From Ruminococcus bromii (GTDB taxonomy: Bacteria > Bacillota > Clostridia > Oscillospirales > Acutalibacteraceae): a DNA stretch of 64,000 nucleotides. Positions within the stretch are counted from its first letter, which is position 1, and each line of letters begins with the position of its first letter. A program made the position numbers and the translations under genes. The stretch spans positions 1 through 64,000 of the forward strand of contig NZ_NNBY01000041.1 of NCBI RefSeq assembly GCF_002834235.1. Reading direction: 5' to 3'. Positions 1-64,000 of the stretch are shown one piece after another. The notes below the pieces were generated by a model. It was not told the origin of the DNA. It made no database searches and worked only from the letters and a program-made list of their open reading frames with translations.

Positions 1-17
1 GCGGTCGCAAGACTACC
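1..17. repeat. Right end of an interspersed GTAGGGG-type repeat, cut by the window edge
   Basis: The first 17 bases nearly match the end of the repeat element that finishes at 27292 (GCGGTCGCAAGGCTACCCCT there). The rest of this copy would lie to the left of the window. Confidence 0.45.
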
Positions 18-38
18 CTTATGAAAGGGGGTGTTTGC

Positions 39-101
39 GTGGAATACATAATCTGTTTTACTTTGTTAGTAACTATTATAGTTTTATGCATAAAGAAATA
101 A
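39..101 (+). CDS. Possible 20-residue hydrophobic peptide (type I toxin-like)
   Basis: A GTG codon at 39 sits just behind a strong ribosome binding site (AAAGGGGG, 23-30) and opens a 20-codon frame. The product is a single hydrophobic segment with a short acidic start (ME) and a basic end (IKK). An ATG at 21 in the same frame would give 26 residues but has no site of its own. This architecture resembles small membrane toxins of Firmicutes type I toxin-antitoxin loci. No antisense RNA can be shown from sequence alone, so the function is inferred. A hairpin follows directly. The frame lies between the end of a repeat element and the hydF 3' end. Confidence 0.35.
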   Translation: MEYIICFTLLVTIIVLCIKK

Positions 102-131
102 CCGCCCTGTACTGCCATACAAGACGGTTAT
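98..131. terminator. Hairpin between the small peptide frame and hydF
   Basis: ATAACCG at 98-104 pairs with CGGTTAT at 125-131, with further pairing inside the loop. Neither flank has a clean U-tract, so it may be a weak bidirectional terminator. Confidence 0.35.
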
Positions 132-252
132 AAAAAATAATTAGTTTTGAATAGCGAAACAGCTAAAGCCGTTTCCTTACTTATATATTAACATCAAATT
201 TTTAATATGTCAATCTGTTTCGGTGTGTATTTTTACATACCGAATTTTTATT

Positions 253-1428
253 TTATTCATCAAACATTTCAATTGAACGGTCGAGAATTCCACGCATATA
301 GGCTATGGCGATTCCGTAGTTTGTGAACAGAACTCCGCTTTCAATCGAACGGTTCATTCGGCTGATTACCTCTCTTGAATTGAGCATACACGCACCGCAA
401 TGGATTGCAAGTGAAAATTCCGACAAATTATTTGGGAAGTCTTTGCCTGAGCTTGTCACGATTTCAAAATTTTTACCCGTGTAATTTTTCAGCAATCGGG
501 GAAGTTTTACCGTGCCGATGTCATCACATTGCCTGTGATGAGTGCAACCCTCGCTGATGAGAATTTTGTCACCGTCATTAAGCGACTCAATTGCCCTTGC
601 ACCGTTTACGGCAGTTTTCAGAAACCCCTTGTACCTCGCCATAAGAATTGAAAACGAGGTCAGTTTGATATCGTTCGGCACAATCTCCGAAACAGGCTTA
701 AATACCTGACTGTCGGTTATGACGAGCTTTGGCTTTGTACCGAGATTTTTCAGAGTATCGGCCAGTTCGCTTTCACGCACACAAACAGGGATTGCTCCGC
801 TGTCGAGCAAATCACGGATAACCTGCTGCTGCGGAAGAATTATTCTGCCCTTGGGGGCGGCGGAGTCAATCGGGATTACAAGCACAACAAAGTCATTTTT
901 ATTAACAAGGTCACCGCAAAGCCTTTTATCGGATTTTTGTGCGTTTACAACTTTTGCGATTTTATCCTTTAAAAGTTCGATATTCGTGTTGTTTTTTGCA
1001 CTTACAAAGATTTTACCGTCAGTTGTATTGTCGAGCAAATCGCATTTGTTGAACACAATAAGATACGGAATTTTCTTTTCCTCAAAAAGCGATACAAGTT
1101 CGTTTTCAATCGAGGTCATTCCGATTGTTCCGTCAACCACAAGCACGGCAATGTCAACACGGTTCAGCACGGCTTTTGTGCGTTCAACACGCATTGTGCC
1201 GAGAGCTCCTCCGTCATCAAAGCCTGCCGTGTCGATTATCACAACAGGCCCGAGCGGTAGAAGCTCCATTGTCTTTTCCACAGGATCGGTTGTTGTGCCT
1301 TTTTTGTCCGATACAAGCGACATATTTTGATTTGTGACCGCATTCACAACGCTTGATTTTCCTGCATTTCGTCTGCCGAAAAATCCGATGTGCAGTCGTT
1401 CCGACGACGGTGTATCATTCATTCCCAT
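253..1428 (-). CDS. hydF: [FeFe]-hydrogenase maturation GTPase HydF
   Basis: HydF is the GTPase scaffold on which the 2Fe subcluster of [FeFe] hydrogenase is assembled before transfer to the apo-enzyme. The 391-residue protein has an N-terminal P-loop (GRRNAGKS, residues 18-25), a DTAGF G3 motif, and the C-terminal cysteine/histidine cluster ligands (CTHHRQC, then HCGACM) typical of the family. I chose the ATG at 1428 because GGAGGG lies 6-9 bases upstream; an in-frame TTG at 1443 would add five residues. It is the last gene of hydE-hydG-hydF and starts 12 bases after the hydG stop, so the two are probably translationally coupled. The hydrogenase itself is not in the window. Confidence 0.95.
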   Translation of the reverse strand: MGMNDTPSSERLHIGFFGRRNAGKSSVVNAVTNQNMSLVSDKKGTTTDPVEKTMELLPLGPVVIIDTAGFDDGGALGTMRVERTKAVLNRVDIAVLVVDGTIGMTSIENELVSLFEEKKIPYLIVFNKCDLLDNTTDGKIFVSAKNNTNIELLKDKIAKVVNAQKSDKRLCGDLVNKNDFVVLVIPIDSAAPKGRIILPQQQVIRDLLDSGAIPVCVRESELADTLKNLGTKPKLVITDSQVFKPVSEIVPNDIKLTSFSILMARYKGFLKTAVNGARAIESLNDGDKILISEGCTHHRQCDDIGTVKLPRLLKNYTGKNFEIVTSSGKDFPNNLSEFSLAIHCGACMLNSREVISRMNRSIESGVLFTNYGIAIAYMRGILDRSIEMFDE

Positions 1429-1439
1429 TATGCCCTCCG

Positions 1440-2876
1440 TCAAAATCTGAAATCTCTTTTATTGTTGTTTCTTATGTCAAAGATATGTTCTTTTGCAATG
1501 GTGCGGACTTTTTCGTTGGGGATTTTTTCGAGTTCCTGTTCAATGAGTTTTTGACCGACATTCCTTGTATCATCGCTTGCATAATCAACAAGATATTCTT
1601 CAAGCGTCATAAGGGCGTTGGGGTGGCAACAGTTCTGAATCTGACCGCTCTTGCAAAGCGACATAAAGCGGTCGCCCGTTCTGCCCTCACGGTAACAGGC
1701 GGTGCAGAATGACGGAATATAGCCGAGGTTCATAAGCCACCTTACAACCTCATCAAGACTGCGGTTGTCGGAAACATCAAACTGAGCCGAATTTTCTTCT
1801 TCCGATTCGGGTTCGTCATATCCTCCTACGCTTGTGCGTGAACCTCCGCTGATCTGAGAAATGCCGAGTTCAAGCACCTTTTTGCGAACGCTTTCGCTCT
1901 CTCGGGTTGAAATAATCATACCCGTGTAGGGAACTGCAATTCTGATAATTGCGACTATTTTGGCAAAGGTTTCGTCGTCAATTCCGTTGTTAAAATCATC
2001 GGGATTTATGTCGTCTGCCGCCTTGATTCGGGGAACGCTGATTGTGTGTGGACCGACACCGTGAACAGCCTCAAGATGTTCTGCGTGCATAAGAAGTCCT
2101 GCAAGTTCATAGCGGTAAAGCTCAAGCCCGAAAAGCACACCGATTCCCACATCATCAATACCGCCCTGCATAGCTCTGTCCATTGCCTCGGTGTGGTAAT
2201 TGTAGTTGTGCTTGGGACCTGTTGGGTGGAGCTGTTCATAACTCTTTTTATTGTAGGTTTCCTGAAAAAGAATGTATGTGCCGATTCCGGCTTCCTTGAG
2301 CTTTTTATAATTTTCAACGGTTGTTGCGGCAATGTTCACATTAACCCGTCTGATTGCGCCGTTCCTGTGATTGACCGAATAAATGGTCTTTATGCAGTCG
2401 AGAATGTACTCAATCGGGTTGTTTACGGGATCTTCGCCTGCCTCAATTGCAAGACGCTTGTGTCCCATATCCTGAAGTGCGATAACTTCTTTTCTGACCT
2501 CATCCTGTGTGAGCTTTTTACGGCAGATGTGCTTGTTCTTTGCGTGATACGGACAATAGACACAGCCGTTTACGCAGTAGTTTGAAAGATAGAGAGGGGC
2601 GAACATGACAATTCTGTCACCGTAAAAATCCTTCTTAATTTGACGGGCAAGGTTGTAGATTTCTTCGATTCTCTCCTTATCTTCACAAGCTAAAAGAACG
2701 CTTGCCTCACGGTGATTGATACCCTTTTTGAGCCTTGCCTTTTCGATTATTTTATCGACAAGTTCAAGGTTATTTTTATTTTCATCGGCAAATTTCAGGG
2801 AGTCAAGAATCTCCCCGTCATTGATAAACTCCTCCGCTTTCAGCGAATTTTTATCGTATCTAATCATAATAATCAT
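1440..2876 (-). CDS. hydG: [FeFe]-hydrogenase maturase, radical SAM tyrosine lyase HydG
   Basis: HydG cleaves tyrosine to give the CO and CN ligands of the hydrogenase H-cluster. The radical SAM motif CX3CX2C is seen at about residues 101-108 (CVNGCVYC). The C-terminal CX2C plus distant C motif for the second, dangler-carrying cluster is also present (CTACYREG...NCCHP). The length of 478 residues is normal. Two adjacent ATGs (2879 and 2876) follow AAAGG; the second has the better spacing. The leader can form a long hairpin whose 3' arm contains this AAAGG (see findings). It lies between hydE and hydF on the same strand. Confidence 0.95.
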   Translation of the reverse strand: MIIMIRYDKNSLKAEEFINDGEILDSLKFADENKNNLELVDKIIEKARLKKGINHREASVLLACEDKERIEEIYNLARQIKKDFYGDRIVMFAPLYLSNYCVNGCVYCPYHAKNKHICRKKLTQDEVRKEVIALQDMGHKRLAIEAGEDPVNNPIEYILDCIKTIYSVNHRNGAIRRVNVNIAATTVENYKKLKEAGIGTYILFQETYNKKSYEQLHPTGPKHNYNYHTEAMDRAMQGGIDDVGIGVLFGLELYRYELAGLLMHAEHLEAVHGVGPHTISVPRIKAADDINPDDFNNGIDDETFAKIVAIIRIAVPYTGMIISTRESESVRKKVLELGISQISGGSRTSVGGYDEPESEEENSAQFDVSDNRSLDEVVRWLMNLGYIPSFCTACYREGRTGDRFMSLCKSGQIQNCCHPNALMTLEEYLVDYASDDTRNVGQKLIEQELEKIPNEKVRTIAKEHIFDIRNNNKRDFRF

Positions 2877-2880
2877 CATA

Positions 2881-2943
2881 GCCTTTCAGGCAACAAACAG
2901 TTTATTAAAAATCACCTAATTAACCTGCGTTGCCTGAACAGGC
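2881..2943 (-). promoter_or_regulatory. Leader hairpin covering the hydG ribosome binding site
   Basis: On the minus strand GCCT-G-TTCAGGCAAC (2943-2929) can pair with GTTGCCTGAAAGGC (2894-2881): 14 base pairs with one bulged G. The 3' arm contains the hydG Shine-Dalgarno AAAGG. A shorter competing hairpin, GCCT-GTTC-AGGC, can form inside the 5' arm. The pairing is seen directly; the regulatory role is inferred. Confidence 0.5.
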
Positions 2944-3008
2944 GTAAATGATGATTTCAGCTATCTCAAAATTATGCCAAAGGCAAATTTTGAGGGCAAT
3001 ATATTATA

Positions 3009-3030
3009 ATAGTGTGATTTTTCACACTAT
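3009..3030. promoter_or_regulatory. Palindrome AATAGTGTGA-TTTT-TCACACTATT at the hydE stop
   Basis: A perfect 9-10 bp inverted repeat around a 4-base centre overlaps the hydE stop codon. The TGTGA/TCACA half-sites recall CRP/FNR- and Rex-type operators, but the spacing is 4 rather than 6. There is no U-tract. It could be an operator for a hydG-hydF promoter or an mRNA end hairpin. Confidence 0.35.
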
Positions 3031-4073
3031 TTCTCTGTATAATCTCCTCGGTCGGTCACGATTTCACAGCCGATTTTTTTCATTCTGTCTGCAAGACAGC
3101 CGATACATTGTGCCGCTTCGTCTCCCGTACAGATTTTGTTGTCGTAGAGCGAGTAATCTTTTCTGTGCTTAACAGGGGAAAGGTTGGGCATTACAACATT
3201 TGCACCGTGAAGAATGCCTTTTTCCCGACCAAGCGGATCGACCGTGCCTAAAGCGGTTGTTGCCGGCAGAAGAATGTTCGGTTTTAAAAGCCTTATTATT
3301 GAAAGCAACATAAGCACAAGGCTTACATCGCCATGATTTTCATTTTTAAATTTTGTGTCTTTGTGCGGTACAAACGGACCTATTCCGCACATTTCGGGAC
3401 TTAATTTTTCAATAAATTTTAAATCCTCGACAAGCATTTCGGGAGTTTGGAACGGTGAACCGACCATAAATCCTGCGCCTGTCTGATAACCTATTCTCTT
3501 TAAATTATACAGGCATTGCATTCGGTTTTCAAGTGACATTTCGGGCGGATGCAACATGGAATAGTGTTTTTTGTCGGCTGTTTCGTGACGGAGAAGATAT
3601 CTGTCTGCGCCGCTGTCAAAAAGTCTTTGATAGCTTTCATACGACCTTTCGCCAAGCGAGAGCGTTACGGCACAATCGGGAAATCTATTCTTTATTTCCG
3701 ACACAATGTCGCACATCACATCATCGGTAAAACAGCCGTCCTCACCGCCCTGCAACACAAATGTGCGGAATCCGAGTTCGTGTCCGTTTTGGCAACAGGA
3801 GAGGATTTCATCTTTGGTAAGCCTATAACGCACGGCATTGCCGTTTGAACGGCGAAGTCCGCAGTAAAAGCAATCATTTTTGCATATACTCGAAAATTCA
3901 ATCAAACCACGGATATAAATTTTGTTACCGAAAATTTTGTCGGCAGTATCTCTTGCACATTTGCGAAGATATTCAAAATCTTTTTCGTCGTAAGTTGTAA
4001 TCAGCTGTAAAAGTTCGCTTTCACAGGCTGTGTGCATGGTATTCAGTTTTTGAATAATTTCAGTATTTCTCAT
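3027..4073 (-). CDS. hydE: [FeFe]-hydrogenase maturase, radical SAM protein HydE
   Basis: HydE is the radical SAM enzyme that acts with HydG and HydF in building the 2Fe subcluster. The 348-residue protein carries CX3CX2C at residues 64-71 (CKNDCFYC), followed by the BioB-like TIM barrel; GEDGCF and the glycine-rich GIGPFVPH segment fit HydE. The ATG at 4073 has only a weak upstream ribosome site. About 150 bases separate it from hydG, and that gap holds two inverted repeats, so hydG-hydF may be expressed separately from hydE. Confidence 0.93.
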   Translation of the reverse strand: MRNTEIIQKLNTMHTACESELLQLITTYDEKDFEYLRKCARDTADKIFGNKIYIRGLIEFSSICKNDCFYCGLRRSNGNAVRYRLTKDEILSCCQNGHELGFRTFVLQGGEDGCFTDDVMCDIVSEIKNRFPDCAVTLSLGERSYESYQRLFDSGADRYLLRHETADKKHYSMLHPPEMSLENRMQCLYNLKRIGYQTGAGFMVGSPFQTPEMLVEDLKFIEKLSPEMCGIGPFVPHKDTKFKNENHGDVSLVLMLLSIIRLLKPNILLPATTALGTVDPLGREKGILHGANVVMPNLSPVKHRKDYSLYDNKICTGDEAAQCIGCLADRMKKIGCEIVTDRGDYTEK

Positions 4074-4084
4074 AATTTTTCACA

Positions 4085-4111
4085 TTAAAAGAGGACGGCA
4101 TTTCTGCCGCC
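4085..4111 (-). terminator. Terminator after the TPM-domain gene
   Basis: On the minus strand GGCGGCA-GAAA-TGCCGTC forms a 7-bp stem with a GNRA-type tetraloop, followed by CTCTTTTAA. It would end the transcript of the zinc-ribbon/TPM cluster before hydE. Confidence 0.6.
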
Positions 4112-4161
4112 CCCAAACAGAGAATACAGCATTCTCCGTAAAATTCAAATAGTTTTCATCA

Positions 4162-4980
4162 TTAAAAGCTTCTGCTTCCGCCGCCCGATGAACCGCCGCC
4201 ACCGGAGGAGCTGCTTGATGAACCGCCCGAGCTGTCGGAATCACTCCGGATTCTCGTAACGGAAACATGCTTTGTCAGGAAGATATCCTTCTTGTCGGTA
4301 AGCATAGTCTCGCTGTTTTTCTTGAGGTCATAAGTTCCTGCTTTGCCGTTGTGCTTGTAACGGTTTTTCACTACAATAACAACAATAACGGCAACAATGA
4401 TTGAACCGGCTGCAATGATAATGCCGTAATGCTTTACGACATAGAGGAATTTGTTATCCTCTTTTTCCTGCAAATCAATATTTTCGTTTGACTCGTCATC
4501 GTCAATACCCTCGTCATAGTAGTGGTCAACATAATAGAGGAATTGTTCGGCAGCACTGTAATAGTTGCCTTGCTTCATATCACGCTGAACATCATCAAGA
4601 AGAGTATTAACACGGCCATCGCCGAAATAATACATCGCATCGCCTTTTGTTCTGAAGTCGATTGCTCTGCCCTTCATATCAATCGTGAGTATAACGCCCG
4701 CCGTAGTTTTGCCGTATTTGTCGGCATAATAACGGTTTGCAAACGGTTTGATATTGTCCTCGGTTTTGCCCTCGTTGTTAGTATAGACAACCGCAACCCA
4801 GCCGGTTTTTTGAGCAAAAGCGTCAAGTTCCGCCTGAAGCTGTGTTTCTTCCTCCGAGGTAAACAGTTCGGCATCATCACGGAGTTCTGTTTGTCCCGCC
4901 GCAAAAACAAAGAGCGGAGTGCAGAAAACCATAATCATAGCCGCAAGCGTTGCGGAAAGTCTTTTTGTAACATTCATCAT
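4162..4980 (-). CDS. TPM-domain membrane protein (YdjH-like)
   Basis: The 272-residue protein has an N-terminal signal sequence (about 1-28), a TPM domain (about 30-150, with TGWVAVVYTNNEGK and GVILTIDMKGRAI), an acidic linker, one transmembrane helix (about 185-205) and a Gly/Ser-rich tail ending SGGGSRSF. This is the layout of the TPM/UPF0603 family (YgcG, B. subtilis YdjH). Its ATG overlaps the stop of the zinc-ribbon gene upstream (ATGA), so the two are translationally coupled. In B. subtilis YdjG, YdjH and YdjI form a membrane assembly that recruits PspA; that role here is an inference from family and order. No pspA is seen nearby. Confidence 0.75.
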   Translation of the reverse strand: MMNVTKRLSATLAAMIMVFCTPLFVFAAGQTELRDDAELFTSEEETQLQAELDAFAQKTGWVAVVYTNNEGKTEDNIKPFANRYYADKYGKTTAGVILTIDMKGRAIDFRTKGDAMYYFGDGRVNTLLDDVQRDMKQGNYYSAAEQFLYYVDHYYDEGIDDDESNENIDLQEKEDNKFLYVVKHYGIIIAAGSIIVAVIVVIVVKNRYKHNGKAGTYDLKKNSETMLTDKKDIFLTKHVSVTRIRSDSDSSGGSSSSSSGGGGSSGGGSRSF

Positions 4981-6101
4981 AAGAACAACAGACCTCCCAA
5001 CAAGCCGAGTGCCATAAGCGCTGCGGCAATAATTGCAGCGAAAGCAAGAAGCTTTCCTGCGGAGGTAGGAAGCTCACCGTAGGTTTTGCCCGTCTGACCG
5101 TTAACTGCAAACGGCAGAATTTTACCCCTGTATTTATAGGTTACAACCCAAACGGGCAAGAGGGTATAGTTCCAATTTTCAAGGTCGATTTTATCGTTGT
5201 AGTTCTGAATCTGAACGGCACTGTATCCGCTTGCCGTGTCTTTCATAAGCTGTTGACAGTATCCGTTGATTCTTGTTTGAACTGCCTGTGCAACCTCATT
5301 TTGCTCAATATCACGCTTTTCTGCCTGAAAACCCGAAAGATAGGACATTGCAAACGGGTGAGCCTCGCCCAAATCGTAAGGGTGTACGCATTGGAGCATA
5401 TCTCTGTCCTGACCTTTTAACGCTCTTTCAAAAACATTATTTACAATCAGATTGCCTGCTCTGTGGAGCTCAAAAACCTTTGTTTCCGTGTAACGGTCAT
5501 CTCCGACAGTCCACGAACGAACCTTTTCGCCCTTTGCAACCATCTGTGCGCTACGCTGTTCGTCAACATACCAATACGGAAAATACACACCCGTGAGTTT
5601 GTCAAAATGCTTTTCGCTGACAAAATTCTTCGGCAAAAACCATTTCCTTTTGCACATTTCAAGAAACTTGTCAATTGCTTTCTGCTTTGAAAGCTTGAAC
5701 GGAATCACGCGGTCGGGTTTAAATTCACCAGAAAGTCTGCCGCCGAGAACAACAGGATTCTGACAATAGAAGCAGGTTGTTGCCGCAGTTGACGCTGTTG
5801 TAACAACCTGAGCACCGCAGCTTGGGCAGTTGTAGATAACAGCCTCTTCTTCAGTTTTGTTTTCTGCCTGTGCGCTGTCATTGCTCTGCGCCTGCTTGGC
5901 GGCATTCTCTTTAGCCTTTTCCTGTTCCTTTTTCTCCTGCTTTTCTGCGCTGTTCTCTTTTTGCTCCTTCTTGGCAAAAAAATCCTGAACATACTTTTCC
6001 GTAAAATCGGACATACAGTATTCACAACTGAACATCTGCTTATCGGGATTGAATTTCAGCGGAGCGGCGCAGTTCGGACAGGTGTAGTTTACAGTTGCCA
6101 T
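4977..6101 (-). CDS. Zinc-ribbon membrane protein (YdjG-like)
   Basis: The 374-residue protein starts with a TFIIB-type zinc ribbon (CPNCAAPLKF...CEYC, residues 8-30), then a charged Lys/Glu/Gln coiled region, then a second CXXC pair (CPSCG...CFYC, about 92-113). A central domain rich in aromatic residues contains VYFPYWYVDE, and a C-terminal transmembrane helix ends the protein. The order matches B. subtilis YdjG and related PriA-type zinc-ribbon proteins. ATAAGGGG precedes the ATG. It sits between the SPFH gene and the TPM gene on the same strand. The function is likely structural or stress-related; this is inferred. Confidence 0.7.
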   Translation of the reverse strand: MATVNYTCPNCAAPLKFNPDKQMFSCEYCMSDFTEKYVQDFFAKKEQKENSAEKQEKKEQEKAKENAAKQAQSNDSAQAENKTEEEAVIYNCPSCGAQVVTTASTAATTCFYCQNPVVLGGRLSGEFKPDRVIPFKLSKQKAIDKFLEMCKRKWFLPKNFVSEKHFDKLTGVYFPYWYVDEQRSAQMVAKGEKVRSWTVGDDRYTETKVFELHRAGNLIVNNVFERALKGQDRDMLQCVHPYDLGEAHPFAMSYLSGFQAEKRDIEQNEVAQAVQTRINGYCQQLMKDTASGYSAVQIQNYNDKIDLENWNYTLLPVWVVTYKYRGKILPFAVNGQTGKTYGELPTSAGKLLAFAAIIAAALMALGLLGGLLFL

Positions 6102-6178
6102 AACTTACCCCTTATAATTAAATTCTGAAACATCCCCCTCCGTTTGAGAAGAGGGATTGTTTGTACTTAAAATTCAGA

Positions 6179-7420
6179 TTATTCTGTCTTTGTACCGCAC
6201 TCGGGACAGAACTTTGCATTTGCAGAAAGCTCATATCCGCAGTTTGTGCAGAAACGCTTTTTGGGAGCCTCGGGCTTCTTTGAACCGCACTCCGAGCAGA
6301 ACTTGCCTGTGTTTACCGCACCGCATGAGCAAGTCCATGAGCCTGCGGCTGCACCGCCTGCCTGCGGAGCGGGAGTCTGCTGTGGCTGAACCTGTTGCTG
6401 TGGCTGAGTCGGCTGCTGCTGACGGTACTGCGGATTCTGCTGATAACCGCCCATGATATTTCCGCCGGCATTCATACCAATGCCCATGCCCATAAAGCCT
6501 GCCATTGCACCGTTTGCATTTGAGCCGGCATCTTTAAGGCCCTCTGAAATATTGGCTGCAACATAGCCCTGCTGAACTGCTGCGTCCGAGAGCATTGCGC
6601 CCTTGTTGCGCATATTGATGAGTTCCTGACTGTCCTCTGTGTAGGAAACATCCATACCAACAGCAAAGACTTCCATACCACGAGCCTGTGTCCATTCCTC
6701 ATCAAGCGTCTGTGCCATATACTGACCGATAAGACGCTGTTTTGACTTGATAAAGCTGATTCTCTCACCGTCAGCGGAATACTGGTTGATTGCAGAACCG
6801 AGAGCGCCGACGAACTCCTCGTTATACTGTGCTCTTACATCTGCGAAATCAACAGACTTGTTTTCCGTAACAGCCTCTCTCGGAATAACCTCCTGATAGA
6901 ACTTGAACGGCTCAACAACCTTGATTGAATATGTACCGTGAGCACGGAGCATAAGCTCTGAATTGTAAAAATTGTCAAAATAGTTTACGGGAGTTGATGT
7001 TCCGAAAGGAATACCTTTGATTTCCTGAAGATTTATATAGAAAACTCTCTGAGCCTGTGAGGGGATTCCGCCGTACTTAATACGGTTAAATGTTTCCTTG
7101 ATCGAATCACCGAACTGACCGCAGAAAAGTGACGGCATTGAGCTGTTATTTACCTTAAAATAACCCGGCTCTGCAGTAAAGTCAACAATCTTACCGCCGT
7201 CAATAAGAATCATCATCTGGTTATCGTAAACATGAATTACAGAACCGTTTGATACGATGTTTTCAGAACCCTTTTTGTTCTGACTTTTGCCGTTCTGCGA
7301 AACAAGCTGACCGGGACAGATGAGGGTGTTGTCGCCCATGGGGGACGGTTCAATGACCTCGAGCCATGAATCCGCGAGTCCGCCTCCGACTGCATTTATC
7401 GCTGCTTTAATAATACCCAT
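6179..7420 (-). CDS. SPFH-domain protein with C-terminal zinc ribbons (YdjI-like)
   Basis: The 413-residue protein has an SPFH/band-7-like core (about 1-290; GVDVSY-type segment and the ALRAHGTYSIKV region), a Gln/Pro-rich linker (about 315-350) and two zinc ribbons at the C-terminus (CSCGAVNTGKFCSECG and CTNCGYELSANAKFCPECG). This matches B. subtilis YdjI and virion-core-protein-annotated homologues. There is no signal peptide; SPFH proteins scaffold membrane microdomains from the cytoplasmic side. AAGGAG lies 8 bases before the ATG. It is the first gene of the SPFH, zinc-ribbon, TPM series. Confidence 0.75.
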   Translation of the reverse strand: MGIIKAAINAVGGGLADSWLEVIEPSPMGDNTLICPGQLVSQNGKSQNKKGSENIVSNGSVIHVYDNQMMILIDGGKIVDFTAEPGYFKVNNSSMPSLFCGQFGDSIKETFNRIKYGGIPSQAQRVFYINLQEIKGIPFGTSTPVNYFDNFYNSELMLRAHGTYSIKVVEPFKFYQEVIPREAVTENKSVDFADVRAQYNEEFVGALGSAINQYSADGERISFIKSKQRLIGQYMAQTLDEEWTQARGMEVFAVGMDVSYTEDSQELINMRNKGAMLSDAAVQQGYVAANISEGLKDAGSNANGAMAGFMGMGIGMNAGGNIMGGYQQNPQYRQQQPTQPQQQVQPQQTPAPQAGGAAAGSWTCSCGAVNTGKFCSECGSKKPEAPKKRFCTNCGYELSANAKFCPECGTKTE

Positions 7421-7583
7421 AATTTAACTCCTTAATTTTTGTAGCTTATAGCTGATTTTTCAGATATTGCTGTTACACTAATAATAATATGTTTGAAGAA
7501 AAATTTCAATACTATTATTAAAAAACAGGCTGAATGGCATATGTTTTTTTATTGTTCCAATGTTTTGCCATCATAAATAATGC

Positions 7584-7631
7584 AAAAAGACGGTCGGGAA
7601 GAGGGCATTTGGCTCTGACAACCCGACCGTC
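7584..7631 (-). terminator. Strong terminator downstream of the Tim44-like zinc-ribbon gene
   Basis: A perfect 10-bp stem (GACGGTCGGG at 7589-7598 with CCCGACCGTC at 7622-7631) is followed on the minus strand by TTTTT. It separates the gene at 7638 from the SPFH gene. Confidence 0.8.
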
Positions 7632-7637
7632 AAACTT

Positions 7638-8423
7638 TCAGAATTTTCTCTGTTGAAGTGTCTGTTCGTTTACGGAATTAAACTTCCACGAACGAATATT
7701 AATTTCTTTTATTGCAGTTCCGCAGAACTGACAAAATTTTTCTCCCAGCGTTTTTACGGGAGCGCCGCAGTTGGGGCAATTCACTCCGAGAGCGGTTGCT
7801 CTGTTATGAAGCCGGTCAGCGTCCTGAACATACATCAACCCAACCTCGTAGATTGTCTGCATTCTGTTCTCTCTGCTGCCGAAGGTCACTTCGTTGTTCA
7901 TATCGGTAACATACGAAAAGTAACCGACAGATGCCTCAAAAAGTATCGTTACCGTTGCACCGTTTTTTATATAGCGGGCAATCTGAACATCGTAAATATT
8001 GACATCCTCATAATGCTGTGTATTCGCAACAGATGAAAGCTGGTCGATAATTCCCTGAACATAGTTTGTAAAATTCGGAGTGACCTCCTCCGCAATAACG
8101 CCGAGCCTTTTTGACTCAACCGCCGAAAAGTAGTTTCGCAAAAGTGAACGGGTTTTGTTCATATACTGCTCAACATCAAGCTCGGGAAAATCCTTTTTTA
8201 TCATTGGCATATAAACCGAGGTCATTCCGTGAAGCGAACGGGGAGTTTCACGCATTTGCTCCTGATCCTCTTTCACGCCCTGAATGCCCTCTATAAGGGA
8301 GCTTGTACCGAACAATGTTCTTGAAAGATGTCTTATCTTACTGACAATTACCGTAACTATAATTGCTATTGCAAGTACGACTATCGACACAGAGATGATT
8401 GTTGCAATTGTATCCGGACTCAT
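7638..8423 (-). CDS. Membrane-anchored zinc-ribbon protein, possibly Tim44-like
   Basis: The 261-residue protein has one N-terminal transmembrane helix (about 6-28), then a region with the pattern of Tim44-like/NTF2-fold domains (DFPELDVEQYMNKTRSLL, about 78-200), and a zinc ribbon near the C-terminus (CPNCGAPVKTLGEKFCQFCG). The domain assignment is by eye and not certain. It starts just 17 bases after the aspS stop, so it may share the hisS-aspS transcript, and it ends at a strong terminator. The zinc ribbon and the position beside the SPFH/TPM genes suggest a related membrane role. Confidence 0.6.
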   Translation of the reverse strand: MSPDTIATIISVSIVVLAIAIIVTVIVSKIRHLSRTLFGTSSLIEGIQGVKEDQEQMRETPRSLHGMTSVYMPMIKKDFPELDVEQYMNKTRSLLRNYFSAVESKRLGVIAEEVTPNFTNYVQGIIDQLSSVANTQHYEDVNIYDVQIARYIKNGATVTILFEASVGYFSYVTDMNNEVTFGSRENRMQTIYEVGLMYVQDADRLHNRATALGVNCPNCGAPVKTLGEKFCQFCGTAIKEINIRSWKFNSVNEQTLQQRKF

Positions 8424-8439
8424 ATAATTGTACCCTTAA

Positions 8440-10218
8440 TCAGTCTTCTTTATTGACAACCTTGATTCCGAGAACCTCAAGGCTTTCATCATCAACCTCT
8501 GCCGGACACGCAGACATAAGCTCGCTTGCATTCTGAACTTTCGGGAATGCCGTTACATCACGGAGGCTGTCAGCCTTGCACATAAGCATTGTAACACGGT
8601 CAAGACCGATACCCATACCACCGTGCGGCGGTGCGCCGTATTTGTAGGCTTCAACAAGGAATCCGAACTTTGCTTCGATTTCTTCATCGGTGAGCTTCAA
8701 AGCCTTGAACATCTTCTGCTGGAGTTCATAGTCTGTGATACGCATTGAACCGCTTGAAAGCTCAACACCGTTGAGTGTGAGGTCATAAGCCTTTGCAATA
8801 ACCTTTGACGGATCTGTGTCAAGGTACTGTAGGCACTCTTCCTTAGGCATTGTAAACGGGTGATGCATTGCAAGCCATTCGCCGCTTTCCTCATCATATT
8901 CAAAGAACGGGAAGTCAACAATCCAGAGGAACTTGAATACATCGGGGATAATGTCAAGACGCTTTGCAACAACAAGACGGAGTGCGCCGAGTGTTGAAAG
9001 AACCGTGCTGTTCTTGTCGGCAACGATGAGGATAACATCGCCCTTTTCCGCACCGAGTCTTTCGTAAATTGCCGAAAGCTCTTCTTCACTCATAAACTTC
9101 TTGAATGATGCGTTAGGCTCGTCAACCCATCTTACATAAGCAAGTCCCTTTGCGCCGATGCCCTTTGCATATTCTGTGAGCTTGTCAATTTCTTTTCTTG
9201 TGTAAACCGACGACGCATTCTTGGCAACAATTGCCCTTACAGAACCGCCGTTCTCAATTGCACTTGTAAATACGCTGAAACCGCAATTCTTAACAAGGTC
9301 CGAAATGTCCTGAATCTTCATGTCAAAACGGATATCGGGCTTGTCCGAACCGTAGCTTTCCATAGCCTCTTTGTAGGTCATTCTCTGGAAATGCTCCTCA
9401 AGGTCAATGTTTAAAACCTCTTTAAAAAGCTTTTTGAAGAAGCCTTCGTTGATTTCGAGAATTTCATCAACATCAACAAATGAAAGCTCCATATCAATCT
9501 GTGTGAATTCAGGCTGACGGTCTGCACGAAGATCCTCGTCACGGAAACATCTCGCAAGCTGAATGTAACGGTCAAAGCCCGCAAGCATAAGGAGCTGTTT
9601 GTAAATCTGCGGTGACTGAGGAAGAGCATAAAACTTGCCGTTGTGGATTCTTGACGGAACAAGGTAATCTCTTGCGCCCTCGGGAGTTGACTTGATCATC
9701 ATAGGAGTTTCAATTTCAACAAAGCCGTTGTCGTGGAAATAATCTCTTGCAACCTTTGCAATCTTACTTCTCATCATAAGATTGTTGAGAAGAGGACGGC
9801 GGCGAAGGTCAAGATAACGATATTTAAGTCTTAACTCCTCGTTTGTGTTTGTATCGTCAACAATTTCAAAAGGCGGCGTCTGTGCCTTTGAAAGCACACG
9901 CATATCGCTTACAACAACCTCGATATCGCCTGTGGGGATTTCGCTGTTTTTTGAACTTCTTTCGCAAACAACACCCTTTGCGGCAAGAACAAATTCACTT
10001 CTGCATGAAAATGCCTTATCAAAAATTTCTTTGTCTGTTTTGTCATTGAATGCAAGCTGAACAATGCCTGTGCGGTCACGCAAGTCAATGAAAATGAGCT
10101 GACCGAGGTCACGGCAACGCTGTACCCAACCGCAGACAGTTACCTCTCTGCCGACATCACCGATACGCAGATCTCCGCAATAATCGGTGCGTTTCATTCC
10201 TGTCATAAATTCTGCCAT
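8440..10218 (-). CDS. aspS: Aspartyl-tRNA synthetase
   Basis: A class II synthetase that charges tRNA-Asp. The 592-residue protein contains an N-terminal OB-fold anticodon-binding domain (VTVCGWVQRCRDLGQLIFIDLRDR), the class II core with motif 2 (FRDEDLRADRQPEF), the bacterial GAD insertion and motif 3 (GGMGIGLDRV). I set the start at the ATG at 10218, which has AAAGGAG 8 bases upstream, rather than at an in-frame codon at 10251. It follows hisS by 69 bases with an inverted repeat in between. I cannot tell whether it is the discriminating or non-discriminating type. Confidence 0.96.
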   Translation of the reverse strand: MAEFMTGMKRTDYCGDLRIGDVGREVTVCGWVQRCRDLGQLIFIDLRDRTGIVQLAFNDKTDKEIFDKAFSCRSEFVLAAKGVVCERSSKNSEIPTGDIEVVVSDMRVLSKAQTPPFEIVDDTNTNEELRLKYRYLDLRRRPLLNNLMMRSKIAKVARDYFHDNGFVEIETPMMIKSTPEGARDYLVPSRIHNGKFYALPQSPQIYKQLLMLAGFDRYIQLARCFRDEDLRADRQPEFTQIDMELSFVDVDEILEINEGFFKKLFKEVLNIDLEEHFQRMTYKEAMESYGSDKPDIRFDMKIQDISDLVKNCGFSVFTSAIENGGSVRAIVAKNASSVYTRKEIDKLTEYAKGIGAKGLAYVRWVDEPNASFKKFMSEEELSAIYERLGAEKGDVILIVADKNSTVLSTLGALRLVVAKRLDIIPDVFKFLWIVDFPFFEYDEESGEWLAMHHPFTMPKEECLQYLDTDPSKVIAKAYDLTLNGVELSSGSMRITDYELQQKMFKALKLTDEEIEAKFGFLVEAYKYGAPPHGGMGIGLDRVTMLMCKADSLRDVTAFPKVQNASELMSACPAEVDDESLEVLGIKVVNKED

Positions 10219-10240
10219 TGTATATGCTCCTTTATATGAA

Positions 10241-10274
10241 TCGGTCGGCATTTTTAATGTGCCTGACCGACCGA
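10241..10274. other. Inverted repeat between hisS and aspS
   Basis: TCGGTCGG (10241-10248) pairs with CCGACCGA (10267-10274). No U-tract follows on the minus strand, so it is more likely a processing or attenuating hairpin than a full terminator. Confidence 0.45.
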
Positions 10275-10287
10275 AAATTTTCTTTTA

Positions 10288-11580
10288 TTACTTATTTTTC
10301 TGTTCGTCGGAAAGCTGAATTTCGATGAACTTCTCCATGAAATGCCCGTCAAGAGTAACCTCGGCTGTTTCGCCTGTTTCCATATTCTTGACCTTGGCTG
10401 TGTTCTGCTCGATTTCGTTGTCGCCCAAAACGATTGAATATCTTGCGTCAATCTTGTCGGCATACTTCATCTGAGCACGAAGTCCTCTGCCGATAACATC
10501 GGTTTCGGCAATCATTCCGCAGCTGCGAACCTGTTTGATAAGCTCAAAAGCCTTAACCTTTGCGGCATCGCCCATTGTTGCAATGTAGAGCATACACTCG
10601 TCATTGTCGGGAATCTCAATGCCCTGCTTATCCATTACCATGAGAAGTCTTTCCATACCCATTGCGAAACCGAGGGAGGGAAGGTGCTTACCGCCGAGCT
10701 CCTCGATAAGACCGTCATAACGACCGCCGCCGCAAACAGTACCCTGAGCACCGATACAATCGGTTACAAACTCAAATACTGTCTTTGTATAGTAATCAAG
10801 ACCTCGTACAATTGTGGGATCAACCGTGTATTCAATGCCTGCGGCATCAAGATATTTCTGAACTGCGTCAAAGTGGTTTCTGCACTCGTCACAAAGATAG
10901 TCTGTAATCTTAGGTGCGTCCTTTGCAATCTCGGAACAGATAGGACTTTTGCAGTCGAGAATTCTCATCGGGTTTTTGTCAAGACGGGAAAGACAGGTGT
11001 CGCACAGCTTGTCCTTATAACCCTCAAAATATGATTTCAAAGCCTTGTGATATTCCGCACGGCAGGTCGGACAGCCGATAGAATTAATCTGAAGATGAAC
11101 GCTGTCAAGCTGAAGTCTGTTGATTACGGAGCTTACAAGGCTGATAAGCTCTGCGTCGGCAACAGGGTCCTGTGTGCCGTACTCCTCAATACCGAACTGG
11201 TGGAACTCACGAAGTCTGCCTGCCTGTGGCTTTTCATAGCGGTAGCATGAAACAAAGTAGCTTGCCTTAATCGGAAGTCCTTCGTTTTCAAGAGCGTGTT
11301 CAAGAACGGCTCTTGCCGCACCGGCTGTACCCTCGGGGCGAAGTGTTACGCTTTCGCCGCCCTTTGTGTCGAATGTGTACATTTCTTTCTGAACAACATC
11401 GGTTGTCTGACCAACGCCACGGGCAAAAAGCTCTGTGTGTTCAAACACGGGAGTTCTGATTTCTCTGAAACCGTAGGAGCGAGCCTCCTCACGCATAATC
11501 TTTTCAACAAACTGCCATTTGTAGCTTTCCTTCGGAAGAACATCTTCCGTACCCTTGATTTTCTTGGTTATAAGTGCCAT
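10288..11580 (-). CDS. hisS: Histidyl-tRNA synthetase
   Basis: A class II synthetase that charges tRNA-His. The 430-residue protein starts with the family hallmark MALITKKIKGTEDVLP. It carries motif 2 (SYFVSCYRYEKPQAGRLREFHQ), the histidine-binding segment (RGLDYYTKTVFE) and motif 3 (GFAMGMERLLM), then the C-terminal anticodon-binding domain. A CX2C...CX2C pattern (CPTC, CDTC and later CDEC) sits in the insertion domain, as in several clostridial enzymes. GGAGGG precedes the ATG. Only 116 bases separate it from mgsA, too little for a T-box. Confidence 0.97.
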   Translation of the reverse strand: MALITKKIKGTEDVLPKESYKWQFVEKIMREEARSYGFREIRTPVFEHTELFARGVGQTTDVVQKEMYTFDTKGGESVTLRPEGTAGAARAVLEHALENEGLPIKASYFVSCYRYEKPQAGRLREFHQFGIEEYGTQDPVADAELISLVSSVINRLQLDSVHLQINSIGCPTCRAEYHKALKSYFEGYKDKLCDTCLSRLDKNPMRILDCKSPICSEIAKDAPKITDYLCDECRNHFDAVQKYLDAAGIEYTVDPTIVRGLDYYTKTVFEFVTDCIGAQGTVCGGGRYDGLIEELGGKHLPSLGFAMGMERLLMVMDKQGIEIPDNDECMLYIATMGDAAKVKAFELIKQVRSCGMIAETDVIGRGLRAQMKYADKIDARYSIVLGDNEIEQNTAKVKNMETGETAEVTLDGHFMEKFIEIQLSDEQKNK

Positions 11581-11608
11581 TTTTCCCTCCGAAAATTACA
11601 ATCTTTTA

Positions 11609-11672
11609 TAGAAAAGGGAAACGAAAAAATTTCCCTAAAAAACACAACAATCGGGCAGTATTACACCACCCG
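11609..11672 (-). terminator. Two hairpins between mgsA and hisS
   Basis: On the minus strand CGGGTGG...CTGCCCG, followed by TTGTTGTGTTTTTT, forms a terminator-like hairpin after mgsA. A second one, GGGAAA-TTTTTTCG-TTTCCC followed by TTTT, lies just before hisS. Confidence 0.5.
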
Positions 11673-11696
11673 ATATGTAAAGCGAAAATAATTAAA

Positions 11697-12092
11697 TTAT
11701 TTGAGAATATTTCTCCAGTCAAGGTCGCCTCTTTCAAGACCGTGGATAAGCACCTCGGCAGTTGCAATGTTTGTTGCAACCGGAATGTTGTGCATATCGC
11801 AAAGACGGAGCATATTCATATCGTTAGGCTCGTTCGGCTTTGGATTGAGCGGATCTCTGAAAAATAGAAGCATATCAATCTCATTGCACGCAATTCTTGC
11901 CGCAATCTGCTGACTTCCGCCCTGAGAGCCTGCAAGGAATTTCTGAATTGTAAGACCTGTTGCCTCTGACACCATTTTGCCTGTTGTGCCGGTGGCGCAA
12001 AGGTTGTTGCGGCTGAGAACACCGCAGTAAGCAATGCAGAACTGCACCATCAGTTCCTTTTTTTCATCATGAGCTATAAGGGCTATATTCAT
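11697..12092 (-). CDS. mgsA: Methylglyoxal synthase
   Basis: MgsA converts dihydroxyacetone phosphate to methylglyoxal and phosphate, an overflow route that relieves sugar-phosphate stress. The 131-residue protein is of normal length and shows the family motifs: [10 protein letters not shown] at the start, the phosphate-binding ATGTTG, SGPLGGDQQ-like [12 protein letters not shown], the catalytic Asp in FFRDPL, and [15 protein letters not shown] precedes the ATG by a good distance. It is the last member of the mre-PBP2-minD-mgsA series often seen in Clostridia. Confidence 0.95.
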
Positions 12093-12164
12093 ATATATTT
12101 CCTCCAGACATTTATTTCATATCAAATTAGTTTCAAAACTTTAACTCAAAATACCCCGCACAAA

Positions 12165-12905
12165 CTACCCTTTGAACGCAAGGGGAATATGTTTTCCCTC
12201 AAGCCTCTGTGCAAGACAGTCAAAAACGGACGCCGCCGCACTCCAGTTAAGTCCGGCAACACCTCGCTGAACAATCACCGAAATACGGATGTCAAACGGC
12301 ACAAGCGCAATAAGCTGTGTCTGTGTTGCGTCAATAACGCTGTCGAGGTCTTCATAAAAACCGAGCTGTGTAAAAAGCTTTCGGTCAAAGCGGTTGATAA
12401 CAAGTCGAATATTTGTTTTTCCCATTGACTCAAGCTTTCTTCTCACCTTAACCGCACCACGCACACCCGTCGGCTCTGCATTGGTAACAATCAAGGCTCT
12501 GTCGGCAGGAGCCGCCGCAGTTTCAAAGCCCGAACCGATTCCGGCAGGGGAGTCGATAAGGACAAAATCAAAGCTGTCCTTTACTGAGTTGACAAGTTGA
12601 GTAAACACCGAGGGACTGAGTTCGTTTTCGGTGTCAAAGGGAGCCGCCATAAGGTAGAGGTTCTCATTGTTTTTGCTTTTGTAAACAGCCTCACCGAATG
12701 TACAGTTGCCGCATACGGCATCCGACGCATCAAAAATTATGTCCTGCTCCATATCGAGCATAATGTCAAGACCACGCATTCCGCAGTCACAATCAATAAG
12801 CAAGACTCTTTTGCCCTGCTTTACAAGAGCAACGGAAAGACAAATGCAGACGGTTGATTTACCCGTTCCGCCTTTTCCCGACGCTACAACTATAACATTA
12901 TCCAT
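12165..12905 (-). CDS. minD: MinD-family ATPase
   Basis: MinD is a deviant-Walker ATPase that positions the division septum at mid-cell. The 246-residue protein has the deviant Walker A GKGGTGKST near the N-terminus, DCDCGMRGLD (switch I region) and the ILIDSPAG-type Walker B. It is shorter than typical MinD (about 265) and its last residues (RLEGKHIPLAFKG) do not show an obvious amphipathic membrane-targeting helix. It lies after mreBCD-PBP2, the usual place for minC-minD, but no minC is present. A ParA/MinD-like protein with another function is possible. Confidence 0.8.
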   Translation of the reverse strand: MDNVIVVASGKGGTGKSTVCICLSVALVKQGKRVLLIDCDCGMRGLDIMLDMEQDIIFDASDAVCGNCTFGEAVYKSKNNENLYLMAAPFDTENELSPSVFTQLVNSVKDSFDFVLIDSPAGIGSGFETAAAPADRALIVTNAEPTGVRGAVKVRRKLESMGKTNIRLVINRFDRKLFTQLGFYEDLDSVIDATQTQLIALVPFDIRISVIVQRGVAGLNWSAAASVFDCLAQRLEGKHIPLAFKG

Positions 12906-12926
12906 AATAAATTCTACCTCTGCTAT

Positions 12927-12955
12927 ATTCTATCACAAAATCCGTTAAAGAGCAA
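12927..12955 (-). promoter_or_regulatory. Putative minD promoter
   Basis: On the minus strand TTGCTC, 17 bases, TAGAAT. It sits about 22 bases before the minD start, giving minD its own transcription start apart from the mre block. Confidence 0.45.
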
Positions 12956-13176
12956 GAAACGAACATTATTTTTATCAGCCAAAATTTTTGTTGATATTTT
13001 AGTGATAGTTAATAAAATTATTCTTCATTTTTAACGGTTTGCACAATAATTTCATTGATTTTTAATGCTAAAAGCAAAAAATAAGTTTTTATTGTTTAGG
13101 CACTCAGCCACATTATGCGGTCAAAAATTCTTGGTTTTGTTTTAACACAGTGGATTTACAACCGTAAATTCAATTT
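12956..13176. other. AT-rich gap between minD and PBP2
   Basis: About 220 AT-rich bases with no credible reading frame. This is where minC would be expected from the order in other Clostridia; nothing like it is left. Confidence 0.5.
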
Positions 13177-15198
13177 TCAATTAAAATATGCGTCCAGTAA
13201 ATCCTTTGCAACCTGCATTGAATATCTGCCCTTTGCACCGTGTTCGATTACAACGGCAATTGCGACCTCGGGCTTTTCATACGGAGCATAGCAAATGAAT
13301 GTTGTATGGTCTGAGCCCGAGTTTTCAGCCGTACCTGTTTTGGCGGCAACCTTAACTTTATAATCACCGAACATATAATTTGCCGTACCGTTTTCGTCCT
13401 GAGTAACTCCGAGCATCGCCTTGCGAACAATATCAAGATTCTTCTTTGAAATTCCGCAATCACCGTAGCTTTCAACATCTGTCGATTTTACGGTTTTTGT
13501 CCGCTCATAATTTGTAACTTTATCAACAATGTGTGTTTTGAGCCTCTCACCGTTGTTGGCGATTGTCGCAACATAGGTTGCAAGCTGAACGGGAGTAAAT
13601 GCGTTGTCGGACTGACCGATTGCGGCTGAAACTGTGTTGCCGACCTGCCAATCTGTGCTGTCTCTGCCTGCAAGAGTTCCCTTTGATTCCTCAATTTCAA
13701 CACCCGTGTATTCACCGAACCCGAACTTCTGCGCATACAGATACATCGGTTCAATTCCGAGCCTTCTGCCCGTGTCGGCAAAAAAGTAGTTGCACGATTG
13801 TTCAATTGCACCCGTAACATCAAGACTGCCGTGATAGTGCATACACCTTACCACATTGGTAGGGTAAAAATCATAGTCCTGTTTGCAGTAGATTTTCGTT
13901 TTATCGGTTATGATTTTCTCCTCAAGAGCCGCACCCGCAACACACGGCTTGAACACCGAACCGCAGGCGAATGTTCCGACTGTTGCGCGGTTGTACATCG
14001 GAGAATTTTTGTTTTTGGAAAGTTTTACATAGTACGAGCCGTATTCGCTGTACCTGTTCAAATCGTATGTAGGATAGCTTGCCGCCGCAAGTACCGAAAA
14101 ATCCTTGACCGACAGCATTACAACTGCACCTGTTTCACAGTCCTCACCGTTATTTTTCTGTCCCGATTCCTTGCCCGCCTGTTTTGCCGCTTTGACATTT
14201 TCTTCAAGCGATTTTGCAGCGGTTTTCTGCAATTTTGAATCAATTGTAAGGTAGACCGTGTTACCCGGTTTTGCACTCTCGGTTTCAATGCTTTCAACAA
14301 GAGTTCCATCGGCATTTCGCTGAATAACCCTTGTTCCGCCCTTGCCTTTGAGGTCATCTTCACAGGCAAGTTCAATTCCGAATTTGCCTATCTTATCATC
14401 ATAGGAATAGCTTTTGCCCTGTTTTTTCAGCTCATTGTATTCATCCTCCGACAACGAACCGAGTGCGCCGAGAATGTGCGGTGCAAGGTCCGGGTCCGAA
14501 GCACCTCGTGTGAGATAGGTCTGAATTTCAACACCGCTCACACCCTGAGTATTTTCGCTGACGGCATTCACGGCACTTCGACTGATATTTTTGGCAAAAA
14601 CATACGGATTTGAATTTGAATAATTTTCAAGTTCCATATTGTAATGAATTGAAACGAGCGTTGTTTTTTGACTTATACTTAACCTGTCGGAAATTTTGTA
14701 GCGTTTTAAAAGTGCGTCAAAGCAATCATCGGCACTTGTGTTCCTGTCCATGTCAAGAAAATCCGATGACAGAAGTTTTTCCGCATCTTCTTCACGGCTT
14801 GTTTTATAAACGCAACTGCCGTCCGAGCCGACCGAAATCGGCAATGAATCTGTTCTTGTATCTCCCGTTTTTGTGAGAATATCAGCAAGCTCAAGTAAAA
14901 TTCCGTCAAGCCTGTCCTCCTCAATATAAAGCTTATTGAGGACTATTTTATACTTTGTGGTGTTTACAACAAGACCTACACCGTTGCGGTCAACGATTTC
15001 GCCCCTTGTTGCGTCGGTTTTTTCGGTATATCCCGTTGATTTTGCGGCAAGACTCTTGTAGCTTTTTCCCTGTACAAGCTGCCAATCGGCAAGCCTGATT
15101 GCAAAGCCTGCAAAAATTGCGGCTGTTATTATTATGCAGACTGTTGTTCTGCTCTTTTTACTTTTTTTGCCGTTTTTTCTGCTTTTGCCGAATCTCAT
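13177..15198 (-). CDS. mrdA: Penicillin-binding protein 2 (class B, elongation transpeptidase)
   Basis: A class B PBP that cross-links peptidoglycan in the elongasome with MreBCD and RodA. The 673-residue protein has a short basic N-terminus, one transmembrane helix, a dimerisation domain and a transpeptidase domain with SVFK (Ser414, Lys417), SCN (Ser468) and KTG (620-622). The start is the ATG at 15198, with GGGAGG just upstream; the open frame continues to 15324 but overlaps mreD. It follows mreD directly, supporting PBP2 rather than FtsI/SpoVD. Confidence 0.9.
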   Translation of the reverse strand: MRFGKSRKNGKKSKKSRTTVCIIITAAIFAGFAIRLADWQLVQGKSYKSLAAKSTGYTEKTDATRGEIVDRNGVGLVVNTTKYKIVLNKLYIEEDRLDGILLELADILTKTGDTRTDSLPISVGSDGSCVYKTSREEDAEKLLSSDFLDMDRNTSADDCFDALLKRYKISDRLSISQKTTLVSIHYNMELENYSNSNPYVFAKNISRSAVNAVSENTQGVSGVEIQTYLTRGASDPDLAPHILGALGSLSEDEYNELKKQGKSYSYDDKIGKFGIELACEDDLKGKGGTRVIQRNADGTLVESIETESAKPGNTVYLTIDSKLQKTAAKSLEENVKAAKQAGKESGQKNNGEDCETGAVVMLSVKDFSVLAAASYPTYDLNRYSEYGSYYVKLSKNKNSPMYNRATVGTFACGSVFKPCVAGAALEEKIITDKTKIYCKQDYDFYPTNVVRCMHYHGSLDVTGAIEQSCNYFFADTGRRLGIEPMYLYAQKFGFGEYTGVEIEESKGTLAGRDSTDWQVGNTVSAAIGQSDNAFTPVQLATYVATIANNGERLKTHIVDKVTNYERTKTVKSTDVESYGDCGISKKNLDIVRKAMLGVTQDENGTANYMFGDYKVKVAAKTGTAENSGSDHTTFICYAPYEKPEVAIAVVIEHGAKGRYSMQVAKDLLDAYFN

Positions 15199-15221
15199 AC
15201 CGAACCTCCCTTTCACAAAGA

Positions 15222-15725
15222 TTAAAGATTTTTGTTTAAAAATGCCGTGAGAAAATACAGTGGAATTGTCACGGCAAAGGTGTAAAGTATTCTTGAAATG
15301 TAGTGCCGTACAAACAACACGCAACCGCTGTCAAGCCCTGCAATCAAGACGCACAGCAGATAATAAATCAACATTACCGTCATCACCGCCGCAAACGAAA
15401 ACACGATAACGGTAACAAATGACGGTACAAAATATTTGCTGAATACAAAGTTTTCCGCATAGCAGACAATCGTAAGTGCAAAGGCAAAATAGCCGATACT
15501 GCCGTCAAATGAAATATCCGTCAGCACACCGCACAACGCACCGAAAATTACCGACGGCAAAGTGTTTTCAAAAGAAGCAATGCAGAGTGCAAGTGAAATC
15601 AACATAAGCGGTCTGCCGCCGAAAATTTCGGGAATTATAAAACCCGAACCCTGAAAAACATACAGAATTATTAACAACAGGGAATAGCCGAAAAATCGAA
15701 AAAAAGTTCTTGAAGCTCTCATCAT
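15222..15725 (-). CDS. mreD: Rod shape-determining protein MreD
   Basis: A 167-residue integral membrane protein with about five hydrophobic helices and almost no soluble domain, as expected of MreD, the membrane partner of MreC in the elongasome. Recognition rests on size, topology and position between mreC and PBP2, since MreD is poorly conserved. Its start overlaps the mreC stop (ATGA at 15722-15725), so the two are translationally coupled. Confidence 0.85.
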   Translation of the reverse strand: MMRASRTFFRFFGYSLLLIILYVFQGSGFIIPEIFGGRPLMLISLALCIASFENTLPSVIFGALCGVLTDISFDGSIGYFAFALTIVCYAENFVFSKYFVPSFVTVIVFSFAAVMTVMLIYYLLCVLIAGLDSGCVLFVRHYISRILYTFAVTIPLYFLTAFLNKNL

Positions 15726-16543
15726 TTTTCAACCTCGCCCTTGCCGTCAAAGTCGGTAATAATTGCGGCAGAGGTCACGGTGCGGATGTCCTCATACGGC
15801 TCAACAACAGCATAACGGGTTGTGTCATAGGAATTGAACTTCAGTTCTTTAACCTTGCCGATTATGAGATTTTTCGGATAAACTCCGCCTGTTCCCGAGG
15901 TTACAACAATGTCGCCTACTTTGATTTTGTTGTTCTCTGCAATCTTTGTCAGACAGGTAAGATTATCGTCACAATATTCAGCGTTTCCGCTTATGATTCC
16001 GTTGTCGGAAGTCTTTTTGTCAATTGCAGACGCTTTGGTGTCGGGAGAAAGAATTGTTCTTACCTGACAGGTTGTGAGTTCAACATCACTCACCCAGCCG
16101 ATAAGACCGTTTTCCGTGATTACGGGATCATTTTTTTCCACATTGTCTGCTGAACCCTTGTCAAGAGTGAACGAGTAGAAATCATCGTTCGCATCCCTTC
16201 TCAGCACACCTGCCGGAAGAATGTCATATGACGGATTTTCCTTTTTCAGCTCATAATATTTCCACAGCTTTGCATTTTCTTCCTTGGCGTCAAGGTAGTC
16301 AACAAGCTGTTCACGAAGTTCGGCATTTTCCTTTTTAAGCTGTTCGTTTTCTTTTTCAAGTTCTTCCTTTGACTTGTCGGAAGACGCCGCACCTGCGGTC
16401 AGCGTTGAAAGTCCTTTTGTAACCGTGTTTACCGCACCCGAAAAAATGTTACTGCCGTTATGAGAGAAAACACTCATCACAGTTAGTATGACGAGTGTAA
16501 TTATCAAAATTTTTGAGTTTTTATTATGTAAAAATTTTCTCAT
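15722..16543 (-). CDS. mreC: Rod shape-determining protein MreC
   Basis: The 273-residue protein has an N-terminal transmembrane segment (about 12-30), a coiled coil (about 55-95, EELEKENEQLKKENAEL) and the C-terminal beta-barrel domain with the conserved pattern PVITENGLIGWV and VGDIVVTSGTGGVYPKNL. MreC links the cytoplasmic MreB filament to PBP2 outside the membrane. It lies between mreB and mreD. A hairpin (16568-16599) lies in the gap to mreB and may set relative expression. Confidence 0.93.
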   Translation of the reverse strand: MRKFLHNKNSKILIITLVILTVMSVFSHNGSNIFSGAVNTVTKGLSTLTAGAASSDKSKEELEKENEQLKKENAELREQLVDYLDAKEENAKLWKYYELKKENPSYDILPAGVLRRDANDDFYSFTLDKGSADNVEKNDPVITENGLIGWVSDVELTTCQVRTILSPDTKASAIDKKTSDNGIISGNAEYCDDNLTCLTKIAENNKIKVGDIVVTSGTGGVYPKNLIIGKVKELKFNSYDTTRYAVVEPYEDIRTVTSAAIITDFDGKGEVEK

Positions 16544-16567
16544 ATCTCATATTTACATTACAAATAC

Positions 16568-16599
16568 GGTCGGGCGGTGTTTTTTCAATCTGCCCGACC
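16568..16599. terminator. Hairpin between mreB and mreC
   Basis: GGTCGGGC (16568-16575) pairs with GCCCGACC (16592-16599) around a T-rich loop. With no long U-tract after it on the minus strand it may be a partial terminator that lowers mreCD relative to mreB. Confidence 0.5.
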
Positions 16600-16617
16600 T
16601 TACTTTGTCGATTTTTA

Positions 16618-17628
16618 TTATCTGTCATGCTTGTACTGAACACCGAGCGGTTTGCCGAGTCTTTTGCCTGCACCGTCAACAACACAGTCAAGCGGTCTTT
16701 CGGCAATGTGAACAGGCATACCCGTCTGTTGCATAACAAGCATATCAAGTCCCTTGAGTAACGCACCGCCGCCCGTGAGCATAATACCGTGGTCGATTAT
16801 GTCGGCAGAAAGCTCAGGCGGAGTTTTTTCAAGAGTGGTTCTGATTGCCTCAACAATTGTTGCAAGCGGATCGGCAAGAGCCTCTCTGACCTCGGCTGAG
16901 GAAATTGTAATATCCTTGGGAAGTCCGTCAACAAGATTTCTGCCCTTGACAACAAGGTTTTTTTCTTCCTCACCCGGATATGCGGAGCCGATTTTCATTT
17001 TGATGTCTTCGGCAGTTCTTTCACCGATGAGGAGATTATATTTTCTTTTGACATAGGTTGAAATCGCCTCGTCAAACTTATCTCCGGCAACTCTTACGGA
17101 ACAGGCTGTAACAATGTCACCGAGAGAAATTACGGCAACCTCGCTTGTGCCTCCGCCGATGTCAACAACCATACTTCCGCACGGTTCGTCAACGGGCATA
17201 CCTGCGCCGATTGCGGCAGCCATTGGTTCTTCGATAAGAACAACGGGAGGCTTTGCACCAGCCTGATATGCGGCGTCCTCAACAGCCTTTCTCTCAACCT
17301 CGGTAACACCCGAAGGCATACAGATTATAACTCTCGGCTTGCTGAAAATCCCGGGTTTTACCGCCTTTTTGATAAAGTGCTGAAGCATTTTTGCGGTTAT
17401 TTTAAAATCGGCAATAACACCGTCTTTGAGCGGACGAACCGCAACTATGGAACCGGGAGTTCTGCCAATCATTTCTTTTGCCTGTGAGCCGACTGCAAGA
17501 ACCTCGTCGGTACGCATATCAACTGCGACAACGCTCGGTTCACGCAAAATTATTCCCTTTCCTTTAAGACAAACAAGAGTGTTTGCAGTTCCAAGGTCAA
17601 TTCCTATATCCTTTGAAAACGAAAACAT
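16618..17628 (-). CDS. mreB: Rod shape-determining actin homologue MreB
   Basis: MreB is the bacterial actin that guides lateral wall synthesis. The 336-residue protein shows the phosphate-1 motif [11 protein letters not shown], the family segment [11 protein letters not shown], phosphate-2 [15 protein letters not shown] and the adenosine-binding [21 protein letters not shown] precedes the ATG. It is the first gene of the mreB-mreC-mreD-PBP2 block, with a promoter candidate about 50 bases upstream. Confidence 0.96.
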
Positions 17629-17677
17629 CCCACAGCCTCCTTTTACGCTGTAATACCCAAATGTATTTTACTCAGGC

Positions 17678-17707
17678 AGTATACTTTTATCATATATCTT
17701 TTCACAA
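17678..17707 (-). promoter_or_regulatory. Putative mreB promoter
   Basis: On the minus strand TTGTGA, 18 bases, TATACT, ending about 50 bases before the mreB start. Confidence 0.4.
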
Positions 17708-17738
17708 ATAAGGGCAATGATAAATTGTCGAAATTCTT

Positions 17739-18179
17739 TTATTTTTTACCCGTTGAGCCAAAACCGCCCTCGCCACGCTCTGTGTTGCCAAGCTCCGTAA
17801 CCTCTTCAACATCACACGGAACAACAGGAGCGATGACCATCTGACAAATTCTTTCAAACGGTTCAATCTCATAAGGCTTGTCCGAAACATTGCAAAGACC
17901 TGCGCAGATTTCTCCACGGTAGTCGCTGTCAACAACACCCACACCGTTTGAAAGGCAGATGCCGTGCTTGATTCCCAGACCGCTTCTTGCATAGAGAAAT
18001 GCGGCAACGCTGTTGTCGGGAAGTTCAATTGCTATACCTGTCGGAACAAGCACAAGTTGACCCGGATTGATTGTGATTTTTTCGTCAATGCAAGCATATA
18101 AATCCATACCGGCAGAACCGTTTGTGGCTCTTTTCGGGATTTTTGCATTGTCTTTTACCTTTTTTATTTTAACAGTCAT
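17739..18179 (-). CDS. dut: dUTP diphosphatase
   Basis: Hydrolyses dUTP to dUMP, preventing uracil incorporation into DNA and supplying dUMP for dTMP synthesis. The 146-residue trimeric-type enzyme has all five motifs: AGMDLYA, ARSGLG, NGVGVVDSDYRGE, RICQMV and GEGGFGSTG at the C-terminus. It lies between mreB and a U32-family gene on the same strand, with about 110 bases to mreB. Confidence 0.96.
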   Translation of the reverse strand: MTVKIKKVKDNAKIPKRATNGSAGMDLYACIDEKITINPGQLVLVPTGIAIELPDNSVAAFLYARSGLGIKHGICLSNGVGVVDSDYRGEICAGLCNVSDKPYEIEPFERICQMVIAPVVPCDVEEVTELGNTERGEGGFGSTGKK

Positions 18180-18348
18180 AGTTTACCATCCTTCATTTCC
18201 TGCAAAAATTTGCAGGAATTATTCATTACTGTTTTTATTTTTCTCTAAAAAAATTATTTATTGCAAAAATGTAATTATAAATCTCTGTTAAACGGAAAAA
18301 TCACTTTTTCCACAAAACAATAATGATTATTTTAACATTTTCAACAAT

Positions 18349-20412
18349 CTAATTAACACCTCGGCGGTACAGTCCATATGTTAATTTATCTTTCAACATC
18401 GGATAAAGGCTTGATTCGTTAAGACTTTCCACGGTTTCCACATAGTTTTCAACACTAAATCTTAAAATGTTGAAAGATGTTAAAAGTGTTAAATTTTGTT
18501 TATCAGGAACGAAAAGCAAGTCACAATTCAGAACCTCGGTACAGTTTCCGTCGCATTTCAGTAAAAATTGTTTACCGAGTCGGTCTTTCATTTTTGAATG
18601 ATTTTTGCAAGTTTTGCAGTCTATACCTGCACCCTTGACAGGACAACTCCTGCAAATCATAAGAGGAAGGTAGCCGTAGCTGATAATTCCCCTCGGGATG
18701 TTGCCTCCGAGTGCGTTAATTCGCTTAAAATCGAGTTCAAAACTGAGTTCTGCGTCCTTGATTCCGTATTCCTCCGCCCACAAAAGGTCGAGAGTATTTA
18801 CAAAATTCATTCCGAAACCCGAATGAAGTGTGAAACCGAGATTTTTGGCAATGTATAATGCTCCGAGATTGTTGCACAACACATCGGATATGCCGATTTC
18901 TTTCATCTCGGAAAGCTTTTTTGCAATCGTATCTTCCCGTCCGAACATTCCTCTCGGAATTTCAACACCGACGCTAAAGCCCTCGTTTTTGAGCCTTACA
19001 AGCTCCCTTTTATCGGCAAAAAGCGGAACAAAAACAAGCTCGCATTTTTTAAAAGCATCGGAAAGCTTTGTCTGAGTCACTCTTGCACGAGTGGATTTTT
19101 CCACAGGCGGTGTTAATTTTGGAAAAGTTATTTCGTAATCACGGTTGATTTTGTAGTTGTGAACAACACTTCTCGCCGTGTCGAGTTCGTTAAGAACATC
19201 TCTGCGCAAGGAATTGATAATTGAAAGCGGAATAGAAATGTCATCATCAATATTTATGTTCACATTGGTGGGATTATATGCCGTTGAGCCTGTTTTTTCA
19301 AGCTGTTTTCTGCACTTTTCCGCATCAATCGGTCTGTTGATTGCTTTTTCGGTTACGGTATCCGCAATCTTTCTGACGGTGTGAACTCCGTCAGAGGCGA
19401 CTAAAACGGGATTTTCTCCGAGTTTTGCCGTAAAATCAAAGGTTATTTCAACATTTCCGATTTCGTCCTTGTAGGAAGAACGGATTGCCGAAAACAGCTT
19501 TTCATCGGCAGAAACAACATCCGATTTTGTTCTTGTGCCGAACATATGACTTCCCGTTTTGCCGATGTAATAAGCGTCTGTAAAGCCTGTTCGTGAAAAA
19601 ACCCATCTGAGCATCTTCTGAGTTTTGTCGCTGATAAAGCCGAAATCACGCTGTTCAACACACGCTCTTACTGCGGCTGAAACATACTCGGGGCGTTTCA
19701 TTCTGCCCTCAATTTTAGCCGAGGCAACCCCCATATTTTGAAGTTCATCAAGGTAATTTACAATACTGTTGTCTTTAAGACTTAAAGCATGACCGCCTTT
19801 TTGATTGTTTACGGAAAACGGCAATCGGCACGGCTGGGCACAAGAACCACGGTTTCCGCTCCTTGCGCCTATCATTGCGCTGAGGTAGCATTGTCCCGAA
19901 ACGCACATACACAATGCACCGTGAACAAAAACTTCGAGTTCAACCGGAATTTCACAGCATTTTTCAATTTCTTTTTTGCTCATTTCACGGGCAAGAACAA
20001 CACGCTTGAAACCCATTTCATAAAGTGCATTTACACCGGATGCGGTGTGAATGCTCATCTGGGTTGACGCATGAAGTGCAAGGTCGGGAACAAGCCTGTG
20101 TGCAAGCCTTGCTACACCCATATTCTGAACAATGAGTGCGTCAACATCAGCCTCAGCGGCTGAAATTATGGCTTTTTTCAGCTTTTCAAGCTCGTCGTCA
20201 AACACAATCGTATTGATTGTGACATACACCTTTACACCGTGAATGTGACAGTATGCCGTTGCTTTCTTTAGTTCTTCATCATCAAAATTTTTGGCAGAGG
20301 AACGGGCGGAAAATGCCTTTTCGCCAAGATACACTGCGTCTGCCCCGCTCCTTACTGCGGCAATTACACTGTCAAAGCTTCCCGCCGGAGCAAGTATTTC
20401 TATCTTTTTCAT
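18349..20412 (-). CDS. U32 peptidase-family protein (RlhA/TrhP-type)
   Basis: The 687-residue protein opens with EILAPAGSFDSVIAAVRSGADAVYLG, the classic U32 barrel start. It has the cluster-binding cysteines of the family (CMCVSGQCYLS, GSCAQPCRLPF), the EGRMKRPEYV signature and a C-terminal CRSCPVKGAGIDCKTC segment. Related proteins RlhA and TrhP hydroxylate rRNA or tRNA using prephenate; others are labelled collagenase-like peptidases. RNA modification is the more likely role but the exact target cannot be told. The start overlaps the zapA stop (ATGA), so the two are co-translated. Confidence 0.85.
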   Translation of the reverse strand: MKKIEILAPAGSFDSVIAAVRSGADAVYLGEKAFSARSSAKNFDDEELKKATAYCHIHGVKVYVTINTIVFDDELEKLKKAIISAAEADVDALIVQNMGVARLAHRLVPDLALHASTQMSIHTASGVNALYEMGFKRVVLAREMSKKEIEKCCEIPVELEVFVHGALCMCVSGQCYLSAMIGARSGNRGSCAQPCRLPFSVNNQKGGHALSLKDNSIVNYLDELQNMGVASAKIEGRMKRPEYVSAAVRACVEQRDFGFISDKTQKMLRWVFSRTGFTDAYYIGKTGSHMFGTRTKSDVVSADEKLFSAIRSSYKDEIGNVEITFDFTAKLGENPVLVASDGVHTVRKIADTVTEKAINRPIDAEKCRKQLEKTGSTAYNPTNVNINIDDDISIPLSIINSLRRDVLNELDTARSVVHNYKINRDYEITFPKLTPPVEKSTRARVTQTKLSDAFKKCELVFVPLFADKRELVRLKNEGFSVGVEIPRGMFGREDTIAKKLSEMKEIGISDVLCNNLGALYIAKNLGFTLHSGFGMNFVNTLDLLWAEEYGIKDAELSFELDFKRINALGGNIPRGIISYGYLPLMICRSCPVKGAGIDCKTCKNHSKMKDRLGKQFLLKCDGNCTEVLNCDLLFVPDKQNLTLLTSFNILRFSVENYVETVESLNESSLYPMLKDKLTYGLYRRGVN

Positions 20413-21053
20413 TTCTTATCTTCATCAAACAGAGAGAACTGCGTCATTGGAACATAACCGAGAAGTTTTTCATTACGCAATTCCTGTTCTGTTTTTTTAG
20501 CCTCGTTTGACAGAACATTCACGGGTATATCATCTGACTGCTCTGTCATGTTATTTTTTGCATTTGAAGTCTTTTTTTCCTTTGGAACTGAATTTTTTTC
20601 AGGCTCTGATTTTTCAGATTCGGCTTTTTCTTTGCCTTTCTCAACATTTTCGAGCTTTTCTTTAAGCTGTGAAACCTCGTGTCCGAGAACAGCAAGTCTT
20701 TTTTCAAGCTCTTTATTATTATTTATAAGTCGAGTGTTATCGTTCATGGCCTCCGTAAGCTTTTCTCTGTATTCCTTGCAAAGCCTGTTAAGATCATTTG
20801 TCTGCTGAATAATTTTGTCGGCTTTTTCAACATAATCTTTGTTCTTTTTAAGAGCTTTGTTGCGGTCATCGCAGAAGTTAAGCGCCGCAAGAACCGCACA
20901 ATCACGGGTATCAAGCTGCTTTGTGCTTTGGGCGGCCTTTCTTATGTGAGAAAGCACCTCGTTTGCTACCTTTTGAACATACTTTTCATCATCTGTTGTG
21001 ATAAGTGAATAACTTCTTCCCTCAATCTGAACGCTTACTCTCTTTTTCTCCAT
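20409..21053 (-). CDS. zapA: Cell division protein ZapA with a long C-terminal extension
   Basis: The N-terminal 85 residues match ZapA, which bundles FtsZ protofilaments (VSVQIEGRSYSLITTDDEKYV, then DTRDCAVLAALNFCDD). A coiled coil follows (about 85-140) and then a charged, low-complexity Lys/Glu/Ser stretch. At 214 residues it is about twice the usual ZapA length. The tail is probably disordered. It is the first gene of a two-gene unit with the U32 protein and is divergent from the GH13 gene. Confidence 0.8.
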   Translation of the reverse strand: MEKKRVSVQIEGRSYSLITTDDEKYVQKVANEVLSHIRKAAQSTKQLDTRDCAVLAALNFCDDRNKALKKNKDYVEKADKIIQQTNDLNRLCKEYREKLTEAMNDNTRLINNNKELEKRLAVLGHEVSQLKEKLENVEKGKEKAESEKSEPEKNSVPKEKKTSNAKNNMTEQSDDIPVNVLSNEAKKTEQELRNEKLLGYVPMTQFSLFDEDKK

Positions 21054-21366
21054 AGGAAATGCATCTCCCTTTTATAGCTTTTTCGTCCTCATTTGACTTC
21101 TTTGCATACATAATCATTTTACATTATAATATAAAATCGGAAATAATAAAAGAGCAAAGAGAATATTGTTTAAATATTTTTTCATTCGTAGGCAAATTTG
21201 GCGATTTTATGCTGTTTACAACTTATATCGGTTGAAATATTTATTCTCTTATGATAAAATAATTTTTGCGTCATTTTGGCGGATTTGTCTTAATTTCCGA
21301 ATAACAGGGCATAACCGCCAAAACAAAATTGACATTTCGGAATATATTATTATGGGAAGTGATTAT

Positions 21367-23241
21367 ATGCCCGTACCGTTTGATTCACGAAAAATTTACT
21401 ATCGTTCACCGTTTGGTGCGGTTGAACAGGGTACCGAGATTCATTTCAGAATTCTTTTGCCTAAGGCGGAGCATACACAAAAAGCACACTTGTGTGTAAA
21501 GTATGATTATGACTGCAACTGGGAATTTACCGAGCTTATCTGGTGCGGTAAATTTGACGAGGATACCGAAATTTGGGAGTGCGATTTTACCCCGAAAAAA
21601 ATCGGACTTTATTGGTATAACTTTAAACTTACTACCATTGATAAAACAAGATATGTTATCCCGTCCGATCCGTATAAGGTCAGCACCATTGAAGACTATA
21701 TGGGCAGAAGCTGGCAGATTACCTGCTACAAAAAAGGCTTTAAAACTCCCGGCTGGCTTGTCGGCGGAATTATGTATCAGATTTTTCCCGACCGTTTTTA
21801 TTTCAGCGGTGAAGAAAAGAATATAAAGCGTACCGACTTCAAACGCAACAAGGATTGGTATGCTCTCCCCGATTGGAAACCCGATGAAAACGGAATGATT
21901 AAGAACAATGATTTCTTTATGGGCGACCTCAAGGGAATTACGATGAAGCTTGATTACCTTGAAAGCCTCGGTGTAAGCTGCATTTACCTTAATCCTATCA
22001 GCGAGGCATACTCAAACCACCGCTATGATACGGGCGACTACTCAAAGGTTGATCCGATTCTCGGAACGGAGGAAGATTTTAAGCACCTTTGCGCAGAGGC
22101 TAAAAAGAGGGGAATACACATCATCAATGACGGTGTGTTCTCTCATACGGGAAGTGACAGCGTTTACTTCAACCGTTACGGCAGATACGGCAAGGGCGGT
22201 GCGTATAATGACAAAAACTCACCGTATTTCAGTTGGTACAAATTCAACGAATGGCCGAACAATTACCAAAGCTGGTGGGGCTTTGATACTCTGCCCGAGG
22301 TTATTGAGGAAACTCCGTCATTCAACGAATATATCAACGGCAAAGACGGCATTGTCAGAAAATGGATGAAATGCGGCAACTCAGGTTGGCGACTTGATGT
22401 TGCAGATGAACTTCCCGATGTGTTCATTGAAAATCTACGCAAAGCAGTTAAGGACGAAAATCCGAACGCCTTTCTTGTAGGTGAAGTGTGGGAGGACGCA
22501 AGCAACAAGGAAAGCTACGGTGCAAGAAGAAAGTTCTTGCTCGGCGAACAGTTTGACTCCGTTATGAACTATGTGTTCAGGGATGCAATTCTCAACTTCT
22601 GCAAAGGTCAGCACGGCAAATACACAATGGATCTTATTATGAGCGTAATCGAAAATTATCCCCGTCCTGTTCTCAGAGTACTGATGAATTCACTTTCGAC
22701 TCACGATACCGAAAGAGCAATCACAGTTATGGCAGGCGAACCGCTTGACGGCAAGGACAGAGAATGGCAGGCTGACACTAAGCTTGATGACGAGCATAAA
22801 AAACTCGGTGTAAAGCTTTTAAAGGTTGCAAGCGCAATGCAGTTTACTCTCCCTGGATTTCCGTGTATTTATTACGGTGACGAGGCAGGAATGGAGGGAT
22901 ATCGTGATCCGTTCAACCGTTGCTGTTATCCGTGGGGCAAAGAAAATAAGGAACTCATTGAATGGCACAAAAAACTTGCCGATGTTAGAAAAAGCTGTTC
23001 GGCATTGTGGGACGGCGATTTTATAAATGTTCTTTCGGAGGAAAGAAGAATTTCATACATCCGCCATGACAAAGATTCCGCTATTTTCTGCACATTCAAT
23101 CTCTATGATTATGAAGTCGAGGCAAAAATGCCGCCCGGATATGCAGACGGCAAGCCTGTTTTCGGTTCAAAGCTTGAGAACGGTATACTCACAATTCCGC
23201 CCATGTCCGCAGAATTTGTAGTTCTTGAACTCGGTACATGA
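21367..23241 (+). CDS. GH13 alpha-glucan hydrolase (neopullulanase/maltogenic amylase type)
   Basis: An intracellular alpha-amylase-family enzyme likely to act on maltodextrins. With the start at 21367 (624 residues) it has an N-terminal CBM34-like domain (about 1-125), then the catalytic barrel with nucleophile Asp344 (GWRLDVAD), acid/base Glu373 (GEVWE) and Asp447 (STHDTER). There is no signal peptide. The open frame begins at 21166, but family alignment favours MPVPFDSRKIYYRSPFGAV; an ATG at 21352 is also possible. It is the only plus-strand gene in the left arm, so it runs against the fork, and it ends at a strong terminator. Confidence 0.9.
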   Translation: MPVPFDSRKIYYRSPFGAVEQGTEIHFRILLPKAEHTQKAHLCVKYDYDCNWEFTELIWCGKFDEDTEIWECDFTPKKIGLYWYNFKLTTIDKTRYVIPSDPYKVSTIEDYMGRSWQITCYKKGFKTPGWLVGGIMYQIFPDRFYFSGEEKNIKRTDFKRNKDWYALPDWKPDENGMIKNNDFFMGDLKGITMKLDYLESLGVSCIYLNPISEAYSNHRYDTGDYSKVDPILGTEEDFKHLCAEAKKRGIHIINDGVFSHTGSDSVYFNRYGRYGKGGAYNDKNSPYFSWYKFNEWPNNYQSWWGFDTLPEVIEETPSFNEYINGKDGIVRKWMKCGNSGWRLDVADELPDVFIENLRKAVKDENPNAFLVGEVWEDASNKESYGARRKFLLGEQFDSVMNYVFRDAILNFCKGQHGKYTMDLIMSVIENYPRPVLRVLMNSLSTHDTERAITVMAGEPLDGKDREWQADTKLDDEHKKLGVKLLKVASAMQFTLPGFPCIYYGDEAGMEGYRDPFNRCCYPWGKENKELIEWHKKLADVRKSCSALWDGDFINVLSEERRISYIRHDKDSAIFCTFNLYDYEVEAKMPPGYADGKPVFGSKLENGILTIPPMSAEFVVLELGT

Positions 23242-23275
23242 TATATGTAATGTAAAACAGAATAAAGTATAATTA

Positions 23276-23309
23276 CAAGCGACAGAAATTAAACTGTCGC
23301 TTGTTTTGT
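23276..23309 (+). terminator. Terminator after the GH13 gene
   Basis: CAAGCGACAG pairs with CTGTCGCTTG around an 8-base loop and is followed by TTTTGTT. Confidence 0.9.
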
Positions 23310-23476
23310 TGCGGTATTTATATGTTTGTTATATTTGATTTGTCGACTTACTCATCTTCCGTTATCGGCGGAATAAAGCATTCTATCGCACTGCGAAGCT
23401 TGGGATGACGCTCCTCAGGCAACGGCTGTTGACAGAAAGAAAAAGTAAAACAAATAACAGAACAGATTAAACTATA
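23310..23476. other. Gap with a short orphan reading frame
   Basis: On the minus strand a frame of about 35 codons without a start ends with TAA near 23348; its C-terminal part reads PLPEERHPKLRSAIEC. It looks like the tail of a lost or repeated gene rather than a functional one. Nothing else is evident. Confidence 0.3.
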
Positions 23477-23508
23477 AGGCGGCTATCGAAAACGATAGTC
23501 GCCTTGAC
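23477..23508. terminator. Hairpin terminator, probably of the lipoprotein gene
   Basis: AAGGCGGCTATCG-AAAA-CGATAGTCGCCTT is a 13-bp stem with one G-T pair. The better U-tract (GACTTTTT) is on the plus side, so it may work in both directions. Confidence 0.65.
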
Positions 23509-23526
23509 TTTTTGCAAAATTCATTT

Positions 23527-24282
23527 TTAATTTGCGTTTGTTGTTACCTGGGTTGCGTTTGCCACATAGCTTTCATACTCGTCAATGCCCCAGTTTTCTT
23601 TTACTTCATCAGAGATAGGAAAGGTGCGAAACAGCATTGTACTGCGTTCACTGTCTGCCTTATCCTCATTGGTGCTGAGAGCATAGACATTGCCGTTGTA
23701 CCACAGCTCATTTGTGTTTTCAAAGGTTGTAAGATAGAAAATATCCTGAATTGTGTCAACCCTATTAATGCCCATTCCGCTTACTGCGGCAGCCATTACG
23801 GCACTTTTCATCAGGATTGTATCGCTGTTATTTTTCTCGTTCTCAATCGAAACAAAGTTGCTCATTGTTGTTCCGAGACCGATATTCATAATATAATTTG
23901 TCTTTGTTTCAACAGAGGCTGTGAAGCTGATTTTATCGGCATCGTAGTAATAATACTGATACTCCGTTCCGTTTGCGTCATTCTGAGGACTGCCGAGCAT
24001 TTTCCAACCCTTTGGATTAATCATATCAAGATTACCCGCCTCTTTGAGCATTTCATTGTAATTATATGTAAATTCTTCAAGAGTGATTGCGTAGCACATT
24101 CCGTTTACATTTTCACTTTCTTTGCGAATATTCGGATTTTCTGTTACCTTTGCCTCATCGAGAGTAGAAAATTTATCGGGCGCATCTACTACACCCGAAA
24201 CATCGGCATTCTTCTTGTCAGAACAGCCGAAAAGTGAAAGCATGAGGATTGCCGCTACAATCAGAACTAAAGATTTTTTCAT
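23527..24282 (-). CDS. Hypothetical secreted lipoprotein
   Basis: A 251-residue protein with a type II signal peptide and lipobox (LSLFGC, Cys near residue 20), so it is attached to the outer face of the membrane. The mature part has no motif I recognise; it is mixed alpha/beta in character with a Tyr-rich stretch (EYQYYYYDAD). The ATG at 24282 directly follows GGTGATTTG. It lies downstream of gyrA on the same strand but beyond a terminator. The function is unknown. Confidence 0.75.
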   Translation of the reverse strand: MKKSLVLIVAAILMLSLFGCSDKKNADVSGVVDAPDKFSTLDEAKVTENPNIRKESENVNGMCYAITLEEFTYNYNEMLKEAGNLDMINPKGWKMLGSPQNDANGTEYQYYYYDADKISFTASVETKTNYIMNIGLGTTMSNFVSIENEKNNSDTILMKSAVMAAAVSGMGINRVDTIQDIFYLTTFENTNELWYNGNVYALSTNEDKADSERSTMLFRTFPISDEVKENWGIDEYESYVANATQVTTNAN

Positions 24283-24308
24283 CAAATCACCAGATTTTTA
24301 TATGTGTC

Positions 24309-24340
24309 AAAAACTCCACTTAAAAAAGTGGAGTTTTTTT
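24309..24340. terminator. gyrA terminator
   Basis: AAACTCCACTT with AAGTGGAGTTT, U-rich on both sides. It lies 12 bases after the gyrA stop and would act on the minus strand. Confidence 0.85.
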
Positions 24341-24351
24341 ATTTTTATCAA

Positions 24352-26922
24352 TTATTCTTCCGTATTTTCTTCGGTTGAATCAGAAGTTTCACCCTCGTTA
24401 TTTTCGGAAACTTCTTCTGCAACCGCTTCTGACGGTTCGCCGTTTTCTGCGTTATCTTCGCTCTCGGCTGATTCATCATCTTCACCGTCAATGTGAGGAA
24501 CACGGGCGATTGTTACAACCCTGTCGTCACCGTTTACTTTCATTACGGTTACACCCTTTGAAGGACGGGCGCAAACACGAATTGATTCGGCGGCAATTCT
24601 GATAATAATGCCTTCTTCCGAGATGATAATAATATCATCGTCAAGGTTAACCACCTTGATAGCGGCAACATCGCCGTATTTTTCCGTGTGGTAGTTGGTA
24701 AGACCTTTACCGCCACGGCTCTGAACACGGTAATCATCGGGACTTGAAAGTCTGCCGTAGCCTGTTTCGGAAACTGTGAGAACAAGACCGCCCTCACGGA
24801 CAACACTCATTCCGACTACGCAGTCGCCCTCTTTGAGAGCAATTGCCTTAACACCTCGAGCCTGTCTGCCCATTGCACGAATATCGGTTTCGTTAAAGCG
24901 GATAGCCATACCCTTCTTGGTGGCGATAATAACCTGACTGTTGCCGTCGGTCATTCTTACCCACGCAAGTTCGTCACCCTCGTTGAGTTCAAGAGCGATA
25001 AGACCGCCCTTTCTTGAGGTATTGTATGCATTGAGTTCAATACGCTTGATAATGCCCTGACGGGTGACCATAACAAGGTATTTTTCCTCGTCAAATTCAG
25101 GCACTCTTATCATTGATGTTACCTTTTCGTCGGGTGAAATCGGAATCAGATTTGCAATATTCACACCCTTTGACTGACGGCTTCCCTCGGGAACCTCATA
25201 GCATTTAAGGCGATAAACTCTGCCCTTGTCGGTAAAGAACAGAACATAATCGTGTGAATTGATAACGAACATTTCAGCCGCAATATCCTCTTCACGGCGT
25301 GACATACCCGATACGCCACGGCCTCCTCTGCGCTGAATTTTGTAGGTATCGGCAGAAAGACGCTTTACATATCCAAACTGTGTAAGTGTAAGAACGCACT
25401 CCTCCTGCGGAATAAGATCCTCAATATCAACCTCACCGCTGACAGCACAAATTTCTGTTCTTCTCGGATCGGCATATTTATTACGAATCTGCATAATTTC
25501 TTCTTTTACGATTTCAAGCTGTCTTGGCTCGCTTGCAAGAATTTCGAGATATTCTTCAATCTTTGCGTGGAGGGCTGCAATTTCATCCTCAATCTTAGTC
25601 TGCTCCATATTTGTGAGCTGTCCGAGACGCATCTGAACAATAGCCTGAGCCTGAACATCATCAAGACCGAAACGCTCCATAAGACCTGCTTTTGCGCTTA
25701 CAGTATCCTTGCTGTTTCTGATAATTTTGATTACCTCGTCAATGAAGTCAAGCGCAATCTTCAAGCCCTCAAGAATGTGAGCTCTGTCACGGGCTTTTTT
25801 TAGGTCAAAATCAGTACGACGACGAATAACCTCAGCCTGAAATTCAATATAGCATTGGAGCATTTCCTTGAGTGAAAGAATTTTAGGCTCGCCGTCAACG
25901 ATAGAAAGCATAATTGCACCGAAGGTTGTCTGCAACTGTGTGTATGAGAACAGCTGGTTAAGAACAATCTGAGGTGAGGCATCTCTCTTGATGTCAATTT
26001 CAATGTGCATACCCTTACGGTCGGAATGATCCTCAATATTTGAAATACCCTCAATTCTCTTATCCTTTACGAGGTCGGCAATGTTTTCAATAAGTCTTGC
26101 TTTGTTGACCTTGTACGGAAGCTCCGTAACGATAATTTTATATCTGCCGTTTTTAGCTTCGATAATTTCGGTCTTGGCTCTTACGGTGATTTTTCCTCGA
26201 CCTGTTGCATAGGCGGCACGAATACCGCTTCTGCCCATGATAATACCGCCTGTCGGAAAGTCGGGGCCGGGCATACACTCCATAATCTCTGCAAGCTCGG
26301 CATCGGGATTGTCAATGAGAGTGCAAACTGCGTCAATTGTTTCACCGAGGTTATGCGGAGGAATTTCGGTTGCCATACCAACGGCAATACCGCTTGAACC
26401 GTTTACGAGAAGGTTTGGAAAACGGCTTGGAAGAACAGTCGGTTCTTTAAGACGGTCATCATAGTTTGACATAAAGTCAACCGTGTTTTTCTCGATATCC
26501 GTAAGCATTTCAAGAGAAATTTTACTCATTCTTGCCTCTGTATAACGGTAAGCGGCAGGCGGATCACCGTCCACCGAACCGAAGTTACCGTGACCGTCAA
26601 CAAGCATATATCTCATGGAAAAATCCTGTGCAAGACGAACCATTGCGTCATAAACCGAGGCGTCACCGTGAGGGTGATACGAACCAAGCACCTGACCTAC
26701 AGTGTCGGCACACTTGTGGTACGGCTTTGACGGATCAAGACCGATTTGATTCATTGTATAGAGTATTCTTCTGTGAACAGGTTTCAAACCGTCTCTGACA
26801 TCGGGCAACGCACGGGAAACAATAACGCTCATGGAGTAGTCCAAAAAGCTTTTTCTCATTTCATTTTGCAGATCGACATCAATAATTCTCGAATTCTTGT
26901 TCTGATTCTGTTCGTTATCCAT
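24352..26922 (-). CDS. gyrA: DNA gyrase subunit A
   Basis: The breakage-reunion subunit of gyrase. The 856-residue protein has the catalytic tyrosine in AAYRYTEAR, the quinolone-pocket segment [17 protein letters not shown], and a C-terminal beta-pinwheel with the gyrase box QRRGGRGV. An acidic Glu/Ser/Asn-rich tail (about 60 residues) ends the protein. At the position of E. coli Ser83 there is Ala. GAGGAAAG precedes the ATG. gyrA is separated from gyrB by a thioesterase gene and a repeat element instead of following it directly. Confidence 0.97.
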
Positions 26923-27022
26923 ATTCTTTCCTCGCTTTTCAAGCTCTTGTTACTGTCTGTTCAATAATTTATAATAATGTTATTTTGCGTTTTTGGGTGG
27001 TTTAGTGTGTGATTTTGTTTCA

Positions 27023-27292
27023 GTAGGGGCGTTCATTGGACGCCCGCCTTGATGAAACGATTTGTTTTACACATATTTTTTGATGTGATGAAAAGTGTGT
27101 ATGAATTTTGCGGCATTCATCAAAATTGATTTTAAATACAGTTTGTACCGTTACTTGCGGGCGGCCAATGACCTCCCGTCTGAAATATAGTCGCAATGCG
27201 TTGCACATAAATGTGCCGCCTTTTGCTCGTTATTCAGACAGCGCTTTGCTCCCTTTTTCCGCCACCGGCGGCGGTCGCAAGGCTACCCCTAC
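27023..27292. repeat. MITE-like interspersed repeat between gyrA and the thioesterase gene
   Basis: The element starts with GTAGGGGCGTTCATTGGACG and ends with CGCAAGGCTACCCCTAC, giving imperfect terminal inverted repeats. A further internal palindromic unit lies near 27157-27182. The first 35 bases are identical to the reverse complement of 60040-60074, and similarity continues without gaps for about 85 bases. It codes for no transposase. Apart from gyrA leader sequence, the 420-base gap 26923-27342 holds only this element. Confidence 0.7.
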
Positions 27293-27342
27293 TAACCCGT
27301 TAAAACGAATTTCACTGATAAATAAATTTAAAAAATTTAATA

Positions 27343-27774
27343 TCAAAAGTGTTTTACTGCGGCTGAAATATCTTCGTAGAGTTTCGGAAAGCGTTTTTTG
27401 ATGCTTGTGGGACGGAATGTTTTGGAATCTACAAAACCGTGTTCGGTTGTACCGTAGCCAAGTTCAGTTTCCGAACCGTCCTTTTCAATACGCTTTACCG
27501 TGTATGTAAAAATAATTCTTGCGGCTGTGATAGTCTGCACCCAAGTGCGGATAATCAGCTCGTCCTCATAAAGAGCAGGGGTTCCGAAATGACAACTCAG
27601 GTTCAAAAGGGGAGTCATTACACCTGCATTTTCCATGTCTGTGTAGCTGATTCCGAACATTTTGATATAGTCATTTCTTGCTATTTCGTACCAAATCGGA
27701 TAATTTGAGTGGTGTACAATTCCCATTCTATCCGTTTCTGCGTAACGAACTGTAACTTTTGTTCTTGCGTGCAT
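27343..27774 (-). CDS. Acyl-CoA thioesterase, YbgC/FadM type
   Basis: A 143-residue hot-dog fold protein of the 4HBT family. VRYAETDRMGIVHHSNYPIWYEIAR carries the conserved Asp of the YbgC-type active site, followed by the strand region typical of the fold. It hydrolyses acyl-CoA or acyl-ACP thioesters; the real substrate is unknown. GGGGTGAT precedes the ATG. It lies 41 bases after gyrB and could be read from the same transcript. Confidence 0.88.
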   Translation of the reverse strand: MHARTKVTVRYAETDRMGIVHHSNYPIWYEIARNDYIKMFGISYTDMENAGVMTPLLNLSCHFGTPALYEDELIIRTWVQTITAARIIFTYTVKRIEKDGSETELGYGTTEHGFVDSKTFRPTSIKKRFPKLYEDISAAVKHF

Positions 27775-27815
27775 AAAATCACCCCGTTTTTAAAATTTTG
27801 GTTTATCGTAATATA

Positions 27816-30292
<2,477 letters not shown>

Positions 30293-30303
30293 AATATCAC
30301 CCG

Positions 30304-31035
30304 TTAAAACTTTCTGTTCACGGAATAACGGTTGCCGTCATCCGTTTTTTTATTTTCCGAAGCTTCCTCGGAATTTATGTAGTGTCTGCTTCTGTTCGCC
30401 GTATGGTGCTGCGGCATTTCGGAGTGAATCTTTTTGAGTGTTGCTCCGCTTGACGCATGATTCTCACTTGTATTATTAATCACGGAAACATATTCCTGCT
30501 TTTCAAAAGACGATGAATCGGAAGAAATCTCATTTGAATCAAGTCTTTGTCTTGCGGCATTTCTTTCGGCTCTGATTTTGTTAAATACATCCGTGTTAAT
30601 TTCAAAATTATCATCGGTATCATTCTGCTGAGGAGTGATACTCGGAAAAGTATAGTTTTCATCCTCGTCAAGTTCTGAGGTAAGAAGATTGTCTGAATAA
30701 GCGATGCCTGCTTTTTTTGCCTCCATAGACTTACGGTATTTCTTGTACGGCTCATAGTGAACGAAGCTCGGTGAAGCTGCCGTAAAAATTATAAGCGGAA
30801 TCGCAACGAGTAAAATTCCGAGAGGATTGCTCACAAGACCTGCAAGAATCCAACCTGCCATTATTGCAAGAGAAATTACCACAGCAACAATAAAAAACAA
30901 AATTACCTTCTTATCAACTGCAACCTTGCTCTCTTTTCCGCACTTTTGGCAGATATATTCTGCCTTTCTTCTGCTTGCAAACGATGAGGTATATGAAATT
31001 CTTCTTCCGCAGTAGGGGCATTTTCTCATTTTCAT
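30304..31035 (-). CDS. Zinc-ribbon membrane protein with a long polar tail
   Basis: A 243-residue protein starting with a zinc ribbon (CPYCGRRISY...CQKCGK, residues 5-35), then two transmembrane helices (about 45-65 and 70-90) and a long charged, probably disordered cytoplasmic tail with many Ser/Asn/Glu. No family is recognised. It shares its ribbon-plus-two-helices layout with the neighbour downstream, so the two may be distant paralogues. It lies in the recF-remB-gyrB operon. Confidence 0.65.
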   Translation of the reverse strand: MKMRKCPYCGRRISYTSSFASRRKAEYICQKCGKESKVAVDKKVILFFIVAVVISLAIMAGWILAGLVSNPLGILLVAIPLIIFTAASPSFVHYEPYKKYRKSMEAKKAGIAYSDNLLTSELDEDENYTFPSITPQQNDTDDNFEINTDVFNKIRAERNAARQRLDSNEISSDSSSFEKQEYVSVINNTSENHASSGATLKKIHSEMPQHHTANRSRHYINSEEASENKKTDDGNRYSVNRKF

Positions 31036-31061
31036 ACACAGAACTCCTTTTTATATCCGTA

Positions 31062-31334
31062 TCAACGGTACATAAGCTCCTTATAGGGAGATTGACTTCT
31101 TTTTATGAGTGTTTTTGATGAAAGCTGGCTGATATAAACGGTAATTTTGCCGTTCTTTTCACAGACAACAAAGGATTTCGGCAATTCAAACGAAACATTT
31201 ACAACTCTGCCTCTTTTTTCGGCGGCAGTAAGATAATCCCTTGTCTTTTTTGACACGGTACACTCGTCCATATCAAAAATTCCGATAACCGTTTCGGTTG
31301 TGATAACGGTGTCCTGTCCGAGATGAAGATACAT
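31062..31334 (-). CDS. remB: RemB (DUF370) regulator
   Basis: A 90-residue protein with the family start MYLHLGQDTVITTETVIGIFD and the LSSKTLIKR segment. RemB (YaaB) of B. subtilis lies between recF and gyrB, exactly as here; the related RemA regulates matrix genes. Its ATG overlaps the recF stop (ATGA), indicating coupled translation. The precise role in this organism is not known. Confidence 0.85.
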   Translation of the reverse strand: MYLHLGQDTVITTETVIGIFDMDECTVSKKTRDYLTAAEKRGRVVNVSFELPKSFVVCEKNGKITVYISQLSSKTLIKRSQSPYKELMYR

Positions 31335-32431
31335 CAGCTCACCTCTCCGTTGTTCAGCAGAAAGATTTTTCCGTCTTTAAGCTGTTCTTTATTCGACTTT
31401 TCACAGCAGGTAATAAACACCTGACATCCGTGAAGTTCGTTGAGTAAAAAATCCTGTCTTTTTGCATCAAGCTCAGAAAGCACATCATCAAGCAGAATAA
31501 CGGGTTCTTCGCCCATTCTTTCACGCAATACAGACGCCTCGGCAAGCTTCAGCGACAGAACCGCACTTCGCTGTTGTCCCTGAGATGCAAAAGCTCTGGC
31601 ATTTTTACCGTTTATTATAATTTCAATATCATCACGATGAGGACCGTAATTTGTAAAACCCGTCCTTATATCGTCACTCTTGTGTTTTTCAAGCTTACAC
31701 TTGAGTTTTTCATAAATTTCACCGACCGTATCATCCTCGGAGGCTTCGTATCCCGACATATAACGGATTTTCAGCTCTTCTTTGCCTTTTGAAATTCCGT
31801 TATGATATTCAACGGCACGGTCGGAAAGCATTTTTACATAGTCTATTCTGTTTTTTACAAGCACTGCGCCGCTTTTCAAAAGCGGTTCATCCCATACGGG
31901 AAGTGTGTCCGCAAGTGACGGTCGCCTGTAAATGTCTTTCAAAAGCGAATTTCTTTGATTGAGAATCCTGTTGTATTTTGAGAGAACAACCGCATTTTTA
32001 AGCTTTTCACGACAGATTGCGCTGTCAATAAATTTTCTCCGCTCACCCGGACCTCTTTTTATCAGGCTGAGGTGTTCGGGAGAAAATACAACGGCGCAAA
32101 ACCGTTCAATCAGTGCGGCGGCTGAATTTTTCTGCACACCGTTGATTTCAACGGACTTTTTTCCGCCCCTGAAAAGAATTTTTGCTGTTTGCTCACGCTC
32201 CTGACCAAGAAAACGCATCTCAATCCTCGCAAAATTCTCATCCCAATTGATAATTTCGCTGTCCTTTGAGCCTCTGAAGCTGTGACCTCCGCAAAAAAAC
32301 CACAGTGCCTCAAGCAAATTTGTCTTTCCCTGAGCATTGTCACCGTAAATTATATTTACTCCGTCACAAGGAGTGATTATATTGTCCTTTAAATTTCTGT
32401 AATTTTCAAATTTAAGAGCAATTACCTTCAC
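31334..32431 (-). CDS. recF: DNA repair and recombination protein RecF
   Basis: An SMC-like ATPase that helps RecOR load RecA at gapped DNA. The 365-residue protein has the Walker A GDNAQGKTNLLEA (about 30-42), the ABC-like signature region FASQGQQRSAVLSLKLAE and the Walker B PVILLDDVLSELD. It starts with GTG at 32431 and has only a weak ribosome site. It sits in the dnaA-dnaN-rlbA-recF order common to most Firmicutes. Confidence 0.95.
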   Translation of the reverse strand: MKVIALKFENYRNLKDNIITPCDGVNIIYGDNAQGKTNLLEALWFFCGGHSFRGSKDSEIINWDENFARIEMRFLGQEREQTAKILFRGGKKSVEINGVQKNSAAALIERFCAVVFSPEHLSLIKRGPGERRKFIDSAICREKLKNAVVLSKYNRILNQRNSLLKDIYRRPSLADTLPVWDEPLLKSGAVLVKNRIDYVKMLSDRAVEYHNGISKGKEELKIRYMSGYEASEDDTVGEIYEKLKCKLEKHKSDDIRTGFTNYGPHRDDIEIIINGKNARAFASQGQQRSAVLSLKLAEASVLRERMGEEPVILLDDVLSELDAKRQDFLLNELHGCQVFITCCEKSNKEQLKDGKIFLLNNGEVS

Positions 32432-32451
32432 TTACTTCATCAATCCCAAAG

Positions 32452-32664
32452 TTATTCAACGATTATTTCAAGACCGTCAAACACAGCCGTGTCGCCGACA
32501 CGCATTTTTTTGCCTCTCATTGTGCAGATTTCACCGTTTACGGTAACATCTCCGTTCTGAATTACAACTTTTGCCTGTCCGCCGGTTTCAACCGCACCGC
32601 CGAGTTTGAGTAAATCCTGCAATTTTATGTATTCGCTGTCAATTTTAATTTTCTCAGTTTTCAT
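32452..32664 (-). CDS. rlbA: S4-domain RNA-binding protein RlbA (YaaA)
   Basis: A 70-residue single S4 domain (IKLQDLLKLGGAVETGGQAK, then NGDVTVNGEICTMRGKKMRVGD). B. subtilis YaaA/RlbA, with the same place between dnaN and recF, is linked to ribosome assembly. Its start lies 11 bases inside dnaN and uses a GAGG in the dnaN coding sequence, so its translation depends on dnaN. Confidence 0.88.
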   Translation of the reverse strand: MKTEKIKIDSEYIKLQDLLKLGGAVETGGQAKVVIQNGDVTVNGEICTMRGKKMRVGDTAVFDGLEIIVE

Positions 32665-33760
32665 TTGCTAACCTCATCGGAACAACTATGCTCAGATAGC
32701 TGTCACCCTTAACGGGTTTTACAATCATTGCCGTAAGTGAACCGTTGAGAATAAGCTTAATCTCATCGGTATCGGCATTTTTCAAAGCGTCAAGAAGGTA
32801 TCTGTTATTAAAACCGATTTCAACCGACTCTCCGATGATAGGAACAGAGATTACATCATTGGCTCTGCCTACTGCGGATGTGCATGAAAGTTTAATTTCA
32901 TCATCCGAAAAAATGCATCTTACCGGGCTTTGGATTCTATCGTTGTTCAAAAGCGACATTCTTTCAACTGCATCAATAATTGTTCTTGTATTGATAACTA
33001 CCTCAGTTTTTGTCTCTTTCGGAATTGCAGACTTGTATTCTATGAATGTGCCCTCGATAAGACGGGAGATAATTCTGTAATTTTTGATTTTGAATGTGAT
33101 ATGTCGCTGACCGATGATAATTTCCGTATTTTCTTCGTCATCGGTGAGGAGTTTAAGCACCTCATGCTGAGTTTTTCCCGGAACAACAAAACGGTTTTTG
33201 CTTTCGCTGTCTACATTTTCACTGCGAATTGCCATTCTGTAACCGTCAATGGCAATAATTTTGAATACACCGTCCTCAATTTCGTAAAGTGAACCTGTGT
33301 AAATAGGCTTTGCCGTGTTTTCGCTTACTGCGTAGACTGTCTGTCTAATCATATCACGCAGAATTTTTGCGTTGAGAGTGATTCTGTCAGTCTGTTCAAA
33401 TGACGGAAGGTCGGGATATTCAACAGATGACATACCGACAATCTGGTAATTGACCTTTCCGCAGGCAATGTATGTAACCATACGCTCATCGGTTTCGATA
33501 AAGACAATCTCTTCGGGAAGTCGGCGTACAATATCAAGAAACAGCTTTGCACTTACGACAATTTCGCCTTCTTCTTTGATTGTTGCCTCAATATCGGTTG
33601 TTATACCGATTTCGAGGTTGTAACCTGAAATATTCAGTGTGTTACCGTATGCTTTTATAAGAACGCCTTCAAGTGCAGGAATTGATGCCTTTGTTGACAC
33701 AGCTCTTGACACATTGGATATGGCTGTTGCCAAATCGGAGCGCAAACATGAAATTTTCAT
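32654..33760 (-). CDS. dnaN: DNA polymerase III beta subunit (sliding clamp)
   Basis: The ring-shaped processivity factor that tethers polymerase III to DNA. The 368-residue protein has three repeated clamp domains, starts MKISCLRSDLATAISNVSRA and ends with the conserved SIVVPMRL tail. I set the start at the ATG at 33760, which follows AGGAGAG; the open frame extends to 33910, but those codons show no family similarity. It overlaps rlbA by 11 bases. The upstream 229 bases contain a promoter candidate and a TAG repeat. Confidence 0.97.
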   Translation of the reverse strand: MKISCLRSDLATAISNVSRAVSTKASIPALEGVLIKAYGNTLNISGYNLEIGITTDIEATIKEEGEIVVSAKLFLDIVRRLPEEIVFIETDERMVTYIACGKVNYQIVGMSSVEYPDLPSFEQTDRITLNAKILRDMIRQTVYAVSENTAKPIYTGSLYEIEDGVFKIIAIDGYRMAIRSENVDSESKNRFVVPGKTQHEVLKLLTDDEENTEIIIGQRHITFKIKNYRIISRLIEGTFIEYKSAIPKETKTEVVINTRTIIDAVERMSLLNNDRIQSPVRCIFSDDEIKLSCTSAVGRANDVISVPIIGESVEIGFNNRYLLDALKNADTDEIKLILNGSLTAMIVKPVKGDSYLSIVVPMRLANEN

Positions 33761-33989
33761 CGGGTGCATTCTCTCCTGTCTTTTTATTAATATTTTTATT
33801 GTAGTAGTAGTAGGGGATGTCAAAATGTCAAAAAGCGGTGAGATTCCGCATTGACACTGAAAAAAAGCATAAACAAAAGATTTTTTCGATTTGTTTGCTT
33901 TTGTTGACAAAAATATTTTTTAGTAAATTTTTCAACATCGGGTTGAAGAATGTTTATGGAATGTTGAAAAATATGTTAAATAATTCAGT
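33761..33989. other. dnaA-dnaN intergenic region with a TAG repeat tract
   Basis: The AT-rich gap carries four perfect TAG triplets (33802-33813) next to GGGGA and a doubled TGTCAAAA. In B. subtilis this gap is part of oriC, with DnaA-trio elements of the same kind. On the minus strand TTGACA (33819-33824) and AATAAA (33795-33800) make a modest dnaN promoter. No consensus DnaA box was seen. Confidence 0.45.
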
Positions 33990-35348
33990 CTATCTGTCAC
34001 GGATATTTTTGATGGTATCGTCAATGATTTCTTTGACCTTTCTGTCCTTTTCCATCATCTTCTGAACCTTCTGAATTGTATATATAATGGTAGAGTAATG
34101 ACGGTTGCCGAATTCTTCACCGATTGCAACCATTGAAAGCGTTGTAAGCTCTCGTGTAACATATATTGCGATATGTCTTGCATTGCTGATATTGGCACTG
34201 CGGTTTTTCTGTGAACGAATTTCGTCTGCCGAAACGCCGTAGGTTCTTGCAACCTCGTCAATAATGCGTTCAACGGTAACCTCGGGCGGAGCGTCATTGT
34301 TTAGAATGTCAGAAATGATGCCCTGAACCGAATTAATTGTCGGTTTTTCACCGTCAAGGTAGTATTTGGCTTTGATTTTTTTAACTGTTCCCTCAAGCTG
34401 ACGGATATTTGCCTTGATTTTAGATGCAACATACTCGCAGACTTCGTCCGAAATTTCAACTCCGTCAAGTTCTGCCTTTCTTTTTATAATGGCAATTCTT
34501 GTTTCAAGATCCGGAGGCTGGATATCTGCAATAAGATCCTGCTCAAATCTTGAACGCAAACGATCCTCAAGAGTTTTGATTTCCTTAGGAGGACGGTCCG
34601 ATGTGAGAACAATCTGTTTTCTTGCGTCATAAAGTGCGTTAAAGGTATGGAAAAATTCTTCCTGTGTACTTTCTTTACCGCCGATAAACTGAACATCGTC
34701 CACGAGCAGAATATCCGCTTGTCTGTATTTTTGTCTGAATTCATTCATTTTGGCAAGACGGAGCGACTCAACAAGTTCAACGGTAAAATCGTCGCCTTTT
34801 ATGTAACAGATAACCTTTGACGGATCGTTTTTCTTGATTTCATTGCCGATTGCATACAAAAGGTGAGTCTTGCCGAGTCCCGAGTTTCCGTAAAGAAAGA
34901 GGGGGTTGTAGGCATGTGACGGATTTGTTGCAACTGCAAGACAGGCTGCATGAGCAAACTTATTTGACGAGCCGACAATAAATGTGTCAAAGGTGTATTC
35001 GTAAGAACTGCTGTCGGGGCTTTGCAAAAGAGGAGCGGTTGCCGCCGATGTTGTGATTGATGCCGCCGCAGACGGCTTTGATTTTTTCGGAGCATTTGCC
35101 GGTGTGCGGAACTCAATATTGAACTTTGTTCCGAAAATCTCTTCAAATCCCTCGTTGAGAAGTGACATATAGCATCTCCTCAATGTTTGGGCGTGAAAGT
35201 CATTTGGCACGAGCAGATAAGCGGTTCCGTTGTCAAAGTCAAGGTCAACGGGCTGAATTCTGCTGATCCATGTATTGTAGGCGATGTCTGTAATTTTGGA
35301 TTTACAGTAATCGCTTATAACTTTCCATGCGTCTTCAAAGGAGTCCAT
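33990..35348 (-). CDS. dnaA: Chromosomal replication initiator DnaA
   Basis: The AAA+ initiator that binds oriC and opens it. The 452-residue protein has domain I (SFEDAWKVISDYCKSK), a Ser/Ala-rich linker (about 90-115), the AAA+ domain with Walker A GNSGLGKTH and Walker B ILLVDDVQFI, and the C-terminal DNA-binding domain (SNARHIAIYVTRELTTLS, EFGNRHYSTIIYTIQKV). The start at 35348 fits the family; the open frame extends to 35387. A promoter with a perfect TATAAT lies 86-114 bases upstream. Confidence 0.97.
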   Translation of the reverse strand: MDSFEDAWKVISDYCKSKITDIAYNTWISRIQPVDLDFDNGTAYLLVPNDFHAQTLRRCYMSLLNEGFEEIFGTKFNIEFRTPANAPKKSKPSAAASITTSAATAPLLQSPDSSSYEYTFDTFIVGSSNKFAHAACLAVATNPSHAYNPLFLYGNSGLGKTHLLYAIGNEIKKNDPSKVICYIKGDDFTVELVESLRLAKMNEFRQKYRQADILLVDDVQFIGGKESTQEEFFHTFNALYDARKQIVLTSDRPPKEIKTLEDRLRSRFEQDLIADIQPPDLETRIAIIKRKAELDGVEISDEVCEYVASKIKANIRQLEGTVKKIKAKYYLDGEKPTINSVQGIISDILNNDAPPEVTVERIIDEVARTYGVSADEIRSQKNRSANISNARHIAIYVTRELTTLSMVAIGEEFGNRHYSTIIYTIQKVQKMMEKDRKVKEIIDDTIKNIRDR

Positions 35349-35433
35349 TAATTTAATCTTTCCCTTCCACGGTGCAACACACTGCACCCATTTTCCATAA
35401 TTATCCCATTTTGATAAAATACCATTCTGCTTT

Positions 35434-35462
35434 ATTATAACGCAACAAATTTAAAATTGCAA
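35434..35462 (-). promoter_or_regulatory. dnaA promoter
   Basis: On the minus strand TTGCAA, 17 bases, TATAAT. Confidence 0.6.
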
Positions 35463-35685
35463 TTACAAAAAGCCATTTGTAATTTATTGTAATTTATACT
35501 TTATTATTATTAAAGTGCGCAAACAGGGTGCAAATTTTACAATAATTCGGATATATAGTGTGTGTTAAATTCTGTGTTGCAATATATTGTATTTACCGAT
35601 AAAGAAAAATAATTTGCTGCTGTTTTTCAAAATCAAAAGAAAATTTTAAATTTCATTTTAGAAAATAAAAAAATAAAAATTTTTG

Positions 35686-35714
35686 TTGACTACGGGCTGA
35701 AATTAAGATATAAT
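35686..35714 (+). promoter_or_regulatory. rpmH promoter
   Basis: TTGACT, 17 bases, TATAAT, about 40 bases before the rpmH start. Confidence 0.85.
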
Positions 35715-35755
35715 GCTATATTGCAAGGTTATATTTTGAAGGGAGGGTTTTCATT

Positions 35756-35890
35756 ATGTTGAGAACTTATCAGCCTAAGAAGCTCCACAGAAAAAAGGAG
35801 CACGGCTTCAGAAAGAGAATGTCTACATCTAACGGCAAGAAAGTTTTAGCCAGAAGAAGAGCTAAAGGTAGAAAAAGGTTGTCTTATTAA
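35756..35890 (+). CDS. rpmH: 50S ribosomal protein L34
   Basis: The 44-residue basic protein reads [20 protein letters not shown] at its start and ends GRKRLSY, the standard L34 pattern. GGGAGG precedes the ATG. It has a strong promoter in front and a terminator just behind, so rnpA and the genes after it are probably reached by partial read-through or by their own start. It is the first gene of the right replichore. Confidence 0.97.
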
Positions 35891-35894
35891 AGAG

Positions 35895-35927
35895 AAGACC
35901 ACTTTTAACCGGTGGTCTTTCTTTTTT
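35895..35927 (+). terminator. Terminator after rpmH
   Basis: AAGACCAC (35895-35902) pairs with GTGGTCTT (35912-35919), followed by TCTTTTTT. Confidence 0.8.
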
Positions 35928-35956
35928 AATGCACCTGTTTGCAAGGTGGTAAATTT

Positions 35957-36298
35957 ATGAGTGAATATATCACTTTGAAGGATAACAGGGATTTTTCCGG
36001 ACTTTACAGACGTGGAAAATCCTTTGTTGGTCCTGTTTTGGTAACTTATGTGTTAAAGAATAAATCCGATAACCTGCGTTTTGGAATAACCACCGGCAAA
36101 AAAATCGGAAAAGCCGTAAGGCGCACAAGGTCAAGGAGGGTAATAAGAGAGGCTTATTACAAACTTTATCCCGATATAAAAAAAGGATATGACTTTGTTT
36201 TTGTTGCCAGAGGTAAAACACCCTATGTTAAAAGCACTGTTGTTTACAAGGAAATGAAAAAACAGCTTTCGCTTGCAGGTGTTCTTAAAGAGGGATAG
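35957..36298 (+). CDS. rnpA: Ribonuclease P protein component
   Basis: The protein subunit that assists RNase P RNA in removing tRNA 5' leaders. The 113-residue protein contains [28 protein letters not shown], the family's RNA-binding signature. I chose the ATG at 35957 behind AAGGTGG. The order rpmH-rnpA-yidD-yidC-jag is the common bacterial one. Confidence 0.95.
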
Positions 36299-36302
36299 TT
36301 TT

Positions 36303-36542
36303 ATGAAACGAATTCTTCTGGCAATTATCAGGTTTTACCGGACCTCAGTTTCTCCGTTGACGGCAAGTCATTGTAAATACATTCCGACTTGTTCGCAATA
36401 CGGTATTGAGGCAATTGAAAGGTTTGGTGCACTCAAGGGCACAGCGCTTACCGTTTGGCGTATTCTGCGCTGCAATCCGTTTTCAAAGGGCGGGTATGAT
36501 CCCGTTCCGGAAAAAAAGCCAAAGAGTAAGAAATTAAAGTGA
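36303..36542 (+). CDS. yidD: Membrane protein insertion efficiency factor YidD
   Basis: A 79-residue protein with the family core [27 protein letters not shown] and [17 protein letters not shown], including the conserved cysteines. YidD is thought to help YidC insert proteins. The ATG at 36303 lies 4 bases after the rnpA stop and follows GAGGG; yidC begins 9 bases after its end. Confidence 0.95.
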
Positions 36543-36551
36543 GGTAACCGT

Positions 36552-37559
36552 ATGCAGATCTTTGGTTTTCTTGGAAGCTTGCTCGGCTATGTGCTGTGGG
36601 GAGCTTTCTATCTTCTTAAAGATTTCGGACTGTCAATTATCGTCTTTACAATTATTGTAAGACTTTGTATGTTTCCTTTTACAATCAAACAGCAAAAATC
36701 AATGGCAGGTACCGCAAGACTTTCCAAAAAACAAAAGGAAATTCAGGAAAAATATAAAAATAACAGACAAAAGGCACAGGAAGAAATATCTAAGCTCTAT
36801 GAAAAAGAGGGCGTAAAGCCGACAGGCGGCTGTCTTACGATGATTGTTCCGTTCCTTGTTCTTTTCGGAGTATTCTACGCTGTTGCATATCCGCTTACAA
36901 ACACACTTCATATCGACAGCGCAAAGGTAACCGAAGCTCTTAACTATGTAAATACAATTCCCGGATATACTGCGGCGTCGGGCGCAACCAATGCCACATA
37001 TCAGGAAATTTATTTTTTGAAGGATTTCAGCTGTTTCCAAAATATTGACGCTATTCAGCAGATTTTTTCTGCCGACCAGATCAATACAATCACTATGTTT
37101 GAAAAGGGATTTAATACATTCGGTATGAACCTTTTCGCAATTCCGCAGGACTACGGTCTTTGGAGTCCGATGATTCTTTTCCCTGTAATATGTTTTGCAT
37201 CAAACGTACTTACACAGTTTATCACAATGAGAATCAACGGAAAGAACAATCCTATGCAGCAACAGCAGGGCTGTATGAAGGTTATGATGTATGCAATGCC
37301 GCTTTTCTCGGCATATATCGCCTACATTGTTCCGTCAGCCGTTGCATTTTACTGGATTGTATCTTCACTCGTAAGCCTTGTTCAGTCAGTTATCGTGGGC
37401 AAGCTTTTCAGCCCTCAGAGAATGACAGCAACATCCGAAGCAAGACACGCCGCTCTTATGTTTGAGCAGGAGGCTCTTGTTCAGTATAACTATGTTCCGC
37501 ACGGTCTTTCAGAGAGTGCAGAAGAAAATACAAATTCCAAAAAGAAGAAAAAGAAGTAG
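36552..37559 (+). CDS. yidC: Membrane protein insertase YidC
   Basis: A 335-residue YidC/Oxa1-type insertase with five hydrophobic helices. The first (FGLSIIVFTIIVRLCMFPFT) is followed by a charged cytoplasmic hairpin; a periplasm-side loop of about 70 residues lies between later helices, and the C-terminus is a Lys-rich tail (KKKKKK). The conserved Arg of the hydrophilic groove is in IIVRLCMFP. No lipobox is seen, unlike B. subtilis SpoIIIJ. GAGGTAA precedes the ATG. Confidence 0.94.
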   Translation: MQIFGFLGSLLGYVLWGAFYLLKDFGLSIIVFTIIVRLCMFPFTIKQQKSMAGTARLSKKQKEIQEKYKNNRQKAQEEISKLYEKEGVKPTGGCLTMIVPFLVLFGVFYAVAYPLTNTLHIDSAKVTEALNYVNTIPGYTAASGATNATYQEIYFLKDFSCFQNIDAIQQIFSADQINTITMFEKGFNTFGMNLFAIPQDYGLWSPMILFPVICFASNVLTQFITMRINGKNNPMQQQQGCMKVMMYAMPLFSAYIAYIVPSAVAFYWIVSSLVSLVQSVIVGKLFSPQRMTATSEARHAALMFEQEALVQYNYVPHGLSESAEENTNSKKKKKK

Positions 37560-37581
37560 AAGTTTGAAATCAGGTGATATT

Positions 37582-38373
37582 GTGATTAAAGAAGCTATCG
37601 GCATTGGCGATAACGAAGTTGATGCATTAAACGATGCAAAAAAGCAGCTTGGTCTTGACGAAAATGCAGAGGTTGATTTTGAGGTTATCCAGAGAGCCGA
37701 AAAGAAAAAATTCGGTCTTTTCGGAGGTCAGCCTGCAAAGGTTAGGGTTACTCTCAAAGAAACTCCTGCAGAAAAAGCTGAACAGTTTTTGAGAGATGTT
37801 CTCAACAACATGAAGCTTGAAAGCGTTGTGATAGAGAAGAAAGAAATTGAAGGCGGTATCGAGTTCAATCTTTCGGGTGAGGATGTCGGTTTTGTAATCG
37901 GCAGAAGAGGTGAAACACTTGACTCACTTCAGTACCTTACAAGCCTTGTTGCCAACCACTCTGACAACAGCTATTTTAAGGTAACTATTGATACCGGAAA
38001 CTACAGAGAAAAAAGAGAAAAGACTCTTGAAATTCTCGGTAGAAAGCTTGCTTTCAAAGCTGTTAAAACAGGCAGAAAGACAAATCTTGAGCCAATGAAT
38101 CCTTATGAAAGAAGAATTATTCACACTTCTGTTCAGAAGGTAAACGGTGCTATTTCATGGAGCGAAGGCGAAAACGCAAACCGCCATGTTGTTATCGGTC
38201 CTGATCCAAAGGCAAAGCCCGTTCGCAGAAACGGCGGTTATAACAACAGAGGCAGAGGCGGCAGACGCCCATACAGCGCAAACCGTTCCGAGCATAACAC
38301 TCCCGCAAATCCTGACAGAAAGCCCCTTAACGAGGGTGGTGCAACAGGTCTTTACGGAAGAATAGACAAATAA
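37582..38373 (+). CDS. khpB: RNA-binding protein KhpB (Jag)
   Basis: The 263-residue protein has the Jag_N domain (VIKEAIGIGDNEVDALNDAK, KKFGLFGGQPAKVRV), a KH domain with GXXG (VIGRRGETLDSLQYLTSL) and an R3H domain (MNPYERRIIHTSVQ), then an Arg/Gly/Asn-rich tail. KhpA/KhpB bind RNA and influence envelope growth in related bacteria. I chose the GTG at 37582 because AGGTGA lies 5 bases before it and the family starts there; the open frame reaches back into yidC. Confidence 0.92.
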   Translation: MIKEAIGIGDNEVDALNDAKKQLGLDENAEVDFEVIQRAEKKKFGLFGGQPAKVRVTLKETPAEKAEQFLRDVLNNMKLESVVIEKKEIEGGIEFNLSGEDVGFVIGRRGETLDSLQYLTSLVANHSDNSYFKVTIDTGNYREKREKTLEILGRKLAFKAVKTGRKTNLEPMNPYERRIIHTSVQKVNGAISWSEGENANRHVVIGPDPKAKPVRRNGGYNNRGRGGRRPYSANRSEHNTPANPDRKPLNEGGATGLYGRIDK

Positions 38374-38377
38374 TTAC

Positions 38378-38403
38378 AGGGCGGTTTTTAACCGCCCTTT
38401 TTT
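38378..38403 (+). terminator. Terminator after khpB
   Basis: AGGGCGGTT-TTT-AACCGCCCT with a run of T. It ends the rnpA-khpB transcript 12 bases before mnmE. Confidence 0.9.
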
Positions 38404-38415
38404 CTTGGTGATTTT

Positions 38416-39783
38416 ATGAATTACGATACAGTTGCCGCAATAAGTACCGCTCAGGGCGAGGGCGGTATCGGCGTTATTAGAATTTCGGGTGACGATGCAC
38501 TTCGGATTGCCGACAAAATTTTCAACTCCGTTTCGGGTAAAAAGGTTACTGAGATGAAAGGCTATACGGCATCGTTCGGAAAAATTTCAGAAAACGGTGA
38601 AGATATTGACGAGGCGGTTGCACTTGTTTTTAAGGCGCCTCACAGCTATACCGGTGAAGATGTTGTTGAGCTTTCGTGCCACGGCGGACTTTACATTACA
38701 AAAAGAGTTCTGCGTGCTGTTCTTAATGCCGGCGCCGTTCCGGCTCAGGCAGGAGAATTTACAAAGCGAGCATTCCTAAACGGCAAAATCGACCTCACCG
38801 AAGCAGAGGCTGTAATTGATATTATAAGTGCTAAAAGCAGGGGTGCGGCAAGGTCTGCTCTTTGTGTAAAAGAGGGTGCTTTGCGTAAGAAAATTGACGG
38901 TGTAAAAAATGACCTCCTCTCAATGGCGGCTCACCTTTCTGCGTGGGCAGATTACCCCGAGGAGGATATTGCCGAGGTTACGGCTGATTCCGTAATTGAA
39001 ACCTGTGACAATGCAATCAAGTGTTTTAAGTCTTTACTTGACAGCTATGACTGCGGTCAGGCGGTAAAAAAAGGTATTGATACCGTAATTGCCGGCAGAC
39101 CGAATGTAGGAAAAAGCACACTTATGAATTTGCTTTCGGGATATGAAAAGAGTATTGTAACCGATATTCCCGGAACTACGAGAGATATTGTTGAAGATAC
39201 GGTAACTGTGGGCGATGTTGTTCTGAATCTCAGCGATACGGCAGGACTTCGTGATACTGAGGATACGGTTGAGAAAATCGGTGTTGACAGAGCGAGAAAA
39301 AGACTTGAGCAATGCGGTCTTTTGCTTGCTGTTTTTGATAACAGCAGAGAACTTGATGATGACGATTATGCACTTATTGAGTCTGCAAAGCTTGTGCCTT
39401 CAATTGCTGTAATTAATAAGACTGATCTTGATAATAAGCTTGATATAGAGTATATCAGTAAAAATATAAAATATATAGTATATATATCTGCAATCAGCGG
39501 TGACGGCAGAGATGAATTAACAATGGCTGTTGAAAAAATTGCAGGAACTCAAAACTTTAATCCGAGTGAAGGCGTTCTCTCAAATGAAAGACAGCGAATT
39601 GCCGTTAAAAATGCACTTGATTCGGTTGTTGAGGCAATGAACGCACTTAAATGCGGTATGACATTTGACGCAGTAACAGTTTCAATTGAGGATGCAATTT
39701 CACACTTACTTGAATTAACGGGTGAGAGAACAAGTGATGAGGTTGTGGATAGGGTGTTTCACAACTTCTGCGTAGGAAAATAG
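38416..39783 (+). CDS. mnmE: tRNA modification GTPase MnmE
   Basis: With MnmG it builds the 5-carboxymethylaminomethyl group on U34 of several tRNAs. The 455-residue protein has the folate-binding N-domain (DTVAAISTAQGEGGIGVIRISG), a G-domain inserted in helical segments (GRPNVGKST, DIPGTTRD, DTAGLRD, NKTD) and the C-terminal FCVGK motif with the catalytic Cys. GGTGAT precedes the ATG. It is followed by mnmG after 8 bases. Confidence 0.97.
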   Translation: MNYDTVAAISTAQGEGGIGVIRISGDDALRIADKIFNSVSGKKVTEMKGYTASFGKISENGEDIDEAVALVFKAPHSYTGEDVVELSCHGGLYITKRVLRAVLNAGAVPAQAGEFTKRAFLNGKIDLTEAEAVIDIISAKSRGAARSALCVKEGALRKKIDGVKNDLLSMAAHLSAWADYPEEDIAEVTADSVIETCDNAIKCFKSLLDSYDCGQAVKKGIDTVIAGRPNVGKSTLMNLLSGYEKSIVTDIPGTTRDIVEDTVTVGDVVLNLSDTAGLRDTEDTVEKIGVDRARKRLEQCGLLLAVFDNSRELDDDDYALIESAKLVPSIAVINKTDLDNKLDIEYISKNIKYIVYISAISGDGRDELTMAVEKIAGTQNFNPSEGVLSNERQRIAVKNALDSVVEAMNALKCGMTFDAVTVSIEDAISHLLELTGERTSDEVVDRVFHNFCVGK

Positions 39784-39791
39784 GTGATATT

Positions 39792-41666
39792 ATGAATTAT
39801 TTTGCAGGTGAATATGATGTTGCAGTAGTCGGTGCAGGTCACGCCGGAATCGAGGCGGCTCTTGCGGCGGCAAGGCTTGGATGTAAAACTGCAATATTTA
39901 CCATAAATATGGATGCGGTCGGAAACTGTCCCTGCAATCCGTCAATCGGAGGAACAGCAAAAGGACATCTCGTCCGTGAGATTGACGCACTCGGCGGTGA
40001 AATGGGCAAGACTGCCGATGAATGTTTTTTACAGTCCAGAATGCTTAACAGGGGAAAAGGTCCGGCTGTTCATTCGCTGAGAGCACAGATTGACAGAAGA
40101 AAATATTCTTCCGTTATGAAACATAAGATTGAATTACAGAAAAATCTCGACCTTCGTCAGGCTGAAATTACGGATATTGAAAAGACGGAGGGCGGTTATA
40201 ATCTTACTACAAGAATGCTTGCCGTTTTTAAGTGCAAGACCGTTATTATTGCAACGGGTACATATCTCGGCGGCAGAATTTTTGTCGGTGAGGTTTCATA
40301 TGAAAGCGGTCCCGACGGAATATTTCCCGCCGCATTTCTTGGTTCAAGCCTTAAAAAACTCGGTCTGCCTTTGAGAAGATTTAAGACAGGTACTCCGGCA
40401 AGAGTTCTGAAAAGTTCAATTGATTTTTCTGAGCTTGAAGTTCAAAAAGGTGACAAACCTCCCCAGCCGTTCTCTTATGAAACTGAGAATCTCGGTGAAA
40501 ACAAGGTTGAATGCCATGTCAGTTGGACAAATGACGAAACAAAGCAGATTATTCTTGAAAATATCAACCGTTCTCCCCTTTATGCCGGCAAAATTGAGGG
40601 TGTTGGTCCCCGTTATTGTCCAAGCTTTGAAGATAAGATTATGCGTTTTAAGGATAAGCCAAGACATCAGCTTTTTATTGAGCCGTGCGGACTTGATACC
40701 GAGGAAATGTATCTTCAGGGAATGAGCTCGTCACTTCCGGAAGAAGTTCAGCTTAAATTCTACCACACAATAAAAGGTCTTGAACATTGCCTTATTATGC
40801 GACCTGCTTATGCAATTGAATATGATTGTGTTGATCCGCTTGCAATGAACCCGACGCTTGAATTTAAAGATTTTGAAGGACTTTTCGGTGCCGGTCAATT
40901 CAACGGCTCTTCGGGATATGAGGAGGCTGCGGCTCAGGGACTTGTTGCAGGTATTAATGCCGCAATGAAGGTTCTCGGCAGAGAGCCTGTTATATTCGAC
41001 CGTTCGGAAAGCTATATAGGCACACTTGTTGATGACCTTGTTACAAAGGGTGCGAATGAGCCGTATAGAATGATGACTTCAAGAAGTGAGTACAGACTTG
41101 TACTTCGTCAGGATAATGCCGACGAAAGACTGACTCCACTCGGTCACAGAATTGGTCTTATAAGCGACGAAAGATACGAAAAGTTTCTTAAAAAACAGGA
41201 TCTTAAAAAAGAAGAACTTAATAGACTTAAAAGTACGGTGATTTCACCTACTGATGAAGTAAATGAGATACTTGTTTCACGTGAAACATCTGAAATTACT
41301 TCGGGTGTACGACTTATTGACCTTATGAAACGGCCTCAGCTTGGTTATGATGCACTCAAGAACATTGACAAAACAAGACCGGAGCTTGATCCGAATATCT
41401 TTGAACAGGTTGAAATTGAAATTAAGTATGAGGGTTATATTCAAAAACAGCTTAAACAGGTTGAACAAATGAAAAAGCTTGAAGTTAAGCAATTGCCAAA
41501 GGACTTTGATTACAATGAAATTGAAGGACTTCGACTTGAGGCAAGGGAAAAGCTTAATAAGATTAAACCGCTCAATATCGGACAGGCGTCAAGAATTTCG
41601 GGCGTTTCTCCTGCGGATATCAGCGTACTTCTTATCTGGCTTGCTCAGAACAACAGGAGGCAGTAA
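39792..41666 (+). CDS. mnmG: tRNA uridine-5-carboxymethylaminomethyl modification enzyme MnmG
   Basis: The FAD-dependent partner of MnmE. The 624-residue protein has the dinucleotide fold VVGAGHAGIEAALAAARLG, the family signature NCPCNPSIGGTAKGHL, GPRYCPSFEDK and the C-terminal helical domain that binds MnmE and tRNA. A perfect parS site lies in its reading frame at 41273-41288, where it codes for part of VSRETS. Its stop overlaps the rsmG start. Confidence 0.97.
   Translation: MNYFAGEYDVAVVGAGHAGIEAALAAARLGCKTAIFTINMDAVGNCPCNPSIGGTAKGHLVREIDALGGEMGKTADECFLQSRMLNRGKGPAVHSLRAQIDRRKYSSVMKHKIELQKNLDLRQAEITDIEKTEGGYNLTTRMLAVFKCKTVIIATGTYLGGRIFVGEVSYESGPDGIFPAAFLGSSLKKLGLPLRRFKTGTPARVLKSSIDFSELEVQKGDKPPQPFSYETENLGENKVECHVSWTNDETKQIILENINRSPLYAGKIEGVGPRYCPSFEDKIMRFKDKPRHQLFIEPCGLDTEEMYLQGMSSSLPEEVQLKFYHTIKGLEHCLIMRPAYAIEYDCVDPLAMNPTLEFKDFEGLFGAGQFNGSSGYEEAAAQGLVAGINAAMKVLGREPVIFDRSESYIGTLVDDLVTKGANEPYRMMTSRSEYRLVLRQDNADERLTPLGHRIGLISDERYEKFLKKQDLKKEELNRLKSTVISPTDEVNEILVSRETSEITSGVRLIDLMKRPQLGYDALKNIDKTRPELDPNIFEQVEIEIKYEGYIQKQLKQVEQMKKLEVKQLPKDFDYNEIEGLRLEAREKLNKIKPLNIGQASRISGVSPADISVLLIWLAQNNRRQ
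41273..41288. promoter_or_regulatory. parS site inside mnmG
   Basis: TGTTTCACGTGAAACA, a perfect match to the 16-bp ParB-binding consensus. Confidence 0.93.
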
Positions 41667-42379
41667 TGGCAATTAAAGATACTCTTACTACCGTTACTGA
41701 TGGTTTTAAAACCAAACTTGACTATGAAATGCTTCAAAGGTTTGAAATCTACTTCAAATTGCTTGTTGAGTGGAACGAAAAGATGAATCTTACTGCAATA
41801 ACCGATGAACACGGTGTTGCGGTCAAGCATTTTGCCGACAGCCTTACACTTTACAACTTTGTTGATGTAAAGAAGAATGCAAGCATTATTGATGTGGGAA
41901 CAGGTGCCGGTTTTCCGGGTGTCGTGCTTAAAATTGCAAGACCTGATATTAAACTGACGCTTCTTGATAGCCTTAACAAAAGACTTACATTTCTCGACAC
42001 AGTTCTTAACGATACAGTACTTGATGCTGAGCTTGTTCACAGCAGGGCAGAGGAGGGCGGTAAAAATAAGCTTTATCGTGAAAAGTTTGATATTGCCGTT
42101 TCAAGAGCAGTTGCAAGGTTGAATGTTCTCTGTGAATACTGCTTGCCGTATGTCAAGGTAGGCGGTTTGTTTGTAGCAATGAAAGGACCGAATGCCGATG
42201 AAGAACTTGACGGAGCAGAGAATGCTTTGAAATTACTCGGCGGTAAGGTTGAAAAGGTTCACAAGTTTAATCTTCCGTGTGACGAGGGCGAGCGTACAAT
42301 CATTGTAATCAAAAAGGTAAAATCCACACCAAAACAATACCCGAGAATTTCGGGCAAAATAAAGTCACAACCGTTGTGA
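41666..42379 (+). CDS. rsmG: 16S rRNA (guanine-527-N7) methyltransferase RsmG
   Basis: A 237-residue class I SAM methyltransferase. WNEKMNLTAITD, the SAM-binding DVGTGAGFPGVVLKIARP, and VSRAVARLNVLCEYCLP are all family hallmarks. It methylates G527 of 16S rRNA; loss gives low-level streptomycin resistance in other bacteria. Its ATG overlaps the mnmG stop by one base (TAATG). Confidence 0.96.
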   Translation: MAIKDTLTTVTDGFKTKLDYEMLQRFEIYFKLLVEWNEKMNLTAITDEHGVAVKHFADSLTLYNFVDVKKNASIIDVGTGAGFPGVVLKIARPDIKLTLLDSLNKRLTFLDTVLNDTVLDAELVHSRAEEGGKNKLYREKFDIAVSRAVARLNVLCEYCLPYVKVGGLFVAMKGPNADEELDGAENALKLLGGKVEKVHKFNLPCDEGERTIIVIKKVKSTPKQYPRISGKIKSQPL

Positions 42380-42539
42380 TAAATATCGACAGCTTTTTTG
42401 ATAAATTACCATTTTATGGTAAAACTTCTTAAAAAAGTTGCTCACAAAGCGACAACAACCGCACCGTGTCTATGTTATTATAATAGCACAGGGACAACCC
42501 CTGATGCTAACGAACATTGAGGCGATGCGGTTGAATTTT

Positions 42540-43361
42540 ATGCTCAAAAACGATAACAAAGTTTTAGAGATTCCGATTATTAAAATCAGACCGAACAAAG
42601 CACAACCTCGCAAAACCTTTGACGAAACCGAACTTGCAGCTCTTTCCGCATCAATCAGCGAAAACGGTATCTTGCAGCCGTTGTCGGTGAGAAAAATCTC
42701 GGCTGCGGAGTATGAGCTTGTGGCAGGTGAGCGCCGCCTCAGGGCATCGGTTTTGGCAGGATTACGAAAGGTGCCGTGCATCGTTTTAAAGTGTTCGGAA
42801 AAAGAGTCAGCCATTTATGCTCTCCTTGAAAATCTCCAGCGAAGCGACCTCGGTATATTCGAGGAAGCTCGCGGGATTTCAAAGCTAATCAGGCGCTACG
42901 GTCTTACCCAAGAGGAGGCAGCGAACCGACTGGGCAAAAGCCAATCAACAATTGCAAACAAGCTAAGACTTCTTCGCCTTACATACGAGGAGCAGGAATG
43001 GATTGTAAATGCAGGATTGAGCGAAAGACACGCTAGGGCTCTTTTAAGAATTGAAGATGACGCTTTAAGACATGAGGCTCTGTCAAAAATAATTTCGGAG
43101 AATCTCAACACAAGTCAGACTGATGAACTCGTCGGCATTTTAATTAATTCAGTACCAAAAACAACAAAATCCAAAGGTACAAGCAAAGCGGTGATAAAAG
43201 ACTTACGAATTTTTCTTAACACAATCAACAAGGCTATTGATACGATGCGTCTTGCAGGAATCGACGCACAATCAGACAAAAAAGACACAGACAATTTTAT
43301 TGAATACACAATTCGGATTCCTAAAAGACATCAAGAGCCTGATGCAGAAAAAACTGCTTAA
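42540..43361 (+). CDS. noc: Nucleoid occlusion protein Noc (ParB-like)
   Basis: Noc binds scattered sites on the chromosome and keeps the septum off the nucleoid. The 273-residue protein has the ParB N-domain (AQPRKTFDETELAALSASI, VAGERRLRASVLAGL, ENLQRSDLGIFEEARG), a helix-turn-helix with the Noc form LGKSQSTIANKLRLL, and a C-terminal dimerisation domain (KDLRIFLNTINKAI ... YTIRIPKR). The order rsmG-noc-parA-parB matches B. subtilis. The start is unclear; ATGs at 42525 and 42540 are the best and neither has a good ribosome site. Confidence 0.88.
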   Translation: MLKNDNKVLEIPIIKIRPNKAQPRKTFDETELAALSASISENGILQPLSVRKISAAEYELVAGERRLRASVLAGLRKVPCIVLKCSEKESAIYALLENLQRSDLGIFEEARGISKLIRRYGLTQEEAANRLGKSQSTIANKLRLLRLTYEEQEWIVNAGLSERHARALLRIEDDALRHEALSKIISENLNTSQTDELVGILINSVPKTTKSKGTSKAVIKDLRIFLNTINKAIDTMRLAGIDAQSDKKDTDNFIEYTIRIPKRHQEPDAEKTA

Positions 43362-43433
43362 TTCACTTTTCAGAGGGTGCGAAAGCATCCGTTCCACTCA
43401 TACCCATTTCCTTATCTAAACCCCTTGCAAAGA

Positions 43434-43458
43434 GTCGCACAGTAATGTGCGGCTTTTT
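43434..43458 (+). terminator. Terminator after noc
   Basis: GTCGCAC-AGTAAT-GTGCGGC followed by TTTTT. Confidence 0.75.
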
Positions 43459-43495
43459 GCGTTGTATAGTTTTTATTTTTTTGTTACACAGGAAA

Positions 43496-43511
43496 TGTTT
43501 CACGTGAAACA
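43496..43511. promoter_or_regulatory. parS site upstream of parA
   Basis: TGTTTCACGTGAAACA, a perfect 16-bp ParB-binding palindrome in the noc-parA gap, about 140 bases before parA. Confidence 0.95.
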
Positions 43512-43647
43512 TTTGCTTTTGATTAAGAAAAAAAGTTGCATTAAATCCCAAAAAATCTTCAAAATAGCTTTAAAAATGGTGTGCATTATGATATAATTTT
43601 AAAGTAAAAGATATAAAAATCATAAAAACAAAAGACAAGGTGATTTT

Positions 43648-44415
43648 TTGGCAAAAATAATTGCAATATCAAACCAAAAGGGAGGTGTGGGAAAGACCAC
43701 AACCTCCGTTAATCTTGCGGCTTGTCTGGGGAAAATGGGAAAGAAAACATTGCTTGTTGACGCTGATCCACAGGGAAATGCCACAAGCGGTGTCGCCATT
43801 GATAAGAGCAAAGTTAAGTTTTCAACTTACTCAATTCTTGTTGACGGTGCAAAAGCCGAACAATGTGTTCTTACAACCCCGTATGACAATCTGCATATTC
43901 TTCCGTCAAGCCTTGATTTGGCTGCCGCAGAGCTTGAAATTGCAGAAAAGCCGCACAGAGAGGCACTTTTAAAGAATGCTTTGCTCCCGATAAAGCAGTA
44001 TTATGATTACATAATCATCGACTGTCCTCCGTCACTCGGACTTATCACGGCAAATGCGTTGACGGTTGCCGACACATTTCTTGTGCCGATTCAATGCGAA
44101 TATTATGCACTTGAGGGATTGTCACAGCTTATCAATACGGTAAGAAGAATAAAAAGACAGTACAACGAGTCAATTGAAATTGAAGGCGTTCTGCTAACAA
44201 TGTATGACGGACGACTTAATCTTACACAACAGGTAGTAGATGAAGTGAAAAAATTCTTCCCACGAAAGGTTTTCAAAACAGTTGTTCCGAGGGGAGTAAG
44301 ACTTTCCGAAGCACCGAGCTTTGGTATGCCTGTTATCTACTACGACAAATCCTGTAAGGGCAGTCAGGCATATATGGCACTTGCCGAGGAAATAGTCGGA
44401 AAGGAGAGAGGCTGA
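43648..44415 (+). CDS. parA: Chromosome partitioning ATPase ParA (Soj)
   Basis: A 255-residue deviant-Walker ATPase, KIIAISNQKGGVGKTTTSVNLA at its start, with DADPQGNAT and the IIDCPPSLG Walker B. With ParB and parS it drives origin segregation and influences DnaA. It starts with TTG at 43648 behind AAGGTGA; the TTG is read as Met. It is joined to parB with one base between them. Confidence 0.96.
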   Translation: MAKIIAISNQKGGVGKTTTSVNLAACLGKMGKKTLLVDADPQGNATSGVAIDKSKVKFSTYSILVDGAKAEQCVLTTPYDNLHILPSSLDLAAAELEIAEKPHREALLKNALLPIKQYYDYIIIDCPPSLGLITANALTVADTFLVPIQCEYYALEGLSQLINTVRRIKRQYNESIEIEGVLLTMYDGRLNLTQQVVDEVKKFFPRKVFKTVVPRGVRLSEAPSFGMPVIYYDKSCKGSQAYMALAEEIVGKERG

Positions 44416-44416
44416 T

Positions 44417-45265
44417 TTGGCAAAAAAACTCGGTGGTCTTGGAAAAGGCCTTAACGCAATATTTATAGAGAACGATTCCGAAACAGAGGGCGGAACAGTA
44501 ACACTTAAAATTTCGGAGATTGAACCGAACCGCACTCAGCCGAGAAAAGAATTTGACGAACAGGCTTTGTCGGAGCTTGCAGAGAGTATTTCACAGCACG
44601 GACTTTTACAGCCGTTGCTTGTTCGTCCGCTTACACTCGGCGGTTATCAAATCGTTGCAGGCGAGAGAAGATACAGAGCAAGCCGTATGGCAGGCCTTAC
44701 CGAAGTCCCTGTTATAATAAAGGAGCTTACCGATACTGAAACAATGGAGATTGCTCTTATTGAAAATCTTCAGCGTGAGGATTTAAGCCCTGTTGAAGAG
44801 GCGCTCGGCTACAAGGCTCTTATTGATGAACATGGTTTTTCACAGGAAGAAGTTGCAAAGTCGGTCGGAAAATCCCGTCCCGCAGTTGCAAATGCATTAA
44901 GACTTCTTAAACTTCCCGATAATATAATGGAATATCTCAAAGACGGCAAAATCTCGGCAGGTCATGCAAGAGCATTGCTTACGCTTGAGAATGAAGAACT
45001 TATGACAGAGCTTGCAGATGAAATTGTTGCAAAAGATCTTTCGGTAAGACAGGTTGAAAAAATCTGCAAGAAAAAACCGACAGTTCAGAAGGAAGAGAAG
45101 CCTGAGAAAAAGCCTTCGTTCTACAGCATGGTTGAACTTGCACTTTCGGAAAGCCTTGGACGAAAAATCAGCGTTTCAAAGAGCAAGGGCAAGCAGGGCG
45201 GTGTTCTTCAGATTGAATTCTATTCGGACGAAGAACTGACAGAGCTTTCAAACAAACTTAAATAA
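44417..45265 (+). CDS. parB: Chromosome partitioning protein ParB (Spo0J)
   Basis: A 282-residue CTP-dependent DNA clamp that loads at parS. It starts KKLGGLGKGLNAIF, has the CTP-binding segments RTQPRKEFDEQALSELAESI and GERRYRASRMAGL, ENLQREDLSPVEEA, the helix-turn-helix VGKSRPAVANALRLLKLP, and a C-terminal dimerisation domain. Like parA it uses a TTG start, behind GGAGAGAGG. It is a distinct paralogue of Noc, which lies 1 kb upstream. Confidence 0.96.
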   Translation: MAKKLGGLGKGLNAIFIENDSETEGGTVTLKISEIEPNRTQPRKEFDEQALSELAESISQHGLLQPLLVRPLTLGGYQIVAGERRYRASRMAGLTEVPVIIKELTDTETMEIALIENLQREDLSPVEEALGYKALIDEHGFSQEEVAKSVGKSRPAVANALRLLKLPDNIMEYLKDGKISAGHARALLTLENEELMTELADEIVAKDLSVRQVEKICKKKPTVQKEEKPEKKPSFYSMVELALSESLGRKISVSKSKGKQGGVLQIEFYSDEELTELSNKLK

Positions 45266-45289
45266 CATTACATAAAGAGGTATTTTAAA

Positions 45290-46570
45290 ATGATAGATAT
45301 TAAATTTTTAAGAGAAAATCCCGACGCAGTAAAAGAAAATATCAAAAAGAAGTTTCAAGACCACAAACTTCCGCTTGTTGATCAGGTAATTGAACTTGAT
45401 GAGCAGAGCAGAGCTGTTAAAAAGCAGGCTGATGAACTCCGTTCAAACAGAAACAAAATTTCAAAGCAGATTGGCTCTCTTATGGCTCAGGGCAAAAAAG
45501 AAGAGGGTATGGCTCTTAAAGAAGAAGTTACAAAGCAGGCAGAACAGCTTGCAGAGCTTGAAAAGCAGGAGGCAGACCTTTCTGCAAAGGTAACGGAAAT
45601 TATGATGCAGATTCCTAATATTATTGATCCGTCTGTTCCGATTGGTAAGGATGACAGTCAGAATGTTGAAATTGAGAAGTTCGGCGATCCGTTTGTACCT
45701 GATTTTGAAATTCCTTATCACACAGAAATTATGGAAAAATTCAACGGTATCGACCTTGATTCTGCAAGAAAGGTTGCGGGTAACGGTTTCTATTATCTTA
45801 TGGGCGATATTGCAAGACTTCACAGTGCAGTAATCGCATATGCCCGTGATTTTATGATTAACAGAGGTTTCACATACTGTGTACCGCCTTTTATGATCAG
45901 AAGTAATGTTGTAACAGGCGTTATGAGCTTTGCCGAGATGGATTCAATGATGTACAAGATTGAGGGCGAGGACCTTTATCTTATCGGCACAAGCGAACAT
46001 TCAATGATTGGTAAGTTCATTGACACAATCAACAAGGAAGAAAATCTTCCTTACACTCTCACAAGCTATTCGCCTTGCTTCAGAAAAGAAAAGGGTGCTC
46101 ACGGCATTGAGGAGAGAGGCGTTTACAGAATTCATCAGTTTGAAAAGCAGGAAATGATTGTTGTTTGTAAGCCTGAGGACAGCAAAATGTGGTTTGACAA
46201 GCTTTGGCAGAACACAGTAGACCTTTTCCGTTCAATGGATATTCCTGTTCGTACACTCGAATGTTGTTCGGGCGACCTTGCTGACCTCAAGGTTCGTTCA
46301 CTTGATGTTGAAGCCTGGTCACCTCGTCAGAAGAAATATTTTGAGGTTGGTTCATGTTCAAATCTCGGTGACGCACAGGCTCGCCGCCTTAAAATCAGAG
46401 TTACAGGCGAGGACGGCAAGAAATACTTTGCACATACTCTTAACAACACGGTTGTTGCACCTCCGAGAATGCTCATTGCGTTCCTTGAGAACAACCTTAA
46501 CGAAGACGGCACAATCAGGATTCCTGAGGCTCTTCGTCCTTACATGGGCGGTATGGAAGTTATCAAGTAA
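45290..46570 (+). CDS. serS: Seryl-tRNA synthetase
   Basis: A class II synthetase charging tRNA-Ser (and selenocysteine tRNA where present). The 426-residue protein has the N-terminal coiled-coil arm (about 30-105), motif 2 (YSPCFRKEKGAHGIEERGVYRIHQFEK) and motif 3 (NNTVVAPPRMLIAFLE). AAAGAGG precedes the ATG. It lies 24 bases after parB, so it may share its transcript; there is no room for a T-box. Confidence 0.96.
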   Translation: MIDIKFLRENPDAVKENIKKKFQDHKLPLVDQVIELDEQSRAVKKQADELRSNRNKISKQIGSLMAQGKKEEGMALKEEVTKQAEQLAELEKQEADLSAKVTEIMMQIPNIIDPSVPIGKDDSQNVEIEKFGDPFVPDFEIPYHTEIMEKFNGIDLDSARKVAGNGFYYLMGDIARLHSAVIAYARDFMINRGFTYCVPPFMIRSNVVTGVMSFAEMDSMMYKIEGEDLYLIGTSEHSMIGKFIDTINKEENLPYTLTSYSPCFRKEKGAHGIEERGVYRIHQFEKQEMIVVCKPEDSKMWFDKLWQNTVDLFRSMDIPVRTLECCSGDLADLKVRSLDVEAWSPRQKKYFEVGSCSNLGDAQARRLKIRVTGEDGKKYFAHTLNNTVVAPPRMLIAFLENNLNEDGTIRIPEALRPYMGGMEVIK

Positions 46571-46631
46571 TCAACATACTGTGTTCTCACAAAAATCAGC
46601 AAACTATAGCAAATATCAAAACAAAATTATA

Positions 46632-46660
46632 TTGACATTATACCGTACTAATGGTATAAT
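46632..46660 (+). promoter_or_regulatory. Consensus promoter with an overlapping inverted repeat
   Basis: TTGACA, 17 bases, TATAAT, matching consensus at all 12 positions. ATTATACC (46637-46644) and GGTATAAT (46653-46660) form an inverted repeat spanning the spacer and the -10 box, the place for a repressor operator. Confidence 0.75.
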
Positions 46661-46706
46661 TTACCTTGCTAAAATCCCTTGAAAGAGGTTAACGGAGGTA
46701 ATTATT

Positions 46707-47060
46707 ATGAAACAGAGAAGTGTAGGTATTGCAATTCTTCTTTCAATCATCACTTGCGGTATTTACGGAATTTACTGGCTCATTATGCTTAATGACGAAA
46801 CAAACTATGTTTCAGGTCATCAGCAGGACGGTACATCAGGCGGAGTCGTATTTCTGCTTACACTTGTAACTTGCGGTATTTACGGTTATTACTGGTGCTA
46901 CAAGCAGGGCGAAAAGCTCAATGAAGCAAAGATGCAGAGAGGTATTATGGTTGATTCAAGTGCTTCGGTACTTTATCTTATACTTTCAATCTTTGGTCTT
47001 AGCATTGTTTCTTATGCTCTTATGCAGAGTGAGCTTAACAAGATGCTTCCTCCACAGTAA
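46707..47060 (+). CDS. DUF4234 small membrane protein
   Basis: A 117-residue membrane protein with the pattern AILLSIITCGIYGIYWLIML repeated later as VVFLLTLVTCGIYGYYWCYK, typical of DUF4234, and a third hydrophobic segment near the C-terminus. Function unknown. GGAGG precedes the ATG. It has its own strong promoter, probably controlled by an operator-like repeat, and is followed after 3 bases by the DUF2752 gene. Confidence 0.8.
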   Translation: MKQRSVGIAILLSIITCGIYGIYWLIMLNDETNYVSGHQQDGTSGGVVFLLTLVTCGIYGYYWCYKQGEKLNEAKMQRGIMVDSSASVLYLILSIFGLSIVSYALMQSELNKMLPPQ

Positions 47061-47063
47061 TCA

Positions 47064-47462
47064 ATGAAAAAAAGATTATTAAAATTTTCAACGGCTGCGA
47101 TTATTTTGGTCGCAGCCGGTGTTTTATATTATTTAATTGTTTCATTTACCGGCTTTGCAATTCCGTGTGTATTCCGAAAGATAACGGGACTTTATTGCCC
47201 CGGCTGCGGTGTTACGGGAATGTTGACTCATATTGTAAGGCTTGATTTTAAGGGTGCTTTTGAGTGCAATCAGGTTTTGTTTGTAATCTCACCGTTCATT
47301 CTGTATCTGCTCGGAAAAATGCTTTACGGCTACATAAGGTACGGCAGACTTACTCTGAAAAAATTCGACACGGTTCTGACATTTGTGCTGATAGGAATAC
47401 TGCTCGTTTTCGGAGTTGTCAGAAATCTTCCGCCTTTTGACATTTTAAGACCGTATGGATAA
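47064..47462 (+). CDS. DUF2752 small membrane protein
   Basis: A 132-residue protein with about three transmembrane helices and the family motif CPGCGVTG (about residues 48-55), which may bind metal; the more common form is CPGCGxTR. Function unknown. DUF2752 is often beside DUF4234, as here. The gene ends 27 bases before a strong terminator. Confidence 0.8.
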   Translation: MKKRLLKFSTAAIILVAAGVLYYLIVSFTGFAIPCVFRKITGLYCPGCGVTGMLTHIVRLDFKGAFECNQVLFVISPFILYLLGKMLYGYIRYGRLTLKKFDTVLTFVLIGILLVFGVVRNLPPFDILRPYG

Positions 47463-47489
47463 AATGTTAATAACTTTCTGAAAATTAGA

Positions 47490-47519
47490 AATCCCCGAAC
47501 ATTTTTGTGTTCGGGGATT
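47490..47519 (+). terminator. Terminator after the DUF4234-DUF2752 pair
   Basis: AATCCCCGAACA pairs with TGTTCGGGGATT around a 6-base loop, with GTTGTTAT behind. Confidence 0.75.
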
Positions 47520-47577
47520 GTTGTTATGATGTTAAGAAAATACGAAAAGTTTTCAACATTAAATCAACGGTGATTTA

Positions 47578-48393
47578 TCACTTTAAATCACTGAAAGAAA
47601 TTCTTGAGTATGTGTCATTGTTGAGTGTAAGAGTGTCGCCGTCAACAGAGTATGTGTATTTATCTGTTGTTTTTTGGTCGGAGGTTGTGTATGTTGAAAC
47701 AATTTTACCTTCGCTTGCCGTGTAGTTTGAATATGCAAACATATAGTCAAAAAGATTCTGATACATAATTCCGCTCTTGTCAAAGCAGAGATACTCACCG
47801 CTTTCTGATTTCCAACAGCCTACAAGCTTATCATCAATTGATGCGTCTTTGTCGGGGGTGGGAATAAAGGCGGGATCGTCTGTTTTCTTGAGCGTTGAAA
47901 CCGCCTTTGTATCCGTATTTGTCAGCTCGGCAGTTTTTTTGTCATCTGAAAGCTTGTAGGTGTAAGTTCCGTTCAGTCCGAAAACAAGCTTTGTGGTAAA
48001 TGTCGGATTGTTGTCATCATCGGTATCGTAGCTGTATTTGCCGAAATATCCCGAAGTTCCGCTGATGAGTATAGACTTGCCCTCGCCGTTAAACATATAG
48101 TAAAAGCTTGCATACTGTGAGCCCTCGCCCGAGGTTATCTGCCATGTGCCTACAAGGTCATCTTCGGCATTTTCTTTGCAGGTATGCAATGATTTCAAGT
48201 CAAACGATTCATTCGTCGTACCGGATTTTGCAGTGCCTTCAGTAGCCTGTACGGTTGTCTGAGCTTCAGTGGGTTTTGTGGTATCAGCTGTTGAAGAATT
48301 TGCCGAGTCGGAACATCCTGCAAATACTGCAATCGAAAGAGCGATTGTACCGACTAAAACGCTTTTTTTGAAAATCTGTTTTGTTATGTTCAT
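47578..48393 (-). CDS. Secreted lipoprotein with two lipocalin-like repeats
   Basis: A 271-residue protein with a type II signal peptide (lipobox VFAGC, Cys about 27), a Thr/Ser/Glu-rich linker (about 28-70), and two similar beta-rich units opening DDLVGTWQITSGEG and DDKLVGCWKSESGEY. The repeated GxW pattern recalls lipocalin-like domains of clostridial lipoproteins. Function unknown. It is on the minus strand, against its neighbours; AGAGGT precedes the ATG. Confidence 0.75.
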   Translation of the reverse strand: MNITKQIFKKSVLVGTIALSIAVFAGCSDSANSSTADTTKPTEAQTTVQATEGTAKSGTTNESFDLKSLHTCKENAEDDLVGTWQITSGEGSQYASFYYMFNGEGKSILISGTSGYFGKYSYDTDDDNNPTFTTKLVFGLNGTYTYKLSDDKKTAELTNTDTKAVSTLKKTDDPAFIPTPDKDASIDDKLVGCWKSESGEYLCFDKSGIMYQNLFDYMFAYSNYTASEGKIVSTYTTSDQKTTDKYTYSVDGDTLTLNNDTYSRISFSDLK

Positions 48394-48554
48394 TTTATAC
48401 CTCTGTTATCACATAATAAGCCTGTCACGGTAACCAAAATAAAGCAAATATTCAGTAAAACAGGCAATACAATACTATTTTATAATTTACGGAACATATT
48501 GTCAATACAGAAAAATGAATTACAAATTTTTTGTTTAAAAAAACTTTTTCTGTC

Positions 48555-48583
48555 TTGATAATCACAGGTCGATTTGTTATAAT
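48555..48583 (+). promoter_or_regulatory. guaB promoter
   Basis: TTGATA, 17 bases, TATAAT, about 45 bases before guaB. Confidence 0.8.
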
Positions 48584-48598
48584 AATAGGTAACAATAA

Positions 48599-50107
<1,509 letters not shown>

Positions 50108-50162
50108 TTGATAAATCATAAATATTTGCATAAAATAAAAGAAAAGGATGTGCCGACAGTTT

Positions 50163-51113
50163 ATGTACAGACTCGGAATTGATCTGGGCGGAACAAACAT
50201 TGTAGCCGGTGTTGTTGACGAAAATTACGAAATTATCGCAAAGGCAAGCTGTAAGACAAATGTGCCCCGTCCCGAAAGCGAAATCTGCGACAGTATGGCA
50301 GATGTTGCATTAAAGGCAATTGAAAAAGCAAAACTCACAATTGATGATATTGAGTCAATCGGTATCGGTGTACCGGGTGCGGTTAATCCGAAAACAGGCG
50401 TTATAGAGTATTCGGCTAATCTTTTCTTCCATAACTGGCAGGTTGTCAAGATGATGGAGGAAAGGCTCAATACAAAGATTTGCGTTGAAAACGATGCAAA
50501 CGCTGCTGCCCTCGGCGAGTATCTTGCAGGCAGTGCAAAGGGTGCAAAAAATGCGATTGCAATAACACTCGGCACAGGTATCGGCGGCGGTATCATTATT
50601 AACGGCAAGATTTACAGCGGTTCTAACTATGCAGGCGCTGAGCTTGGACATATGGTTATCGTTAAAGACGGCAAGGAATGTGCGTGCGGCAGAAAGGGCT
50701 GTTGGGAGGCGTATGCGTCTGCAACAGGTCTTATTAACCTCACAAAGCAGGAAATCCTCAAGGAGAACTTCGACTTCAGTTATATGCTCAAGTCATGTGA
50801 CGGTGATATTAACAAGGTTACAGGCAAGACTGCGTTTGATGCTGTTCTTGCAGGTGACGCCAATGCCAAAGCCGTAATTGACGAGTATATCGGTTATCTC
50901 GCTTGCGGTCTTGTGAATATTATTAATATTTTCCAGCCGGATATCCTTTGTATCGGCGGCGGTATTTCAAATCAGGGCGAGAATCTTCTTGCTCCGCTCC
51001 GTACGATTGTTGAAAAGGAAAGATATACAAAGCATAACGATAAGCAGACAGTCATCTGTAAGGCAAGCCTTGGCAATGATGCAGGCATTATCGGCGCGGC
51101 TTTTCTTGAATAA
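50163..51113 (+). CDS. ROK-family sugar kinase (glucokinase-like)
   Basis: Phosphorylates glucose or a related sugar with ATP. The 316-residue protein has the ATP-binding LGIDLGGTNIVAGVVDE, the catalytic segment VENDANAAALGEY, ITLGTGIGGGIIINGK and the ROK zinc motif CACGRKGCWEAYAS. No DNA-binding domain is present, so it is a kinase rather than a ROK repressor. I chose the ATG at 50163 by family alignment; the ribosome site is distant, and an ATG at 50148 in frame is possible. Confidence 0.88.
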   Translation: MYRLGIDLGGTNIVAGVVDENYEIIAKASCKTNVPRPESEICDSMADVALKAIEKAKLTIDDIESIGIGVPGAVNPKTGVIEYSANLFFHNWQVVKMMEERLNTKICVENDANAAALGEYLAGSAKGAKNAIAITLGTGIGGGIIINGKIYSGSNYAGAELGHMVIVKDGKECACGRKGCWEAYASATGLINLTKQEILKENFDFSYMLKSCDGDINKVTGKTAFDAVLAGDANAKAVIDEYIGYLACGLVNIINIFQPDILCIGGGISNQGENLLAPLRTIVEKERYTKHNDKQTVICKASLGNDAGIIGAAFLE

Positions 51114-51143
51114 TTGACAAACTGTTAAAATTTACTTCGTGAT

Positions 51144-51174
51144 TTCGGGCGGAAAAATATATTTTCTGCCCGAA
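51144..51174 (+). terminator. Hairpin after the ROK kinase
   Basis: TTCGGGC (51144-51150) pairs with GCCCGAA (51168-51174), with GAAAA/TTTTC inside. There is no clear U-tract. Confidence 0.45.
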
Positions 51175-51226
51175 AAGCGGATTCTTAAAACAATAAAAAC
51201 TTTTTTGAAAAAATTTAAAAAAAGTG

Positions 51227-51255
51227 TTGACAAATCGTCCTTTTTGCCCTATAAT
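51227..51255 (+). promoter_or_regulatory. tRNA operon promoter
   Basis: TTGACA, 17 bases, TATAAT, about 40 bases before tRNA-Met. Confidence 0.9.
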
Positions 51256-51296
51256 AAATCTTGCTGATTTCGGTTAGAAATCTTCATGTATTACAT

Positions 51297-51373
51297 GGCG
51301 GAATAGCTCAGCTGGCTAGAGCATTCGGTTCATACCCGAAGTGTCGTAGGTTCAAGTCCTATTTCCGCTACCA
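51297..51373 (+). tRNA. tRNA-Met (CAT)
   Basis: 77 bases with a full cloverleaf; the anticodon loop in TCGGTTCATACCCGA gives CAT, the T arm is GGTTCAAGTCC and the 3' CCA is encoded. The G1-U72 end pair and lack of initiator C1-A72 mismatch features fit an elongator methionine tRNA. First of three tRNA genes. Confidence 0.93.
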
Positions 51374-51378
51374 TATTT

Positions 51379-51453
51379 GGCCCGGTGGTCAAGCGGTTAA
51401 GACACCGCCCTTTCACGGCGGTAACACGAGTTCGATTCTCGTCCGGGTCACCA
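51379..51453 (+). tRNA. tRNA-Glu (TTC)
   Basis: 75 bases; anticodon stem CCGCC/GGCGG around CTTTCAC gives TTC, T arm GAGTTCGATTCTC, encoded CCA. Confidence 0.93.
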
Positions 51454-51462
51454 AATATATTT

Positions 51463-51550
51463 GCCGGTGTGGTGGAATAGGCAGACACAAGGGACTTAAA
51501 ATCCCTCGGTCATTGCGACCGTACCGGTTCAAGTCCGGTCACCGGCACCA
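51463..51550 (+). tRNA. tRNA-Leu (TAA)
   Basis: 88 bases with the long variable arm of class II tRNAs; anticodon loop CTTAAAA gives TAA, T arm CGGTTCAAGTCCG, encoded CCA. Last gene of the tRNA unit. Confidence 0.93.
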
Positions 51551-51577
51551 AAAAACAGCCATGAGGGCTGTTTTTTT
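51551..51577 (+). terminator. Terminator of the tRNA operon
   Basis: ACAGCC-ATGAG-GGCTGT followed by seven T. Confidence 0.9.
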
Positions 51578-51617
51578 CGTTTCGGTGATTTTTTAATTGT
51601 ATAGTTGTTGCTGTTTA

Positions 51618-51645
51618 AGGACCATCCGTTTTGGATGGTCTTTCT
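51618..51645 (+). terminator. Second hairpin after the tRNA operon
   Basis: GACCATCC (51620-51627) pairs with GGATGGTC (51633-51640), with TTTCTT behind; a backup terminator. Confidence 0.65.
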
Positions 51646-51666
51646 TGATTATTTGTGAATATATCA

Positions 51667-51695
51667 TTGACAAGATATGTTTATTAGTTTAAAAT
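51667..51695 (+). promoter_or_regulatory. Promoter of the small-protein/GNAT pair
   Basis: TTGACA, 17 bases, TAAAAT, about 100 bases before the small protein. Confidence 0.65.
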
Positions 51696-51725
51696 TAAAG
51701 CAGATAGTATAAATACTTTTTTGTT

Positions 51726-51745
51726 GCATACAGATATTTGTATGC
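51726..51745. promoter_or_regulatory. Inverted repeat in the leader of the GNAT pair
   Basis: GCATACA and TGTATGC around 6 bases, between the promoter and the ribosome site; operator-like or an RNA hairpin. Confidence 0.5.
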
Positions 51746-51795
51746 TAAAGAAAAGGGTGTGGTGTGCTATTAATAATACGAAGGAGGAAACTAAT

Positions 51796-51957
51796 ATGGC
51801 TGTTCTTGCAGTACCAATGGATAAAACATTTGAAGTTGCTGTTGATAAGGTTGAAAATTTCGATAAAAAAGCAAAAGAGCATTCCGGAAAACATCTTCTT
51901 CAGGATAGGTTGAAAAAGCACAACAAAGGTGATGTTGAGTGGGATTTGAAGAAGTAA
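51796..51957 (+). CDS. 53-residue protein overlapping a GNAT gene (antitoxin candidate)
   Basis: The frame opens with an ATG behind a strong AAGGAGG. The protein starts MAVLAVPMDKTFEVAVDK (possible beta strands), then a charged, lysine-rich helical part ending VEWDLKK. I recognise no family; it does not look like the ribbon-helix-helix antitoxins known for GNAT toxins. Its 3' end overlaps the start of the acetyltransferase gene by 19 bases, the tight arrangement usual in toxin-antitoxin operons. The antitoxin role is inferred from this context only. Confidence 0.6.
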   Translation: MAVLAVPMDKTFEVAVDKVENFDKKAKEHSGKHLLQDRLKKHNKGDVEWDLKK

Positions 51958-52463
51958 AAAAGTTTAAATATAAATTTAAGAGAATTTCCTCAATTAACAT
52001 TGAATTAATTGAGGAATTTTCTTGTGGTTTAGAAGAACTTGACAAAAAGCTTATACAGATGAAAGAAAATGACGAGGGAACTACATTTGTTTTTCTGGAT
52101 GAAACAAATGGTCAGATAATCGGATATTGTACCTATTGTGCATCAGGACTGAAAAAAGCTTATGAAAATGATTCAATAACATATCCTGCAGCCGAAATAA
52201 AATATTTTGCAATAGATAAAACCTATCAGCATAAATCTTATGACGATGATTTTAAATTCAGCGATTTAATGTTGTGTGAGGTTTTGAAAAAATTGATTGA
52301 GATTTCCGAAGAAGCAATTTCTTTTGATTATATCTTATTGTATTCAGTCCCCGAGGCTGTAAGTTTTTACAAAAGAAATGGATTTTGTGAATTTACGGAG
52401 TTTATGAAAAAGGATTCTTACAACTATATTGACGGGTGTATTCCGATGTTTTTTACATTATAA
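51939..52463 (+). CDS. GNAT-family acetyltransferase (toxin candidate)
   Basis: A 174-residue GNAT fold: strand EGTTFVFLDETNGQIIGYCTY, then EIKYFAIDKTYQHK with an H/K-rich acetyl-CoA region, and the C-terminal VSFYKRNGFCEF typical of the family. It begins with GTG at 51939 inside the previous gene, with AAAGGTGA 6 bases before it. GNAT toxins such as TacT and AtaT acetylate charged tRNAs and are encoded just after a small overlapping antitoxin; an ordinary N-acetyltransferase is the alternative. Confidence 0.8.
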   Translation: MGFEEVKKFKYKFKRISSINIELIEEFSCGLEELDKKLIQMKENDEGTTFVFLDETNGQIIGYCTYCASGLKKAYENDSITYPAAEIKYFAIDKTYQHKSYDDDFKFSDLMLCEVLKKLIEISEEAISFDYILLYSVPEAVSFYKRNGFCEFTEFMKKDSYNYIDGCIPMFFTL

Positions 52464-52475
52464 TTAAACACAACA

Positions 52476-52510
52476 AAGCCTTGCAAGTAAAAAAATTGCA
52501 AGGCTTTTAT
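52476..52510 (+). terminator. Terminator of the GNAT pair
   Basis: AAGCCTTGCAA pairs with TTGCAAGGCTT, followed by TTATAATT. Confidence 0.85.
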
Positions 52511-52632
52511 AATTTGGGTGGGAACATAAACTTATGTTGAAACAGTTTCTGTATAGCTTGCGTAGCAAACATAGTTCGCCGATGGCAGATGTATATGAAA
52601 ATGACCTACTGAAAAACAGCAGGTCATTTTCG
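52511..52632 (+). other. Gap ending in a hairpin, possible small RNA
   Basis: After the GNAT terminator about 85 bases lead to a second strong hairpin (AAATGACCTACTG with CAGCAGGTCATTT, 52599-52629). The reading frame across it (from 52534) is unlikely to be coding because it runs through this hairpin. No promoter could be fixed. Confidence 0.25.
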
Positions 52633-52737
52633 GAGAGAGTATATTTTAAGAAGAAAGATTTATACGATTCTTCGGTGTTAATAAAATTGTATTTGTGTAT
52701 GTTTGGTGGAGAGAAAGGAAATTTGTATCAAAAAAAT

Positions 52738-53151
52738 TTATGAATAGGATCTGCACAAATCCATGCTGTAAACCATATTGTCCTTTGAAACCATGGTTAT
52801 GGGGGTTGTGGGGGAAAGCTCGTTAAACTTTACAAGAAAGCTGTTGTCTTTTCCGTCGTGCATACCCGTTACAATGCGTTCAACATTGTTGTCACCTACA
52901 AATTCGGCAGTAACCTTTGGTGCGTCATCCGAAAACATCACGGTCATATCTGCACCTGATTCCTTTGCAATAAGGTAAAGATACTCGATTTCATCACTTA
53001 CTGACGAATAGTCTGACATCGGTTTTAAAACGCTCATAACTCTGAGTTCGCAATCAGAGCTGTCGGCAATTTCTTTGGCAATTCGGATAATTCTGTCACA
53101 GTTGTACTGACTTGTGACGCAGGCAAGAACTGCCGACTTCGTGTTTTTCAA
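52738..53151 (-). CDS. Universal-stress-like (KdpD-type USP) small protein
   Basis: A 137-residue protein with a Rossmann-like alpha/beta pattern: AVLACVTSQYNCDRIIRIAKEIADSSDCELRV opens as in the universal-stress domain of KdpD sensors, and VERIVTGMHDGKDNSFLVKF recalls the ATP-binding end. It starts with TTG at 53151, with GGAGG 8 bases upstream; the frame continues to 53292 without a better start. The function is unknown; a stand-alone USP domain is the best guess. It is on the minus strand and divergent from rplM. Confidence 0.7.
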   Translation of the reverse strand: MKNTKSAVLACVTSQYNCDRIIRIAKEIADSSDCELRVMSVLKPMSDYSSVSDEIEYLYLIAKESGADMTVMFSDDAPKVTAEFVGDNNVERIVTGMHDGKDNSFLVKFNELSPTTPITMVSKDNMVYSMDLCRSYS

Positions 53152-53402
53152 TTTTTTCACCTCCTTTTTTATTGTGACTATATCATAACAGCCGTTTTTG
53201 ACGGAAAAATATTCATATTGTGAACTTATTGTGAATTTTTGCTTTTTTAATAAATGTGCGCAAAATTTAAAAAATTCAGTATTTATCGGCATTTTCAGAA
53301 AATTATTTTAAAAATAGTATGTGAGTATACGAGAGTATATGAGAGTAAACAAGTGTATTTGAGAGATTGTTCAAAGCTAAATTAAATTTTTCCAAAAAAG
53401 TG

Positions 53403-53431
53403 TTGACAATGGGCATAAATTGTAATATAAT
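53403..53431 (+). promoter_or_regulatory. rplM-rpsI promoter
   Basis: TTGACA, 17 bases, TATAAT, about 37 bases before rplM. Confidence 0.9.
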
Positions 53432-53467
53432 CAATCTCACAGTGAAAAAATACAGGAGGATATTGTT

Positions 53468-53896
53468 ATGTCAACTTTTTTAGCTAAACCAAACGAAGTT
53501 GAGCGCAACTGGTATGTAATTGATGCAGCCGGCAAGTCACTCGGTCGTGTAGCAGCTCAGGCAGCTACTCTCCTCAGAGGTAAGAACAAGGCTACTTTTA
53601 CTCCCAATGTTGACTGTGGTGATCATGTAATCATCATCAACTGCAAGGACGCTGTTCTTACAGGTAACAAGCTCACACAGAAGAAGTGGCAGCGCCACAC
53701 AGGCTATATCGGCCATCTTAAGGAAACTCGTTACGATACACTTATGGCAACAAAGCCTACAAAGGCTATGGAGCTTGCTGTTAAGGGTATGCTTCCTAAA
53801 AATACACTCGGCAGAGCAGCTCTTTTAAGATTAAGACTCTTTGAGGGTGCAGAACACAATCATCAGGCTCAGAAGCCTGCAATGATTGAAGACTAA
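53468..53896 (+). CDS. rplM: 50S ribosomal protein L13
   Basis: A 142-residue protein: NWYVIDAAGKSLGRVAAQAA, CKDAVLTGNKLTQKKWQRH, GYIGHLKETRY and AVKGMLPKNTLGR are all L13 hallmarks. GGAGG precedes the ATG. It is cotranscribed with rpsI, 19 bases downstream, as in nearly all bacteria. The leader is short and shows no obvious autoregulatory fold. Confidence 0.98.
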   Translation: MSTFLAKPNEVERNWYVIDAAGKSLGRVAAQAATLLRGKNKATFTPNVDCGDHVIIINCKDAVLTGNKLTQKKWQRHTGYIGHLKETRYDTLMATKPTKAMELAVKGMLPKNTLGRAALLRLRLFEGAEHNHQAQKPAMIED

Positions 53897-53915
53897 TTGA
53901 AGGAGGCAAAAGATA

Positions 53916-54317
53916 ATGTACGATAAGACACCTTATTTTTACGGTACAGGCAGAAGAAAAAGTTCTGTTGCTCGTGTAAGACTTTATCAGGGCACAGGCA
54001 AAATCACAATCAACGATCGTGACATTGACGATTACTTTGGTCTTGAAACACTCAAGCTCATCGTAAGACAGCCTCTCGCTCTTACAGAAACAGACGAGAA
54101 GTTCGACATCGTTTGCAGAGTATCAGGCGGCGGCGTAACAGGCCAGGCCGGTGCTATCCGTCACGGTATTTCAAGAGCTCTTCTTCAGTATGACACAGAG
54201 AATCTCCGTGGCAAACTCAAGAAGGCAGGCTTCTTAACTCGTGATCCGAGAATGAAAGAGCGTAAGAAATACGGTCTTAAAGCAGCTCGTAGAGCTCCTC
54301 AGTTCTCAAAAAGATAA
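53916..54317 (+). CDS. rpsI: 30S ribosomal protein S9
   Basis: A 133-residue protein: [48 protein letters not shown], and the basic tail ending RAPQFSKR whose last Arg contacts the P-site tRNA. AAGGAGG precedes the ATG. It is second in the rplM-rpsI operon and is followed by a terminator. Confidence 0.98.
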
Positions 54318-54338
54318 TTGTATATTTGCTATTATCAA

Positions 54339-54372
54339 CCCCAAAGTCGCTTATGGCTTTGGGGATTTTTTT
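54339..54372 (+). terminator. Terminator of rplM-rpsI
   Basis: CCCCAAAG pairs with CTTTGGGG and is followed by ATTTTTTT. Confidence 0.92.
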
Positions 54373-54487
54373 ACCTTCGGGTCCTCGGAATTGCAAAAAC
54401 AATAAGTTTGTTCAAATTGATCACACGCATCAAGGAATAGTATGTTTTGCTAAATTTTTTAATGTGATGAATGTTGTTTATTCATTT

Positions 54488-54644
54488 GTAGCGGCGAACA
54501 GTGTTCGCCAGTTGATTTGGTTGCAAAACCAAATCAACAAAATACCAATAATGTTAAAAATATTGTTAGATGATAGAATTTGCTTTACTGTCTGTCGAAC
54601 CGATTTTACAATCGTTTCGATTGGCGGTCAATGACCGCCGCTAC
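54488..54644. repeat. MITE-like palindromic repeat
   Basis: The element starts GTAGCGGCGAACAGTGTTCG and ends with GGTCAATGACCGCCGCTAC, so the ends are imperfect inverted repeats, each itself a palindrome. Inside are hairpins such as TTGATTTGGTT with AACCAAATCAA. It has no coding capacity. With the flanking terminators it accounts for most of the gap 54318-54764. Confidence 0.65.
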
Positions 54645-54680
54645 AATTGAAATACATTTTTATTATATCAAGACATATTT

Positions 54681-54715
54681 AAAAGGACTGAAAGATAACC
54701 GCTTTCAGTCCTTTT
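54681..54715. terminator. Terminator downstream of the GtrA gene
   Basis: AAAAGGACTGAAAG pairs with CTTTCAGTCCTTTT; its position suits the minus-strand GtrA/GT2 transcript. Confidence 0.85.
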
Positions 54716-54764
54716 GGTGTTTATTTGGTGTTTATTAAATGTTGAAAACTTTTAATGGGTTGGA

Positions 54765-55223
54765 TTACTTATTGTTTTCTTCCTTTTTTTCTTTGAAAGC
54801 GAAGAAACGCTGTCCGATGTAGTTGAATGCAACAAATAGGCAAGCGCCTACTATCATTGAGAAGTTTCCTGCAAACTTTTCAACACTCCAGCCGAACATT
54901 GTCCAGCTGTTTGCCGTACAGAGCATACTGATGAGCGGAATTGCAATTCCGTAGGCAAGTCCGTAGCATATTGCAATATTGAGTGCAAATTTAACAATTG
55001 GTTTCCAGCCCTTGTCCTTGTTTTTGAATGTGAAGTATTTGTTGAGAAAATAGCTTAAAATACTGCCGAGAATGTAGCCGATAAGCGATGAAACCCATTC
55101 ATTCCAGCCACAGAGGTTAAAAAACAGAAATTGAAGTCCCATACCCACAACCGTGTTTAAAATTCCGACAAGTATAAACTTCCAAAATTTAATGTCAAAA
55201 AACTGCTTTATAAAATTACCCAT
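54765..55223 (-). CDS. GtrA-family membrane protein
   Basis: A 152-residue protein with four transmembrane helices and the family pattern KFILVGILNTVVGMG, SYFLNKYFTFK and FNYIGQRFFAFK. GtrA proteins are thought to flip undecaprenyl-phosphate-linked sugars across the membrane. Its ATG overlaps the stop of the glycosyltransferase gene (TAATG), so the two are translated together. It probably works with that enzyme and the YfhO-like protein encoded next door on the other strand. Confidence 0.88.
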   Translation of the reverse strand: MGNFIKQFFDIKFWKFILVGILNTVVGMGLQFLFFNLCGWNEWVSSLIGYILGSILSYFLNKYFTFKNKDKGWKPIVKFALNIAICYGLAYGIAIPLISMLCTANSWTMFGWSVEKFAGNFSMIVGACLFVAFNYIGQRFFAFKEKKEENNK

Positions 55224-56197
55224 TAACCGTTAATCTCCTTATCATCTTTTTCTTCGTTATCTTCATCTTCAAAATTGGAGAATTTTGTAATGTAAATAGG
55301 TCTGTCCTTGGCTTCCATATAAATTTTTCCTATGTATTCGCCAAGAATACCGATTGACATTTCGGTGATTCCGCCCATAAAGAGGATTGCGCACAGCGTG
55401 GTGACATAACCGGGTGTGGTAATTCCGAGAAAAAGCGTTTGAATCAGCGTTATTATAATGTATATGAGCGAAATTACGAAGATGATAAATCCCATAACAG
55501 CCGTGAATCTGAGCGGTGCAACCGAAAAGCTTGTGATTCCCTCAATTGCATATTTGAACAGACTTGAGAATTTCCATGTTGTCTGACCGAGCTGACGGTC
55601 AACTGTTTTGTAGGCAATCCATTTTGTGTTGAAGCCAACCCATGAGAAAATGCCCTTTGAAAATCTTTGAACTTCGCTGAGTTCAAGGATTGAGTCAACC
55701 ATCTGACGGCTCATCATACGGAAGTCCATTGCGCCGTAGGGCATTTTTACATCTGTAAGCCTATTTGAAAGCTTGAAGAACAGTTTTGAAAAAATTCCTC
55801 TGAACTTGCTTTCGCCCTCACGGTCGGCACGCTTTGTCGCACAGCAGTCGTAACCCTCATGTTCAACAGCCTGAATCATCTGAGGAAACAACTGCGGAGG
55901 ATGCTGAAGGTCGGCGTCCATAACAACAACATAGTCAGCCGTTGTATGCTTGAGTCCGGCATACATTGCCGCCTCTTTGCCAAAATTTCGTGAGAACGAA
56001 ATATACTTGATATTGTTAAAAGTTTTCGCAAGCTTTTTCATGATAAGGTAGGTCCTGTCCTTACTGCCGTCATTTACAAGTATGTATCTGAAAGAATATT
56101 CGGGCAGAGAGTTGATAACCTTGTTGGTTTCAAGCACAAAATGCTCAAGTCCAGCTTCTTCATTATAGCAGGGAACAACTAAGTCTATGGTTTTCAT
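55223..56197 (-). CDS. GT2 polyprenyl-phosphate glycosyltransferase (GtrB/CsbB-like)
   Basis: A 324-residue GT-A glycosyltransferase with DLVVPCYNEEAGL, VNDGSKDRT, the metal-binding DADLQHPP and QRFSKGIFSWVGF of the GtrB/DPM1-like group, followed by two transmembrane helices (about 228-290) and an acidic tail. It would link a sugar to undecaprenyl phosphate on the inner face of the membrane. AAAGGTGAT precedes the ATG. It is first in the two-gene unit with GtrA. Confidence 0.9.
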   Translation of the reverse strand: MKTIDLVVPCYNEEAGLEHFVLETNKVINSLPEYSFRYILVNDGSKDRTYLIMKKLAKTFNNIKYISFSRNFGKEAAMYAGLKHTTADYVVVMDADLQHPPQLFPQMIQAVEHEGYDCCATKRADREGESKFRGIFSKLFFKLSNRLTDVKMPYGAMDFRMMSRQMVDSILELSEVQRFSKGIFSWVGFNTKWIAYKTVDRQLGQTTWKFSSLFKYAIEGITSFSVAPLRFTAVMGFIIFVISLIYIIITLIQTLFLGITTPGYVTTLCAILFMGGITEMSIGILGEYIGKIYMEAKDRPIYITKFSNFEDEDNEEKDDKEING

Positions 56198-56303
56198 TTT
56201 TTACATCACCTTTATAAAGTTAAACTCACCGCATAGGGGTGAGAACAGTAGCAATTGTTTTTTTATCTGAATGATAATCTGCTTTGTCTGTAAATAGTTG
56301 TAT

Positions 56304-56637
56304 TTAGATTTAAATCGGAGCAAGCAATGCTTTGCTCGCAAGGAGCAGAGCTTGCGACAGATTGCAATCAGTGCGAAGGAGCGAAAGCTCCGTGGAATTT
56401 AGAGGGAGTGAAACTCACACTAAATTCAAAGATATTTTCAAAACCCCGAAAGAGGCAGATACATCCGCACTTAGATTTAAATCGGAGCAAGCGATGCTTT
56501 GCTCGCAAGGAGCAGAGCTTGCGACAGATTGCAATCAGTGCGAAGGAGCGAAAGCTCCGTGGAATTTAGAGGGAGTGAAACTCACACTAAATTCCAAAGA
56601 TAATCTCCGACCTCAAAGAGGTGGAGATTATCCGCAC
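56304..56637. repeat. Two tandem copies of a 167-bp hairpin-rich unit
   Basis: Copy 1 is 56304-56470 and copy 2 is 56471-56637; about the first 120 bases are almost identical (one A/G difference near 56326/56493), while the last part differs. Each copy holds several short self-complementary segments (GAGCAA..TTGCTC, GGAGC-GAAA-GCTCC, TTTAG..CTAAA). A third copy starts at 56638 (TTAGATT) but diverges at once. Frames across it encode only repeat-like peptides and are not genes. With leader sequences it fills the 606-base gap 56198-56803. Confidence 0.8.
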
Positions 56638-56803
56638 TTAGATTATAACAAAGCTAACGCAAAAAGTCTATTTTTTTTAAGATTTTTATGTTTTTTTATT
56701 TACATCACACACGAAAAGCGTTAAAATAGAATGGATTACTTGTACCCGATTGCATTTTTGTGCATATCGGAAAACAATTACAAAATATTTCGGAGGTCAA
56801 ATT

Positions 56804-59542
56804 ATGCCCGCTGTAAAGAAAAGGAAGAAGGCTGAGCCTGTTACGCTGAATAACAAGAGCAACGGCAAAGGCTTTTTCTCAAAAAACATGTTTATCGTTT
56901 TGGCTTTTGTCATACCGTTTGTGCTTATGACAGCCGCTTTCGGAGTTATGAAGGTTTCGCCGTTCGGTGACAATCAGATTCTCGTAACCGACCTGTGGCA
57001 TCAGTATTATCCGTTCCTTGCGGATATGCAGGAAAAACTTAAACACGGCGAATCGCTGTTCTGGTCATGGACGCAGGGCGGAGGTGTAAACTACTTTGCA
57101 CTTATGTCATACTACCTTATGAGCCCGCTGAATTTTCTTACGGTATTTTTGCCGAGTGAATGGCTGAGAGAATTTTTGATGTTCTCTGTTGTAATCAAGG
57201 TTGCATGTGCAAGTATGTTTATGGCAATCTTCTTACGCAGTCTTTTTAAGAAGAATGATTTTTCTCTTGTGATTTTCGGATGCAGTTTCGGCTTTTGTGC
57301 ATTCTTTATGGGCTACTATTGGAACACAATCTGGCTTGATACGGTTTGTATCACACCGCTTGTTGCTCTTGGCACAGTAAAGCTCTTCACAGAGGGCAAG
57401 TTCAGACTTTACATAGTTTCGCTTGCACTTTCACTTTTGACTAACTATTATATAGGGTTGTTCGCCTGCATTTTTGTACTGTTGTCATTTATTGCATACA
57501 ACATTGTAAAATGGGACGGCATCAAAAAGTTTGCAACAAATCTTCTTCGCACAGGCATCTACTCATTGATTGCAATCGGACTTACTGCGTTTTTCCTGTT
57601 GCCGGCATTCTTCGGTCTGCAAAACACAAACGCATCGGGGGCAACTTTCCCGACAACCTTTGCAATCAATATAGGTTCGACAAATGACCTTATGGGTGTG
57701 CTTGAGGCAATCAGAAAGATTCTTTCCAATTTCATAACATTTGCCGCTCCTGCAATTAAAGAGGCTGACGCATTGCCTAACATTGCCTGCGGTACACTTT
57801 CTCTTGTACTCGGAATTCTTTTCTTCACAAGCAAGAAAATTTCGCTCAAAGAGAAAATCGTTGACGGTTGCCTTATCGGTTTTATGATTATCAGCTGTAT
57901 CATCAGACAGCTTGACTACATCTGGCACGGTTTCCACTTTACAAATATGATTCCGTACCGTTTCAGCTATCTTATCAGCTTTGTACTTGTTGTTATGGCA
58001 TTCAGAGCTTTTATGCTCCTGGAATCAAGCTCTTGCTGGGATGTTATTCTTGCCGCACTTTTTGTTGCACTTGTTATCATCTTCGGTATCGGCACACAGG
58101 AGACTTATGCGCTTGTCGGCACGGCAGTTATTGCGGCTGTAATCTGCGTTCTGCTTTTCCTCTATACAAAGAGAATTGTTCCGAAACAGGTTCTTTTGAT
58201 TGTATTCGGCGTAATCATAATAGGCGAGAGTGCCGCCGCAGGTTATATCGGTGTTAAGACAACGACTGTAACGGGTACTTACGATTATCCGAGAGGCGAG
58301 GAAAGTACTGCACAGGTAATTGACTATATGGACAGCCTTGAAAGCAACACAACCGAAATGTGGAGAGCGGAGATGACATCAACTCAGACGCTTAACGATG
58401 CGGCTCTCAACCACTACAACGGACTTTCGATGTTCAACTCAATGGCTAATGTTGATATGACCGTGCTGTTTGAAAACTTTGGCATGATGGGTTGGAAGAG
58501 CGGTAACCGCTACACCTATGCCGAGGGTTCACCGGTTACAAACCTCTTTATGAATCTTAAATATCTTATTGCCCGTGACAATATCTATATGAACACCTAT
58601 GATCTTACAGAGGTTTACGGTGTCGGTAATGTAAAGCTTTTGCAGAACAATCACTATCTGCCGATGGGCTTTATGACAAACTCCGCACTTGCAAGCTGGC
58701 AGGTTGATGAAAACGAAGATCAATTCAATCCGTTTGACAAACAGAATGAATTTTTCAAACTTGCAACAGGCATTAAGGGTGATGTTTACACTCCGCTTGA
58801 TGTTGTTTCACAGGGACACACAGACTACAATCAGTTCCCCGTAAATAAGACAGGTTACGGACGATATTCATTCAGCTGTACCGATACAACGGTTACTCCG
58901 CATGTAAAGTGGAATTACGAAGCGCCTAAGGACGGCTTGTATCTTATGTATGCGGATATTTCGGGCGGTGACGATGTTACCGTTATGATTAACGATGTTG
59001 CTCAGAGCAAGACCTACGGTATGGGCAGAAGCTACATTGCCTGCATCGGTCAATGCAAAAAGGGTGACAAGATTTCCGTTTATTCAAATCTCCAGCAGGG
59101 ACAGTCGGGTTCTGCAATGGTATTTGTTGATGTTCTGAATCAGGATGTCTTTGAAGAAGGTTACAATAAGCTTTCAAAGAGCGTAATGACAACAACAAAG
59201 CTTACAGGCAGTTCTATGGAGGGAACAATCAATGCACAGGAAAACGGATTGTTCTACACTTCTGTTCCGTATGAAGAAGGCTGGAAGGCATATGTTGACG
59301 GCAAGGAGGTAACAATTACTCCTGTCGGCAACGCACTCGTTGCATTCAATCTTGACAAGGGCGAGCATACAATCAAGCTTGAGTATTATCCAAAGGGATT
59401 TGCAATAGGCTTGACCGTGACAATCATATGTGCCGCAACCTTTGCGTTCCTCTGTGTATGGACATATATCATCAAAAAACGCAGAAAAAAGAAAGGCGAT
59501 ATTTCTGAAAATCCCGAAGAAGTTCAGATTAACGCTGAATAA
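56804..59542 (+). CDS. YfhO-family membrane glycosyltransferase
   Basis: A 912-residue protein with a basic N-terminus, about 13 transmembrane helices in the first two thirds, a large extracellular domain (about 500-870) and a last helix before a Lys-rich tail. VTDLWHQYYPFL and the SFWSWTQGGGVNYFA segment are YfhO hallmarks. In B. subtilis and relatives YfhO transfers GlcNAc from the lipid carrier made by CsbB to lipoteichoic acid. GGAGGT precedes the ATG. It lies back to back with the GtrA/GT2 pair, completing a three-component system. Confidence 0.88.
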   Translation: MPAVKKRKKAEPVTLNNKSNGKGFFSKNMFIVLAFVIPFVLMTAAFGVMKVSPFGDNQILVTDLWHQYYPFLADMQEKLKHGESLFWSWTQGGGVNYFALMSYYLMSPLNFLTVFLPSEWLREFLMFSVVIKVACASMFMAIFLRSLFKKNDFSLVIFGCSFGFCAFFMGYYWNTIWLDTVCITPLVALGTVKLFTEGKFRLYIVSLALSLLTNYYIGLFACIFVLLSFIAYNIVKWDGIKKFATNLLRTGIYSLIAIGLTAFFLLPAFFGLQNTNASGATFPTTFAINIGSTNDLMGVLEAIRKILSNFITFAAPAIKEADALPNIACGTLSLVLGILFFTSKKISLKEKIVDGCLIGFMIISCIIRQLDYIWHGFHFTNMIPYRFSYLISFVLVVMAFRAFMLLESSSCWDVILAALFVALVIIFGIGTQETYALVGTAVIAAVICVLLFLYTKRIVPKQVLLIVFGVIIIGESAAAGYIGVKTTTVTGTYDYPRGEESTAQVIDYMDSLESNTTEMWRAEMTSTQTLNDAALNHYNGLSMFNSMANVDMTVLFENFGMMGWKSGNRYTYAEGSPVTNLFMNLKYLIARDNIYMNTYDLTEVYGVGNVKLLQNNHYLPMGFMTNSALASWQVDENEDQFNPFDKQNEFFKLATGIKGDVYTPLDVVSQGHTDYNQFPVNKTGYGRYSFSCTDTTVTPHVKWNYEAPKDGLYLMYADISGGDDVTVMINDVAQSKTYGMGRSYIACIGQCKKGDKISVYSNLQQGQSGSAMVFVDVLNQDVFEEGYNKLSKSVMTTTKLTGSSMEGTINAQENGLFYTSVPYEEGWKAYVDGKEVTITPVGNALVAFNLDKGEHTIKLEYYPKGFAIGLTVTIICAATFAFLCVWTYIIKKRRKKKGDISENPEEVQINAE

Positions 59543-59566
59543 TAAAATTTAATATCTTTAAACATT

Positions 59567-59604
59567 ACCGCCGTACAGCGAAAAATCTGTACGGCGGTTT
59601 TGTT
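59567..59604 (+). terminator. Terminator after yfhO
   Basis: ACCGCCGTACAG pairs with CTGTACGGCGGT, followed by TTTGTTATTTTT. Confidence 0.92.
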
Positions 59605-59615
59605 ATTTTTATATT

Positions 59616-59694
59616 GTAGCGGCGAACCGTGTTCGCCATTTGTTTTGGTTGAAAAACCAAAACAACCAGTAGGGGTGGTCATCGGCCGCCCGCC
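59616..59694. repeat. Palindromic repeat, GTAGCGG/CCCGCC type
   Basis: Starts GTAGCGGCGAACCGTGTTCG and contains a TTTTGGTTGAAAAACCAAAA hairpin, then a second unit GTAGGGGTGGTCATCGGCCG. Same family as the copies at 27, 54 and 60 kb. Confidence 0.6.
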
Positions 59695-59758
59695 AAGTAA
59701 AGGCATAAATTATATGTTAAAACAAATTTTATAAATGAAATGCAGTTACCGAAATAAT

Positions 59759-60074
59759 GTAGCGGCGATCAGTGATCGCCAATCGTTTTGGTTTTGCAAC
59801 CAAAACGAAGATAAGCATAATCTTTGCCATCTTAAAATTATATATTAATAAACAAAATATTTTCTGCGATTACTTATTCATTTCGTGTGTATTGTAGAAA
59901 AGGTAACAATTTTACGCTCGGGCATAATTTGTGTTAAGTCGCACCGATTTTACAATCGGTACGATTGGCGGTCACTGACCGCTGCTACAGATTATACACA
60001 GTTTTCATCATATCAAAAGTTATGCGAATAAACAGATGATTTCATCAAGGCGGGCGTCCAATGAACGCCCCTAC
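59759..60074. repeat. Composite MITE-like repeat
   Basis: Begins GTAGCGGCGATCAGTGATCG and ends GTCCAATGAACGCCCCTAC. It holds an internal CTGCTAC boundary at 59988; the part 59989-60074 is the reverse complement match to the start of the 27-kb copy. No gene lies within. It occupies most of the 578-base gap 59543-60120. Confidence 0.65.
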
Positions 60075-60120
60075 AGGTGACTACATTTGTAAGGTTCAAT
60101 TTTTAATAAAATATATGCCT

Positions 60121-60474
60121 TTACTTATCTCCCGATTTTGTACACAGGGCGGCGATAAGCCCGAAAACTATTGCGGCGGAGATTCCTGCGGCGGCGCTTG
60201 TAAGACCTCCTGTAAGAATTCCGAGTGCGCCGTCCTGAGAGAGCGCCTTTCGCACGCCCTCGCTCATAAGAAAACCAAATCCGCTGATCGGCACACTTGC
60301 GCCGGCTCCCGCAAAATCAACAAGCGGTTTGTACAGTCCGATTGCCCCCAGAATTACGCCTGCGACAACAAAGCCCGTAAGTATTCTTGCGGGAGTGAGT
60401 TTTGTTTTGTCAATGAGAATCTGACCTGCCACGCAGATCAGTCCGCCAACCCAGAATGCATTTACATATTGCAT
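60121..60474 (-). CDS. spoVAE: Stage V sporulation protein AE (SpoVAE)
   Basis: A 117-residue membrane protein with FWVGGLICVAGQILIDKTKLTPARIL and FAGAGASVPISGFG, clear SpoVAE(b) hallmarks. SpoVA proteins form the channel that moves dipicolinate into the spore. AAAGGAAG precedes the ATG. It normally follows spoVAC and spoVAD; neither is in the window, so the gene is either isolated or its partners lie elsewhere. It is on the minus strand among plus-strand genes. Confidence 0.9.
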   Translation of the reverse strand: MQYVNAFWVGGLICVAGQILIDKTKLTPARILTGFVVAGVILGAIGLYKPLVDFAGAGASVPISGFGFLMSEGVRKALSQDGALGILTGGLTSAAAGISAAIVFGLIAALCTKSGDK

Positions 60475-60720
60475 ACTGACACTTCCTTTGTTTTGTCATT
60501 ATCAATAAATATTGTTCCGAGTTTTTGGTGAATAATTCCCCAAGACATTTCTTTATGTGATGAAAAACTGAATTTTTGTGAGTTTGCGTTGATTTATTTG
60601 GAAAAACTCTACACAAACTGCTCATTTTATAGTATAATCTATGATGTTCGTTTCTGTGTTTTTGTACGGCACATTCAAATCACAGAAATTACGCAATTAA
60701 TTTTAAGGAGTGAAAGTCAC

Positions 60721-61677
60721 ATGGTCGAGGTTAAAAACCTTACAAAATTTTATGGCAGCATAAAGGCCGTTGATGACATCAGCTTCACTGTTGAAACAGG
60801 TGAAGTTCTGGGATTTCTCGGACCTAACGGTGCGGGCAAATCCACAACAATGAATATGATAACAGGTTACCTTTCATCAACAAGCGGTACTGTTACCATT
60901 GACGGATGCGAAATTCTTGACGATCCGATTCACGCAAAGTCAAAAATCGGTTATCTTCCCGAAATTCCGCCTTTGTACATTGATATGACGGTTAAAAAAT
61001 ATCTTGAGTTTATGTTTGACCTCAAGAAGGTGAAGCTGCCGAAAAAGGAACACATTGACGAGGTTATGCGTTTGACAAAAATTACGGAGCAGGCTGACAG
61101 AATTATCAAGCATCTGTCAAAAGGTTATCGCCAGCGTGTAGGTCTTGCTCAGGCGCTTCTCGGCAATCCGCCCGTAATCATTCTTGACGAGCCGACGGTA
61201 GGTCTTGATCCTAAGCAGATTATCGAAATCAGAAAGCTTATCCGCAATCTCGGCAAAAAGCATACTGTAATTTTTTCATCTCATGTTCTTTCCGAGGTTT
61301 CCGAGGTGTGTGACAGAATCGTCGTTATTTCAAAGGGCAAAATTGTTGCCGATGCAAAAACCGATGAACTTTCTGCTCAGGTTTCGGGCGGTCAGAAGCT
61401 CTCGCTTACTGCAGAGGGAAGTACCGCTGACATTACCGAGGCAATAAAGAAAATCCCTGCTGTTAAGCGTGTTACAAAGACAGGCAGTAATGCCGACGGC
61501 AGCGGAAAGTATATGATTGAATACGAAACATCAAGCGACATCAGAAGAGATGTTTACAATGCCATGGTAAGAGTCGGTGCGGTAATTCTTGATATGCAGT
61601 CAGGCAATGAAACACTTGAGGATATGTTCCTCAAGCTTACCTCAGGTAAATATGACAGCAGAAAGGAAGATATGTAA
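60721..61677 (+). CDS. ABC transporter ATP-binding protein (GldA-like)
   Basis: A 318-residue ABC ATPase with Walker A GPNGAGKST, signature LSKGYRQRVGLAQAL, Walker B VIILDEPTVGLDP and switch His in FSSHVLSEV. A C-terminal domain of about 90 residues follows. It starts at the ATG at 60721 behind AAGGAG. Its stop touches the next gene's start (TAATG). With the permease and the GldG-like protein it forms an ABC-2 exporter of unknown substrate. Confidence 0.9.
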   Translation: MVEVKNLTKFYGSIKAVDDISFTVETGEVLGFLGPNGAGKSTTMNMITGYLSSTSGTVTIDGCEILDDPIHAKSKIGYLPEIPPLYIDMTVKKYLEFMFDLKKVKLPKKEHIDEVMRLTKITEQADRIIKHLSKGYRQRVGLAQALLGNPPVIILDEPTVGLDPKQIIEIRKLIRNLGKKHTVIFSSHVLSEVSEVCDRIVVISKGKIVADAKTDELSAQVSGGQKLSLTAEGSTADITEAIKKIPAVKRVTKTGSNADGSGKYMIEYETSSDIRRDVYNAMVRVGAVILDMQSGNETLEDMFLKLTSGKYDSRKEDM

Positions 61678-62381
61678 TGGGTGCTATTTTAAAGAGGGAG
61701 CTTTCCTCTTATTTCAATTCGGCAATTGCATATGTTGTTCTTGCCGCTTACTTCTTCTTTTCGGGTGTGTTTTTCTACAACTACTGTATTGTGTACAACT
61801 CGGCAAGTTTAAGCTATGTATACGGCAATATGCTTTTGATTATTCTGTTTATAATTCCGATTATGACAATGAAATCTTTTGCAGATGAAAAGTATCAGAG
61901 AACAGATCAGGCGCTCTTTACTGCACCTGTAAGCCTTACAAGGGTCGTTTTAGGAAAGTTCCTCGGTGCATTTGTGCTTTATGCAATTTGCAGTGCAATC
62001 TTCCTTCTCTATGCGGTTGTAATTTCATTCTTTGCAACTCCGGAATGGTCGGTTATTCTCTGTACATTCATCGGACTTCTCCTCTTTGGTGCGGCTCTGC
62101 TTGCAATTAACATTTTCATTTCATCACTTACAGAAAGCACAATTGTTGCCGCAATCGTAAGCATGGCAGTTAACCTTGTTATCTATATGATGACAAACTT
62201 CACAAGTATGATTTCAATTGACTGGATCAAGAACATTATTGAAAAGATTGATTTTGCTACATATTATAATTCATTCAAATACGGTCTGCTCAGCGCACCT
62301 GATATCGTATTCTTCCTGAGTGTGGCAGGATTGTTCGTATTTTTTACTGTTCGTGTTCTGGAAAAAAGACGCTGGAGCTAA
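61677..62381 (+). CDS. ABC-2 type permease (GldF-like)
   Basis: A 234-residue membrane protein with six transmembrane helices. It opens GAILKRELSSYFNSAIAYVV, and has the ABC-2 family segment PIMTMKSFADEKYQRTDQALFTAPVS, as in GldF and NosY-type permeases. Its start overlaps the ATPase stop by one base. It ends 13 bases before the GldG-like gene. Confidence 0.88.
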   Translation: MGAILKRELSSYFNSAIAYVVLAAYFFFSGVFFYNYCIVYNSASLSYVYGNMLLIILFIIPIMTMKSFADEKYQRTDQALFTAPVSLTRVVLGKFLGAFVLYAICSAIFLLYAVVISFFATPEWSVILCTFIGLLLFGAALLAINIFISSLTESTIVAAIVSMAVNLVIYMMTNFTSMISIDWIKNIIEKIDFATYYNSFKYGLLSAPDIVFFLSVAGLFVFFTVRVLEKRRWS

Positions 62382-62394
62382 GGAGGTAATATAA

Positions 62395-64000
62395 ATGAGC
62401 GAAGAAAATAAAAACCTGAATACTATCTCCGAAGATACTGCAAATGCAGACAGCAATGCAGTGGCGGAAACAGCCGATAAAAAGGAAGATACAAAGGCCA
62501 AAAAGAATAAGAAGAATAAGTCCGAAAAGGGCAGATTCAAAAAGTTTATGAAGTCAAGAAAAGCAAAACACGGCACGATTGCAATGGCAATTACGGCGCT
62601 TGTTATCGTTATGGTAATTATTGTAAACATTATTGTCGGACTTCTTGTTAACAGATTCCCTGACCTGGAGCTTGACCTTACATCAAACAAGTCGTTTGCA
62701 CTTCAGGACGATACAATTGACTATGTTTCACACCTTGACAAGGATGTTACGGTAAATATACTTATGGCAAAGGAATCATTTGAGAGCCAGGGTACCTACT
62801 TTGTACAGGCTCAGAAAATGCTTAACAAAATGGCGAGCAAGTCAGACGGTAAGATGAAAATTAAGTATGTTGACCTTACATCCAATCCGTCGTTCACATC
62901 CGATTATCCGAATGTTGACTGGCAGTCAAGCTCGGCAAATAACATTGTTCTTGTTGAATCCGGCAAGCAGTACAAGGTGCTTACTCTTACGGATTGCTTT
63001 GAATATGACGAGCAGACCTACAATTACTACGGTTCATACAGCTTTACCGGCACAAAGATTGAGCAGGCTGTTGTAACGGCTATTCTCAATGTTACAACAG
63101 ATGACAAGGTTGTTGTTGATATGATTAAGGGCAACAACGAGCAGGATTATTCATCACTTAAAACACTTCTTGAAAACAATGCTTATCAGGTGAACGAGGT
63201 TTCACTCGCAACAGGCGACTTTGACAGCAACGCAAAGATTGCAATTATGTATGCACCGTCTGTTGACCTTGACGAGAAGATTGTTGAAAAGCTTTCGACA
63301 TGGCTTTCAAATGACGGCAAATACGGACGCTCACTCATCTATGTTCCGACTGCCGATATGGGCGAGATGCCGAACCTTGACGATTTCCTCAAGGAATGGG
63401 GTATGTCAATTGACAGAGGATATGTGTTTGAAACTGATGAAAGCACCCTTGTAAGCGCAAGCTCACCGTATGCATTCACGGTAAGCTACGGTGATTACTA
63501 CAAAGATAACCTCAAAAACAGCAAGATTCCTGTTGTTGTATCAGAGTCACACGCTGTTAATATTACAGATGAAAACACTGCACACGCATTGCTTAAAACT
63601 TCCGATAAGGCAGGCGTATTGCCGATTGACGCCGACAAGAACTGGGACTACAAGGACGCAGTTTCGGGTAACGGTGAAAATGTTGCGGCAGAAGGTGTTA
63701 TGACAAACGAGGACAAGAACTCATCGAGAGTTATCATATTCGGTTCATATGTTATGTTCAGCGACACAATTATGAAGTACAACAGCTTTAATAACTCCGC
63801 TTACTTTATGAATGTAATCAACACAATTGCAGATAAGGAAGATGTCGGTATTACAATTGAGAGTAAGTCGATTGACAATACGGAACTCGGAATCACCGAT
63901 GTTGCAACACAGAACACAATGCTTGTTGTGTTTGTAATCATTATCCCGATTGCAATACTTGTTGCAGGTTTTGTTTTCTGGTTACGCAGGAGGAACAGAT
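62395..64000 (+). CDS. GldG-like membrane protein, 3' end beyond the window
   Basis: 535 codons are visible and the stop lies past the right edge. The protein has a charged, Lys-rich N-terminus (about 1-60), a transmembrane helix (about 62-85), an extracellular part that starts LELDLTSNKSFALQDDTIDYV as in GldG/ABC auxiliary proteins, and a second helix close to the visible end (VVFVIIIPIAILVAGFVFW), so only a few codons are probably missing. AAGGAGG precedes the ATG. It is third in the GldA-GldF-GldG order. Confidence 0.85.
   Translation, partial: MSEENKNLNTISEDTANADSNAVAETADKKEDTKAKKNKKNKSEKGRFKKFMKSRKAKHGTIAMAITALVIVMVIIVNIIVGLLVNRFPDLELDLTSNKSFALQDDTIDYVSHLDKDVTVNILMAKESFESQGTYFVQAQKMLNKMASKSDGKMKIKYVDLTSNPSFTSDYPNVDWQSSSANNIVLVESGKQYKVLTLTDCFEYDEQTYNYYGSYSFTGTKIEQAVVTAILNVTTDDKVVVDMIKGNNEQDYSSLKTLLENNAYQVNEVSLATGDFDSNAKIAIMYAPSVDLDEKIVEKLSTWLSNDGKYGRSLIYVPTADMGEMPNLDDFLKEWGMSIDRGYVFETDESTLVSASSPYAFTVSYGDYYKDNLKNSKIPVVVSESHAVNITDENTAHALLKTSDKAGVLPIDADKNWDYKDAVSGNGENVAAEGVMTNEDKNSSRVIIFGSYVMFSDTIMKYNSFNNSAYFMNVINTIADKEDVGITIESKSIDNTELGITDVATQNTMLVVFVIIIPIAILVAGFVFWLRRRNR

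What the first reader, a model, noticed from the sequence alone, without database searches (positions are those of the whole stretch)
56304..56637. Tandem 167-bp hairpin-rich unit in front of yfhO
Two head-to-tail copies of exactly 167 bp, nearly identical for about 120 bp and then different at the 3' part. In copy 2 the divergent part forms a strong hairpin (GATAATCTCC with GGAGATTATC). Each copy has at least four short stem-loops, including a GAAA tetraloop closed by GGAGC/GCTCC. Conserved stems beside a variable hairpin look more like a structured RNA or protein-binding repeat than a decayed gene. Its place between two divergent parts of a glycosylation system raises the possibility of phase or dosage effects through copy-number change.
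Basis: seen in the sequence. Interest (0 to 1): 0.62.

Follow-up and report, generated by a model that had tools for sequence, protein, structure and literature searches.

The report
Mobile hairpin DNA inside a promoter
The tandem repeat is two copies of a small, protein-less mobile DNA element, found in gut bacteria related to Ruminococcus bromii, that inserts directly behind the letters TATAA; here it sits inside the promoter of a sugar-transfer gene, which still reads as a promoter.

Summary
Observation confirmed: two head-to-tail 167-bp units, 2 mismatches in the first 127 nt and 24 in the last 40. They belong to a dispersed family: 10 matches here, 6-115 in eight relatives, and 21 of 391 class-wide genomes, own included. 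Stems covary strongly (29 of 34 pairs changed on both sides; 0 of 500 shuffles), but G·T and A·C mismatches are balanced in an unfitted fold (117:130), so the hairpins look like DNA structure rather than RNA. Empty sites show insertion exactly 3' of TATAA, without target duplication beyond an unresolved 2 nt. This resembles non-autonomous IS200/IS605-type transposition, but no matching transposase was found and Y1 genes do not track the element. Here the element does not lead into yfhO: it split the -10 box (TATAA|T) of the divergent GT2 glycosyltransferase promoter, shared by relatives lacking the element. The box still reads TATAAT; GT2 would gain a leader of about 440 nt. Phase or dosage control has no support here. 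A new family of a known kind, with an unusual promoter-sparing insertion.

The parts
56476..56642 (-). Element copy A (first in the direction of the GT2 gene), 167 nt, from TCTAAG to TTTAAA
   Evidence: CM match 56476-56647(-), 160 bits, including the 5-nt TATAA target; ends placed by empty sites of other copies
56309..56475 (-). Element copy B, 167 nt, abutting copy A through TTTAAA|TCTAAG
   Evidence: CM match 56309-56475(-), 129 bits; TRF
56642..56647 (-). -10 box TATAAT of the GT2 promoter; insertion point placed between its 5th and 6th base (56643/56642) by analogy with the other copies
   Evidence: same promoter without the element in G003, G002, G152 (no CM match there); promoter scan
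56665..56670 (-). -35 box TAGACT, 17 nt from the -10 box
   Evidence: TRGACT in the three empty relatives
56599..56632 (.). Hairpin A of copy A (variable hairpin, GATAATCTCC/GGAGATTATC)
   Evidence: fold; sequence
56560..56596 (.). Hairpin B of copy A (TGGAATTTAGAGGGAGT/ACTCACACTAAATTCCA)
   Evidence: inverted repeat I2
56545..56558 (.). Hairpin C of copy A (GGAGC-GAAA-GCTCC)
   Evidence: conserved in the 22 aligned copies
56537..56638 (.). Outer stem P1 (56537-56542 with 56633-56638) closing hairpins A, B and C
   Evidence: fold; helix 2: 6 of 6 pairs with changes on both sides, 92% of cells paired
56476..56536 (.). Domain II: GATTGCAATC centre and the long hairpin before the TTTAAA end; the main part left in the ~70-nt short forms
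   Evidence: helix 5; short forms
56300..56308 (-). TCTAAATAC after copy B; may be native or the first bases of a lost third unit
   Evidence: read by eye; resemblance only
55223..56197 (-). GT2 glycosyltransferase gene whose promoter was entered (Glycos_transf_2, followed by GtrA at 54765-55223)
   Evidence: Pfam
56699..56727 (+). Promoter-like TTTACA-17-TAAAAT for yfhO, outside the element
   Evidence: consensus scan only
56750..59542 (+). yfhO (YfhO membrane protein; likely true start ATG 56804)
   Evidence: Pfam E = 3.6e-156; start by eye

Best explanation
The repeat is two tandem copies of a non-autonomous mobile DNA element of 167 nt in this window (mostly 150-180 nt elsewhere), built of DNA hairpins and with no recognisable gene. 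Shown: the family is dispersed; copies insert exactly 3' of (T)ATAA, without terminal inverted repeats and without a target duplication beyond an unresolvable 2 nt; the stems keep pairing through compensating changes; and here the element stands in the -10 box of the GT2 promoter (TATAA|T), which still reads TATAAT because the element starts with T. Inferred: it is part of the GT2 leader; it moves as a folded single strand, excised and joined by a trans-acting HUH/Y1-type transposase of the IS200/IS605 kind that uses TATAA as left (target) site and TTTAAA as right site; tandem copies arise when the right end of one unit is joined to the left end of another; most copies are selfish, and copies in -10 boxes persist because they leave the promoter readable and only lengthen the leader.
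For: Dispersed and patchy: (at E up to 0.1, at most 150 candidates scored a genome: 10 matches here; 6, 15, 18, 115, 7, 7, 52 and 6 in eight relatives); own genome included, (16 of 161 same-genus genomes; 12 of 398 in the family; 21 of 391 in the class). Empty sites (11 comparisons of seven insertions): clean for L099/L199, L094/L198 and L095/L202 (also L217, L218); short or gapped beyond the junction for L101/L226 and L102/L225; diverged for L096/L213 and L081/L219; uninformative for L102/L212 and L081/L205, where the relative has the element too. Apart from a fixed TAA at both ends, no direct repeat of 4 nt or more is shared in more than 8% of 102 copies. Tandem junctions TTTAAA|CCTAAC in L109 and TTTAAA|TCTAAG in the window. 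Covariation. Strand balance of mismatches. GT2 promoter without the element in G003, G002 and G152 (no CM match there); same at lepA (element in G067 and G032; not in G000, G034, G149, G071, G099) and at the L101 locus (G000, not G032). 2218 of 2966 TATAA sites lie in ORFs, but of 148 sites tested with the copy taken out, 9 had an open frame of 40 or more codons on both sides, and I take one (L138, antisense) as a gene body and one (L123) as possible.
Against: No transposase carrying these ends was found. The left part of the IS200 copies of this genome is different (their right end was not delimited). Y1 genes were not found in G120 and G099, although G120 has many near-identical copies, and are no commoner in genomes with the element (9 of 16) than without (71 of 145). 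The proposed internal guide (TTGCAATC) pairs with the element start only somewhat better than shuffles (p = 0.002), and the commonest combination, CCT with TGC (19 of 97), breaks it. Orientation along the GC-skew leading strand is only 78:41, with some loci counted twice, weaker than strict lagging-strand targeting would suggest. Promoters are not hit clearly more often than other intergenic TATAA sites (8 of 85 vs 37 of 744, p = 0.12). The model used to find copies contains TATAA, which favours copies that keep it. In G544 the avoidance of genes is not clear.
Confidence: 0.66

Rival explanations
1. A structured non-coding or cis-regulatory RNA (leader or sRNA) that spread with its promoter; the minus strand is transcribed from TATAAT and the hairpins act in the mRNA leader.
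For: TATAAT lies at the 5' edge and a strong -35 stands 17 nt upstream in 8 of 106 flanks, against 0 to 3 at each of the 44 other spacings. The downstream gene is co-oriented in 53 of 69 copies of the first set. Strong covariation. In the CM-fitted alignment G·T exceeds A·C 187:102, though four of 33 pairs hold 72 of the 187 and the model leans to G·U.
Against: An unfitted strand-symmetric fold gives G·T 117 to A·C 130 in 73 representatives, and the opposite strand folds better in 47 of 73. No Rfam match at gathering score. Neighbour genes look unrelated (lepA, a BipA-like and a V-ATPase-like gene by eye, glycosyltransferase). In the second set the downstream gene is co-oriented only 27:17. 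Empty sites show insertion into promoters that exist without it.
Confidence: 0.15
2. A non-autonomous relative of another transposon class with little or no target duplication, such as IS110/IS1111 (bridge RNA, 2-nt core; the unresolved AA could be the core) or IS607 (serine recombinase).
For: The junction cannot exclude a 1-2 nt duplication (A/AA). Y1 genes do not track the element. The element length is near that of bridge RNAs (recalled).
Against: Target conservation is one-sided (TATAA); to the right no base exceeds .49; bridge-RNA targets are longer and two-sided (recalled). Hairpins lie toward both ends. IS110 and IS607 proteins were not searched.
Confidence: 0.15
3. A REP/REPIN-like family mobilised by RAYT proteins (a Y1 subtype, so partly contained in the first explanation).
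For: Proteins that look RAYT-like to me (recalled motif, no family model) occur in genomes with the element: G067, G163, G164, G165, G166, G168, G173, and a truncated one in G034. REPINs are hairpin, extragenic and non-autonomous (PMC3116915, passages).
Against: No element near the Y1/RAYT genes: 0 matches in 21 loci reaching about 1.5 kb. REPs are 20-40 bp (PMC3733652, abstract in listing). The genome with most matches, G002, shows only a Y1 fragment.
Confidence: 0.12

Closest known systems
PATE (palindrome-associated transposable elements; ends-only IS200/IS605 derivatives), PMC7290912 (passages)
   Same: No terminal inverted repeats, no target duplication, insertion 3' of a fixed 4-5-nt sequence, hairpins toward the ends, no gene
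   Different: No IS with the same ends found here; extra hairpins A-C closed by P1; up to 115 matches in one genome; TATAA site that coincides with -10 boxes and stop codons
REP/REPIN with RAYT, PMC3116915 and PMC3733652 (passages)
   Same: Mostly extragenic, palindromic, dispersed, sometimes tandem
   Different: Much longer unit, no RAYT neighbour found, insertion 3' of TATAA
Correia elements (CREE/NEMIS), PMC2649163 (start of abstract seen)
   Same: Small mobile repeats with promoter sequence at their ends
   Different: CREE have inverted repeats; this element has none at its ends and here keeps an existing promoter rather than making a new one
BOX and RUP repeats of pneumococcus, PMC3049150 (start of abstract seen)
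   Same: Small interspersed repeats in a Firmicute
   Different: No sequence relation tested; different hosts

Membership tests
PATE / non-autonomous IS200/IS605 element | No terminal inverted repeats | tested here: met
   Ends CCTAAG/TCTAAG... and ...CGATTTAAA are not inverted repeats (read)
PATE / non-autonomous IS200/IS605 element | No target-site duplication | tested here: met
   Empty sites; up to 2 nt (AA) cannot be resolved
PATE / non-autonomous IS200/IS605 element | Insertion 3' of a specific tetra- or pentanucleotide | tested here: met
   TATAA: T .78, A .92, T .96, A .98, A .97 in 102 copies (the search model contains these letters); also in empty sites
PATE / non-autonomous IS200/IS605 element | Hairpins near both ends | tested here: met
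   P1 with hairpins A-C at the left, domain II at the right
PATE / non-autonomous IS200/IS605 element | Shares its ends with a Y1 transposon of the host | tested here: not met
   IS200 left part differs in this genome; 1 weak CM match (24.5 bits) in 19 Y1 loci; no Y1 found in G120 and G099. Gaps in draft genomes leave room
PATE / non-autonomous IS200/IS605 element | Internal guide pairs with the cleavage site | tested here: inconclusive
   Combined p = 0.002 on 53 distinct combinations, but CCT/TGC (19 of 97) breaks it
PATE / non-autonomous IS200/IS605 element | Strand-biased insertion relative to replication | tested here: inconclusive
   78:41 by GC skew, some loci counted twice
REP/REPIN | Copies beside a RAYT gene | tested here: not met
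   0 matches in 21 loci around Y1/RAYT genes
REP/REPIN | Unit of 20-40 bp with a GTAG-type tag | tested here: not met
   Full unit mostly 150-180 nt, short form about 70 nt; the tag itself was not searched
Structured RNA family | Compensating changes in stems | tested here: met
   29 of 34 pairs, 0 of 500 shuffles, on an alignment fitted to the model
Structured RNA family | G-U preferred over A-C on one strand | tested here: not met
   117:130 in an unfitted fold; against this, 187:102 in a model-fitted alignment
Structured RNA family | Match to a curated family | tested here: not met
   No match of the unit at gathering score
Structured RNA family | Stable transcript | not testable with these tools
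   No RNA-seq
Correia element | Terminal inverted repeats | tested here: not met
   As first row

The most novel reading that the evidence does not exclude
A promoter-tolerated single-strand mobile element: it recognises TATAA on exposed non-template DNA, for instance in the open promoter complex, inserts inside the -10 hexamer, restores the sixth base with its own first base, and so converts promoters into promoters with a long structured leader, without loss of the gene. In some lineages the first base has become T, which keeps TATAAT.
Probability: 0.12. Interest if true: 0.8.

Novelty: new variant of a known kind. Interest (0 to 1): 0.5.

Why it matters
It points to an abundant mobile element, undescribed as far as my searches reach, of R. 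bromii, a major starch degrader of the human gut (recalled), and of relatives across the class. It shows a clean way for a mobile element to enter a promoter and leave it readable, adding a hairpin-rich stretch in front of genes such as lepA and a GT2 glycosyltransferase. It also warns that strong covariation alone does not prove a functional RNA: mobile DNA hairpins can give the same signal, and a count of G·T against A·C helps to separate the two.

Tried and rejected
Rfam at gathering and permissive thresholds: only three tRNAs in the window at gathering score, nine sub-threshold rows around the unit. Viral contigs: 0 matches with two exact patterns; phage and plasmid records: no match. So no sign of a phage or plasmid vector in these collections.

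Autonomous partner: Y1; TnpB domain (2 of 9 genomes, one over the cut-off, in G002; no CM match in either locus); long elements with both ends in held DNA (five loose pairs, not followed further). RAYT neighbourhood: nothing.

Promoter targeting as such: rejected as a general claim. Elements meet a consensus -35 in 8 of 85 cases against 37 of 744 other intergenic TATAA sites (p = 0.12). Elements reading TATAAT do so in 8 of 26, others in 0 of 59, but this is partly a species effect: within G002 it is 5 of 17 vs 0 of 12, p = 0.06.

Intron or translational bypass: considered because one gene of G544 holds three sense copies whose flanks join into one open frame. I hold it unlikely as the general reading, since 75% of TATAA sites lie in ORFs yet few copies do (which misses insertions within 40 codons of a gene end). 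In G544 itself 9 of 15 complete copies had some frame across the join at looser limits, three of them long (L311, L316, L323, all antisense), and I did not resolve these.

Empty sites: a first alignment with the element left in was mostly unreadable and was replaced; it did show short forms at two sites (L206, L203).

Rows dropped before counts: one search used 70 of the 83 matches (those of 50 bits or more not cut off by a contig end), 1 of them at a locus edge; 4 of the 70 have the flank of another copy, as orthologues. Searches used 69 of the 80 matches; one search then left out 13 of them, in 12 loci of genomes already in the first set, and 12 edge cases. Searches used 130 distinct elements of 50 bits or more without N, or subsets with usable flanks (106, 102). 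One search left out the pair of columns 3/211.

Literature: searches listed nothing that describes this family; the library is open-licence PMC only. PMC7290912, PMC3733652 and PMC3116915 were seen as passages; PMC2649163 and PMC3049150 as the start of the abstract in a listing.

Full report
OBSERVATION. The tandem is real: period 167, 56304-56644, with 2 mismatches in positions 1-127 and 24 in 128-167. Both copies fold far better than shuffles (z -4.5 and -9.5). The two copies differ almost only in one hairpin, which is well formed in copy 2 and degenerate in copy 1.

A DISPERSED FAMILY. DNA search found homologues in 9 of 150 same-genus genomes, own included, mostly at several places each. 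A covariance model R1 was built from 22 copies. With stricter filters and own genome included: 16 of 161 genomes of the genus, 12 of 398 of the family, 21 of 391 drawn from the class. A pattern scan of named genomes gave 71 stretches, among them Ruminococcus bromii YE282 and ATCC 27255, Ructibacterium gallinarum and many MAGs. Viral contigs, phage and plasmid records gave none.

ANATOMY. Read on the minus strand of the window, a unit is TATAA | (C/T)CTAAG - stem P1 closing hairpins A, B and C - GATTGCAATC centre - long hairpin - CGATTTAAA. Short forms of about 70 nt keep mainly the last part. In 83 aligned copies, 29 of 34 consensus pairs show changes on both sides; 89% of cells are paired; no shuffle of 500 reached any of the five measures. 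The alignment was fitted to the model, which favours it, but the slid controls fall to 38-46% paired.

DNA OR RNA. If one strand were selected as RNA, G·T pairs should exceed A·C mismatches on that strand. A strand-symmetric fold of 73 representatives (at most 85% identical) gave 117 G·T and 130 A·C; 19 tRNAs gave 15 and 6, and shuffled elements 170 and 180. The tRNA control is small. In the model-fitted alignment the count is 187 to 102, a result against my reading; the model favours G·U, and the four pairs with most G·T hold 72 of the 187. Energy folding favours the opposite strand in 47 of 73. I conclude that the stems are more likely kept as DNA hairpins, or by a DNA-level process such as template switching, than as a strand-specific RNA.

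INSERTION. Joined flanks of nine insertions were searched in eight genomes, and seven insertions compared with relatives in 11 alignments. Clean empty sites...AACATATAA|ATGTGAC... (L099 against L199)...AATATATWA|GGTAATT... (L094 against L198)...GATATAA|TCTTCAA... (L095 against L202, with the same join in L217 and L218, whose target reads GACATTA). Shorter or gapped matches: L101/L226 and L102/L225. L096/L213 and L081/L219 are compatible but diverged; L102/L212 and L081/L205 say nothing, as the relative has the element too. So the inserted piece is (C/T)CTAAG...TTTAAA, placed directly 3' of TATAA. The two-letter overlap AA cannot be assigned. In 102 copies the five target letters stand at .78.92.96.98 and .97 (the search model contains them), no flanking base exceeds .51, and apart from the fixed TAA no direct repeat of 4 nt or more is shared in more than 8%. 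Tandem junctions read TTTAAA|CCTAAC (L109) and TTTAAA|TCTAAG (window): the right end takes the place of the TATAA site, as in a joined right-left end.

WHERE COPIES LIE. First set: downstream gene co-oriented in 53 of 69 (co/co 31, divergent 22, anti/anti 11, convergent 5; simple ORF calling, 4 of 70 rows are orthologues of others). Second set, other genomes: 27 of 44 (21, 6, 6, 11). Common to both is orientation along the local genes (52 co/co against 17 anti/anti). A small part of this follows from the site: in 5 of 85 copies the TAA of the target is an in-frame stop codon. TATAA sites lie in ORFs in 2218 of 2966 cases, but few copies lie in gene bodies: of 148 sites tested, 9 had an open frame of 40 or more codons on both sides of the join, of which I accept L138 and perhaps L123.

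THE WINDOW LOCUS. Of ten loci with a yfhO match that I examined, four have a GT2-like gene divergent upstream (G120, G002, G152, G003), and none of these four has a CM match. In G003, G002 and G152 the GT2 promoter reads TAGACT, TGGACT and TGGACT, then 17 nt, then TATAAT; the window reads TAGACT, 17 nt, TATAAT, and the sixth base of TATAAT is now the first base of the element (scan: 10 of 12 matches, TG before). G120 has a different promoter region. G034 has other sequence upstream, and the remaining four showed no GT2-like gene in the stretch held. The same habit is seen at lepA (element in G067 and G032; none in G000, G034, G149, G071, G099) and at the L101 locus (G000, not G032); at lepA of G034 the empty site reads TATAATCTAAGTA, so a deletion scar is possible there. 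Over all copies, a strong -35 at exactly 17 nt occurs in 8 of 106 flanks against 0-3 at the 44 other spacings, not clearly more than random use of intergenic TATAA sites would give (37 of 744). So the element need not seek promoters; it seeks TATAA, and -10 boxes contain it. The likely effect here is a leader of about 440 nt (56635 to 56198) with up to eight hairpins on the GT2-GtrA mRNA; this is inferred, no transcript data were at hand. The yfhO promoter-like site lies outside (56699-56727).

MECHANISM. Fixed 5-nt site on one side, no inverted ends, no duplication and hairpins toward the ends are the marks of IS200/IS605 transposition (PMC7290912, passages), and an ends-only derivative would be a PATE. 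The missing piece is the enzyme: see evidence against. The internal TTGCAATC could serve as guide; support is weak.

WHAT IS NEW. No description found in the searches named under Tried and rejected. The kind (small, non-autonomous, hairpin, without target duplication) is known; the family, its host range and its promoter-sparing entry appear new.

Noticed in passing
L281 1480-2651 (G544, another genus of the family): Three sense copies of a divergent subfamily break one putative membrane-protein gene at TATAA (Tyr-Asn or Tyr-Lys codons), each bringing a stop; across the three sites the flanks form one 293-codon frame; a fourth copy lies just downstream. Simplest reading: a gene broken three times; splicing or bypass is not excluded.
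   Followed up: partly
window:56431-56470 and 56598-56637: 24 of 26 differences between the two tandem copies fall in the last 40 nt, the variable hairpin; in G544 this hairpin is often replaced by other palindromes, by eye. Hairpin A seems to be swapped or rewritten as a unit.
   Followed up: no
L274-L280 (G281, G379): A 71-nt short form is nested in a longer repeat with shared flanks, so it is carried along by another element.
   Followed up: no
L180, L231, L233-L235, L239, L240, L245, L246: Y1 proteins that look RAYT-like; several contain related 'VGRGLAPAE' stretches that look like repeats inserted in frame.
   Followed up: no
L195 about 300-2450 (G002): A protein with a Cas12f1-like/TnpB zinc domain (497-aa open frame) is followed by a series of related repeats about 65 nt apart (GTTATAACTCACG...GAATTGTGAG), which looks like a CRISPR array.
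   Followed up: partly
window:56225-56243 (-): A terminator-like stem-loop in the putative GT2 leader downstream of the element (1 found, 0.5 expected); possible attenuator or chance.
   Followed up: no
L187 and six other loci of G000: Seven Y1 matches with identical scores, an IS200-type element, in the window's genome.
   Followed up: partly
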